A stretch of DNA of 45,807 bases from Promethearchaeota archaeon (lineage in GTDB: Archaea > Asgardarchaeota > Lokiarchaeia > Sigyniarchaeales > SOKP01): positions 1 to 45,807 of the forward strand of contig JAEOTP010000088.1 of NCBI GenBank assembly GCA_016839765.1. The letters run 5' to 3'. The notes below the pieces were generated by a model. It had not been told where the DNA came from. It saw nothing but the letters and a program-made list of their open reading frames with translations, and did not search any database. Positions 1 to 45,807 of this stretch are shown piece after piece (the first letter of the stretch is position 1; the number at the start of each line of letters is the position of its first letter). The translations under genes and the position numbers were made by a program.

Positions 1-18
1 AAAAAATGGTCTAAAAAA

Positions 19-1365
19 ATGAAAATAAAAACAAAATCAAGTCTATTAATCGGGATTTTAACATTGGGAATATTTCTAGGATTTTTTGCCTTAACGGTAG
101 GAATGACGCGTGCTAACGATATCACTATTGTATATCCAACAGGTGTAGATGATACCGCAGACATCCAATCAGCTCTCAATGCGGCAGGTCCAGGAGACAC
201 CGTTCAGTTAGCTGCTGGACAATTTTATACGAATGAAATTTTAGTTGAAGATTTTTGTGGTACATTTAAGGGGACAGGTGAGGGTACTAAAATTGATGTC
301 CTTAGAGGATTAAATCCTTCATTACCAGGAGTTTCCATCGACTATCTTACTTATAGTACTCATTTATTTACATTTTTTGGAGGAGATGTACATATCTTGG
401 ATTTAACCTTTGACATTACGCCTTATGAGCCTGCTGAAGTATGGGGTCCTAATAATCCACCTGATTGGTACGATTTATTAGCGGTTATTTTAATAACAGG
501 AGATATAAATTCCCAAATTGAAAATGTTAAATTTACTGGTCATGAAGGCACAGCACTTTATCCAGGCCCTTTTCATCCTATGTTTTCGGTAAAAAGTTAT
601 AACGTCAGAATAGGAGTTGAATATGGGGGAGGTATACCAACAACTGGAAGACATATTATTAGAGATTGTGACTTTGACTCGCTATGGTTAGGTATTACTG
701 CATGGGGTCTAATGAATTGTGAATTGACAATTACCTCAAATTCAATTAAAGGAGGGGCAATCGGAATAATTAATGCTGAAAATACCAATTCAGAAATTGA
801 GATTTCTGGTAATGAGATTGAAGCGGATTTCCTTGCTGGAATTTGGGTAATGCAATTTGCTCCACTCCCCTGCCGGTGGCTTATATCTGGTAATACTATA
901 ACACCGTCAATTTTTGCAGATGGTATCCTCTTAGAGGATTATACAGGAGCAGGAGCACTCAAAGCAACTGTCCGCAATAATGAAATCCTTTTAGATTATA
1001 CATTCGGAGGAATTTGGACATATGGGGTGAAGAGAGCTTATATCTATAGTAACCGTATTAGTGGTATAGGAGGTTATGGTATTGGATTGGCTTTTACCGA
1101 TAAGTGTTTGATTCTTAGCAATCGCATATCGAATTATGGTAATAATGGAATAGCTCTTTTAGAATCAAACAATAATTTAATTCTAGGAAACTATCTTAAA
1201 AACAATGGAGGCTATGGGTTAATTGTGGTGGTAAACCCAGATAATGTCCCCCCCATAGGGGAAAGCAATAAAAATTGCATTATTGGTAATTTATTTGAGA
1301 ATAATGGTATAGGTAATATTTTTGATGAATGTGATAATAGGTACTGGTGGAATTTGGAACGGTAG
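19..1365 (+). CDS. Secreted right-handed parallel beta-helix protein
   Basis: The N-terminus has a basic start and one hydrophobic stretch (about residues 8-30), read as a signal peptide or anchor, so the protein probably acts outside the cell. The opening of the mature part (VDDTADIQSALNAAGPGDTV) is the usual entry to pectate-lyase/NosD-type beta-helices. After it come many short Asn/Gly/Ile-rich turns such as ISGNEIEA, ISGNTITP, IYSNRISGIG, ILSNRISNYG, ILGNYLKNNG and IIGNLFENNG, typical of PbH1 coils over about residues 150-440. No catalytic residues of a particular glycosidase or lyase could be assigned. A sugar-binding, polysaccharide-cleaving or structural surface role are all possible. 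The gene stands alone and is followed by a hairpin plus T-tract. Confidence 0.8.
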   Translation: MKIKTKSSLLIGILTLGIFLGFFALTVGMTRANDITIVYPTGVDDTADIQSALNAAGPGDTVQLAAGQFYTNEILVEDFCGTFKGTGEGTKIDVLRGLNPSLPGVSIDYLTYSTHLFTFFGGDVHILDLTFDITPYEPAEVWGPNNPPDWYDLLAVILITGDINSQIENVKFTGHEGTALYPGPFHPMFSVKSYNVRIGVEYGGGIPTTGRHIIRDCDFDSLWLGITAWGLMNCELTITSNSIKGGAIGIINAENTNSEIEISGNEIEADFLAGIWVMQFAPLPCRWLISGNTITPSIFADGILLEDYTGAGALKATVRNNEILLDYTFGGIWTYGVKRAYIYSNRISGIGGYGIGLAFTDKCLILSNRISNYGNNGIALLESNNNLILGNYLKNNGGYGLIVVVNPDNVPPIGESNKNCIIGNLFENNGIGNIFDECDNRYWWNLER

Positions 1366-1436
1366 AATAGGAGAGAACCGCTGACGAGTAATAATTTCAT
1401 TTCCATATATTTGCAATAAAATAATAGAGAATGGAG

Positions 1437-1487
1437 GAATAGGAACCACCTTTTCCTCCTATTCTATTTGTTTTTTTTTTTTTTTTT
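1437..1487 (+). terminator. Hairpin plus T17 terminator
   Basis: An 8-bp perfect inverted repeat (GAATAGGA at 1437-1444 with TCCTATTC at 1457-1464) is followed seven bases later by 17 consecutive T at 1471-1487. It lies about 70 bp after the beta-helix gene stop, so it is probably its terminator. Confidence 0.7.
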
Positions 1488-1560
1488 AATCAATATGATT
1501 ATTTTTATAAATTTATCCAAGTTAAAATGATGTTTTCTGTAATTTTCAATTTATAAATGA

Positions 1561-1620
1561 TCAAAAACCTTAATTATGAATATATCTAATTTTAATTTTA
1601 TAACATTTTTGTGAAATCTA
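1561..1620 (+). repeat. Upstream 60-bp repeat, copy 1
   Basis: This 60-nt block matches 4685-4744 at 54 of 60 positions without gaps. It ends 60 bp before the start codon of the first solute-binding protein gene. The shared start is TCAAAAACCTTAATTATGAA and the shared end GTGAAATCTA. The rest of gap 1366-1680 holds only the hairpin/T-tract and AT-rich DNA. The block probably contains the promoter or a control site, because it sits in the same place before both paralogues. Confidence 0.7.
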
Positions 1621-1680
1621 AAAAAAGTATCTATTATAATAATCTTAATTAAATAAGAAATGACCGAAGTGTAGTTTAAG

Positions 1681-3489
1681 ATGAGTACAAATAATAAAAC
1701 ACCAAAGAAAAAACTTCCTAAAAAGGAAGGCCGATTATTAAAGAAAAAGCCAATTGTAATTTTTGGTATAGTGGCTGTTGTAGCTATAGCAGGGATTATT
1801 GGTGGCATATTTCTTTTCATGCAACCATCTGAAGAAAATCCTAACTTGATTATTGGAACAAATTGTGGGATTTGGGGATCAATTGATCCCTTAGGTACAC
1901 AAGTTCCTACAGATTATGATATTATAAGTCAATTTGCTGAAGGTTTATTTGACCATGATATGGCTATTGATAGTTCTTTACTTATTCATAATTTAGCGAT
2001 AAATCATACCTGGAGTAATGATTATCTAAATCTTACCTGTAACCTTAGACAAGGAGTTAAGTTTCATGATGGAACTATATTCAATGCTGTTGCAGTTAAA
2101 TGGAACATTGATAGAATTTACAATTTTTTCGACCTCGGCAAGGCTGGAACATTTTTATTTGATTGGCTTATTCCAAACGGTACAAAATTTATTAATGGTA
2201 CTAAAGTTGCCAATAGTGCTATGAGGCTTATAAACGATACTAAGATTATAGATGATTATACGATTAGGTTTGTTTTAAACAAACCATATCTCCCACTCCC
2301 AGCATTATTGGCTTCTGTTCATTCCTATATCTTGTCACCTGCGTCTACTCCCTATGATAATTTTATTGATACGGATACAGGAAATTTAGTTGGAACTGGC
2401 CCTTTTATCTATGAACAATATATACCAAATGATAGAATAATATTTGCTTCAAATCCATCTTATTGGGGTGGGAAACCTAAGATAAATAAGTTAATTTATT
2501 CAATCATTACCAATAAAACTGCCCGTTATGAAGCTTCATTATCAGGAGAAATTTCAATGCTCAATGGTTTTAATCATTTATACGACCCAACCCCCGATTG
2601 TATTTATTATGATGATATGATCGATGTAGATTCTTTTTTTGATGATCCCTCTATTATAATCCAAGAAGGTCCACCTGTATTCCACTTTACTTATCTAATT
2701 ATGAATAATAAATTAATTAATGCAACTATGAGAGAGGCGATTTCTTATGCTCTTAATTATTCTTCCATTATTCAAGAAGTAATTAATGGACATGGAGTAA
2801 GACTTAAATCTCCCATTCCAGAAGGAATGTTATACTCAAATATAACGGATATTGAATATCCGTATTATAATATCTCAAAGGCAAGGCAAGTTTTGAAAGA
2901 TGCAGGATGGCCTGGAACTAATAATTTAACCGCAAACAACAATATAACAACTGGAAATGAATGGGAAATGTTGGTTACAAACATTACACCACTAGCGACA
3001 TATAATTTTAGTTATACGGAGACAGACATCTTATCTATACTAATTGCGCCTTTATTGGTAAACGACCTTAAACAAATTGGTGTTAAATTAGAGCCAGTTA
3101 TTCGTCAAGGTATAGAGATTTGGTATATTTATACAGAACAATATGGTTATCACCTAAACATGATGGAGCTTAGCATATTAGGATACAATGGTCCAAAATT
3201 TAATGATCCTTGTAGTATAATTAACTGGATGTATTCGAATAAAACAATAGACCTGAATTATGCTCAAGTTAATGATATTCAAGTTCAACTATGGATGGAA
3301 GAGGCACTAGAGGAACCTAACGAGAATACCAGATCACTAATATACTATGACATTCAAAAACGTTTGCTCGAAGAAATATTTCCAGTATGTTACCTTTATC
3401 GTAAAAATTATCTGAGGATTTTCCGATCGAATGTGAATGGATGGCAAGTTCACCAATTTAAATCAAATTTTAAAACGATTTACTTTTAA
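1681..3489 (+). CDS. ABC transporter substrate-binding protein, family 5 (peptide/oligosaccharide type)
   Basis: This 602-residue protein has a Lys-rich cytoplasmic N-terminus, one membrane helix (about residues 24-48) and then a full SBP_bac_5 domain. Family signatures include AEGLFDHD, LRQGVKFHDGTIFNAVAVKW, LVGTGPFIYEQY and NPSYWGGKPKINK. There is no lipobox cysteine, so anchoring is by the helix. Family members capture peptides, nickel or oligosaccharides for an ABC importer; the ligand cannot be told from sequence. No permease or ATPase gene is adjacent. The gene converges on a beta-rich membrane protein gene, an arrangement repeated at 4809-7551. The start is the ATG before the basic segment. 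Confidence 0.88.
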   Translation: MSTNNKTPKKKLPKKEGRLLKKKPIVIFGIVAVVAIAGIIGGIFLFMQPSEENPNLIIGTNCGIWGSIDPLGTQVPTDYDIISQFAEGLFDHDMAIDSSLLIHNLAINHTWSNDYLNLTCNLRQGVKFHDGTIFNAVAVKWNIDRIYNFFDLGKAGTFLFDWLIPNGTKFINGTKVANSAMRLINDTKIIDDYTIRFVLNKPYLPLPALLASVHSYILSPASTPYDNFIDTDTGNLVGTGPFIYEQYIPNDRIIFASNPSYWGGKPKINKLIYSIITNKTARYEASLSGEISMLNGFNHLYDPTPDCIYYDDMIDVDSFFDDPSIIIQEGPPVFHFTYLIMNNKLINATMREAISYALNYSSIIQEVINGHGVRLKSPIPEGMLYSNITDIEYPYYNISKARQVLKDAGWPGTNNLTANNNITTGNEWEMLVTNITPLATYNFSYTETDILSILIAPLLVNDLKQIGVKLEPVIRQGIEIWYIYTEQYGYHLNMMELSILGYNGPKFNDPCSIINWMYSNKTIDLNYAQVNDIQVQLWMEEALEEPNENTRSLIYYDIQKRLLEEIFPVCYLYRKNYLRIFRSNVNGWQVHQFKSNFKTIYF

Positions 3490-3506
3490 TAACAACATAA
3501 AAGCAT

Positions 3507-3524
3507 TAGATGCTTAAGCATCTA
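3507..3524. terminator. Perfect 18-bp palindrome between convergent genes
   Basis: TAGATGCTTAAGCATCTA equals its own reverse complement. As RNA on either strand it can form a 7-bp stem with a TTAA loop. It lies between the convergent stops and contains the TAA stop of the minus-strand gene, so it could serve as a bidirectional terminator. No long T-tract follows, so this reading is moderate. Confidence 0.5.
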
Positions 3525-4506
3525 GATCAAACTCTTGAAAGAGCCCGTTTGAATTATTAATCAATAGATTGTAGTTATTCTTTGTAGGATAATCATAGCA
3601 CCATAGATAGAAAGTAGCTTGCTCATCTGAATGAATAGAGTTAAATCCTACAATCTGATCAATTCTATTTAGCAAAGTAAGATCATCTTCGTAATAATAT
3701 AATGTGAAGTATGCCCCATTATTTATACGGTCGTCTTGATATATAAAACTAATATAACCCTGTTCATGAGTAATTGTACCAGAAATATTACCATTCATAT
3801 CTATGTATTGAATAATTTCAAGAATGATATCCCCTGCTCGAGTATTGAGAGACCATGTATTATTATGAATATATTGTATATTATATAATTTTAATTCCAA
3901 ATCACCTTCTGTTTGGATAAAACCCGTAATATTACCGTCAACAATACAATCAGAGAGGCCAAATTGAATATCTCCTTTTGAAACGTTAGTAAATATGTTC
4001 CCAATGGAGATACCCCAGGGAACTATTATCTTAACCGCGCCTTGAACATTTACAATTACATTAATGTCACATATTACCTCTGCTTTGAGAGTTACAATTA
4101 TATCAACATTACTTATAAGAGATAATGTTTTACTTTGGTCAATACCTGCTTTAAACTTCATAGTAAAATTAAGAAAACCGCTTGCATTTTCCCATACTAT
4201 ATTGAAATAATCAGAATAAGATTTTTCCGCTAAACCTGAACCAAGCATTTCAAGATTGAGTTCTAATTTTGTAGAATAATCGATTGGTTCATAAGTATAG
4301 CCTATTTCGACTTCTCCTACATCTGTATTAATATTTAATTCTTTCATAAAAGAAGAATTACCAGGGTTATAGTAGAAGGGAATTGATTCTTCAATTATGC
4401 CATAAGGCGCGAGAGTAGTTGATATAATAAAAATAGGGATAGAAATAATTAGAATCATACCGAAAATTATAATTATAGTAATTGCTAATGTAATTTTATT
4501 TGCCAT
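3514..4506 (-). CDS. Membrane-anchored beta-rich surface protein, paralogue A
   Basis: This 330-residue protein has one N-terminal hydrophobic helix (about residues 5-30), followed by a domain of short beta-strand-like stretches with Gly-Asn turns (DVGEVEIGYTYEPIDY, GNITGFIQTEGDLELKLYN, GNISGTITHEQGYISFIY). The pattern resembles DUF4097/adhesin-like beta-solenoids, but no family is recognised with certainty. It is clearly paralogous to the protein at 6562-7551: both have a Ser-Phe/Leu-rich pre-domain, a VPWGI/VPMGI motif and an SYxDxFNIxWEN motif. Its partner is the convergent solute-binding protein gene. A shared role at the cell surface is inferred only from repeated neighbourhood. Confidence 0.65.
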   Translation of the reverse strand: MANKITLAITIIIIFGMILIISIPIFIISTTLAPYGIIEESIPFYYNPGNSSFMKELNINTDVGEVEIGYTYEPIDYSTKLELNLEMLGSGLAEKSYSDYFNIVWENASGFLNFTMKFKAGIDQSKTLSLISNVDIIVTLKAEVICDINVIVNVQGAVKIIVPWGISIGNIFTNVSKGDIQFGLSDCIVDGNITGFIQTEGDLELKLYNIQYIHNNTWSLNTRAGDIILEIIQYIDMNGNISGTITHEQGYISFIYQDDRINNGAYFTLYYYEDDLTLLNRIDQIVGFNSIHSDEQATFYLWCYDYPTKNNYNLLINNSNGLFQEFDLDA

Positions 4507-4684
4507 CGATGAATTTGCATGAGTAGATTCTTTAATTAATTATATATATGATAATCTTATTTAAACTATTTCTTGAATACGCATGCAAATCTTAAAAAAC
4601 AAGATAAATCCACCTTAATATTCAAATTTTCCATTAAAAATGGATTATAAAATCAAAACAGAACGGATTTGCCTCCATTAATAA

Positions 4685-4744
4685 TCAAAAACCTTAATTA
4701 TGAATCTATCTAATTATAATTTTGTATCATTATAGTGAAATCTA
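4685..4744 (+). repeat. Upstream 60-bp repeat, copy 2
   Basis: This is the second copy of the block at 1561-1620 (54/60 identical, no gaps). It ends 64 bp before the ATG of the second solute-binding protein gene. The remainder of gap 4507-4808 shows only AT-rich sequence with TATA-like strings. Conservation here looks higher than in the coding regions downstream, which suggests a functional control element or recent gene conversion. Confidence 0.7.
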
Positions 4745-4808
4745 CAACAATTTTATTAGTAAGAAATAACCTAAGAATTTTTTAAAAAGTTTAATAGTTG
4801 GGGTATTT

Positions 4809-6551
4809 ATGGATGAGAAGGAAATTGGAGTTAAAAAGAAAAAAAAAAAAGAGAAATTTATAACTTTAAATAAAAGACAAAAAATTAGTTTGGGAGCTAC
4901 GAGTATTATTGCAATAGCAGCCCTTGTTACTGGAATTTACTTTTTCTTGGAATTAGAAGAATCTGAAGAGTTTATTTTTAAATGTGGTTTGAGTGGTGCT
5001 CCAGATTCAATCGATCCGCTTAAGAATCCAGGTCCAAGATTTGAAAATCTAATCATTATCGATCAAATTGCGGAAGGGTTATTTACTTACGACCAAAACA
5101 AAACAGATACCCCTATAATTCCTAATCTGGCGCTAGGTGGGTCTTGGAGCCCTGATTACTTAAATTTCACTTGCACACTTAGAACAAATGTCAGATTCCA
5201 TGATGGAACACCGTTTAATGCAACAGTGGTAAAATGGAACTTTGATAGAATTTATAAATTTATTGAAATTATGCCGGATTCTGATACATGGGCTTGGTAC
5301 CCTGCGTATTTGAACTCAGAAGGTAAGCCGATCATAAATCACACTGAAATAATAAATGAATCTACTGTAAAATTTGTCTTAAACCACCCTTATGTTCCTA
5401 TAAGGGATTTATTTACCCTCTGGACCTCGTACATACTTTCCCCGACTTCTACTCCAGATAACGATTTCATCGATATTAGAACTGGAAAGCTAGTCGGAAC
5501 TGGCCCCTTTATTTTTGATTCTTGTGAGGTAGATTTATACGGGGATGGTTTGAAAATAGATATGCATGCTAATCCGGATTATTGGGGAGGGCCACCCTTA
5601 ATTAATAAAGTGTCATTCCTTGCATTATATTCTGGCACAGAGAGAATGGAAAGAATGTTATCCGGAGAGCTTTCATATGCTATGGGATCTCGTAATGATT
5701 ATAGACTCGAAATATACAGAAACGCTACTGGAATTACTGTAGTACCAAAAACAAGATTGAACATCTTTTATCTTGGCATGAATAACAATAAAATAAATAT
5801 CACAATGAGAAGAGCAATTTCCTATGCTTTTAATTATACTCGCCATATTGAAGATTATTGGGGAGGGCACGCAGAGAAACCAAGATCTCCTCTTTCAAAT
5901 AGGATGCGTTATTCTAACTGGGATGATTTTGATGTACCAGATTATAATATTACCAGAGCAAGGCAACTCTTAATAGATGCAAATTGGCCTGGAACAAGCG
6001 GGTTAACCCCCAACGATAATATAACTACTGGAAACGAGTGGGAAATGATAGCAAATAGTCCAACACCTCTAGGAACATATAATTTTTCAACTGTTTGGTC
6101 ATGGATGGATTTCATAGCTAATCTAACAATCGCCGATCTCGAACAGATTGGAGTGAAAGTAAATATTCTTAAAATGGAGCCTGTAGAATTCTGGGATAAA
6201 ATGTATGCAAGTAAACACGATATTTATACGGCGGGATGGGGAGTTACTCGTATGGACCCTGTTGATGTTATCAACCCATTATACTCAAGTAAAGTAGATG
6301 GGGTTGGCAATTATATTAATTTTAATAATACGGAAGTACAACCATGGTTAGAACAAGCTCTTGAAGAATTTAATGAAACCAAAAGAGAACAATTATACTT
6401 TAACATTCAGCAGCATCTTATTGAAAAACTTAATCCAGTCCTATGGTTAGCTCATCCTATAGACTATGATATTTGGGATTCAGATGTAAAAGGTATCCCG
6501 ATAGATGGAGCTCCTTTGAGACTTATCTTAAAATTTTGTTATTTAATTTAG
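4809..6551 (+). CDS. ABC transporter substrate-binding protein, family 5, paralogue
   Basis: This 580-residue protein has the same plan as the gene at 1681: a Lys-rich N-terminal tail, a membrane helix (about residues 28-48), then an SBP_bac_5 domain with AEGLFTYDQN, LRTNVRFHDGTPFNATVVKW, LVGTGPFIFDS and NPDYWGGPPLINK. Many NxT/NxS sites follow the helix, consistent with an extracellular protein. The ligand is unknown. A GGGGT run (4800-4804) lies a few bases before the ATG and may be the ribosome site. It converges with the paralogue-B surface protein gene, repeating the upstream unit. No transporter permease gene is nearby. Confidence 0.88.
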   Translation: MDEKEIGVKKKKKKEKFITLNKRQKISLGATSIIAIAALVTGIYFFLELEESEEFIFKCGLSGAPDSIDPLKNPGPRFENLIIIDQIAEGLFTYDQNKTDTPIIPNLALGGSWSPDYLNFTCTLRTNVRFHDGTPFNATVVKWNFDRIYKFIEIMPDSDTWAWYPAYLNSEGKPIINHTEIINESTVKFVLNHPYVPIRDLFTLWTSYILSPTSTPDNDFIDIRTGKLVGTGPFIFDSCEVDLYGDGLKIDMHANPDYWGGPPLINKVSFLALYSGTERMERMLSGELSYAMGSRNDYRLEIYRNATGITVVPKTRLNIFYLGMNNNKINITMRRAISYAFNYTRHIEDYWGGHAEKPRSPLSNRMRYSNWDDFDVPDYNITRARQLLIDANWPGTSGLTPNDNITTGNEWEMIANSPTPLGTYNFSTVWSWMDFIANLTIADLEQIGVKVNILKMEPVEFWDKMYASKHDIYTAGWGVTRMDPVDVINPLYSSKVDGVGNYINFNNTEVQPWLEQALEEFNETKREQLYFNIQQHLIEKLNPVLWLAHPIDYDIWDSDVKGIPIDGAPLRLILKFCYLI

Positions 6552-6561
6552 TTCAACGATA

Positions 6562-7551
6562 TTAAGTTGGGATACTATACAAATTCCAAAAATAATCTCC
6601 ACCATCCCATTTAAATAAAGAGAAATTATAGTTATTTTGAGTAAGAAAATCTTTGGAATAAAAATATATAAAACTTGTTAATGGTAAGGTATCTCTTTCG
6701 AAACCTATCCATGTATTTTGTCCTTCAGCACCAAAACCAGTCTCGTTATACAATATAAATTGAGCCCCGATATTAGGTGAATAATCATTATATATTACTG
6801 TGATGATTCCAGTTTTAGTAATTCCAGTACCGGTAATATTAGCGCCCATTTCTTCAGATTGATATATATCAAAGGTAATGTAACCCACTTCATTAACAAG
6901 CGTTAGTCTACAATTCTGATTATATTGATTGTTATATGCTTTTACCGTTATATTACCATTTTTAACAATTCCAGATATATTGCCTTCAAGGATACAATGA
7001 TGCATATCGTAAATTATATTACCGTTAATAACATTTAAGAGTAAATTATTAACTGTAATTCCCATTGGAACAACTAATTTTATATCCCCCTCCTTGATAG
7101 AAGCATCTATATCAAAAATAATGTCTGCTCGAAGTATAATATTAATGCAAATATTTGCTTGGTGTAAATTTAAAAAATCCAACCACATATCTGATAATAA
7201 ATCTAACGTGAAATTTACTGGAGAGGTTACGTTTTCCCAACCAATATTAAAAAAATCTAAATATGATTTCCCATCTAAGTTTGGACCGCCCAATTCAATG
7301 TATACATCTACTCTTATAATAAAATCAACTGGTTGATTAATATAATTTATATTAATTGTACCTATATCAGCGTTAAGATTCAATTCGCTTTTGACTGGTG
7401 GTGTGGTTGATGAATAAATAAATGTAAGAGATTCATCAATCCTACTAAAATTTGAAAACTCCGCTAAAAGAATAAAGGTCGGAATGCCTATAATTGTAAA
7501 TACAAAGAATAGATATATTATAAAAAGTATGCTTTTATATTTTCTCTCCAT
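6562..7551 (-). CDS. Membrane-anchored beta-rich surface protein, paralogue B
   Basis: This 329-residue paralogue of the protein at 3514-4506 has a hydrophobic N-terminal helix (about residues 6-30) and a beta-strand-rich outer domain with Gly-Asn-Ile turns (GNISGIVKNGNITVKAY). No enzymatic motif is visible. It ends 10 bp from the stop of the convergent solute-binding protein gene. Its function is unknown. The duplicated gene pair suggests it works with, or is regulated alongside, that binding protein. Confidence 0.65.
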   Translation of the reverse strand: MERKYKSILFIIYLFFVFTIIGIPTFILLAEFSNFSRIDESLTFIYSSTTPPVKSELNLNADIGTININYINQPVDFIIRVDVYIELGGPNLDGKSYLDFFNIGWENVTSPVNFTLDLLSDMWLDFLNLHQANICINIILRADIIFDIDASIKEGDIKLVVPMGITVNNLLLNVINGNIIYDMHHCILEGNISGIVKNGNITVKAYNNQYNQNCRLTLVNEVGYITFDIYQSEEMGANITGTGITKTGIITVIYNDYSPNIGAQFILYNETGFGAEGQNTWIGFERDTLPLTSFIYFYSKDFLTQNNYNFSLFKWDGGDYFWNLYSIPT

Positions 7552-7794
7552 TTTTAAAAAATTTGAAAGAATTTTTGTTGCTTTAAGTAATTAGATAAGA
7601 TAGATTTATATTTAAATTAATATTAAAGATATCTCTATAACAACATTGATTGTATTTCATACGAAAAATCATGATTTATTTATATTGAATTTCCTTATAT
7701 TCGAAATCAGATAACAAAATTTTTTATACTGATATCTCTTATAAGCTAATTATTGTAGAAAGGATTAATTTCATTTTTTTGGTGATTCCAAACA

Positions 7795-8838
7795 ATTATT
7801 CTTCAAATCTTTGATCCTTTAGAGCGTTTCTTTTCTAGTGTGGCAATAATTATACTATTTGTCTGTAGTCTGCTCTATTTATCCCAAGGGCGTAAAAAAG
7901 AAACTGCCCATGAAAAAACGTTAATGTATGGATTTGCATGTTTTTGGTTTAGTATAGCATTAATACGTGCTTTTTTTTATTTCTCTGACTATTTTTTAGA
8001 GGGAACTTATACTGGTGATCTAAGCGTAATAATTCTAACTTTTGATATTACAAGCTATATTCTTCTTTACTTTTATTTATATTTGTTCATTTATGTATTT
8101 ATTAGTATAATCTCTGTAAATTTAATGTTTATTTGGTTTTCAATAAAATCAAAAAAGGAATTTCAAGCAATATCGTCGGTGGTAACCATTGGCTTTACTG
8201 TTATTATGATAGGATGGGCTTTCGAAACAATTATTATAAAAGAATTGAATCTAATTTCTCCTGTATTACCCCCAATATTCGTGATAGTAGGGGTTATAAT
8301 CGCCGTATTACCATTAATCATAAATCTTGAGTTTTTTTCCAAAGGTTTAGCTAACTGGCTAGTTTTAATCTCCATTATTTTTATCTTGGTATTTTTTGGT
8401 TTGACTGTGTTTACAAATTTACCATTATTTGTTATAAGTCAAGTAATAATTTGGATTTCAACTTTTGTACTGGTTCTGGTAATTATCTATATAATTTCCT
8501 ACTTAGTTAAGAGAGCTAGAACTCCAGAAACTTTTTTGGAAGATAAAAAAGCTGAGCTTAAAGAATTTATAAGGATAATTACTAAACCTTTGGATTTTAG
8601 TATGAAAGAAATAAAATTTTACAGAGATAGAGGATTATGTTTGGTGTGCAAAAATAAAATTTCTGGTTTGACCTATGTATGCCCTAACTGTGATGCATGG
8701 TACTGTATCAAATGTTCTAAAGCTTTAACTGAGTTAGAGAACGTTTGTTGGGGATGTGAAAAACCAATAAATCTGTTTAAGCTCTTAAAATATGAAAATG
8801 AGCCAAGTAAAGAATTTTTAAAAGAAAAAGATAATTAA
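7795..8838 (+). CDS. Multi-pass membrane protein with C-terminal cross-brace zinc finger (AUU start proposed)
   Basis: About six or seven hydrophobic segments fill residues 15-240. A basic cytoplasmic stretch follows, then an eight-cysteine domain: C282-x2-C285-x10-C296-x2-C299-x4-C304-x2-C307-x10-C318-x2-C321. That spacing is like FYVE/RING treble-clef zinc fingers, but the FYVE basic RHHCR motif is absent. The first conventional start is GTG at 7840, which falls inside the first membrane segment and has no ribosome site. The frame stays open upstream, and an ATT at 7795 lies 8 bp after GGTGAT (7781-7786), a good match to the archaeal anti-SD. I therefore extend the gene by 15 residues. The zinc finger could bind ubiquitin-like partners or lipid, but the role is unknown. 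The next gene begins 21 bp downstream. Confidence 0.65.
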   Translation: MILQIFDPLERFFSSVAIIILFVCSLLYLSQGRKKETAHEKTLMYGFACFWFSIALIRAFFYFSDYFLEGTYTGDLSVIILTFDITSYILLYFYLYLFIYVFISIISVNLMFIWFSIKSKKEFQAISSVVTIGFTVIMIGWAFETIIIKELNLISPVLPPIFVIVGVIIAVLPLIINLEFFSKGLANWLVLISIIFILVFFGLTVFTNLPLFVISQVIIWISTFVLVLVIIYIISYLVKRARTPETFLEDKKAELKEFIRIITKPLDFSMKEIKFYRDRGLCLVCKNKISGLTYVCPNCDAWYCIKCSKALTELENVCWGCEKPINLFKLLKYENEPSKEFLKEKDN

Positions 8839-8859
8839 ACAAACAGGGATGGGAAATCT

Positions 8860-9108
8860 ATGATTGATTATTTTGTACTAATTGCTTCAATTAGTGATAT
8901 CTATTCTTTATTAAACTTACTTCTCATAATTTTTATTATAATCCCAATCTTTTTCCTAATTCTTATTTCGATTTGGGTTTATAAAGATGCTAAAAAAAGA
9001 GCTATGAATGCCTTTGTTTGGATCTTAATAATTTGGGTAATACCATTTTTTATTGGATTAATAGTTTACCTAAAACTTAGAGATCAGTACTCTACACCAA
9101 GAGTGTAA
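8860..9108 (+). CDS. Small PLDc_N-like two-helix membrane protein
   Basis: This 82-residue protein has two hydrophobic helices separated by a short basic loop (IWVYKDAKKRAMNAFVWILI) and ends in VYLKLRDQYSTPRV. The YxDAKKR-x-(hydrophobic) pattern and the short tail after helix two match the phospholipase D-nuclease N-terminal (PLDc_N) family, a small membrane domain of unknown role that lacks the HKD catalytic motif. The gene is 21 bp after the zinc-finger membrane protein gene and preceded by a GGGATGGGA stretch, so the two are probably co-transcribed. Confidence 0.6.
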   Translation: MIDYFVLIASISDIYSLLNLLLIIFIIIPIFFLILISIWVYKDAKKRAMNAFVWILIIWVIPFFIGLIVYLKLRDQYSTPRV

Positions 9109-9311
9109 TGAATTTTTTCCATCAAGTTTTTTTGATCCATCATCATTTTAATTAATACGGGTATCTATAATTAAATTAAGTGTAATATAAAAAGAAAAGC
9201 TAATTTAAAACGAAAAGTGCTAATTTTAGCTTCTCTATGATCCTCTGGCAATTTTAAGAATATATATAAATAACGAGAATTTAAATCAATTCATTTAACA
9301 TATTAAGAACG

Positions 9312-10538
9312 GTGTTTAGAGTAAAACCTCCTGAAATTTTATTAACTGGAGAAAAGGGAGTAGGTAAGTCGACAATATTGAATCTATTCCCGGGTGAGAT
9401 TATTTTAGAAATAGATCTGAATTTAAATGAAATCATAAAGAAACCAATCAAAATTGAGAATCTAAAGGGAATAAATAAATGTATATTGAGAGATATTGAT
9501 TTAAATGAATTAACTAAAAATCTGATATCGTATAGGGATCTATTAGAATCTATTGACATTATTTGCATTATTACAGATTCAACAAAAACTAATTTGGAAA
9601 GTACTCAACAATCGTATTTAGAATTAAAGAAAAATTTGCAAGATCCTGACTACTATCTTATTGCTAATTTTCAAGATAATAAAAAAATTGCTTTAGAAGC
9701 CGAGAAAATTGAAGAATTATTTGGAGTAAAAACGTATGGATTTTCAGCGGTTCAAGAAGATTCGCATGAGGAATTAAGTACCATTATTGAAGATATATTA
9801 AAATTATCAATTATCCAAAAAGAAGAAACTGATGTAATCCAACCAAAACAGGTACCAAATGATATTAAGATCGTCATATTAAAAGAATCATATTCAAATC
9901 TATGGTCAGAAATGGAGGAAGCCGCAATTTTAGGAAAACGAGGAGATCACATTTTATCTGCAAAAAGATTTTTGAAGGTTGCCTCCCAACTTAAGGAATA
10001 TAATACAGAAACAGGTTTAAACGAAGAAAGAGAAAAATTTGACGTACTATACAATCTATGTAAAGCATGGGAGAGCATGGAACTTGCTGAAGAATATAAT
10101 GAACCTAAAAAGTATTTAGAAGCAATAAATTTCTTTAATGAAGCAAGTAGTCTAACGAATGATAATAGATCAAGATTGTTCATATCAGGAAATTCGAAGT
10201 TCTGTAAAGCTCTACAATTGGGGTTAGAATTTGATATATTGAATGATATTAATGTTAAAGCAAATAATTATCATAAAATAAAAACACTGATTAAAGAGTC
10301 AGCTGATTTATATAAAGAAGCTGGTTTTGAAAATGAAGCAAAATGGGCTTTAGCTACCGCATCTTATTTTAAGGCAACTTGGTATTTAATAAAAGCAGAT
10401 GTAGAGCAAAATTTAGATGAGAAAAAAAAAATACACAATCAAGTTTCTGACTTTCTGAGATCGGCTGCAAAACTATTTGGAGAAGCAGGATATAAAGAAA
10501 AAGAAAAAGAAGTTTTAGATTTTTTGAATTTGGATTAG
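9312..10538 (+). CDS. P-loop GTPase-like protein with alpha-SNAP/TPR-like C-terminal domain
   Basis: Residues 8-170 look like a Ras-superfamily fold: a Walker A/G1 motif GEKGVGKST at 13-21, an ITDSTKTN strand-turn, a degenerate G4-like ANFQD and a G5-like FSAVQ. The G3 DxxG is not recognisable, so nucleotide hydrolysis may be altered. Residues about 190-408 are helical with Ala-rich repeats (AKRFLKVASQLKEY, SADLYKEAGFENEAKWALA, SAAKLFGEAGYKEKEKEVL), close in style to alpha-SNAP/TPR layers. The start is GTG; a TATA-like run (ATATATATAAATAA) lies about 50 bp upstream. Asgard genomes are rich in small GTPases, but this fusion is unusual. The role in membrane traffic or signalling is inferred. 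The gene converges with the ubiquitin-like gene. Confidence 0.65.
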   Translation: MFRVKPPEILLTGEKGVGKSTILNLFPGEIILEIDLNLNEIIKKPIKIENLKGINKCILRDIDLNELTKNLISYRDLLESIDIICIITDSTKTNLESTQQSYLELKKNLQDPDYYLIANFQDNKKIALEAEKIEELFGVKTYGFSAVQEDSHEELSTIIEDILKLSIIQKEETDVIQPKQVPNDIKIVILKESYSNLWSEMEEAAILGKRGDHILSAKRFLKVASQLKEYNTETGLNEEREKFDVLYNLCKAWESMELAEEYNEPKKYLEAINFFNEASSLTNDNRSRLFISGNSKFCKALQLGLEFDILNDINVKANNYHKIKTLIKESADLYKEAGFENEAKWALATASYFKATWYLIKADVEQNLDEKKKIHNQVSDFLRSAAKLFGEAGYKEKEKEVLDFLNLD

Positions 10539-10557
10539 GAAAAATAACAAATCTTAT

Positions 10558-10812
10558 TTAACCCCCAATCACTTTAGCCCATAATTGTAATGTGTCATTT
10601 TCTTTTAGACCAAACTTTTCAACTGCGTCTCTAATCGATATTGTATTAGGTAATTCCTTTCCGTGATGAACTAAAGTATAGGATCTTTGTTCAGAGCTTA
10701 TTCCACCCATATGTTTTACAACTATATTTATGATACTCTCAATTAGATGTTTTTCATTAACATCAATTCTAATTATTTTAGATCTTCTCGTATCTTCAAC
10801 CGACAATATCAT
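10558..10812 (-). CDS. Ubiquitin-like protein with C-terminal Gly-Gly
   Basis: This 84-residue protein ends exactly in Gly-Gly. Its last 38 residues follow the ubiquitin pattern: a LVHHGKELP strand-loop (compare LIFAGKQLE), an ISIRDAVEKFGLKENDTLQLW segment (compare TLSDYNIQKESTLHLV) and the KVIGG tail. This is a beta-grasp fold ready for adenylation without proteolytic trimming. Alternatives are the YukD/EsaB-like, Urm1/SAMP or ThiS/MoaD families, which also use a Gly-Gly tail. The GKEL loop and the length favour a ubiquitin-like protein. No E1, E2 or deubiquitinase gene is in the window. Its neighbours are the GTPase/SNAP-like gene (convergent) and a winged-helix gene upstream on the same strand. 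Confidence 0.75.
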   Translation of the reverse strand: MILSVEDTRRSKIIRIDVNEKHLIESIINIVVKHMGGISSEQRSYTLVHHGKELPNTISIRDAVEKFGLKENDTLQLWAKVIGG

Positions 10813-10887
10813 AATTTATTCATCAAAAAAATAATAATCTACTAAATTTTATTAGATTTAGATTCGAAACTTCTCACAAAGTTCGAA

Positions 10888-12234
10888 TTATAATTGGTGA
10901 TATTTTTTTTTTAATTCAGTTAAAATTGCATATTTCGGAAATTCTTTTAAAATTGGTGTTATTAGCCTTCTTAAGGGTGTCAATCTCTGAAAATCATCTA
11001 AATCCAAGTCTACTAGATTTTTTAAAGCCAATCCTTTGAACTTATCAGACAACTCGTCTAGATGAGCACTTTTTTGAAATTTTGAGTATAAAAAGCGAAA
11101 GTATCCTTGTAAAAAGCCTAATACTGACGATTTTATTTTTATATCAAACAGCTTATTACCAATATCACTTAAAATATTCTCAAATAAATTTATTGTTTGT
11201 AATTTCTTCTGTTCATCCGGAATATCTGGTTCTAATTTATTTAGATAACTAAATTTTTCAATATTCTCATCTACAATTAAATATAACATTTTCTCAAACT
11301 TTTCTTCTTCTCTAAAATAATAGTCACCACTCCCATCAACTGCCAATTTGAAGAATTTTGTTGGATATAAATCCTCTTCTACAATATTTTGCACAAAATA
11401 GTTAAGTGTTCCAATTTTAATATCATACTTATGAGAAAAATCTTCAGGTAATATATATTCTGGATATTTATTTGGATGATTCAATGAAAGGAATAATAGA
11501 ATTTTATAGAAATCCTCCTCAGATGGGAGTAAATTTTCAATTCTAGCATAGTCTAAGTGATTTACTAAATCTAAAAATATGATTTTAATTTCATCATCAT
11601 CAATTTCACACTTTTCAAAGAAGCTTTTAGCTTTTTTCTTAATATCTTCGATTCTTTCTACATCCTCCTCTAAAATCGTTTGGTAATCCAAATGGTAAGC
11701 TTTCAACATTTTAGAATATTCTAATTCTCCGGATTTAGTAATTCGGTATTCCATATTTTCACTTTCTACAAAATTCTTTTTTATTAGAAGATTTAAATTT
11801 TTCGATAGAGAATGATGATTAATTGAAAGAGGTTTCTCAAGGAAGTCTGACCATTTACAATAATCATTATTGAACAACAGCCAAAGAATAGTATGGTGAT
11901 AATTTCTCTTATTCAAAATTATTTCTGGAGGGTATCTTAGCTTCCTCTCGGATGAGTCTTTGAATCTCAAGTCGGAGTAACGCTTTCTGCCTTCTGATGT
12001 TGCTGTATAAAGCCCTTTACTTTTTTTCTCAGCGTACCCATTTGTTATTAATATATTCATGTATTTTGACAACGTAGCTAAACTAATTTCTAATGGTTTC
12101 TCTAAAAAGTCAGACCAATTGCATTCTTCATTATTATTCAGCATCCAGAGAATGATATACTCAAAGTCTTTCTTTTCGATTCCGGATGGATTAATAATTT
12201 CTTCTGGAGGATAATTTAATTTTTTAGCACAAAT
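10888..12234 (-). CDS. Tandem winged-helix regulator, N-terminal start uncertain
   Basis: Two similar winged-helix units lie at the N-terminus. The first contains ILWMLNNNEECNWSDFLEKP, the second ILWLLFNNDYCKWSDFLEKP, each followed by a LSKxxNxLI recognition-helix-like stretch and a basic wing. A helical domain of about 280 residues without a recognised family follows. The first ATG (12144) cuts into unit one. The frame upstream (12145-12273) encodes KKLNYPPEEIINPSG, which matches the KLRYPPEIILNK that leads into unit two, so coding clearly starts earlier. No ATG, GTG or TTG exists there. An ATT at 12234 is one candidate, used here, and a frameshifted or degraded 5' end is another. It is probably a DNA-binding regulator. 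Confidence 0.6.
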   Translation of the reverse strand: MCAKKLNYPPEEIINPSGIEKKDFEYIILWMLNNNEECNWSDFLEKPLEISLATLSKYMNILITNGYAEKKSKGLYTATSEGRKRYSDLRFKDSSERKLRYPPEIILNKRNYHHTILWLLFNNDYCKWSDFLEKPLSINHHSLSKNLNLLIKKNFVESENMEYRITKSGELEYSKMLKAYHLDYQTILEEDVERIEDIKKKAKSFFEKCEIDDDEIKIIFLDLVNHLDYARIENLLPSEEDFYKILLFLSLNHPNKYPEYILPEDFSHKYDIKIGTLNYFVQNIVEEDLYPTKFFKLAVDGSGDYYFREEEKFEKMLYLIVDENIEKFSYLNKLEPDIPDEQKKLQTINLFENILSDIGNKLFDIKIKSSVLGFLQGYFRFLYSKFQKSAHLDELSDKFKGLALKNLVDLDLDDFQRLTPLRRLITPILKEFPKYAILTELKKKYHQL

Positions 12235-12303
12235 ATTATTAGAACACCATAGACCGTTAAATTCATATTTACATTATTTATGATATATAAAAATATGTAA
12301 AAC

Positions 12304-12328
12304 ATGTTTAAATAGTTAATTTAAACAT
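12304..12328. promoter_or_regulatory. 25-bp perfect dyad upstream of winged-helix gene (operator candidate)
   Basis: ATGTTTAAAT (12304-12313) and ATTTAAACAT (12319-12328) are perfect inverted repeats separated by AGTTA. The element lies about 30 bp upstream of the open frame of the minus-strand winged-helix gene and includes TATA-like TTTAAAT strings. It could be an operator for that regulator or a promoter element. Gap 12274-12406 otherwise shows only AT-rich sequence. Confidence 0.5.
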
Positions 12329-12406
12329 CAAGATTTCTCAATAAAGTTCTCTTTATCTTTTTTTTAACATTGTTAAGAAATAAAAGTATTTAATTAAAAA
12401 ATTGTT

Positions 12407-13348
12407 TTAAATGTTAAAACCCTCCTCAAAATCATCATATTCCTCTTCAAATCGCTTGATTTCTTCCTCTTTAAGCTTCTTTTTAAGCTCTTTACGCTCC
12501 TTATAAGTATGAGACTCATCATAACGTTTAATATACATTTTTTCGTATCTCTCTCTGAGCTTCTCAACGCTTTCTACTTGTCCAATTTTATCTTGTAATC
12601 CATCTTCAAAAAACCAGTTTCTCTTAAATTCTTTTGCGGGTATACCAACATAAATCCATCCATCTTTTAATTCTTGACCAACAGTAGTGACTGAGTTCGC
12701 TGCTAATACACTACGCCTACCAATATGGGTTCCTGGCATTACTATAGCATGAGACCCGATGCGAACTTCATCTTCTATTAAAGTTTTCCGAATGATTAGT
12801 AAATTTCCGATAATAACACTTGATTGGATAATTGCCCCTTGACCTACCACCACATTCTTTCCAAACTCCATAAATTCCGTGTCGCACCAACCTTCAAATA
12901 AGGAGTTAGAAAATTTTGTTTTAACTCCAAAAACCTTAAAACAGACATTATCTAAAAAGGGAAATGGAAACTTATGGGCAAGCCAAAAAGGAAACCGTTT
13001 AATAGTGCTTCTCATGCTCCAATAACGATAATCTTTATCAGAAGGGTGTCTAAGAAATGTACCCTCACGAGGTTTATGAACCGCATTAACAAATAAAAGA
13101 ATGATTTTAGCAAAAAAAATCGCAGAAAATACTGCTATAATATACATTCCAAAACATAAAAGAGGCAAAAAGGTATAAAAGTGAAGTGGTCTTTTATAAT
13201 CCCATAGCCACTGCCAATATGCCCAAAATATAAGTAAAAGTGGGATAATCGTCGCCCATATAATTATAATATAAAAGATTAAATATCTCTTTCTAACGAG
13301 AACCGTTGGTAAAAATGGTCCAACTCGCATAGTATTAGGTACAGACAT
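12407..13348 (-). CDS. Membrane-bound left-handed beta-helix acyltransferase-like protein (type B2, locus 1)
   Basis: This 313-residue protein has two hydrophobic segments (about residues 22-50 and 60-92), then a KPREGTFLR motif and a hexapeptide-repeat LbH domain (about 165-250) with VRIGSHAIVMPGTHIG and VGIPAKEFKRN, and a charged coiled C-tail. LbH proteins of this type are usually O- or N-acyltransferases; similar membrane-linked LbH units occur at the C-terminus of Pls/PosA-type synthetases. The substrate is unknown. It is closest in the window to the protein at 21883-22725 (both start MSVP and share a YLIFY segment). It lies 6 bp after the two-domain partner gene, so the two form an operon. 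The last codons overlap a 7-bp inverted repeat (12404-12420). Confidence 0.75.
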   Translation of the reverse strand: MSVPNTMRVGPFLPTVLVRKRYLIFYIIIIWATIIPLLLIFWAYWQWLWDYKRPLHFYTFLPLLCFGMYIIAVFSAIFFAKIILLFVNAVHKPREGTFLRHPSDKDYRYWSMRSTIKRFPFWLAHKFPFPFLDNVCFKVFGVKTKFSNSLFEGWCDTEFMEFGKNVVVGQGAIIQSSVIIGNLLIIRKTLIEDEVRIGSHAIVMPGTHIGRRSVLAANSVTTVGQELKDGWIYVGIPAKEFKRNWFFEDGLQDKIGQVESVEKLRERYEKMYIKRYDESHTYKERKELKKKLKEEEIKRFEEEYDDFEEGFNI

Positions 13349-13354
13349 ACTTTC

Positions 13355-15232
13355 TCACTCATCTTTAGTTTTTACTAATTTCTTTTTTTTCTCATCAATA
13401 TTAACTTCATGTTCCACTTCAAACTTTTTCGCCCCATCCACATCTCTCTTCATAATTAAATCTCTTCTTTCTTCAGCATACTTATTTTCTTTTAGTTTTA
13501 TTACAGGAATACCAAAATAAATCCAACTGGGTTCAATAACTTGATTGAATAATGTGGTAGAGACAGCCCCTACAAAAGAATCGTGCCCGATTATTGTTCC
13601 TGGAGCAATTGTAGTATGACCTCCGACTAAAACGTAATCATCAAAAATCAATCTTTTTATTACCAAATATTTGCCCACAACCATAGAAGACATAACTGTA
13701 GCCCCCTGCCCTATTAAATTTTTTCTTCCAAAACTTATGAATTCACCGTCGCACCACGCATCATTAAGATGACTCGAAAAATCCATATTTACGCCAAACC
13801 ATTTGAATGCTAATGCATCAATCCAAGGAAGTGGTGAATTTCTCAGAAGCCATAGGGTGATTTTTCTTAGTTGAGTACGGAGCATCCAAAATTCATAATC
13901 AGTATCTCCTATTTCTGCCAAAAATGTGCCCTCTTTAGGTTTATGAATTAAATTTACGAGAATTAACAACAATTTACTAAATAGTAACACTCCCAAAATG
14001 AAAAGATATAACATAGAAATAAGAGATATGGGGAGAAATATAATAGAACTCAGTTTTACTCCCTCCATCGAATATCCATACCAATAAATTGCAACAAGAA
14101 GGCCACTTAACCAGAAAATTGGAAGATAAACCACTAAGAATTTGATATTAATTCTACTAATAGCACTACTCGTTGTAAAGTCTAAAGCCAAATCTTCACT
14201 CGTCAAAGTTGACACATCATTTTGTTCAATTTCTTCACTTATATCAATATCTCCCTTAAAACCCTCTTCTTCATCATCCTCTATTCTCTCTATTATTTCT
14301 TTTGCCTCTTCCTCTTTAACCTTACCGCTCTTCTTCTTTATAAATAGCTCTGGATTTTCGTTTTTCCTTAAATCTTCTTCGCTTAAATCTAGCCAACTCA
14401 TTGTTTTTTTCTTAAAAATCTTACGCATGGGAGCTCCAAAATAAAAATGACGATTTCCTTTAATAACACTATGTTTGACACCACAAGCTAAAGGCAACAT
14501 ATATGCATTATCAGATATCTCACATCCTGGACCAAGCTGATTCATAGCAGCAAGAGTAACATTATCTCCAAGACTAACCTTAAAATAATTAATATTTCCA
14601 AATATTCCAGATACAGTATGACTTGCTAACGAAGAATTAACACCAATATAGCAATTTTTACCAACATCGATAAATTTATCAGAGGCTACTGATTCTTCAA
14701 TAGTGGTTCCTTTTCCTATTTTACTTGTTCCGATAAAATTATAGAACCAGGTTGATAACCAAGGAAATAAACCTTTTCCAAATACATTTTTTCCATATTT
14801 TAATATAAAACTTCTTATATGGTAGTAATTAGCTGTTTTGGAACGAATATTCCTTGGAATAATTCCATCCTTGGAAGGTGAGATTTTTTCTGTTATTTTC
14901 CAGAAAATTTTGGTAATAATTCCAATAAGAAGTAATCTGACGTAATAACCAATAATTAGCACTAAAGGCATAGCTAATAATGCTATTAAGGGCTTAATTT
15001 CAGTAAATATTGCAAAAAAATTGGTAATTCTCAAAAAATAGGGTTCAAAAAATAGAAGAACATAAGAAAAGAATATAAAGCCTGGCACTAACCATGAACC
15101 ATAATAAATAATAAAAAACAAGATAATGTATACATGAAACTGGAGACTCTGTTCTTCCCTAACAACCTCTTCTTCAGTATTATTATCTGAATCTTCATTG
15201 TTTTTTGAATCTTCAGACATTTTAATCATCAA
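13355..15232 (-). CDS. Fused double left-handed beta-helix membrane protein (types A+B1, locus 1)
   Basis: The 625-residue protein has two halves. Half A (about 30-275) has two or three membrane helices, an ISPSKDGIIPRNI motif, YHIRSF and an LbH domain ending in YFGAPMRKIFKKK. An acidic linker (about 290-345) follows. Half B (about 350-600) has two membrane helices, KPKEGTFLAEIGDTDYEFW, an LbH domain with VLVGGHTTIAPGTIIG and a YFGIPVIKL end. Both LbH domains suggest acyl or similar group transfer at the membrane. The donor and acceptor are unknown. The same two halves are separate genes at 22725-24528 and fused again at 25647-27473. An internal Met at residue 5 (15220) is an equally good start. 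Confidence 0.75.
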   Translation of the reverse strand: MMIKMSEDSKNNEDSDNNTEEEVVREEQSLQFHVYIILFFIIYYGSWLVPGFIFFSYVLLFFEPYFLRITNFFAIFTEIKPLIALLAMPLVLIIGYYVRLLLIGIITKIFWKITEKISPSKDGIIPRNIRSKTANYYHIRSFILKYGKNVFGKGLFPWLSTWFYNFIGTSKIGKGTTIEESVASDKFIDVGKNCYIGVNSSLASHTVSGIFGNINYFKVSLGDNVTLAAMNQLGPGCEISDNAYMLPLACGVKHSVIKGNRHFYFGAPMRKIFKKKTMSWLDLSEEDLRKNENPELFIKKKSGKVKEEEAKEIIERIEDDEEEGFKGDIDISEEIEQNDVSTLTSEDLALDFTTSSAISRINIKFLVVYLPIFWLSGLLVAIYWYGYSMEGVKLSSIIFLPISLISMLYLFILGVLLFSKLLLILVNLIHKPKEGTFLAEIGDTDYEFWMLRTQLRKITLWLLRNSPLPWIDALAFKWFGVNMDFSSHLNDAWCDGEFISFGRKNLIGQGATVMSSMVVGKYLVIKRLIFDDYVLVGGHTTIAPGTIIGHDSFVGAVSTTLFNQVIEPSWIYFGIPVIKLKENKYAEERRDLIMKRDVDGAKKFEVEHEVNIDEKKKKLVKTKDE

Positions 15233-15331
15233 TTTATAATATTGATATCTACTAGTAAAAATGTTTTTAATCTTTACTTAAAATTTCTATTTTATACTTT
15301 AATAGATATTTTTTTTATCTTTTAAAGTTAT

Positions 15332-15769
15332 ATGATTAACAATTTGTGTTTACTATCGGTATTAATCATGAATAAAATGAAGCACATCTGTAATGATTGC
15401 GGAAAATGTTGCCAAAAAACAGAAATGTTGTTATCAGAGCGAGATATTCGTTTAATTGAAGAAAAAATTTTAAACATCACTAGGTATGAATTTACCCAAT
15501 TGAACGAAAAAGGGATTTATCAATTAAAAAATAAAGATAACCACTGTGTCTTTTTAGATATTAAATCTAAATTGTGTAATATATATAAAATCAGGCCACA
15601 GGGTTGCAGATTCTATCCTACAATTTATGATAATGAAAAGAAAATTTGTATTTATGATGAAGAGTGCCCCAGAATCTCGCAATTTTATCTAAGTCATAAA
15701 AAATTTAAAAAAACATGTAACAATATTAAAAAATTTATAAAGAGAGACCTTAAGATAGAAATTACCTAA
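15332..15769 (+). CDS. YkgJ-type cysteine cluster protein
   Basis: The protein shows the YkgJ/CxxCxxCC signature CNDCGKCC near the start, then CVFLDIKSKLCNIYKIRPQG with CRFYP and a further CIYDEECPR, giving the eight-cysteine arrangement expected to bind zinc or an iron-sulfur cluster. Its biochemical role in the family is not settled. A later ATG at 15368 gives a start nine residues nearer the first cysteine cluster and is also plausible; a TATA-like TTTTATAC sits about 40 bp before the first ATG. The gene converges on the alcohol dehydrogenase gene with a 3-bp gap. Confidence 0.78.
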   Translation: MINNLCLLSVLIMNKMKHICNDCGKCCQKTEMLLSERDIRLIEEKILNITRYEFTQLNEKGIYQLKNKDNHCVFLDIKSKLCNIYKIRPQGCRFYPTIYDNEKKICIYDEECPRISQFYLSHKKFKKTCNNIKKFIKRDLKIEIT

Positions 15770-15772
15770 GAA

Positions 15773-16780
15773 TTAAAATATAAGAATTGTTTTGATATGA
15801 TCTCTACTTTTTTCATATGACGTAAAAGCTTCATCAATCTTTTCTAAAGGAAATTGTTTTGAAATTAAATCCTTTACATGGATATTTCCTGATTTTAGCC
15901 CTTCTATTGCCTTATTAAATGGACCACATCTGCTACTATATATCGTAAGCTCCCGTATAACTATGTCTGTTAAATTCATCGGAGTATCTAATCCATGGGT
16001 ACTTTTCATATGAATTTTACCCCGCGTTCTACAAGAAGCAATTATATCTGAAATTGCATTTGGATTTCCAGTAGCATCCACAACTATATCGGTGCCTAAT
16101 CCATTTGTAATTTTTTTAATTTCATTAGGAATATTCTTTATTTTTAAGCGATTTATTAAATACTTCGCACCAAATTTTTTTGCTAATTCAAGTTTTTTAT
16201 CGGAACCATCAATTACGATTAATTCTAAATCCATTAATAGAGCAACCTGAACTATCAACAAACCTAATTTTCCAAGTCCAAAGATAGCTATATTTTTATC
16301 ATTATGGCTAAGGGGCATCGTTTCAAATATCTGATAGGCCGCAGCTAAAGGTTCAATGAAAGTTGCTTCATTAAAATCGATTGAGTCTGGTATCTCATGT
16401 ATTAAGTATGATTCTACAGCAATATATTCTGCAAATCCACCATTGATATCAATTCCTAATGCTTTTCTCGATAGACATTGAGTAAACATCTCTCTTTTGC
16501 AATAATAGCAATTAAAATCTATATTGCTGTTAATTTCGGACACAATCCTTTTTCCTAGCCATGAATTTTCCACCTCTTGTCCGACTTTTACAATCTCACC
16601 AGCAATTTCATGTCCTAAAATAAGTGGAGTTGGTGTTGGTAGAGTGCCTTTCACAATCGCTAAATCGGTACCACATATTCCTGTAGCTTTAACCTTAATT
16701 AATACCTGAGATTTAGTAAGTTCTGGGATTGGAACCTCTTTAACATTAATTTCCTTTCCATCAAATACAGCAGCTTTCAT
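15773..16780 (-). CDS. Zinc-dependent medium-chain alcohol/polyol dehydrogenase
   Basis: This 335-residue MDR-family enzyme is threonine/sorbitol dehydrogenase-like. The catalytic zinc motif has GICGTD (C36) and GHE (H57, E58). The nucleotide-binding motif is GLGKLG (about 170), with an acidic VIDGSDKK end that favours NAD(H). Structural-zinc ligands appear as D88, C91, C94 and C102, so the first cysteine is replaced by Asp, comparable to the Glu found at this place in some archaeal ADHs. The substrate cannot be assigned. The C-terminus (GLKSGNIHVKDLISKQFPLE, then a basic end) is standard for the family. It is an apparent single-gene unit. Confidence 0.85.
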   Translation of the reverse strand: MKAAVFDGKEINVKEVPIPELTKSQVLIKVKATGICGTDLAIVKGTLPTPTPLILGHEIAGEIVKVGQEVENSWLGKRIVSEINSNIDFNCYYCKREMFTQCLSRKALGIDINGGFAEYIAVESYLIHEIPDSIDFNEATFIEPLAAAYQIFETMPLSHNDKNIAIFGLGKLGLLIVQVALLMDLELIVIDGSDKKLELAKKFGAKYLINRLKIKNIPNEIKKITNGLGTDIVVDATGNPNAISDIIASCRTRGKIHMKSTHGLDTPMNLTDIVIRELTIYSSRCGPFNKAIEGLKSGNIHVKDLISKQFPLEKIDEAFTSYEKSRDHIKTILIF

Positions 16781-17012
16781 AAATAATTAAAATCAATTTA
16801 GAGTTTAATAAATATTAATAAAACATAATTAAATAAATATACAGAACTTAAAGGCAATTAAATAAAGCTATTTTAAAATTATAAGATCCAAGTAATTTAC
16901 ACAAATTATCAATAGCAATTTTATAAAAAATATTTATGAGTCCTAACCAGTTTTAATATATTTCTTGGTTCCTTTAATTCAAGTAACTAATTAACAAATA
17001 AATTGTGATTTG

Positions 17013-17552
17013 ATGAATAAAAAAGTTTTAATTTGGGAGATTATCGGCATAGTTTTTATTATATTTCTAGGTTCATTCATGCATTTTCTTTTTGAATTAA
17101 CAGGATCTTGGCCCCCTATTGGTGCTATAGCAGCAGTAAATGAAAGTACTTGGGAACACTTGAAATTAGGGTATTGGCCCTTGATGTTCTTTGCTTTAAT
17201 TGAATATAAGTTTATAAAAGAAGAGGTTAATAATTTTGCGTTCGCTAAATTTGTGGGCTCGTTATTGATTTTTGGAGTTATTATCATCTTTTTTTATTCT
17301 TATACAGCCATATTAGGAGAGGATTTATTAATACTTGACATATTTAGTTTTATCCTTTCAATAATCATAGCTCAATTAGTAAGTTATAAAATTTTAACAA
17401 TTAAAAGGCTAAAAAATGGTGTTTCTATCATATCATTGGTTGGACTCGTAATTCTGGGATTGTTATTCATATTATTCACCTATTTTCCTCCGCAGATATT
17501 CCTCTTTCAAGATCCTGTATCTGGTGGTTATGGAATAGTAGAACATCTCTAA
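17013..17552 (+). CDS. DUF6512-like membrane protein
   Basis: This 179-residue protein has about five or six hydrophobic helices. It includes a GSFMHFLFELTG segment and the motif VNESTWEHLKLGYWP, which I associate with the DUF6512 family of small archaeal/bacterial membrane proteins. Function is unknown. I start at the ATG (17013) rather than the TTG immediately before it. The 229-bp gap upstream (16781-17012) shows no RNA gene or repeat. Confidence 0.6.
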   Translation: MNKKVLIWEIIGIVFIIFLGSFMHFLFELTGSWPPIGAIAAVNESTWEHLKLGYWPLMFFALIEYKFIKEEVNNFAFAKFVGSLLIFGVIIIFFYSYTAILGEDLLILDIFSFILSIIIAQLVSYKILTIKRLKNGVSIISLVGLVILGLLFILFTYFPPQIFLFQDPVSGGYGIVEHL

Positions 17553-17666
17553 TTCAACTCAAATTTTTCTTATTTTACTTTTTTTTAACTAAATAATTAT
17601 AAACTCAATTTATAACATTCAAAAAATTAACATAATACAGGAAATTTATTTTAAAAAGTCGATTTT

Positions 17667-19322
17667 ATGAAATGTTTTGACTTTGATGAAAGCGTTCAAA
17701 AAGTATTAAATGATTCTTTTTCTGATATTGAACCTACAAACTGGAAGAGATGGTTAGAAATTTCATCCAGTGAAGAGTTTGAAGAATTATGTTTAAAAAA
17801 TTCTGGATTATCTTCTGTAAATGAAATTTTTAAAAGGGCAACTTCTGAAATTACCGATTCAAGAAGTTTTTCTATTAATTTGGAAAAATTTCTTTCTGAT
17901 TATAACCATTCTTATACTCCAATACTGTGTCATACGTCAGGAACAACTGATAGTAAGATTTCAGCTCTTAAGTGGTTCTTTATGTCAAAAAGTGTAACTC
18001 AAAAAAATTGGGCTCCAGGTATGCAAGCCATATTCGAATCAAGCGGATTAGATTCTAAATCTTCTGCTGTAATTTTTGTGCCTTCAAGAATTAAATTAGA
18101 TGGTTTACAATATTATGAAGGACAACCATATATTTCACTTTACTCATCTGAATTTTCTCAAAGGGTAATGCTTTCAATCATTAAACCAAAAACTTACACT
18201 TTTTACGAATATAAAAATTCTAAAAACTTAGATGTAATCTCTAAAATAATAGATATGGATGATATTAGAGTTGTTTCTGCTCCTGCTTTAACCATTTTAG
18301 GATGGGCTGATTTAGAAAAACTTACATTACGCGTACAAAAATCTCTTGATGATTTACCAGATTATAAAAATCATATATTAGAGAATCTCATTTCGATGAT
18401 TAAAAAAGAAGGTATACAAAAAGCATCAAAATTAATTCAAGAAAAGCTTTCAGACAAATTATCTAAGGCGACAATAATATTTAGTATAAGTTCCCTTTCA
18501 GAGCAGAACTGGGCTTTAATAAGAAGGTTTATGAAATGGGAAAAGGGAAGAGAAAAATTTACAAATCTTTATGTAGCATCTGAGATTGGACCTTTCGCAT
18601 CCAGTATCTCTAAAGGGGACTTCGAAATATCTCGTCAAAATAGGTTGTATGTTTTTCCTTTGACATTGCCTGTTATAGAACACCATAATAAAAAACAATT
18701 AATTTCTCGAGCTTCAAACACGACGGGCAAGCTATTAGTGTCAAGAATGGATGGTTCTACCCCCTTAATTAATATCGATTTAGGCGATATTATTACTGTA
18801 AAAGAAAATGAGGGATTACCGCAAATTGATGGAAAAATCATACGATCTAGTTTTAAATTAAAATATGATCTTAAATTATCTGAAAAACTTGCTATACCTT
18901 TCGATTATAACATTTATGCTGGTGATTTTTTCTCTCTAAATGAATTTACAATAAATCAACCAAGAAACTTAATTAATTGCTTAAAAAATGATTGTAATTT
19001 GGAAGTTGATGCGTTATTATTATTAAAGAATAATAAAAAAACCTGGGATTTAGTTTTTCCATCTAATATTCAAGAAAATTGTATGAAAGATAAGAAATTA
19101 ATAGAATTAATTTCTTCATGTCCGCATCAGGAGGAGCTCACTCAAGGAATAATCAACAATTTAATCAATATCTATTTTATTGAAGATCAGCCGGTTGACT
19201 TCTTAGCTACGCGATCAGAAATATTGAATAAAGTTCGTGAAGGACAGGCACCTAAAGGCATATTGAAAAAATGGCCTTTATATGTAATTATTCCCAAAAA
19301 CGATGAGAATAATCTTATCTAA
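17667..19322 (+). CDS. Adenylate-forming (ANL/phenylacetate-CoA-ligase-like) enzyme
   Basis: This 551-residue protein has the ATP/AMP-binding P-loop motif HTSGTTDSKISALKWF (about residues 91-106), a later acidic VASEIGPFAS stretch comparable to the A5 aromatic motif region, and LINIDLGDII comparable to the A7 motif (Y/F-x-x-GD). The C-terminal part carries a VREGQAPKGILKKWP segment that could hold the catalytic lysine. Such enzymes activate a carboxylic acid as acyl-AMP and usually pass it to CoA or another thiol/amine. The substrate is unknown and divergence is high. No carrier-protein gene is adjacent. The gene seems to be alone on its strand, and converges with a DUF1761-like gene. Confidence 0.6.
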   Translation: MKCFDFDESVQKVLNDSFSDIEPTNWKRWLEISSSEEFEELCLKNSGLSSVNEIFKRATSEITDSRSFSINLEKFLSDYNHSYTPILCHTSGTTDSKISALKWFFMSKSVTQKNWAPGMQAIFESSGLDSKSSAVIFVPSRIKLDGLQYYEGQPYISLYSSEFSQRVMLSIIKPKTYTFYEYKNSKNLDVISKIIDMDDIRVVSAPALTILGWADLEKLTLRVQKSLDDLPDYKNHILENLISMIKKEGIQKASKLIQEKLSDKLSKATIIFSISSLSEQNWALIRRFMKWEKGREKFTNLYVASEIGPFASSISKGDFEISRQNRLYVFPLTLPVIEHHNKKQLISRASNTTGKLLVSRMDGSTPLINIDLGDIITVKENEGLPQIDGKIIRSSFKLKYDLKLSEKLAIPFDYNIYAGDFFSLNEFTINQPRNLINCLKNDCNLEVDALLLLKNNKKTWDLVFPSNIQENCMKDKKLIELISSCPHQEELTQGIINNLINIYFIEDQPVDFLATRSEILNKVREGQAPKGILKKWPLYVIIPKNDENNLI

Positions 19323-19344
19323 AAAAAAAAAGGAACAACATAAT

Positions 19345-19746
19345 TTATTGCCAAACGGCTAAAATTAAACCCGCGATTATGAATCCAATCAAGTAAAACC
19401 CATATTCTAAAAGAAAAAGCTTTACTCCTCTATCGTTAAAATTATTTTGATTAATTGCAATAGTTGCAACAAATCCTACCCATAAGAGGATACTTATGAT
19501 TAATGCTGATACAATATCATTCATATTAGTGAGATCCATGATAACCTCAATCATTAGAACAGTAATAAAGCTCGTTGGAATCATTATTATCGTATCTCTA
19601 ATAATTTTTGATTTGGGTTCACTCTCTTTACCGACTAATTTTAGCCACATATTCCCGAAGGCAAAAGGAAAATACCAGAAAAAATGAATCAGAAAATAAA
19701 TTATTGCAACCACAACAACAGCTAACCAGTTAATCATCAAAGCCAT
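19345..19746 (-). CDS. DUF1761-like membrane protein
   Basis: This 133-residue protein has four hydrophobic helices. The opening NWLAVVVVAIIYFLIHFFWY, then FGNMWLKLVGKE, and the later LWVGFVATIAIN fit the DUF1761 pattern (NWxAVxVA...WY...F...W). Function is unknown. The gene lies 22 bp from the stop of the convergent adenylate-forming enzyme gene. Confidence 0.65.
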   Translation of the reverse strand: MALMINWLAVVVVAIIYFLIHFFWYFPFAFGNMWLKLVGKESEPKSKIIRDTIIMIPTSFITVLMIEVIMDLTNMNDIVSALIISILLWVGFVATIAINQNNFNDRGVKLFLLEYGFYLIGFIIAGLILAVWQ

Positions 19747-19851
19747 ATTTTGTCACTTCTTAAATTAATAATTTGTAATTAAAAGGAATATAAATGAACA
19801 ATATTTATTTCTTATTTGTTTAAATTATAAATTAAAATTAATGGGTTTTCA

Positions 19852-20325
19852 ATGAAAGATAAATTCAATTTAGTGGGGACTAAAATAAAACAATTTAAAT
19901 TACCAAACTCAAGAGGCGAAACAAATAGTATTCAGGACTTCTTGGGTCAAAGCGTAGTAATTGTTTTATTCCGGAGTAAAAATTGACCCTATGCTAAAGC
20001 ACATGCAGGAAAACTCGGTGTTGATTTCGATAAATTCAAAGAATACAACGCAATATTATATACGATCTTACCAGATGACCTTGAAAGTGCTAAGAATTTT
20101 GAAGCCAATTTTGCGAAAAATAAATTTCCAATTTATTATGATGCCAAAAAAAAGGTGAATAAAATGTTAAAACAGGAAGTAAAACCTTTAAAACTGGGAA
20201 GGATGCCAGCACTTCTCATAATCGACAAACAAGGGATTATAAAATATGCATATTACAGTGATTCAATGAGTGATATACCAGACAATGAGGAAATTTTTGA
20301 AGTACTCAAAAATCTTAATAAATAA
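19852..20325 (+). CDS. Selenocysteine-containing peroxiredoxin-like protein (UGA read as Sec45)
   Basis: One frame runs from ATG 19852 to TAA 20325 (157 residues) with a single in-frame TGA at 19984-19986. Residues 1-44 lead from KIKQFKLPNSRGETNSIQDF through VVIVLFRSKN, the peroxiredoxin beta-strand before the active site. The TGA then falls exactly where the peroxidatic Cys of the FRxxxCPYC-type motif is expected (FRSKN-U-PYAKAHAGKLG). The thioredoxin fold continues in the same frame, with FPIYYDAKKKVNKML and RMPALLIIDKQGIIKYAYY. No frameshift is needed, and both sides are coding, so Sec insertion is the best reading. TGA acts as a normal stop in other genes here. A stem structure follows the stop. 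It is likely a thiol/selenol peroxidase of the cytoplasm. A nonsense-mutated pseudogene is the alternative. Confidence 0.8.
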
Positions 20326-20329
20326 ATCC

Positions 20330-20400
20330 GATTTGGTTCGAATAAGTTATGAAAAATGATTGAATTTTATTCGATTAAGTTAGCCACACTTTACCAAATC
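20330..20400 (+). promoter_or_regulatory. Candidate SECIS: nested RNA stems after the Sec-peroxiredoxin
   Basis: Starting 5 nt after the stop codon, an outer perfect 8-bp inverted repeat (GATTTGGT 20330-20337 with ACCAAATC 20393-20400) encloses an inner perfect 8-bp repeat (TCGAATAA 20338-20345 with TTATTCGA 20367-20374). The inner apical region is A-rich and contains AUGA and UGAU strings. Archaeal SECIS elements usually lie in 3' UTRs. I could not place the eukaryote-like UGA/GA quartet with certainty. Confidence 0.55.
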
Positions 20401-20443
20401 AATCTTCTTTTATTTAGAAATCAAAAAAAAGAGCTAAATATTT

Positions 20444-20920
20444 TTAAATAGATTTTAGCCCTATTGGTGGTCCTACTTGTTTAAATTTATAAATAAGTTG
20501 ACCTTCTGTGGTAAACATATCCCAACCTTGATCTTTTTCAAAACCATGCGCAGATAAAAAATTTTCTGAAAATTTGTTCCTTGCGGATTGTACCATTTGA
20601 TTAATAACTTCTTTTTTTATTTGATTATTTTCAACTAATTCCAATTTGCCTTGCATTGAAATAAAATAATAACTATTAAGATCTGGTTCAAATTTTTCTA
20701 TTGAAATGCATACATTAGGATTATTTGAAAGGATATCCTTCTTTTTGCCATAATCAGTAAAATGAAAATATAAAGTATCATCAATGAAAACATATTGGAA
20801 CGGTGAGATATATGGATATTCATCATCTATGAATGCAATTCTACATAAATTTTGAGAATTGATTGCTTCTTTTATTTCTTTTTCATTCATTTTTGGTAAT
20901 TTAATAATTCTAATACACAT
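20444..20920 (-). CDS. Pyridoxamine 5'-phosphate oxidase-like flavin-binding protein
   Basis: The protein has the split-barrel pattern of the PNPOx-like family: an N-terminal helix (KMNEKEIKEAINSQNLCRIAF), then EYPYISPFQYVFIDDTLYFH, KKKDILSNNPNVCISIE and a long C-terminal arm. Members bind FMN, F420 or heme and reduce varied small molecules; the substrate is unknown. An upstream Met at 20965 would overlap the UvdE gene by 32 bp, so I choose the Met at 20920 (MCIRIIKLPKM), leaving 13 bp after the UvdE stop. The pair is probably co-transcribed. Confidence 0.78.
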   Translation of the reverse strand: MCIRIIKLPKMNEKEIKEAINSQNLCRIAFIDDEYPYISPFQYVFIDDTLYFHFTDYGKKKDILSNNPNVCISIEKFEPDLNSYYFISMQGKLELVENNQIKKEVINQMVQSARNKFSENFLSAHGFEKDQGWDMFTTEGQLIYKFKQVGPPIGLKSI

Positions 20921-20933
20921 CACTAACTTAATT

Positions 20934-21830
20934 TTAATTGGATAAAAAACGTGGATCATATTCAAGAAGTTTTATTGCCTTTAAAGCACTCCGTTCTTTA
21001 TCTTTTATTTCTAACATAAGGTCAAAATTATAATTTTTCGTCTTATTAATAAAGGTTTTAAAATGTTCGAGTTGAATATTATCAGCATGACTCGGTTGTC
21101 TTTTTATTTGATGTTGAGAGCTATAGTGTACGATAGGCAAGCCATCTCGTTTATTCCACGTTTGTGTGAATTTGCTAAATACCTCTTCAAAAATTTCACC
21201 TGTATTTAAACATTCATGATGATAAACATCAAAAACAATAGGAATAAAAATTTCTTCATAAATTTCCAGACAATCTGCTAAATTAAAACTTTTATCATCA
21301 TTTTCAATAACATATCGTTTTTTAATTTTAGCTGAAAGCTTATTATATCTTTTGCTGAATCTTTTTTTACTTCCCTTTTTATCACCATAAACACCTCCAA
21401 TATGGGTCATAATTTTAGCTGTGCAATCCAAATTCATTAAATCTAAAACATCAGCATGATATTCCAACTCCTTTATACTTGTATTAACAACTTTATCGTT
21501 TTTAGAATTTAACACCGTATATTGACCAGGGTGCATAGAGATTCTCATATTCTGCTTTTTTATAAAGTTCCCTATTTCATTAAACTTTTCTTTGAAATAA
21601 TCTTGCCATTCAAATTTCATAATAGGATGAGAACCAAATGGTATTAAATCAGATGTAATTCTAAAGAAAAAGATTTTGTTATTTTTATTATATTCAAGAA
21701 TTTCTTGTAAACAATCTAAATTTCCATCTATACTTTCAATTAATCTTTCTTCGGAATAATTTTTCAAACGAAAAGTTCTACTACTTTTACAAGTTAATGC
21801 AAGATTTATGCAAGGATAACCGATCTTCAT
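20934..21830 (-). CDS. uvsE: UV damage endonuclease UvdE/UVDE
   Basis: This 298-residue TIM-barrel enzyme has the family's typical opening (MKIGYPCINLAL), FRITSDLIPFGSHP, MRISMHPGQYTVLNS, YHADVLDLM, THIGGVYGDK, VIENDDKSFN and a C-terminal FDVYHHECLN plus HADNI. The His, Glu and Asp residues in these motifs supply the metal site. The enzyme nicks DNA 5' to UV photoproducts and other lesions, an excision-repair route independent of UvrABC. Length is normal. It lies upstream of the PNPOx-like gene on the same strand. Confidence 0.9.
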   Translation of the reverse strand: MKIGYPCINLALTCKSSRTFRLKNYSEERLIESIDGNLDCLQEILEYNKNNKIFFFRITSDLIPFGSHPIMKFEWQDYFKEKFNEIGNFIKKQNMRISMHPGQYTVLNSKNDKVVNTSIKELEYHADVLDLMNLDCTAKIMTHIGGVYGDKKGSKKRFSKRYNKLSAKIKKRYVIENDDKSFNLADCLEIYEEIFIPIVFDVYHHECLNTGEIFEEVFSKFTQTWNKRDGLPIVHYSSQHQIKRQPSHADNIQLEHFKTFINKTKNYNFDLMLEIKDKERSALKAIKLLEYDPRFLSN

Positions 21831-21882
21831 TTTACTTCAATCTATAAATTAATTAATCAAAAATAGAAATACTTTAATTCAT

Positions 21883-22725
21883 TCACACTTGTTTATCTTT
21901 TCGTCTGGTATAGAGTTCTTTGTATTTTTTGCGTAGTTCCTCGATATCATGCTCTTGTTCAGCTATTATTTCTTCTAAACCATCTTCAAAGAACACATCT
22001 CTTTTGTACTTTTTTGCTGGTGCACCGAGATAAACCCATCCTTCTTCTAATTCTTGGCCAACAGTTGTAAGAGAACTTGCAGCAAGAACAGAATCCTTCT
22101 TCATATGAGTTCCCGGCATAACAACTGAATGAGCACCTATTCTAACATTATCTTCGATTATTGTTTTTCTAATTATAAATAGATTTCCAATAATAACTGC
22201 AGATTGAATAACACTCGCTTGACCAACTACAACATTCTTTCCAAATTCAATGAATTCTGTGTCAACCCAGCCTTCAAATAGCGAGTTTGAAAATTGTGTT
22301 TTAACCCCAAACAATTTAAAGCATATATTATCTAAGAAAGGTAATGGAAATTTGTGTGCTATCCATGCTGGCCACTTTTTTATTGTATTTCTAATACTCC
22401 AATATCTATAATCTTTATTCGAGGGGGTCCTAAGAAAGACTCCTTCTCTGGGTTTATGAAAGAGATTAACAATAATAAGTAGGATTTTGGTAAAAAAAAG
22501 GGATACAAATAATAATGAAATATATATTACAAATATGAGAAGAGGAAGAAAAATTATGAAATGAATAAACTTATTGTAATATAATAAGTTCCAATACCAC
22601 CAAAATTCAAATTGGATAACAAAAATGCTAATCCAAATTTGGAATAGATAAAAAATTAAATATTTTTTTTTCACTAAAACATTTGATGTAAAAGGACCAG
22701 CTTTAAGATATGCGGGTACAGACAT
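21883..22725 (-). CDS. Membrane-bound LbH acyltransferase-like protein (type B2, locus 2)
   Basis: This 280-residue paralogue of 12407-13348 shares the MSVP start, the PFTSNVLVKKKYLIFY opening, two membrane segments (about 22-48 and 58-90), KPREGVFLRTPSNKDYRYW and an LbH domain (about 165-250) with VRIGAHSVVMPGTHM and YLGAPAKKYKRD. Its ATG overlaps the TAA of the preceding type-B1 gene by one base (TAATG), so the two are translationally coupled. The lysine/glutamate-rich tail is shorter than in locus 1. It is a predicted acyl or related transferase of unknown substrate. Confidence 0.75.
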   Translation of the reverse strand: MSVPAYLKAGPFTSNVLVKKKYLIFYLFQIWISIFVIQFEFWWYWNLLYYNKFIHFIIFLPLLIFVIYISLLFVSLFFTKILLIIVNLFHKPREGVFLRTPSNKDYRYWSIRNTIKKWPAWIAHKFPLPFLDNICFKLFGVKTQFSNSLFEGWVDTEFIEFGKNVVVGQASVIQSAVIIGNLFIIRKTIIEDNVRIGAHSVVMPGTHMKKDSVLAASSLTTVGQELEEGWVYLGAPAKKYKRDVFFEDGLEEIIAEQEHDIEELRKKYKELYTRRKDKQV

Positions 22726-23630
22726 TATAATTCTCCCTCCTTATTGTTATTTACTAGTTGTTTCTTATCTTCATCAATATTTACATCTTGTTGAATTTCA
22801 TAGGTTATTTCTTCTTCAACATCTTTGATAAATATTTTATCTCGTCTTTGTTCCGCAAATTTATTTGGCTTATATTTCATGGCAGGGAGGCCGACATATA
22901 TCCAGCCAGGTTCAATAAATTGGTTAAAATTTGTATTAGTAAACGCACCTGTTACCGAATCAACTCCCATGAACGTACCAGGTGCTATATTAGATACCCC
23001 TCCTGCAACTGTATAATCCCCAAATATGACCCTCTTTATGATTAAGTACTTTCCAATAACCATTGAACTCATAACTACGCATCCTTGACCAATTGTAACA
23101 TTTCTTCCAAAATCAATGAAATCAGTATCTACCCATGCATCTTGCAGGTGGCTTGAGAAATCTATTTTAACTCCAAACCATCTAAATCCCCACATTACAA
23201 TCCAAGGTAGTGGCCCATTATTCATAAGCCATAATGCCAACTTCTTTAATTGAACTCGTAGTCTCCAAAACTCAAAATCTTTATCTCCTTTTTCCGCCCT
23301 AAAGACACCTTCCCGAGGTTTATATACCATATTAACGATTAATAGAAATGCCTTGCTAAAAATAGCAATTCCAAAGATAAATATAAAGTATAAAATAAAT
23401 AACCAAAACGGTAGGAGAAACATGGTTATAATCCAATTATCAATAAGAGTAGCGACATCAAAAAAAACAGCAACTGCCATGTATCCACTTACCCATAGAA
23501 TTGGAATATATATTGCCAGAAATTTGATACTTATTTTACTAATCGCACTACTTGTTACAAAATCTATTGTGTAATCTACCCTTGTTTTATTGGATTTATT
23601 ATTGTTGTTTGTGGAATCATCACTATCCAT
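22725..23630 (-). CDS. Membrane-bound LbH acyltransferase-like protein (type B1, locus 2; split form)
   Basis: This 301-residue protein matches the second half of the fused 625-residue protein: a VDYTIDFVTSSAISKISIKF lead, two membrane helices (about 40-70, 80-110), KPREGVFRAEKGDKDFEFW, then an LbH domain with YTVAGGVSNIAPGTFMG and YVGLPAMKYK. Here it is a stand-alone gene with its own Asn-rich start (MDSDDSTNNNNKSNK). Its ATG lies 8 bp inside the end of the type-A gene. It forms a tight three-gene operon with the type-A gene upstream and the type-B2 gene downstream. Confidence 0.75.
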   Translation of the reverse strand: MDSDDSTNNNNKSNKTRVDYTIDFVTSSAISKISIKFLAIYIPILWVSGYMAVAVFFDVATLIDNWIITMFLLPFWLFILYFIFIFGIAIFSKAFLLIVNMVYKPREGVFRAEKGDKDFEFWRLRVQLKKLALWLMNNGPLPWIVMWGFRWFGVKIDFSSHLQDAWVDTDFIDFGRNVTIGQGCVVMSSMVIGKYLIIKRVIFGDYTVAGGVSNIAPGTFMGVDSVTGAFTNTNFNQFIEPGWIYVGLPAMKYKPNKFAEQRRDKIFIKDVEEEITYEIQQDVNIDEDKKQLVNNNKEGEL

Positions 23631-24528
23631 TTATCTTACCTCCACCTTTTTTTGGATCTTTCTTTTCTTTTTCCCTTTTAAGCTGTTCTGCTTTCTCAAA
23701 ATCTTCCTCAGATATTTTTAAGTAATCCATTAATCTTTTTTTAAAGATTCTACGTAATGGAGCTCCAAAATAATAATTATCTCCTTTTAAAAGATTATGT
23801 TTGGTTGCACCCGTCATAGGCAATAGCCAAGAATGATCTTTTAGTTCTGAACCAGGTCCAACACAATTAAAAGCAGCAGCTGTTACATTATCTCCAATTT
23901 TAACTCTAAAATAAGAAATATTACCGAATATACCTTCCACAGCATGAGAACTAATTGCTCCATTAACGCCAAAATAACAATTTTTTCCAATGGTTACAAA
24001 TCTATCAGCACCCACATTTTCTTCTAGAGTTGTGCCTTTTCCTATTTTATTAGCTCCAATGAAATTATAAAGCCAATTTATTAACCATGGAAACGGACCT
24101 CTTATAACAGCATTTTTTGGATATTTAATTACAAAACTACGTATGTGGTAGTAATTTAAAGTCTTACTTGGAATATTTCGAGGTAATATTCCGCTTTTTG
24201 AAGGAGATATCTTTTCAGTGGTCCTCCAAATCCCCCTCGTAATAAGTCCTACAAAGAAAATATGGATCAAATAGCATAAGACTATTACCAAGGGCATGAA
24301 AATTGAAGCTAAGAGTGGTTCTAATTGCGTGAAAAGTAATAGAAAACTGCTGGTATCTAAAAAATATGGTAAATAAAAAAGCATGACATAAACCATAAAT
24401 ATAATCGCGGGGATTAGAAAAGACCCGAAATAGATAATGAAAAATAAAAATAAATACCAATGAAACTGTAAATTAATTTCTTCCTTTATGATTTCGTTAC
24501 TGGTACTACTTTGAGGCGAATTTTCCAT
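23623..24528 (-). CDS. Membrane-bound LbH protein (type A, locus 2; split form)
   Basis: This 301-residue protein matches the first half of the fused proteins: LQFHWYLFLFFIIYFGSFLIPAI, a second membrane region (about 75-100), ISPSKSGILPRNIPSKTLNYYHIRSF, an LbH domain (about 155-250) with IGKGTTLEENVG and IGKNCYFGVNG, then YYFGAPLRRIFKKR and a short Lys/Gly-rich tail. It overlaps the next gene (MDSDDS...) by 8 bp. In loci 1 and 3 an acidic or Lys/Glu-rich linker fuses this unit to type B1 at the same place. It is the first gene of the operon. Confidence 0.75.
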   Translation of the reverse strand: MENSPQSSTSNEIIKEEINLQFHWYLFLFFIIYFGSFLIPAIIFMVYVMLFYLPYFLDTSSFLLLFTQLEPLLASIFMPLVIVLCYLIHIFFVGLITRGIWRTTEKISPSKSGILPRNIPSKTLNYYHIRSFVIKYPKNAVIRGPFPWLINWLYNFIGANKIGKGTTLEENVGADRFVTIGKNCYFGVNGAISSHAVEGIFGNISYFRVKIGDNVTAAAFNCVGPGSELKDHSWLLPMTGATKHNLLKGDNYYFGAPLRRIFKKRLMDYLKISEEDFEKAEQLKREKEKKDPKKGGGKING

Positions 24529-24712
24529 CTCCTACTTCATCAATGCTTTTTTAGTTAATATGTAATAAGTAGAATTAATTTTGTTATTTTTACTGGTTTT
24601 TTAATTATAATGGTTATTAAATTTAAAGATTTTCAAACTCTTGATTTTAGGAATAATATAAATATAAAAAATAAAAGTTTAAAGATTATAAGTTATTAAT
24701 TTTTAAAATTCA

Positions 24713-25546
24713 TTATGTTTTCTTTTCTTTTTTAGAAAACCAAGGGATAAATGAGCTAGTTTTTCTTTTGTATGCAGCATACTCTTCATTCCCTTCAAAT
24801 CTTTTATCTAGAAGTTTTACACCAGATACCTTAATTATTTGAAATGTAATATAAGCTGGTCCTATAAATGTTAAAAAGCCAAATGGAACTGCTAAAGCGA
24901 TTATAAAAAGACCCCACCATTGAGTTACTTCTCCAAAATAGTTTGGATGCATAGAGTATTTCCATACACTCTTCGTCATAATTTTTCCTTGATTTGCTGG
25001 TTCTTGTAGGAACTTATAAAGAGAAAAGTCTGCTATAGTTTCAAAGAGAAATCCTATTAGCCATATAATAGCTCCCAACCATAAAGTTATTCCTCCAAAG
25101 TCTAATAGACTAACTACAGGAGGATTTTCACTTATATTTGTAAACCAAACTGGAATATCAACTAAAAAAACGATAATTCCTTGAAATAAATATACTTTAA
25201 AGAAACTTTTCAAAGCTACATTTGTTTTCCATCTTTCTCGCATTGCTTTATAACGATAATCTTCAGGTTTTCCTCTATTCCTAATATATACATAGCTTGC
25301 TAATCTTATTGCCCAAACTAAAACTAGGCTGGTTACTATAACTTGACGAATGCAAAAAGTTGATGTTAGTATTATATTTACGATTAAACTAGTTGTAGAC
25401 ACCACAAAATAAGCAGGACCATAAAAAATGTCCATAATTGCATTATTCTTCTTTGCGGTTCCAACAATGAAAGCAATAAATATGTAAATAAACAGGGCTA
25501 GAGCTGAATATCCAATTAATATTAACATAGTTTCAATACTTGTCAT
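24713..25546 (-). CDS. DUF1295 / steroid 5-alpha-reductase-like membrane protein
   Basis: This 277-residue multi-pass protein has about six membrane helices. It carries the DUF1295 signatures VWAIRLASYVYIRNRGKPED with RYKAMRERW, and HPNYFGEVTQWWG near the C-terminus, followed by KLLDKRFEGNEEYAAYKRKT. The HPNYxGE/WWG motif is the NADPH-site region shared by steroid reductases and isoprenylcysteine methyltransferases. Family members reduce lipid or isoprenoid double bonds, or transfer methyl groups; the substrate here is unknown. Its place between two LbH loci suggests, but does not prove, a membrane-lipid link. Confidence 0.8.
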   Translation of the reverse strand: MTSIETMLILIGYSALALFIYIFIAFIVGTAKKNNAIMDIFYGPAYFVVSTTSLIVNIILTSTFCIRQVIVTSLVLVWAIRLASYVYIRNRGKPEDYRYKAMRERWKTNVALKSFFKVYLFQGIIVFLVDIPVWFTNISENPPVVSLLDFGGITLWLGAIIWLIGFLFETIADFSLYKFLQEPANQGKIMTKSVWKYSMHPNYFGEVTQWWGLFIIALAVPFGFLTFIGPAYITFQIIKVSGVKLLDKRFEGNEEYAAYKRKTSSFIPWFSKKEKKT

Positions 25547-25646
25547 AATAACACACGATTAAACTGTAAAATTATATCAAATAGTCAGAAAATACGAGAA
25601 TATTTATAGTTTTTATTTATTAATTAAAGATTTTTATATTTAGGCT

Positions 25647-27473
25647 CTAAAGCTTTTCCTTTTTATCTTCTTCAATATTCACTTCATGTTGAATATCAAA
25701 TTTTATTTCTTTATCGACATCTTTTTTTACAATGATATCCCGCCTTGATTCAGCATACTTATTTGGCTTTAATTTGATTGCTGGAATTCCGATATAAATA
25801 AAGCCAGGTTCTAATATTTGGTTATAAGTTGTAGTTGAGATGGCTCCTATCATAGTATCTCTCCCCACAATAGTCCCTGGAGCAATAGTTGAATGTCCTC
25901 CAATAAGAGCATAATCATCAAGAAATATTTTAGAAATTACGAGATACTTTCCTATTACCATTGAACTCATCAATGTTGCACCCTGACCTACAACAACTTT
26001 TCTTCCCAAGTATAAGAATTCTCCATCACACCATGCATCATATAGATAACTCGAAAAATCCATTTTTATTCCAAACCATTTGAAAGCAAGGACATCTGCC
26101 CATGGAATGGGGCAATTTCTCATGAGCCATAAGACTATTTTTTTTAATTCAGTGCGTAGCATCCAAAATTCATAATCAGTATCTCCTATTTCTGCCAGAA
26201 ATGTACCCTCTTTTGGTTTATGAAGTAAATTAACCAGGATTAGAAAAAGTTTACTATATAAGAAACATCCTAGGATAAAAATAAAATATAATACAAATAA
26301 TATAAATGGTAAAAAAAAAGTAAACATAATCAGATTTTTAACGAAAAACGTGTAGGTATAAAACAACACTGCTACTTGTAGCCCGCTTATCCAAAAAATG
26401 GGTAGATAAACTGCTAGAAATTTTATATTTATTCGACTTATTGCTGAGCTAGTAGTAAAATCAAGATTGTAATCTACATTTTCATATTCAATTTCATTAA
26501 TTTGTTCATTTAGTTTTAGTTGGGTTGAATCAACTTCTTTTTTTTCTTGCTTTTTTTTAATTTTTTTATTCTCCTTATTAGGTTTCTTCATAACTTCTAT
26601 GTTTTCTAAAGAAATTTTATTTTGCTCTAAGTCCTCAGGAGTTAAACCTAAATAGTTCATAACTTTTTTATCAAAGATTTTCCTTAAAGGAATACCAAAA
26701 TAATAATGGTGGTCTCCCTTTACAACACTGTGTTTAGTTGCGGACGCTAAAGGTAATAGATAGGAATTACTATGAATCATTGTACCAGGTGCAATTTGAT
26801 TACTTCCTGCAATAGTAATATTATCGCCTACTTGTATTTGAAAATATGATATATTTCCCCATACTCCGTCTATTAAATGTGTAGCTAAGGTAGAATTGAC
26901 TCCGATATAACAATTTTTTCCGACAATTGCAAACTTTTCGTTACCTACAGATTCTTCAAAAGAGGTTCCTTTTCCAATAACCATTGAACCTATATAATTG
27001 TATAACCAATTCGATAACCATGGAAATAATCCTTTAACAAACATATTTTTAGGATACTTCATAAGGAATGATCTTATATGATAAAATTTCTCCGTTTTAC
27101 TTTTAATATTTCGGGGGATTATACCATTTTTAGATGGTGATTTACTTTCAGTATATGCCCATATCACACGTGTGATTAAGGCAATGAAATATAATCTAAT
27201 AAGATAACATACAATTAAAACGAGTGGCATTGTAAGTAAAGCCATCAGGGGTTCGATTTCTGTAAAAATGGCGATAAAATTTGAAATTTCCAGGAAGTTA
27301 GGTAAAAAATATAAGAAAAAGTACAACATAAAAACTGCGATTGGCACTAAAAATGAGCCTAGATAGTTTGTTAATAATATCATAAATGACAAAATCAGGG
27401 AGTAACTCATTTCTTCCCTGAAAACTTCAGGTTTTAAACTCTTGGATGCTTTACTATTTTTTTTCGATTCCAT
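25647..27473 (-). CDS. Fused double LbH membrane protein (types A+B1, locus 3)
   Basis: This 608-residue paralogue of 13355-15232 has half A with LILSFMILLTNYLGSFLVPI, KSPSKNGIIPRNIKSKT and an LbH ending YFGIPLRKIFDKK. A Lys/Glu-rich linker (about 285-335) follows. Half B has DFTTSSAISRINIKFLAVY, KPKEGTFLAEIGDTDYEFW, ALIGGHSTIAPGTIVG and YIGIPAIKLKP. The EGTFLAEIGDTDYEFWMLRT stretch is identical in locus 1, pointing to close kinship or strong constraint. Unlike loci 1 and 2, no type-B2 gene follows; the next gene downstream is the DUF1295 gene. The N-terminal KSPSK replaces the ISPSK of the other loci. Confidence 0.75.
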   Translation of the reverse strand: MESKKNSKASKSLKPEVFREEMSYSLILSFMILLTNYLGSFLVPIAVFMLYFFLYFLPNFLEISNFIAIFTEIEPLMALLTMPLVLIVCYLIRLYFIALITRVIWAYTESKSPSKNGIIPRNIKSKTEKFYHIRSFLMKYPKNMFVKGLFPWLSNWLYNYIGSMVIGKGTSFEESVGNEKFAIVGKNCYIGVNSTLATHLIDGVWGNISYFQIQVGDNITIAGSNQIAPGTMIHSNSYLLPLASATKHSVVKGDHHYYFGIPLRKIFDKKVMNYLGLTPEDLEQNKISLENIEVMKKPNKENKKIKKKQEKKEVDSTQLKLNEQINEIEYENVDYNLDFTTSSAISRINIKFLAVYLPIFWISGLQVAVLFYTYTFFVKNLIMFTFFLPFILFVLYFIFILGCFLYSKLFLILVNLLHKPKEGTFLAEIGDTDYEFWMLRTELKKIVLWLMRNCPIPWADVLAFKWFGIKMDFSSYLYDAWCDGEFLYLGRKVVVGQGATLMSSMVIGKYLVISKIFLDDYALIGGHSTIAPGTIVGRDTMIGAISTTTYNQILEPGFIYIGIPAIKLKPNKYAESRRDIIVKKDVDKEIKFDIQHEVNIEEDKKEKL

Positions 27474-27927
27474 TTGGAATAAAATCCTTATATAACTTTA
27501 TTACTTAATTAAGATGCTATGTAATTTGTACTTTTACAATGTTTGAATCATTTTTCAAATTACTAAGAATCATATAATAATTATCATAAATTAAAAATCT
27601 TATTTACAATTTTTCTTTAAATATTTTGTGTAAATATAGAAATACGAGCATTTACGACAAAATTGCGACAAAATAATAAATAAAACATAAATTACAAAAC
27701 AGTTAAAAATTAAAGGTTAAAATATCATGTATATCATAGAGCTCTTAAAGCAGTTTATATCAAGCATAAGAAAATTTAATCAATCTCTTAATAAAAACTA
27801 TACAATAATTTTATATTATATTAAATCATTAAGTTCTAGTTAGGTTAAGGCAGAATAAACTAAATTATTGTAATAAAAGCCGATAAAATTTAAATAATAA
27901 TTGTTTTCATAATATTGGAGGAATAGA
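27474..27927. other. Long intergenic region before ribonucleotide reductase
   Basis: This 454-bp AT-rich gap separates divergent genes. I see a TATA-like TTTAAATAAT at 27889-27898 and a GGAGG ribosome site at 27917-27921, six bases before the nrdJ ATG. I also see a short direct repeat of CGACAAAAT near 27655-27675. I did not recognise a cobalamin riboswitch, tRNA or other structured RNA, and no convincing ORF lies inside. Confidence 0.5.
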
Positions 27928-30162
27928 ATGACAGATAATTCTTTTTCATTGATAGATTTGTTTCCAAAATATGTAATCAATTCTAAAGGTGAAAAGAAAA
28001 AATTTGAAGAGACAAGTATCGCCAAAGTGTTAAATAAGGAAACTGGACTTGATATGCATATTGCTGAGAAAGTTGCTGAAGATGTAATTAGAAAAATAAT
28101 CGGCCTTGGAATAGATGAGATTAGAACTAATTATATTAGGGAATTAGTTTGTGTCGAACTAACCCAACGTGGATTAAATAAATATAGAAATCTATTTGCA
28201 CGTGCAATTAATTTAGAAAATATTTCTTTCAAACTTGATGAAAAATTTATTAAACAATTTAAAGGAAAACAACCTAATTGGGGACCTTTAGGTTACATCA
28301 CCTATAAAAGGACTTATGCGCGAATTATAGAAAGGAAAAATCGAAAAGAAGAATTTTGGGAAACAATTCAAAGAGTTGTTGAGGGCTGTTATTCTATTCA
28401 AAAAGAACATTGTATCAAATTAAGTTTGCCATGGAGCGATGAAAAAGCTCAGAGATCGGCTCAGAAAATGTTTGAAAAGATTTGGTATTTTAAATTCTTA
28501 CCCCCCGGACGGGGTTTATGGATGATGGGCACAGAATTTATTGCAAGGCATGGTTCTATGTCGTTAAACAATTGTGGTTTTGCGTCTACAGAAGATATCA
28601 ATCGAAAATATTCGAAAGCTTTCGAATTTGTTATGGATGCTCTAATGTTAGGAGTTGGAGTTGGATTTGATACAAAGGGTGCGGGAAAGATTACAATTAA
28701 GAAACCAAAAGAAAATCATTTTAACTTTCAAATACCTGATAGTAGAGAAGGATGGGTTGAGGCACTCAAATTGACCTTGGAGGCATATTTTCTAGGAAAA
28801 CAAATGCCCAATTATGACTTCTCTCTCGTTCGTCCATCTGGACGCCCCATACGAGGCTTTGGGGGTGTAGCATCAGGACCTGATCCACTAAAACATATGT
28901 TAGAGGATATAAGAAAACTATTAGATAATAGAGTGAACCAATCATTAACTTCTGTTGATATTGTAGATATTATGAATCTTATTGGGAAATGTGTGGTTGC
29001 TGGAAATGTTAGACGGAGTGCAGAGATCGCATTAGGAGATCCGACAGATTTAGAATTTGTTACATGTAAACAGGATGAAAAAAAATTGTATTCTCATAGA
29101 TGGGCAAGCAATAACAGTATTTTTGCAATAAAAGGGTTAGACTATTCTTTTATAGCCGATCAAATAGTTGTAAATGGAGAACCTGGAATTTTTTGGCTTG
29201 AAAATGCAAAAGCATATGGAAGGATGGGAGAACCTCCAGATCATAAAGACAAAAAGGCGGCTGGAGTAAATCCTTGTGGAGAACAAACCTTAGAATCATT
29301 TGAACTTTGCTGTCTTGTGGAGACTTTTCCATCGAATCATGATTCTTATGAAGAATTCCAAGAAACATTAAAATATGCGTATCTTTATTCTAAATCAGTA
29401 ACACTAGTAAATACACATTGGCCTGAAACTAATGCTGTAATGCTCAAAAATAGACGTATGGGAATCTCTCAAACAGGAATAATTGAGGCTTTTATAAAAC
29501 ATGGAAGGAGAAAAGTGCTTGATTGGTGTGATCTAGCATATACATATTTAAAAGACTTAGATGAGGAGTATTCAAATTGGTTATGTATTCCAAAATCAAT
29601 TAAATTAACAACTGTAAAACCAAGTGGTACTGTAAGTCTACTTCCTGGAGTGCCCCCAGGAATTCATTATCCACATTCTGAATATTATATCCGCAGAATA
29701 CGGATATCAAAAAACTCTGATTTGATTGAACATATTAAAGATGCTGGATATAAAGTAGAGGATGACTCTTATTCTCCTAATACTGTAGTTGCTGAATTTC
29801 CTGTCCATGAAGAGTATTTTGATCGTTCTAAAAAGGAAGTTTCAATCTGGGAGCAAGTAGCTAATGCTATAGATTATCAAAAATATTGGTCTGATAACCA
29901 AGTATCCATAACGGTAACTTTCAAACCTGAAGAAAAAAATGAAGTTAAACGTGTATTGGAATTTTGTGAAGATAAATTAAAAAGTGTTAGCTTCCTACCA
30001 ATAAAAGAGCATGGATATAAGCAACCGCCCTACGAAGAAATTACAGAAGAGAGATACAGACAATTATTAGCAAATTTAAAGCCCCTTGATTTAGATGAAA
30101 CAAAAGATCGTGCCATAGGAGAAAAGTTCTGTGACACCGAGTTTTGTGAAATTCGTTTTTAG
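27928..30162 (+). CDS. nrdJ: Adenosylcobalamin-dependent ribonucleoside-triphosphate reductase (class II)
   Basis: This 744-residue enzyme makes deoxyribonucleotides using B12. Near the N-terminus is a cone-like region (VINSKGEKKKFEETSIAKVL). The catalytic barrel has the redox pair C216 (LNNCGF) and C461 (FELCCLVE), the thiyl-radical site NPCGEQ with C450 and E452, and VRPSGRPIRGFGG plus VGVGFDTKGAG. The C-terminal shuttle cysteines C735 and C740 lie in EKFCDTEFCEIRF. Length and cysteine spacing fit the monomeric Lactobacillus-type RTPR. A GGAGG site six bases before the ATG supports the start. It works in anaerobes as well as in air. Confidence 0.92.
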   Translation: MTDNSFSLIDLFPKYVINSKGEKKKFEETSIAKVLNKETGLDMHIAEKVAEDVIRKIIGLGIDEIRTNYIRELVCVELTQRGLNKYRNLFARAINLENISFKLDEKFIKQFKGKQPNWGPLGYITYKRTYARIIERKNRKEEFWETIQRVVEGCYSIQKEHCIKLSLPWSDEKAQRSAQKMFEKIWYFKFLPPGRGLWMMGTEFIARHGSMSLNNCGFASTEDINRKYSKAFEFVMDALMLGVGVGFDTKGAGKITIKKPKENHFNFQIPDSREGWVEALKLTLEAYFLGKQMPNYDFSLVRPSGRPIRGFGGVASGPDPLKHMLEDIRKLLDNRVNQSLTSVDIVDIMNLIGKCVVAGNVRRSAEIALGDPTDLEFVTCKQDEKKLYSHRWASNNSIFAIKGLDYSFIADQIVVNGEPGIFWLENAKAYGRMGEPPDHKDKKAAGVNPCGEQTLESFELCCLVETFPSNHDSYEEFQETLKYAYLYSKSVTLVNTHWPETNAVMLKNRRMGISQTGIIEAFIKHGRRKVLDWCDLAYTYLKDLDEEYSNWLCIPKSIKLTTVKPSGTVSLLPGVPPGIHYPHSEYYIRRIRISKNSDLIEHIKDAGYKVEDDSYSPNTVVAEFPVHEEYFDRSKKEVSIWEQVANAIDYQKYWSDNQVSITVTFKPEEKNEVKRVLEFCEDKLKSVSFLPIKEHGYKQPPYEEITEERYRQLLANLKPLDLDETKDRAIGEKFCDTEFCEIRF

Positions 30163-30325
30163 TTCAAAAGCTTGAATAAATTTACTTCAAATAATAAAAT
30201 TTTAAATTTGAAATCACTTTTTTTGATTAATAAGAATTTAAAGAAAAAATTAAAAGCAATCCAAGAAAATTTATTTTTATCAGAAAAGAATTTTTACAAC
30301 AAAATTTCAAAATAAGTGATTTTTA

Positions 30326-31267
30326 ATGGCTGAAGAAGATCCAGTTGAAGAAATAGAAAAAATGGCTGATAAGGCTGCGAAAAAACCGCGAGCTAAATCT
30401 AGAACTATTCCAAAGGGAAAACAAAAAGCTAAAAAAGCTACTACAAAAAAAGAAGCGGCAGAGGTACCTGCCGAACCTTCGCAAATTGTTTTTAAAAAAT
30501 TTAAAGTAAATTTTTGGAGAACACGTTTACATGATGAAGAGTTAGGGGTACATCAACAACTTAAATACCAAGCAAAGACTCGGTGGTTCAGTAAGAATTT
30601 TGACATTGAGGGAGTAATAGAAGAAGATGATGAAAAGAAGTATATAATAGCTTTTAATAAAGAACAGTGGGAAGAAAGCCCTATAGAAGAAAGAAGACTT
30701 GTGTGTCGTTATTTTACAATTATGGAAGAGACTATGGATGCTACACCTAAAGGAGGAAATTTCAAAGGTGGTGTTGAATTAAGCGTGGCTCATTCATTAA
30801 TCCAGAGTTATGAAATTAAACATGCAGCACCAGTATTTTTCTTTCAAATACCAGGTACAATAAATCTAATACGATGTAATAGAGGATGGAGATTAGTAGG
30901 TACGCGTTGGACTTTTCCACTACTCCCTGAGGACAAAGAGGATGAATTACAAGTGGTTCATGCTAGAGGTGTGGTTGGACCTGGAAGAAATTACAAGATA
31001 TATATAGGTAAAAAACTTATAGCGAGAGTAGACGGGAAGCCAGTACAAAAAGAATTTGAAATAGAATTCTACGATCAAGACTACGCAAAAGATAAAACTT
31101 TTCAGAGATATATGATTTTATTCGGATGTGCCTGTAATTTTATGCATGAAGCTGAGAAAACGATTAAAAGGCTCTACAGAAAAATGAAGAATACAGGAAG
31201 TTCCCCATACAAACCACCAAAGCAAGAATTAGACTTATTTAGGAATCCTAGAATGATGCGTAGATAA
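30326..31267 (+). CDS. Conserved hypothetical protein with basic Lys/Ala-rich tail
   Basis: The first ~50 residues are acidic, then rich in Lys, Ala and Pro (KKPRAKSRTIPKGKQKAKKA), a tail typical of nucleic-acid- or ribosome-associated proteins. The rest (about residues 58-313) is a soluble alpha/beta region with many aromatic and charged residues and no recognised family. No Cys cluster, P-loop or membrane helix is visible. The 163-bp gap upstream is AT-rich. The gene converges with a membrane protein gene across an A/T-tract (31267-31316) that probably ends transcription on both strands. The function is unknown. Confidence 0.6.
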   Translation: MAEEDPVEEIEKMADKAAKKPRAKSRTIPKGKQKAKKATTKKEAAEVPAEPSQIVFKKFKVNFWRTRLHDEELGVHQQLKYQAKTRWFSKNFDIEGVIEEDDEKKYIIAFNKEQWEESPIEERRLVCRYFTIMEETMDATPKGGNFKGGVELSVAHSLIQSYEIKHAAPVFFFQIPGTINLIRCNRGWRLVGTRWTFPLLPEDKEDELQVVHARGVVGPGRNYKIYIGKKLIARVDGKPVQKEFEIEFYDQDYAKDKTFQRYMILFGCACNFMHEAEKTIKRLYRKMKNTGSSPYKPPKQELDLFRNPRMMRR

Positions 31268-31316
31268 AATATTAAGGAAATTATAAAAAAATTTTTTTAT
31301 TTTTATTTTTTAAAAA

Positions 31317-32084
31317 TTAGCTTAGCATTTGCTTTTTCCAAGCTGTATAGCCCTTAGTTTCTTTTCCTCGATAAATCGCTTTTTTACCAATTTGTTTTTC
31401 ATAGATTGTTTGGAGGGTGTCTTCATCAGCTTCTTTTAATTCTTCTTTTTTAATTTCTTCTTCTATCTCATATTCCTCTTCTATACGTTTGACTCTTTTC
31501 AAAACAGCAAATACTGCGTGATTCCAAAGTACAAACCCTAAGTAAATTAAACCTATTATTACGAGCATTAGTATTCCAATAAATAATACCCATTCTCCAG
31601 GATTGAACTGAAGGACAAATACCCATAATTGCGCAACCCAGTTCCATAGGAATGAAGGGATGATAACTACAATGAGGGTTATGAGAAAGATGTACACACT
31701 TATCAAAGCAACAGCAACAAGTAATCTAAGAGTCGCATAATCTTCATACTTTTTGGCCAGCACTCTATCTTTGAACATTCGTTGGCATAATCTCAATATT
31801 CCTCCTCGGAATAATATGTAAAACAATACTAGCAGAAAAAGATGACCAACAATAATCCCTACGATGATAAGGGCTACGACTCCAGCACCTAAGCTTGCTA
31901 TTTCATCCCAAATTCCTTCTTCAATTAACCAAAATATAATCATTAACCATATACCAAGGATTGTAATGACAGCACCTATAATTATGGCATAATAAATCGT
32001 TCTAGCAATACGTAAATCCCACGTACTATATTCATCTAATGGATCAGGTGCTCTTAATGGTGCTTTTCTAGCTTTTCGTGGCAT
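31317..32084 (-). CDS. Four- to five-helix membrane protein with charged C-tail
   Basis: This 255-residue protein has a basic, Pro-rich start (MPRKARKAPLRAPDPL), hydrophobic segments at about residues 28-55, 64-92, 115-145 and 152-182, and a Lys/Glu-rich cytoplasmic tail (RVKRIEEEYEIEEEIKKEEL) likely to form a coiled coil. No family is recognised. It is preceded on the same strand by the zinc-ribbon membrane protein at 32208; the 123-bp gap between them is AT-rich. Confidence 0.6.
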   Translation of the reverse strand: MPRKARKAPLRAPDPLDEYSTWDLRIARTIYYAIIIGAVITILGIWLMIIFWLIEEGIWDEIASLGAGVVALIIVGIIVGHLFLLVLFYILFRGGILRLCQRMFKDRVLAKKYEDYATLRLLVAVALISVYIFLITLIVVIIPSFLWNWVAQLWVFVLQFNPGEWVLFIGILMLVIIGLIYLGFVLWNHAVFAVLKRVKRIEEEYEIEEEIKKEELKEADEDTLQTIYEKQIGKKAIYRGKETKGYTAWKKQMLS

Positions 32085-32207
32085 AATTTTCTCAACTTAA
32101 ATTATTTTTACATTTCAAATTAGGTTTTCCAAATTATATTATTTTATATTTTATTTTAGTTTATTTGAATATTTTTCCTATTTAAATATTATAGGATTGA
32201 TAAGTTG

Positions 32208-32660
32208 TTATTTTTCATAGGGTGCTTTTAAAATACTATGGCAATATGGGCACTTTTTAGCATCTGGTTTTATATCTTCACCACAATATGGACAGAAGGT
32301 TGTATCCTCAGTAACATCTTCCCCCTCTTCTTCAAGTCGGACTTCTTTTTCCTTTCTCCTTGGTTTAATTTCCTTTCCTGCTTTTTTGAGTACTTTTTCT
32401 TTAGCAGTTAAAGGAATAGCCTCTTCCTCTTTTTCTTCTTCTGTTACAAATGGTTTCTTTGAAAATTTTAACTGTGAGAAACATGTTGGACAGTAGGTTT
32501 TTTGTTTATTAGCATAATAAATTGCGTATACGAGAGCCGCTATTCCTACTGTAGCAACAATTACTATTATCCAAACTGTTTTTTTAGAGGTTTCTAATGG
32601 TTTTCGTACAGGGTTATCTATTTCTTTTTTACAGACGTTACAATATGCATATCGAGTCAT
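32208..32660 (-). CDS. Zinc-ribbon protein with one membrane helix
   Basis: This 150-residue protein begins with a CxxC knuckle (YCNVCKKEI). A single membrane helix follows (about residues 28-48, VWIIVIVATVGIAALVYAIYY), and then CPTC, which may complete the first zinc site. A Glu/Lys-rich linker leads to a C-terminal double-CxxC zinc ribbon (FCPYCGEDIKPDAKKCPYCH). Such short zinc-ribbon anchors are common in Asgard archaea but their function is unknown. Confidence 0.65.
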   Translation of the reverse strand: MTRYAYCNVCKKEIDNPVRKPLETSKKTVWIIVIVATVGIAALVYAIYYANKQKTYCPTCFSQLKFSKKPFVTEEEKEEEAIPLTAKEKVLKKAGKEIKPRRKEKEVRLEEEGEDVTEDTTFCPYCGEDIKPDAKKCPYCHSILKAPYEK

Positions 32661-32788
32661 ACTATTTCATCTCAAAATTTTTGAGTATGTTATTTTAAAT
32701 AATAGATTATTTTAATTAAAAAAGTCTTTTAAACCTATAATATATTGTTCTATAAATTATTATTTAATTAACTCAAAATGAACTGAAT

Positions 32789-34102
32789 TTGGAACAAAAT
32801 AAATTTTACATCGAGACTTATGGATGTACTTCAAATAAAGCAGATTCTAACATTATTACAAATCTATTAAATAAATCAAATTACGTACTTTCAACCTTAG
32901 ATGATGCTGATTTCATTATTATTAATACTTGTGGCGTGAAACAACAAACAGAAAATAAGATAAAAACTCGCCTTAAATCTTTGTATAACCTTTTTAGGAA
33001 GAATCCAGCTAAATCTATTATAATTGCTGGTTGCTTGCCTTTTATTGATCATTCATATATAGACGTAATCAGAAAAATCGTGCCTAATTTCTCAGCTATA
33101 GTTGATTTAGACAACATTCATGAATTTCCAAAAATTTTGGGCCGAATTAAGCAAGGCAATACGAATTTAATAATCAAATCTCAAGAACTCATAGATAAAA
33201 CAGAATTTTTAATTGATCTCGCGCCAGGAAAAATTACTGGTATTGTTCCTATTTCTGAAGGATGTCTTGGAGCTTGTACGTACTGTTGCGTAAAGAATGC
33301 TAGGGGCCATCTAAACTGTTATCAGCCTGATAAAATAATTAAAAATGTAAAATATCAATTAAAGCAAGGGATTAAACAGATTTATTTAACCTCTCAAGAT
33401 TGTAGTACCTACAAGTTCAATCACATAGAATTAGTAGATTTAATAAAAGATATCACTAATTTAGATTATAAATTCTTTCTGAGAATAGGGATGCTAAATC
33501 CCAGATTCTTAATTAAAAATTTAGATCAATTAATTACCATTTTTAACTTTAAAAAGGTATATCAATTCTTACATATTCCAATTCAATCTGGAAGTAATAA
33601 TATTTTAGAAAAAATGAATAGATCCTATAGAATTCAAGAAATTATTAATAAAATTGAAATTTTAAGAAAAAGCTTTCCGTTCTTAACGATATCTACTGAT
33701 ATAATATGTGGATTTCCCGGAGAAACTGAAGTTGAATTTAAAAAAACGATTGAACTAATAGAATGGCTAAAACCTGAAATTTTAAATATCTCGAAATTTA
33801 CTCCGCGACCTGGTACTAAGGCAAAAGAAATGAAACAAATTGATGGCAAAATTATAAAAGAAAGATCTAATCGCCTTTCAAAAATATATAGAAAAATTTT
33901 AAGTGATTCAAACAAAGAGTGGGAAAACTGGAAGGGAAAAGTTTTAATGCTTCATGAAGGAGAAAAGAATAACCAAGATTTTGGAAGAAATTATGCTTAC
34001 AAAAACATTATTGTAGCGGATTTTAAAGGTAACTATGGTGATTTTGCTTTAGTTAAAGTATATAAAGTAAGTGGGTCTAATCTATATGCGAAAATTATTT
34101 AG
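32789..34102 (+). CDS. MiaB-family tRNA methylthiotransferase (CDKAL1/MtaB-like)
   Basis: This 437-residue radical-SAM enzyme has an N-terminal UPF0004 domain with cluster cysteines C13 (ETYGCTSNKADS), C48 and C82, and a radical-SAM motif C159-x3-C163-x2-C166 (EGCLGACTYC). Later come HIPIQSGSNNILEKMNR and STDIICGFPGETEVEF, and a C-terminal TRAM-like region. The archaeal members (e-MtaB/CDKAL1) methylthiolate t6A37 in tRNAs that read ANN codons, which is the likely role. The chosen start is TTG at 32789, nine codons before the first cluster Cys region; a CTG three codons earlier is possible. Confidence 0.88.
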   Translation: MEQNKFYIETYGCTSNKADSNIITNLLNKSNYVLSTLDDADFIIINTCGVKQQTENKIKTRLKSLYNLFRKNPAKSIIIAGCLPFIDHSYIDVIRKIVPNFSAIVDLDNIHEFPKILGRIKQGNTNLIIKSQELIDKTEFLIDLAPGKITGIVPISEGCLGACTYCCVKNARGHLNCYQPDKIIKNVKYQLKQGIKQIYLTSQDCSTYKFNHIELVDLIKDITNLDYKFFLRIGMLNPRFLIKNLDQLITIFNFKKVYQFLHIPIQSGSNNILEKMNRSYRIQEIINKIEILRKSFPFLTISTDIICGFPGETEVEFKKTIELIEWLKPEILNISKFTPRPGTKAKEMKQIDGKIIKERSNRLSKIYRKILSDSNKEWENWKGKVLMLHEGEKNNQDFGRNYAYKNIIVADFKGNYGDFALVKVYKVSGSNLYAKII

Positions 34103-34123
34103 TTAGTTAGGAAAAAAGTAAAA

Positions 34124-35023
34124 TTAAGTAAAATTAAATTGCTCTAATGCTTTTTGAGCCACTTTATCGCCCCACTCTTGGACAAAATGACCTGCTTCTT
34201 TGATTAAATAAGGCTTAGGACAACCACGAATCACATTCCTTAAATACTTCATTACAGGTAATCCTAAGACAGGGTCTTGCATGCCAACAGCCATAGAGGT
34301 TTCTCCAGACCATTTTTTACTTAAATAATCTCGGGCTTTTCTAGAAATTTCAGCACCTGAAGCATCAGAGTGATCAGGTACTATATTTGGAAATCTACGA
34401 ACACCCGCCTTATATGTGATAGCTGGAAATGGAGCACTGTATGCTGCCCTTTCTTCATCTGTTAAGTGGGGACATACTCGTCCCAATAATCTTCCTGGAT
34501 CCAAATCTGGATGGTTATTATTCCATTCTCGCCAGGCTAAAAAGCTTTTTGATAATGGTATATCCCCCGTTGCTAGGGCAGTATTCATTAATAGAAGTCG
34601 AGAAAATTTTTTTGGTATTTCCATTGGCAATGTAAGACCTATAAGACCTCCCCAATCTTGACAAACTAACGTTATATTTTCAAGATCTAATTCCTTAATG
34701 AATTCTAGAATAGAATTTCGATGAAAATCGAAAGTGTATACTTCTTCCATGACAGGCTTATCAGATCTCCCAAAACCAAAATAATCTGGGGCGATAACGC
34801 GAATTCCTATTTTAAGAAATATAGGAATCATTTTTCGATATAAATAACTCCAAGTAGGTTGACCATGTAAACATAAAAACACTTCTTTAGAATTTTTTGG
34901 TCCAACGTCAATATAGTGCATCCTTAATTCTTCATATCCCTTTAGAGGTTCTAAATAATTAGGTTCATAAGGGAATTCGGGAAGTGTTTTAAACCTCTCT
35001 TCAGGAGTTCTAAGAAATTCCAC
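34124..35023 (-). CDS. Haloalkane dehalogenase-like alpha/beta hydrolase
   Basis: This 299-residue alpha/beta hydrolase carries the HLD-family patterns. The oxyanion segment is HGQPTWSYLYRKM, followed by FGFGRSDKP. The nucleophile elbow is CQDWGG (D123, with the halide-stabilising W124). A candidate catalytic acid is D250 in MQDPVLG, placed as in subfamily I (DhlA-like), and the catalytic histidine is H279 in GHFVQEWGD. A second halide Trp may lie in FLAWREW (about 162-167). True substrate range is unknown; epoxide hydrolase-like activity is less likely because Asp-Trp follows the nucleophile. It is a single gene. Confidence 0.82.
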   Translation of the reverse strand: MEFLRTPEERFKTLPEFPYEPNYLEPLKGYEELRMHYIDVGPKNSKEVFLCLHGQPTWSYLYRKMIPIFLKIGIRVIAPDYFGFGRSDKPVMEEVYTFDFHRNSILEFIKELDLENITLVCQDWGGLIGLTLPMEIPKKFSRLLLMNTALATGDIPLSKSFLAWREWNNNHPDLDPGRLLGRVCPHLTDEERAAYSAPFPAITYKAGVRRFPNIVPDHSDASGAEISRKARDYLSKKWSGETSMAVGMQDPVLGLPVMKYLRNVIRGCPKPYLIKEAGHFVQEWGDKVAQKALEQFNFT

Positions 35024-35142
35024 CTTTTACTCACATTTGTGTTTTGAATTTAATATTATCCTTATTATTATAATTTTTGGAAACTTTAAATATAAAGAAA
35101 AATAGACCTAAATGTAAATTCTTTAAGTTAACAGAATATCCA

Positions 35143-35763
35143 ATGAACAAAAATATTTTTTTCCACAGGATAGAAGGAATTATTTTTGGTTCTTTGTCAT
35201 GGACAACAGCATTTTGTTCATTTACTATAGCAGTTGCTTTATATATTAAAGTAGATCCCTCCTATAGTATATTTACACATTATTTAAGTGATTTAGGCGC
35301 AGGAAAAAATTATTCTAATTTATCATTATTTATAGGTCTGGCCCTTACAACAAATTACCAAATTCTATTTTATTATTCTATTGGATTAACATTAAAACAA
35401 AAAAAAAGCAATTGGAAATTAATTAAAATCGCTATGGGTACTGCTATAATTGGTTCTATGAGTTTATTTACGGTCATTCCATTTATATCTGATCCAGGAA
35501 ATCCAAAATTTAATATCATGCATGGAATTCTGGGGGGTATACATTTTGGTCTTATGGCAATTGCATTTCTTTTTTATGGTATAAGTGAGCTTTTAAATCC
35601 TTTTATCTCAAATAAATTTACCATAATATCATTCAGCTCTGCGCTCTTCTACGGCTTAAATTTAATATTCTCTAATATTTATATATTTTATTGGCTCGCT
35701 ATTGTAGGAATATTTTTATGGGTATTTGTACATATAATATTCCTAATAAGATCTAAAGAGTAG
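35143..35763 (+). CDS. DUF998-family membrane protein (paralogue 1)
   Basis: The protein has six predicted hydrophobic helices. The motif IFTHYLSDLGAGKN, the later VIPFISDPGNPKFNIMHGIL, and the GGIHF segment match DUF998-family proteins, whose function is unknown. I start at the ATG in MNKNIFFHRIEG (35143) rather than the TTG at 35077, whose extra 22 residues are highly basic and not conserved with the neighbour. It is clearly paralogous to the next gene. Confidence 0.68.
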   Translation: MNKNIFFHRIEGIIFGSLSWTTAFCSFTIAVALYIKVDPSYSIFTHYLSDLGAGKNYSNLSLFIGLALTTNYQILFYYSIGLTLKQKKSNWKLIKIAMGTAIIGSMSLFTVIPFISDPGNPKFNIMHGILGGIHFGLMAIAFLFYGISELLNPFISNKFTIISFSSALFYGLNLIFSNIYIFYWLAIVGIFLWVFVHIIFLIRSKE

Positions 35764-35915
35764 AATTACTTTTACTTAAAAGCATATATTATAAATAAAT
35801 TTTTAAATGATGCTGGGCTTTTTTTTTATCACTCTATACATGGTTAATAGAGGGCTTATAGGAATAAATAGAATACCTTTCAAAAAATATCTTTGAAAAA
35901 ATATCCATAAAAGCA

Positions 35916-36656
35916 ATGTCAAACTTGGATAAGAAATTCTATAAAATCAGCGGCTCAATATTTGGGATCATGGCATGGATTATAGGGTTACCATGTTTAA
36001 TAATAGCCACATTTTTACGAATGGAAGTTGATCCCACCTTCAGTTTAACGTCTAATTATATATGCGATCTAGGAGCTAAAAATTATGATTCACATTATAT
36101 TTTTACAGTAGGCTTTATTCTTAGACAAATTTCTTTAATTCCCTTTTATATCTCATTTGGGATTTTTTTACAAAAAAATATTTATGATAGCTATTTATTC
36201 AAGGCGGCAATAATGGCTGCTGTTATTTCTAACCTTAGCCTAGCGGCTGTTATTCCGTTCCTCTCGGATCCGAACAATCAATTTTTTTGCAATATGCATG
36301 GTATACTTGGCTTTACTTATTTTAGCTTCGGAGTTCTTGCGTTTTCATTATATGGTATAATTGAATTATCAAATCCAAAAATTTCAAACTTTTATACGGT
36401 TATCTCGTTTATAACTGCATTTTTACAAGCTCTATTTTTATTTTTCCCTACAATTTATATAATTGAATGGCTTTTTATTGGCAGTGACTTTTCTTGGGTA
36501 CTAATACACGCAGTGTTTTTATTTAAGAATGAACCTTCGAGTATGAAGCACATTGTATTTTTTGAATTGGATTATTTAGTACATGATTATCAAAACAATT
36601 CAAATCTTTTAAGAAAAAGATCCAAAGAAAAGGAATTTAGACTAGTTAAAAAATAA
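35916..36656 (+). CDS. DUF998-family membrane protein (paralogue 2)
   Basis: This 246-residue protein has the same helix plan as the preceding gene: SLTSNYICDLGAKNYD, then VIPFLSDPNNQFFCNMHGIL, then six hydrophobic helices. It differs by a basic C-terminal extension (NLLRKRSKEKEFRLVKK) of about 35 residues. A tandem duplication is the simplest explanation, since the two genes are 152 bp apart on the same strand. Function is unknown. Confidence 0.68.
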   Translation: MSNLDKKFYKISGSIFGIMAWIIGLPCLIIATFLRMEVDPTFSLTSNYICDLGAKNYDSHYIFTVGFILRQISLIPFYISFGIFLQKNIYDSYLFKAAIMAAVISNLSLAAVIPFLSDPNNQFFCNMHGILGFTYFSFGVLAFSLYGIIELSNPKISNFYTVISFITAFLQALFLFFPTIYIIEWLFIGSDFSWVLIHAVFLFKNEPSSMKHIVFFELDYLVHDYQNNSNLLRKRSKEKEFRLVKK

Positions 36657-36719
36657 TTAAATTAGATTCCCCTTTTTCAAATTATCATTTATAATATTAA
36701 AAAAATTAGTAGAAATAAC

Positions 36720-37607
36720 TTATTTAAGATCAAATTTTTCTAAGAAACTGGTCAACCTAGCTCGGTGAAATTTCAATCCAAGTTCATCTGGAGGATATCC
36801 AAATGCTAATGCAAATAATTCGGTTAGGTAGAGAATAGGTATATCAAAAGTGTTATTTGATTGAGTTCCAGCCTTTTTTTGGTTTGTATCCATTTGTTGA
36901 AAACATGCAGGACAAATTACAATAAAAGCTTCTGCACCAGCATTAATAGCGCTGTTAAATTTATTTGCTAATACTTGCATTGAAGGTTCCTCCTCAGCAT
37001 TTCCTACTCCTGATCCACAGCAAAGCATTTCCTCTGTATAATCGATTGGTGTTGCTCCTGTTGCGGCTACAAGTTCTCTCAGTTTTACTGGTTCCATAGG
37101 ATCGTCGGTTTGCATAATTTCAGAAGGGCGATTATAGTGACATCCTGTATGGCAGGCTACTTTTAAACCTGAAAATTCATGTTTCACGTGCTCCTTTATT
37201 TTTTCAACACCTAAATCATGTAAAACTTCTACAAAATGTTTAACATTAACACTACCCTTGAATTCTTTCTTAACTGATTTTAAAATTTCATTAATTTTTT
37301 CTTTTTCGTGATCATCATGCTTTAACTCATGATTGACCGCTTTTAAGGTTTGAAAGCAACCATTACATAACGAAACAATGTTCTTCCCTTCTTCTTCTGC
37401 AATTGCAAGATTTCTTGCTCCCATTGCCAACCAACTTGTATGATCTACAGCATGAAAACCTACTGGATCAGGACAACATGCAAAAGGAGCATCAGTAGTT
37501 TTTATTCCGAGAGTATCGAAAACTTTTCGAGCTGAAGCTTCAATAAAAGGGATTCTGTTTCCTATGGTACAACCTTGAAACATTTTATATTCTTCAACTT
37601 TTGCCAT
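36720..37607 (-). CDS. hdrB: Heterodisulfide reductase subunit B-like (HdrB)
   Basis: This 295-residue protein has two CCG domains that each bind a non-cubane [4Fe-4S] cluster. The first has FQGCTIGNR, FACCPDPVGF and SLCNGCFQTL. The second has CHTGCHYNRP, EMLCCGSGVG and ICPACFQQMD. HdrB is the site where a disulfide (CoM-S-S-CoB in methanogens) is reduced, with electrons arriving through HdrC and HdrA. Neither partner gene is in the window, so it may assemble with subunits encoded elsewhere. The thiol pair in a non-methanogen is unknown. Start and length are normal. Confidence 0.9.
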   Translation of the reverse strand: MAKVEEYKMFQGCTIGNRIPFIEASARKVFDTLGIKTTDAPFACCPDPVGFHAVDHTSWLAMGARNLAIAEEEGKNIVSLCNGCFQTLKAVNHELKHDDHEKEKINEILKSVKKEFKGSVNVKHFVEVLHDLGVEKIKEHVKHEFSGLKVACHTGCHYNRPSEIMQTDDPMEPVKLRELVAATGATPIDYTEEMLCCGSGVGNAEEEPSMQVLANKFNSAINAGAEAFIVICPACFQQMDTNQKKAGTQSNNTFDIPILYLTELFALAFGYPPDELGLKFHRARLTSFLEKFDLK

Positions 37608-37727
37608 GACAAAAAATCTCTTTATTTTTTAAGACAATTATATTTGGTTTAATACTAAATTAATTAAAAAATTTGTTAAATCAAATAATAAGGACATTAG
37701 AATAAAATAAAAAAAATAAATAATAAT

Positions 37728-38354
37728 TTAATCAAAAACTTTCCCACAATTACTACAAAAATTGGAAAAGACTGGCAGTTCTGTTCCACATTCAGGACAA
37801 AACTTCTTTTCTAAAGGCTCTGTTGTCTCAGTCTCTTCCACTTCTTCAACTTTAACTTCTTCCTCAGGTAATTCTTCCTCTTCCTCAACTTTCTTTGGTT
37901 TTACCCTTCTTACAAGTGCTCGTCCTATTATGGCAATAACCACTCCACCAAATCCTAACCCTGAACCATAGGTGAATCGATCATAAAGTTCATTTAAAAA
38001 AGCTACTATAGTAGGATCGGTGATCACTCCTGTAAGACGAACTATCTGAGTAGTTATCCAAATAATTAGTGCTAATGTTCCAAAAGCTAAACCAATCCAA
38101 ATAATAAATTTCCCTAGTCTTACTTGGCCGATTACTACTAGAATTGCTCCAGCAATTACAGCAACTCCTCCTAAATTCGCTATCCACCTAAAAATTACGT
38201 TCACAATTACATTGAAAATAGGTTCGTAGTCTGGCCATTCAGTCGCAACTATATTATAAAGTGTTTCAAATATTTGAATACTTCCTTCCACAGCGCTAAT
38301 GATCATTAATGTTCCACCAATTATCAATAAAATAAATCCTGTTTTGTGCTTCAT
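37728..38354 (-). CDS. Four-helix membrane protein with C-terminal zinc ribbon
   Basis: This 208-residue protein has four hydrophobic helices over about residues 5-145, a Glu-rich linker (VEEEEELPEEEVKVEEVEE) and a C-terminal zinc ribbon FCPECGTELPVFSNFCSNCG with two CxxC pairs. No family is recognised beyond the zinc ribbon. It is a single gene between hdrB and fdhD on the same strand. Function is unknown. Confidence 0.6.
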   Translation of the reverse strand: MKHKTGFILLIIGGTLMIISAVEGSIQIFETLYNIVATEWPDYEPIFNVIVNVIFRWIANLGGVAVIAGAILVVIGQVRLGKFIIWIGLAFGTLALIIWITTQIVRLTGVITDPTIVAFLNELYDRFTYGSGLGFGGVVIAIIGRALVRRVKPKKVEEEEELPEEEVKVEEVEETETTEPLEKKFCPECGTELPVFSNFCSNCGKVFD

Positions 38355-38493
38355 AAAATTTCTTCCTCACTTAACTTTATATCATTAAAGTGACCTAAAA
38401 CAATTATTACCTATAATTGTTTACAATATTTTTTAAAATTTACATAATTATTTGATTATTCAGTTTGTTAAAAAAGTAATCGTTGGGTCAAAA

Positions 38494-39318
38494 TCAAGTT
38501 AAAGTAATTCGATTAGGATGTGTATAGATATTCATTCTTTTCCCTCTAACAAATCCTATTAAAGTAATACCATAAGCGAATGCTAATCTTATACCAGATT
38601 CGATAGGTGCGGATAATGAAGCAACTATTGGAATCCTTGCCCTAATTGCTTTTAAAATTGAGTCTCCTGTTAATCTACCAGTAGAGGTTAAAAAAACATT
38701 CTCAAAATCATGGTTCTTTATTAAAATTTCACCAATAACTTTATCTATTGCATTATGTCTTCCAATATCCTCTTTTACACTAATTAAATTCCCATCATAA
38801 TCAAAAATTGCAGCCCCATGACACCCCCCGGTTTCTTTAAATAATTTAGTTTGACTCTGCATTTTAATAATAGATGAAAAGATTATTTCAGAAGAAATCT
38901 GGTTGATTTTATTGGAGGTAATCGCCTCTTTTGACTCATGAATTTTTTCTTTAATAAATTTCCGCCATGGTGAAGGAATTCCACAAGTAGTATCAATTAC
39001 TCTACTTACTGGATTCATATCAAAATCATTTAATTTAAAGTCTATTGAATCAACTAAATCAATATAAATATTTCCTTCTATCTCATCGACCTTAATTTGC
39101 TTAATTTCTTCATAATTATTAATAATTCCTATAGAATAAGTAAAACCAACAGCTAATTCCTTTAAGCTATCGGGTAAACAAACAATATTGACTAAAGGCT
39201 CAGAGTTTATAAAAATATCAACGGGATTTTCTATTAAAATAATATCAAAATCTTCTGAGATTTCGCTCTTTTTAATTCTTGTAATATTTACTTTTCTTTT
39301 AAACAAAATAAAAACCAA
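38494..39318 (-). CDS. fdhD: FdhD sulfurtransferase for molybdenum/tungsten enzymes
   Basis: This 274-residue protein has the FdhD fold: LVNIVCLPDSLKELAVGF near the N-terminus, TTCGIP (C112), ETGGCHGAAIFD, and the strongly conserved DIGRHNAIDKVIG, TSTGRLTGD and ASLSAPIESGIRLAFAYG. FdhD passes sulfur from a cysteine desulfurase to the metal cofactor of formate-dehydrogenase-type enzymes. Its place just after the Fwd operon suggests service to FwdB, itself in that enzyme superfamily. The usual C-x-x-C loop has only one cysteine here (C112-G-I-P115). A 116-bp gap separates it from fwdC. Confidence 0.88.
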   Translation of the reverse strand: MVFILFKRKVNITRIKKSEISEDFDIILIENPVDIFINSEPLVNIVCLPDSLKELAVGFTYSIGIINNYEEIKQIKVDEIEGNIYIDLVDSIDFKLNDFDMNPVSRVIDTTCGIPSPWRKFIKEKIHESKEAITSNKINQISSEIIFSSIIKMQSQTKLFKETGGCHGAAIFDYDGNLISVKEDIGRHNAIDKVIGEILIKNHDFENVFLTSTGRLTGDSILKAIRARIPIVASLSAPIESGIRLAFAYGITLIGFVRGKRMNIYTHPNRITLT

Positions 39319-39434
39319 ACAATTCTATTTTTGATTACAAAATATTGAGTAGAGCTTATTAAATAAAGAAATTTCTATTCTAACTTATAAGATTTTTTTT
39401 AAAAAGAGTACCAGATAAAAAATAACATTAGTAT

Positions 39435-40286
39435 TTAAGCAGCAATATACAGTCTTCCATTAGAACTATTTGATATTTCTCCAGTTTTTTTATCAATTTT
39501 AGAATGATTTTTTGCTACAGAGTGGTCACCACTATATTCAATATATTTTCCCGTAATTTTTTCCCCATTTGGTAATTCAATTTCGTTTACTTCTCCAATT
39601 TTCTTAAAAGAGGGCAAAAGTCTTGATATTTTACCTTTAATTACAATTGTTCCTCTTACTTGGTCCGCCCCAGCACATCGATCACTGTCTCCTTCAACAA
39701 TTATTATTCCACCATGACTATGGATACCCAAAAATGCTCCTGCGCTACCACAGATCAATTTTGGAAACCTGTTTCCAGGTTTAGATCCATTAACCCATGC
39801 TAATGTTTCATTTCCTACTTTTCCTTTTACTTTTATTGTTCCATTTTTCATTCCCTGCCAGAACCCTCTATATGCGGCTCCTACATAATGACCAGCATCT
39901 CCATTTATTTCTAATTCTCCTCCTTGAAGCATCGCACCTGCCCAATCATCAGCATTTCCATTAACAGTAATTTTTCCACCGTTCATCTGATTTCCAACAT
40001 GCATTCCCACATTGCCATTTACAACTATTTCTCCACCACTCATTTTCTCTCCAATACGTTTCACATTTGACAGATCCCCCTCAATGATAATTTTCGTATC
40101 ATTAATATCAGTTGATTTTCCTGATATATCAAAAAAATCACCTAATTTGACTACTTCTTTCCCATGGTATATTGCCAATTTTTTTATCTCTGCTATAGTT
40201 TTGCCAACTAAGTTGTCTGGTGTTATGATATCTGCTTCTAAGGGAAGTTCTGGTTTCTTTTTTAATTTTAACTTGATTTCTGCCAT
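39435..40286 (-). CDS. fwdC: Formylmethanofuran dehydrogenase subunit C
   Basis: This 283-residue right-handed beta-helix protein of the GXGXG (glutamate-synthase C-terminal) type has repeated G-x-x-x-x-x-G turns such as GEKMSGGEIVVNGNVGMHVG, GNADDWAGAMLQGGEL and GDSDRCAGADQVRGTI. In the Fwd/Fmd complex, FwdC scaffolds FwdA and FwdB. The gene follows fwdB with a 3-bp gap. Its C-terminus (ISNSSNGRLYIAA) matches a short standalone protein, without fusion to FwdD or FwdA. Confidence 0.9.
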   Translation of the reverse strand: MAEIKLKLKKKPELPLEADIITPDNLVGKTIAEIKKLAIYHGKEVVKLGDFFDISGKSTDINDTKIIIEGDLSNVKRIGEKMSGGEIVVNGNVGMHVGNQMNGGKITVNGNADDWAGAMLQGGELEINGDAGHYVGAAYRGFWQGMKNGTIKVKGKVGNETLAWVNGSKPGNRFPKLICGSAGAFLGIHSHGGIIIVEGDSDRCAGADQVRGTIVIKGKISRLLPSFKKIGEVNEIELPNGEKITGKYIEYSGDHSVAKNHSKIDKKTGEISNSSNGRLYIAA

Positions 40287-40289
40287 GAT

Positions 40290-41618
40290 TTACTCACCAA
40301 GCTTTTCTTTTACTTTAATAATTAATTTTTCTAATATTTCTTTATCAGAAATACACTCACCTGGAGCATTTTTTACTTTTCTTAGTCTTAGAGGGACACT
40401 ATCCATACGATAAGCTGTACCTTCACATTCTATTCCCGCAAATGCAGCGGGTAAAACTACATCTGCAAATGCGGAAGTAGGTGTTTCATGAGGGTCAATA
40501 GAAATCAAAGGATGTTTAAATAAGTTTTTTACTGCAGCAGCAGGGAAATTACTTGCAGGATCAGAAGCTACAATCAATGAAGAATCAACTTCATCTTTAA
40601 TAAGTAAATCAACTGAGGAAAATTCTCCTGGATTATATCTGGGATAACCTCTAGAAAAGTCAATAGAATAAGCATATCCAGTATTCCATGTAAAAACTTG
40701 ATTTGCTCCGGTAACATTATAATGTCCTCGCATTGGTTCTAATAGAAATTTTGTATGATCATTTAATTCTCTTGTCAAACAAATAGCCGCATCAATATTT
40801 CTGTGATGAGCTAAAGTTTGAGTTAAACCCATTCCAAAAAATATAACTCCAAAATTACATAATTTCAACATGTCAACTAATTCTCTTATCTTCTCAATGG
40901 ATACTCCCGAAACTTCCTTTACATCTAATTCAACGCCTCTAAGCACCGCTCTTATCGCATTTATTAATTCATAATCTTCATTAGGTTTAACTTGAATAAA
41001 TAGATCAGCAATTTGAGCAGTATGAGTATTCCTTGGATCAACAACTATAATAAATCTGTCGTTTCTTCCGTCTTTTCTGAAATACCCCCTAACAAATTCA
41101 CTATACCTCCCTAAATGCCTTGGATGGGCATGAACTGGATTACTCCCCCAAAAGATTACTAAATCTGCTCTATTTTTATACTCTCCTAGTGTAGATAAAG
41201 GAGCGCCTACATCTTGTATTGCTAATAATGAAGGACCGTGGCAAACTGAGGCAGTATTATCTAAAATAGCCCCTAAGATTTCTGCTAATTCAACTCCTTT
41301 ACTCTGTGCTTCACATTCCGTTGATGAGAATCCATACAGTAGTGGTCGTTTTGCTTTTACTAAAATATCTGCTGCCGCATCTATCGCCTCATCCCAAGAA
41401 ACTTCTTTATGTTCTCCATTTGTTTTTATTCTTGGTTTTAAATATCTGTGACCACTAGGATTTGAAGAGAAAAATTTTTTTGTTCCAATTTGACAACCAT
41501 TTCTAACTTCTATAACTGAATCTTCTTTAATATCAATATCTACTTCAAGATCGTCGCAAAGCGTGCCACAAAAGGGGCAAACTACATCATAAATCGTTTT
41601 TATTTTTCTTTCTACCAT
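40290..41618 (-). CDS. fwdB: Formylmethanofuran dehydrogenase subunit B, Cys form
   Basis: This 442-residue molybdopterin enzyme subunit binds a [4Fe-4S] cluster through C14, C17, C21 and C42 (CPFCGTLCDD). It carries the metal-ligand cysteine C126 in NTASVCHGPS, the place where some methanogens have selenocysteine. FWGSNPVHAHPRH and VVDPRNTHTA bind the bis-pterin cofactor. It reduces CO2 to formate, which FwdA then transfers to methanofuran. The ATG lies 3 bp after the fwdD stop. Cys instead of Sec is notable because the same window encodes an apparent Sec protein. Confidence 0.92.
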   Translation of the reverse strand: MVERKIKTIYDVVCPFCGTLCDDLEVDIDIKEDSVIEVRNGCQIGTKKFFSSNPSGHRYLKPRIKTNGEHKEVSWDEAIDAAADILVKAKRPLLYGFSSTECEAQSKGVELAEILGAILDNTASVCHGPSLLAIQDVGAPLSTLGEYKNRADLVIFWGSNPVHAHPRHLGRYSEFVRGYFRKDGRNDRFIIVVDPRNTHTAQIADLFIQVKPNEDYELINAIRAVLRGVELDVKEVSGVSIEKIRELVDMLKLCNFGVIFFGMGLTQTLAHHRNIDAAICLTRELNDHTKFLLEPMRGHYNVTGANQVFTWNTGYAYSIDFSRGYPRYNPGEFSSVDLLIKDEVDSSLIVASDPASNFPAAAVKNLFKHPLISIDPHETPTSAFADVVLPAAFAGIECEGTAYRMDSVPLRLRKVKNAPGECISDKEILEKLIIKVKEKLGE

Positions 41619-41621
41619 CTA

Positions 41622-42017
41622 TTATGCCTCTCGTAATCGTTTCATTAATTCTAATGCATCTAACACCCTTCCACTCCTCATAACCTCAACCTTAGCTTTC
41701 ATTCCCTTATAAGTAGGAGTTCCACAAGCTTGGGAATCAGGATTAACTAATTGATTTGCCCAAGGGCCCATTGGAATGAAAATTATGCCCGGATGTGGCC
41801 CTTCTTCCGAAATGGTAGAATAAACTACCACTTCACCATGATCGGTAATAACCTTAACTGGTGTACCCACCAAACAATCTAATTTTTTGAAATCATCTTT
41901 ATCAAAAGTACAGATGGCTGCTGCTCGAACGTTTTCCTTTGTAGTTTTCCCGCCTTCAAGTGCTACTCCTTGATTAATTGTCCTTCCAGTTAATAAAATT
42001 AAATTATTTAAACTCAT
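41622..42017 (-). CDS. fwdD: Formylmethanofuran dehydrogenase subunit D
   Basis: This 131-residue molybdopterin-dinucleotide-binding domain completes the cofactor site of FwdB, with GRTINQGVALEGGKTTKEN, VKVITDHGEVVVYS and IFIPMGPWANQLVNPDSQAC near the middle. The last matches the conserved (G)PWAN motif. The start codon overlaps the stop of the polyferredoxin gene (ATGA), so the two are translationally coupled. Confidence 0.9.
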   Translation of the reverse strand: MSLNNLILLTGRTINQGVALEGGKTTKENVRAAAICTFDKDDFKKLDCLVGTPVKVITDHGEVVVYSTISEEGPHPGIIFIPMGPWANQLVNPDSQACGTPTYKGMKAKVEVMRSGRVLDALELMKRLREA

Positions 42018-42739
42018 TCTTGTTTCTCCTCTTTTTCACTCCGTCTTAAAGTCTTTAATCTTTCTAATAAAGGTTCCCAAAACATTTCGCTGAATTCCCC
42101 AGATGTTTTAGCATCAGTAATTTCCAATTTTACTGCACCCGTAGGACATCCATTATCACATGCTCCGCAAAAAATACATTTTTCTTCATCAACAACTACG
42201 TTTGGAACTGTTTCCCAGCCCTTATCAGATTTTTCCGGAATTGTTATTGCTCCAGATGGACATACTTCGTAGCATGTTTGACATCCGCCAGGACATTCTT
42301 CATCGACAATACTTATTTTACCATCTGTATATTGTTTAGCAACCCTTTCAGTTCCATTGTAGCTAGTAATCTTTTTAGCTTCAAATTCTAGTTTTGGAAC
42401 AACATGTTCTTTTACAATTTGAATTTCTTCTTGCTCAATTACATTGCCATCTTTTTTTATAGTTAGAGCACTAAAAGGGCACATATAGACACAAGTTCCA
42501 CAAAATACACATTTTTTTGGATCATATACTTCTGGTATAATATCTTCGAGTGTAGGAAATCTACGTGATGTTCCCACCGGACCTCTTGAAATTGCATCTT
42601 TTGGACAAACACGAGCACAAGTTCCGCAGCCAACACATTTAGTTTTATCTAAAATTAATTCTAAACTTTCAGTTAAGAATTGAACTTTTACATGTTCAAT
42701 CTCTTTACTAATTGATCTTGATATTTTTGGAAATGAAAT
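42014..42739 (-). CDS. Polyferredoxin of the Fwd operon (FwdF/FwdG-like), AUU start proposed
   Basis: Four [4Fe-4S] binding motifs are present in the extended protein: CVGCGTCARVCP (C35-C45), CVFCGTCVYMCP, CPGGCQTCYEVCP and CIFCGACDNGCP. The first conventional start (GTG at 42577) would drop the first motif. Upstream the same frame stays open to a TAG at 42745-42743 and clearly codes. The ATT at 42739 lies six bases after GAGGTG (42751-42746), an excellent archaeal ribosome site. I therefore propose an AUU start and 241 residues. It should pass electrons between the small ferredoxin or an external donor and FwdB. The family assignment is from context; full-length FwdF usually has more clusters. 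Confidence 0.78.
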   Translation of the reverse strand: MSFPKISRSISKEIEHVKVQFLTESLELILDKTKCVGCGTCARVCPKDAISRGPVGTSRRFPTLEDIIPEVYDPKKCVFCGTCVYMCPFSALTIKKDGNVIEQEEIQIVKEHVVPKLEFEAKKITSYNGTERVAKQYTDGKISIVDEECPGGCQTCYEVCPSGAITIPEKSDKGWETVPNVVVDEEKCIFCGACDNGCPTGAVKLEITDAKTSGEFSEMFWEPLLERLKTLRRSEKEEKQE

Positions 42740-42745
42740 TTTCTA

Positions 42746-42751
42746 CACCTC
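42746..42751 (-). promoter_or_regulatory. GAGGTG ribosome-binding site that sets the AUU start
   Basis: On the minus strand, GAGGTG matches the 16S anti-SD core over six bases. It is followed six bases later by ATT (42739-42737) and overlaps the stop codon region of the upstream ferredoxin gene. No ATG, GTG or TTG lies in frame between the TAG stop and the first cluster motif. Confidence 0.65.
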
Positions 42752-43007
42752 ATTCAACTTCTAAAAATTCTAATTTGATAGCATTTGCAGGGCAAAATTT
42801 AATACAAACGCCACATCCGTCACAATTATAGGTTCTATTACCATTATAGATATCATAAGCCATCCCATTTTTGACTAAAATCACAGCATTCTCTTTGGTT
42901 AAATAACCCATTTGCTTTAATTGATTAAAATTTATAGGACATGAAGTTACACAGATATTACATCCTATACAGTCGTTTTTATTTATTTTTAATCGATAAA
43001 CTTGCAT
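42750..43007 (-). CDS. Two-cluster ferredoxin of the Fwd operon
   Basis: This 85-residue ferredoxin has two [4Fe-4S] motifs: C13-C16-C19-C23 (CIGCNICVTSC) and C62-C65-C68-C72 (CDGCGVCIKFC), separated by a 39-residue loop longer than in minimal ferredoxins. It is the first gene of the five-gene Fwd cluster read on the minus strand and resembles FwdG. It would feed electrons through the polyferredoxin to FwdB. Confidence 0.82.
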   Translation of the reverse strand: MQVYRLKINKNDCIGCNICVTSCPINFNQLKQMGYLTKENAVILVKNGMAYDIYNGNRTYNCDGCGVCIKFCPANAIKLEFLEVE

Positions 43008-43260
43008 AATTTATGCCTCTTTTCTGATAGGATTTGCCATTTTCTTAATTTTTTGACACACCAGTTATAATATCCTATGGAAAATATGTATTAAACTTAA
43101 TTTTTAGAAAGTACTGTATTTTAAAAAATTTAGTATATCAAATATTAAGTCGTAGATTTTAAAATCACTTCATTAATCAAAAAAACAACATATTATTTTA
43201 AAAATTTTTATTGAATGAAAATTTCATGTAAACGTCTTCCTAAAGATAGGATTAATGATT

Positions 43261-43509
43261 TTAGAAGCTAGGAGTTTTTAGATTTAAAATTTGATGCTTG
43301 GGTGGGTTAAAAATCCATTCATTTTTACATTTTTTAGAACAAAAATAATGCTTTGCAGGTTCTTGAGTGATATTTATAAAGACAAACTTATAAGGTCTAT
43401 CATAATTTCTCTGATACTGCTTTACTCGTTTTCCACATGATTCACAGCTTCTTTTCAAGAGAATCATACTTTCATTTACTTTTTCTGCGGACTCATTAAA
43501 CAATTTCAT
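43261..43509 (-). CDS. Small TRASH-like zinc-binding protein
   Basis: This 82-residue protein has two cysteine pairs: CESCGKRV and HYFCSKKCKNEW. They are spaced like a TRASH or MYM-type treble-clef zinc finger (CxxC ... FCxxxCxxxW). The N-terminal 15 residues before MILLKRSCESCG may not be translated; that Met is an alternative start. It lies alone between the Fwd operon and the Kor genes. Function is unknown. Confidence 0.55.
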   Translation of the reverse strand: MKLFNESAEKVNESMILLKRSCESCGKRVKQYQRNYDRPYKFVFINITQEPAKHYFCSKKCKNEWIFNPPKHQILNLKTPSF

Positions 43510-43748
43510 TTTTTTGAATTTCTAATCTTTTCCATTTTATCTTCTTTTACTCTTAATAGAATTCTAGTTTACCTATAAAATTATTGTTTCTGTTTATAAT
43601 AAATAAGAAAATGAATTAATTACATAAGCTTTCAAAATTTTGAAATTAAAAATTATAAAACATATATTTAAATAATTTACGGCAAAATCAAAAATTAAGT
43701 TAAATAATAGCTATTTTTGAACAAATATTAATTGGGGGTAAAATTAAA

Positions 43749-45404
43749 ATGGTTTATGATGTATTTACGTTTCTTGTTGGAGGTAAAGCTGGAGAAGGTG
43801 TAAAAAAAGCTGGTTCTGTTGCCGCGCATGTTTTTTCAAGCATGGGTCGCCATGTGTTCCAAATGGACGATTATATGAGTTTAATTAGGGGTGGTCATAA
43901 CTTTTCGGTTATAAGTAGTGCTATCGTACCAGTTACCAGTCAGTATTCAAAAGCTAATGTTTCAGTAAATTTTGATAAAATAAGCTATGACAAACACAGT
44001 AATGATTTAATCAATAATGGTTTAATGATCTACAATTCAGATGATATTGAACATGTGCAAGGTATTGGAATTCCTTTAAGTTCAGAGGCAAAAAAGTATC
44101 CATTAAAGAATTTAATGTTTGGAGTGGGTGCTGTTGCAGTATTATCTGCCGCGATAGGGTTTGATAAAAAAAGAATGAACCAAATCATAAGAGATGAATA
44201 TCCTAGGGGCATTGAAGATAATATTGCTTATGCAGATACAATCTATGATATGATTTATCCAACGTGTTATAATAAATTTTCATTAATTAAGGGAGATATA
44301 AAAAGACCAATAGCTTCTGGAAATGAAGCGATTAGTTTCGGAGCGATCGCAGGAGGTTTAGATATATATTATGCATATCCAATGACTCCTGCATCATCTA
44401 TCTTACACTTTTTAGCTAGTCATGCTGAAGATTTTGGTCTAGCAGTTGTTCACCCGGAAAGTGAAATTGCTGTGATTAATATGGCATTAGGGTCTGCCTT
44501 TGCTGGAGCAAAATCAATGGTTGGAACTAGTGGTGGAGGGTTTGCTCTTATGGCTGAAGGAATCTCATTGGCAGGTATTACTGAAACTCCTATAGTGATA
44601 GTTTTATCGATGAGACCTGGTCCAGCAACGGGAGTTGCGACATATACAGAACAAGGAGATTTAGGTTTTGCCCTTAATGTGGGTCATGGAGAATTTTTAC
44701 GGATTGTTGCCTCTCCTGGAACTATTGAGGAAGCCTTTTATTTGACTTCTGAAATGTTAGACTTAGTATGGAAATTTCAAACTCCAGGTATTTTATTAAC
44801 AGAAAAACATTTATCTGAAAGTAGTATGACTGTTGATCTTGATATTCGGAAGGCTAAATGGGCACAACCAAAAGCTCATGAAGGTGGAAATTATTTTCGA
44901 TATCTAGATACAGATGATGGAATTTCTCCACTTTTATTTCCACCTAATAAAGAAATAATTAAATATAATTCCTGTGAACATGATGAGTTGGGAATAACAA
45001 CCGAGGAACCAGAAATAATTGAAAAAATGCATAATAAAAGAAAAAAGAAAGTCGATGCGCTCATTAATCACTTAAAAATTCTAAATACGGTTAATATCTA
45101 TGGTTCGGGAAAACCTTTTATATTTACATATGGTTCAACAACAATGAGTGTACTTGAAGCATTAAGATATGGAAAAGTAAATGCTACTGTAATTCAACCA
45201 ATCTATTTAAATCCATTACCTGTGTGGATTCTTAGTGAGTATAAAGAAGAACGATCTATAGTGGTAGAAATGAGCTCAATGGGACAATTTTCTCATTTGC
45301 TTCAAGAAAAGGTTGGAATTAACTTCTATTCAGAAATCAGGAAATACGATGGAAGGCCATTTGATCCAATAGAATTATCCAATAAACTCATGGAGGTTAT
45401 ATAA
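43749..45404 (+). CDS. 2-oxoacid:ferredoxin oxidoreductase, fused gamma-alpha subunit
   Basis: This 551-residue protein has a gamma domain at residues 1-175 (VGGKAGEGVKKAG, MDDYMSLIRGGHN). It is joined to an alpha domain (pyrimidine-binding and domain II), about 190-551, with GNEAISFGAIAGGLDIYYAYPMTPAS, VVHPESEIAVINMALGSA and the ETPIVIVLSMRPGPATG loop. The enzyme oxidatively decarboxylates a 2-oxoacid to an acyl-CoA, reducing ferredoxin, or runs the reverse. The fusion and the Pro-rich PMTPAS fit KorA/2-oxoglutarate- or 2-oxoisovalerate-type enzymes; the specific oxoacid cannot be told. A strong GGGGGT site (43734-43739) lies nine bases before the ATG. The beta subunit follows after 2 bp. 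Confidence 0.9.
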   Translation: MVYDVFTFLVGGKAGEGVKKAGSVAAHVFSSMGRHVFQMDDYMSLIRGGHNFSVISSAIVPVTSQYSKANVSVNFDKISYDKHSNDLINNGLMIYNSDDIEHVQGIGIPLSSEAKKYPLKNLMFGVGAVAVLSAAIGFDKKRMNQIIRDEYPRGIEDNIAYADTIYDMIYPTCYNKFSLIKGDIKRPIASGNEAISFGAIAGGLDIYYAYPMTPASSILHFLASHAEDFGLAVVHPESEIAVINMALGSAFAGAKSMVGTSGGGFALMAEGISLAGITETPIVIVLSMRPGPATGVATYTEQGDLGFALNVGHGEFLRIVASPGTIEEAFYLTSEMLDLVWKFQTPGILLTEKHLSESSMTVDLDIRKAKWAQPKAHEGGNYFRYLDTDDGISPLLFPPNKEIIKYNSCEHDELGITTEEPEIIEKMHNKRKKKVDALINHLKILNTVNIYGSGKPFIFTYGSTTMSVLEALRYGKVNATVIQPIYLNPLPVWILSEYKEERSIVVEMSSMGQFSHLLQEKVGINFYSEIRKYDGRPFDPIELSNKLMEVI

Positions 45405-45406
45405 TA

Positions 45407-45807
45407 ATGGAAAGCTTAAAAACTAATGCTTCAATCACATGGTGTGCAGGATGCGGCAATTTTGCAATACTTACTGCTGTTAGAAAAGCAATCTTACAAC
45501 TTGAAGAAAAAGGATTGAAAAGAGAAAATATTTGTATATCTGCTGGTATTGGATGCCATGCAAAGATATTTGATTATTTAAATCTAAGTGGTTTATATTC
45601 ATTACATGGCAGAGACATAGCTACAGTACAAGGAATGAAACTTGCTAATCCTGATTTGAGAGTCATAACGTTTTCAGGAGATGGGAATGCTTTAGGGGAA
45701 GGATTAGCTCATACGATGTTTGCCGCTAAAAGAAATCAAGATATGACATTAATTTTGCATAATAATGGTGTTTATGCTCTCACTACAGGACAATTTACCC
45801 CCTTGAG
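45407..45807 (+). CDS. 2-oxoacid:ferredoxin oxidoreductase beta subunit (partial, cut by window end)
   Basis: This is the beta (TPP-binding) subunit, open to the last base. Visible are the N-terminal WCAGCGNF cluster/TPP region, GIGCHAKIFDYLN, LHGRDIATVQGMKLANPDL and the TPP motif FSGDGNALGEGLAHTMFAA, then NNGVYALTTGQFTP. It starts at an ATG 2 bp after the gamma-alpha stop, so the two subunits are in one operon. Only about the first 133 residues fall inside the window. Confidence 0.9.
   Translation, partial: MESLKTNASITWCAGCGNFAILTAVRKAILQLEEKGLKRENICISAGIGCHAKIFDYLNLSGLYSLHGRDIATVQGMKLANPDLRVITFSGDGNALGEGLAHTMFAAKRNQDMTLILHNNGVYALTTGQFTPL

Follow-up and report, generated by a model that had tools for sequence, protein, structure and literature searches.

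The euryarchaeal SECIS, as found in Methanococcales, is a single hairpin with a GAA_A internal loop. Publications on the Prx-like selenoprotein of Asgard archaea (prxL) reportedly include Mariotti 2016. The Prx-like family has been described as a Lokiarchaeal selenoprotein (PMC11227280, Huang 2024; PMC9723677, Sun 2021); it counts among the five selenoprotein families that are widespread in Asgard archaea and occurs in 43.2% of those that use Sec (PMC11227280). Its major SECIS form is assigned to the eukaryote-like type I, for which a GA_[G/A]A core is allowed, and the parts distinguished in the text of the same paper are a core, an upper stem, an apical loop (a ministem in type II), an internal loop and a lower stem (PMC11227280). 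We found nothing in that text on a hairpin located between the core and the lower stem, and a review describes the SECIS of Lokiarchaeota as bearing a single apical loop (PMC9499178). Kink-turn geometry inside three-way junctions, termed the k-junction, is known from RNAs of other kinds (reference 69 of PMC11227280). With regard to the factors that read these elements, archaea have so far yielded no SBP2 homologue, archaeal SelB failed to bind a cognate SECIS, and a Lokiarchaeal SECIS did not function in Methanococcus (PMC11881835).

The Sec-Prx family treated here is thus an already published one. What looks new is a conserved third SECIS arm, together with a variant of the element that is free of the quartet of non-standard base pairs assumed by the published eukaryote-like models.

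The gene, its in-frame UGA and the selenocysteine machinery

The window, meaning the whole stretch of 45,807 nucleotides that was analysed, carries on its forward strand a single intact frame at 19852-20325, which starts with ATG at 19852, ends with TAA at 20323-20325 and contains TGA at codon 45 (19984-19986) as its sole internal stop. With this TGA translated as selenocysteine (Sec), a protein of 157 amino acids is obtained (MKDKFNLVGTKIKQFKLPNSRGETNSIQDFLGQSVVIVLFRSKNUPYAKAHAGKLG...MPALLIIDKQG...), referred to as Sec-Prx. Residues 8-132 match the Pfam family AhpC-TSA (2.9e-20), the match covering both sides of the UGA, and the motif reads FRxxxU-PY-A. A preliminary description had placed the TGA at the catalytic position of an FRxxxCPY(C) motif in an otherwise intact frame, with Ala for the second motif Cys and with coding that resumes in the same frame (PYAKAHAGKLG, MPALLIIDKQG). 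These points were confirmed. Ala or Ser occupies the fourth motif position in the window protein and its four nearest relatives, most other members being UPYC or UPFC. Under the standard code no ORF of at least 80 amino acids is listed over the gene, so that automated gene calling would probably shorten or overlook it, as had been anticipated.

An AlphaFold2 model derived from 25 aligned sequences (mean pLDDT 95.1) places residue 45 directly before a helix spanning residues 46-57, which is the catalytic position of this type of fold. In a PDB search the best-matching solved folds were Sulfolobus Bcp4 and Bcp1 (E 3e-12), and the best NCBIfam match is to the SelL-related redox protein NF040769, at 41 bits and under the cut-off of 120. 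The earlier naming of the protein as a peroxiredoxin holds for the AhpC-TSA match and the fold but not for the classical peroxidatic motif, PxxxTxxC or PxxxT/SxxC(U), which is absent in the window, where V38 stands at -7 and S42 at -3, most relatives having D, G or N at the latter position; peroxidase activity can thus only be presumed. Taken together, the product of 19852-20325 is very probably a selenoprotein with a thioredoxin/peroxiredoxin fold, and from the sequence we infer both the insertion of Sec at UGA 45 and its redox chemistry. Elsewhere in the window, two minus-strand ORFs within 12407-15232, one at 13355-15232 with hexapeptide repeats and one at 12407-13348, share a frame with a TGA between them and are probably two genes.

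A search of 147 related genomes with the protein yielded matches in 64 of them, and nearly all strong matches contain exactly one in-frame TGA. Where relatives bear names, these are metagenome-assembled genomes of Lokiarchaeia or Lokiarchaeota. The preliminary description had suggested looking for homologues with a conserved TGA: all 30 codon-aligned orthologues, from many assemblies, keep it in the same column. Downstream of the UGA, dN/dS amounts to 0.07-0.22 in the pairs computed and is about as low as upstream. These values indicate that the codons following the UGA are under purifying selection, and the conservation of the TGA appears to go far beyond chance. The only full-length orthologue without the UGA, L035, has no stop and carries Asp, not Cys, at the Sec position. 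Among the paralogues, three (L038, 24401; L048, 147; L049, 673922) read UxxU, with UGA in both places of the motif; two of these lie in tandem with a UPYC copy, and each is accompanied by a junction element with the UAGCCA loop discussed below. L061, L062 and L063 belong to a second Prx-like family that is more distant and also has UxxU. In one relative, a decayed second Sec-Prx copy of the UPYA type (L056, G057:C69:71458-71920), with a split frame and extra stops, lies beside an intact UPFC copy.

The four components of the Sec pathway named for a genome check, SelB, SepSecS, PSTK and tRNA-Sec, were all located in the assembly to which the window belongs (3.32 Mb; completeness 95.9%), SelB being in two pieces. 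tRNA-Sec scores 62.1 bits against a cut-off of 47 and has the anticodon UCA; the SepSecS match (TIGR03531, 474.7 bits) follows it after about 220 bases, the two being side by side on contig C34. PSTK and SelB score under the curated NCBI cut-offs, so that their identity rests on PDB matches: the top match of PSTK is an L-seryl-tRNA(Sec) kinase (3e-29), and SelB, broken over two contig ends (L065, G000:C34, 1-123; L084, G000:C75, 2-1114), matches archaeal SelB at 7e-49, eEFSec at 1.4e-20 and EF-Tu at best at 2.6e-12. SelD is itself of the Sec type, with an in-frame TGA within its active-site motif, and three mvhD-type genes contain two TGA codons each. In the genus, Sec-type selD genes often stand in neighbouring pairs (e.g., G006:C52, G010:C26, G011:C222); the window's genome shows one gene only. 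The earlier proposal of a likely selenoprotein thus stands: the machinery is present, homologues keep the UGA, and the gene in the window contains no further disabling mutation besides the TGA. The RNA behind the gene, which that proposal had left unmentioned, is the most informative part.

The RNA behind Sec-Prx and behind other selenoprotein genes

Among oriented Sec-Prx loci, the bases 3' of the stop codon are strikingly conserved. In the window they form, at 20329-20401 on the forward strand, a predicted three-way junction that is proposed as the SECIS element of the gene. P1, with its 5' strand GAUUUGGU at 20330-20337 and its 3' strand ACCAAAUC at 20393-20400, is followed without linker or GA quartet by P2, whose 5' strand UCGAAUAAG (20338-20346) pairs with UUUAUUCGA (20366-20374) below an A-rich apical loop, UUAUGAAAAAUGAUUGAAU (20347-20365). 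The third helix, P3, is the hairpin AAGU-UAGCCAC-ACUU at 20377-20391. Most Sec-Prx elements have GAUUUGG/CCAAAUC as P1, and the P3 loop is near-invariant in the family, UAGCCA, carried on 16 different stems, being present in 49 of the 50 elements. In P2, an upper stem of 7-15 bp and unpaired adenines in the apical loop agree with what is expected of an eukaryote-like SECIS.

Across 17 diverse sequences, 90.3% of the cells of the structure are paired and two-sided changes occur in 19 of the 22 pairs; the covariation values were reached by none of 500 shuffles, and slid controls collapse. RNAalifold recovered the same three helices unaided. When sequences were anchored on the P3 loop without any folding, the flanks paired in 95% of cells, as against 76% with partners swapped between sequences. 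Folded by itself at minimum energy, the window element retains P1 and loses P2 and P3, and an Rfam scan of 18000-22000 found no SECIS family, the best matches lying under their gathering scores. Inspection by eye suggested a k-loop (U.U, G.A, A.G) at the P2 apex in several elements, L016 among them; others, such as L010, L014 and L031, lack it, and no claim is made for it.

The covariance model of the Sec-Prx element, R1, was run over the 147 genomes at E values up to 0.01. Of its 50 matches, 48 lie 1-33 nucleotides downstream of a Sec-Prx match, the one in the window (20329-20401) scoring 73.3 bits. The other two, at 27-28 bits, were rejected as chance matches: one lies inside an ordinary ORF, and neither has a UAGCC loop in the bases read. 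Sec-Prx matches that lack an R1 match are cut by a contig end, are broken copies or divergent members, or correspond to the Asp protein; the last of these, L035, constitutes the single natural UGA-free control. The three-helix fold thus has good support as a structure linked to the UGA gene, and most likely it acts as the signal that permits recoding of the UGA. Behind selD or mvhD, R1 found nothing convincing, so that in sequence the Prx element represents a separate subtype.

Selenoprotein genes of the same lineage were compared by means of a descriptor consisting of UGA, a stem P2, GA or AA, a P3 hairpin and then, within 3 nucleotides, the partner of the P1 strand. It was found in 21 of 22 mvhD genes (0.4 in shuffles) and 26 of 28 selD genes (0.6 in shuffles), or 47 of 50 in total, whereas none of the 49 Sec-Prx loci has this quartet form (2.2 in shuffles). 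A stricter version gave 16/22, 17/28 and 0/49 for mvhD, selD and Sec-Prx, respectively. When only the 3' side of the core was shuffled, P3 and P1 appeared in 18% (mvhD) and 21% (selD) of cases, compared with 16/18 and 17/17 of the real sequences. The P3 loops of mvhD and selD mostly contain GC (GCA, AGCA, UAGCU, CGCAA, GCAC), and UAGCC, UAGCA or UAGCU loops are present in some mvhD genes. For these two families, RNAalifold on mixed alignments found P2, and in selD also P1, but missed P3, since MAFFT had shifted its register; the evidence for their third arm accordingly consists of the per-sequence descriptor with its shuffled controls and not of an alignment fold. The layout of quartet plus third arm also occurs in other families of the class and at one locus of another class (L091, L094, L093). 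L062 of the UxxU Prx-like family has the quartet form, and both L062 and L063 apparently have elements of the quartet type followed by a GC-loop hairpin; quartet-type elements of this family may contribute to published prxL assignments. Since the third arm occurs behind mvhD, selD and Sec-Prx, it looks like a general SECIS feature of the lineage, with Sec-Prx as the family that lacks the quartet.

In many mvhD genes (L072, L073, L192-L194, L196, L198, L199), P1 begins inside the coding sequence and the terminating UGA doubles as the 5' half of the SECIS core. In these genes one UGA must therefore act as a stop while two upstream UGAs specify Sec.

Proposed decoding and alternative explanations

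According to the explanation we favor, UGA 45 would be decoded as Sec via tRNA-Sec, PSTK, SepSecS, SelD and SelB, on the instruction of the three-way junction directly behind the stop codon, in which P1 closes the junction, P2 bears the A-rich apical loop and P3 presents the UAGCCA loop. Other selenoprotein genes of the lineage share this layout, usually with GC in the loop of the third arm, and have at the base of P2 the UGA...GA (or AA) quartet of the published eukaryote-like models. In the Sec-Prx family the quartet form is absent and P2 is paired down to the junction, so that the junction and the P3 loop, perhaps with the A-rich P2 loop, would carry recognition in Lokiarchaeia and the quartet would be dispensable at least in Sec-Prx. 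Because the fourth motif residue is Ala, the enzyme would probably be a redox protein with one Sec that depends on an external thiol for its reduction. As a whole, this account of sequence-based observations strikes us as likely. Its extension to Lokiarchaeal SECIS elements at large, namely that they are three-way junctions in which the GC-bearing loop of the third hairpin (UAGCCA in Prx) is part of recognition and from which the quartet can be lost, has about an even chance of being correct.

The Prx element might instead represent an ordinary eukaryote-like SECIS of type I with a degenerate GA_AA core, formed where the final G of P1 and the A after it face the AA that precedes P3, in which case the third arm would be incidental. 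This would be in keeping with type I as the major prxL form and with the permitted GA_[G/A]A (PMC11227280), and it fits L010, L011, L015 and L016, which have an 11-bp stem without mismatch. The base following UUUGG is A in 21 of the 50 Prx elements, in some of which a GA_AA core is readable and may represent a degenerate quartet, but it is U in 24, including the window, and C in 5. Moreover, the G required by such a core is already paired in P1, and compensatory Watson-Crick changes occur at the P2 base. A loose GA_[G/A]A model, in our own implementation, was found in 40 of 49 real Prx elements and in 38.6 of 49 block-shuffled ones; since it fits shuffled sequences about as often as real ones, assignments of prxL to type I by the core alone are weak. 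On balance, the degenerate-core explanation is considered unlikely.

Still less probable, and indeed clearly improbable, is that the junction serves as another kind of 3'-UTR element, in mRNA stability or regulation, with the SECIS located elsewhere. The element does lie immediately at the stop codon, a place also taken by stability elements; however, it tracks the UGA, being found behind UGA genes and missing from the UGA-free orthologue, and it has its position, layout, A-rich loop and P3 in common with the elements behind selD and mvhD, while the Sec-Prx 3' regions compared contain no other obviously conserved stretch. That the TGA is a disabling mutation, a sequencing error or the mark of a decaying gene copy recalls the decayed tandem copy in G057, with its extra stops and split frame, but is scarcely credible given its presence in 30 of 30 orthologues from many assemblies, a dN/dS far below 1 behind it and the presence of Sec machinery in the genome.

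Should junction-based recognition of the Prx element hold, several consequences would follow. The quartet is the reason why Lokiarchaeia have been used as a bridge between archaeal and eukaryotic Sec systems; a third arm behind selD, mvhD and prx, together with a quartet-free family, would change the part of the RNA to be tested for protein binding. If the kink-turn quartet can be lost, reading it is no requirement for the archaeal decoding factor. Elements with the quartet could belong to the k-junction kind, which, by the same pairs, is impossible for the Prx form. Junction models would also permit a more specific search for SECIS elements than the published loose core, which matches real Prx sequence only slightly more often than shuffled AT-rich sequence.

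Comparison with described proteins and SECIS elements

Like the Asgard prxL described so far, the window gene encodes an AhpC/TSA-type protein with UGA at the catalytic position, in a member of the Lokiarchaeia whose genome contains the Sec machinery. It differs in its UxxA motif and in an RNA that appears as a three-way junction without the quartet rather than as the reported type I structure. BCP/PrxQ peroxiredoxins share its fold, as judged from the Sulfolobus Bcp structures, but Sec replaces Cys in the window protein, Pro is missing at -7, and the fourth motif position, Cys in most members, is Ala. With euryarchaeal SECIS elements the putative signal has in common that it is a 3'-UTR element for SelB-type decoding, whereas no GAA_A bulge was recognised in it and three helices are arranged round a junction. 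The eukaryote-like Asgard elements of types I and II resemble it more closely in their 3'-UTR position, lower helix, upper helix of 7-15 bp and A-rich apical loop. In contrast to these, the window element has neither a GA_GA nor an AUGA core and is distinguished by the additional P3 hairpin with its conserved UAGCCA loop.
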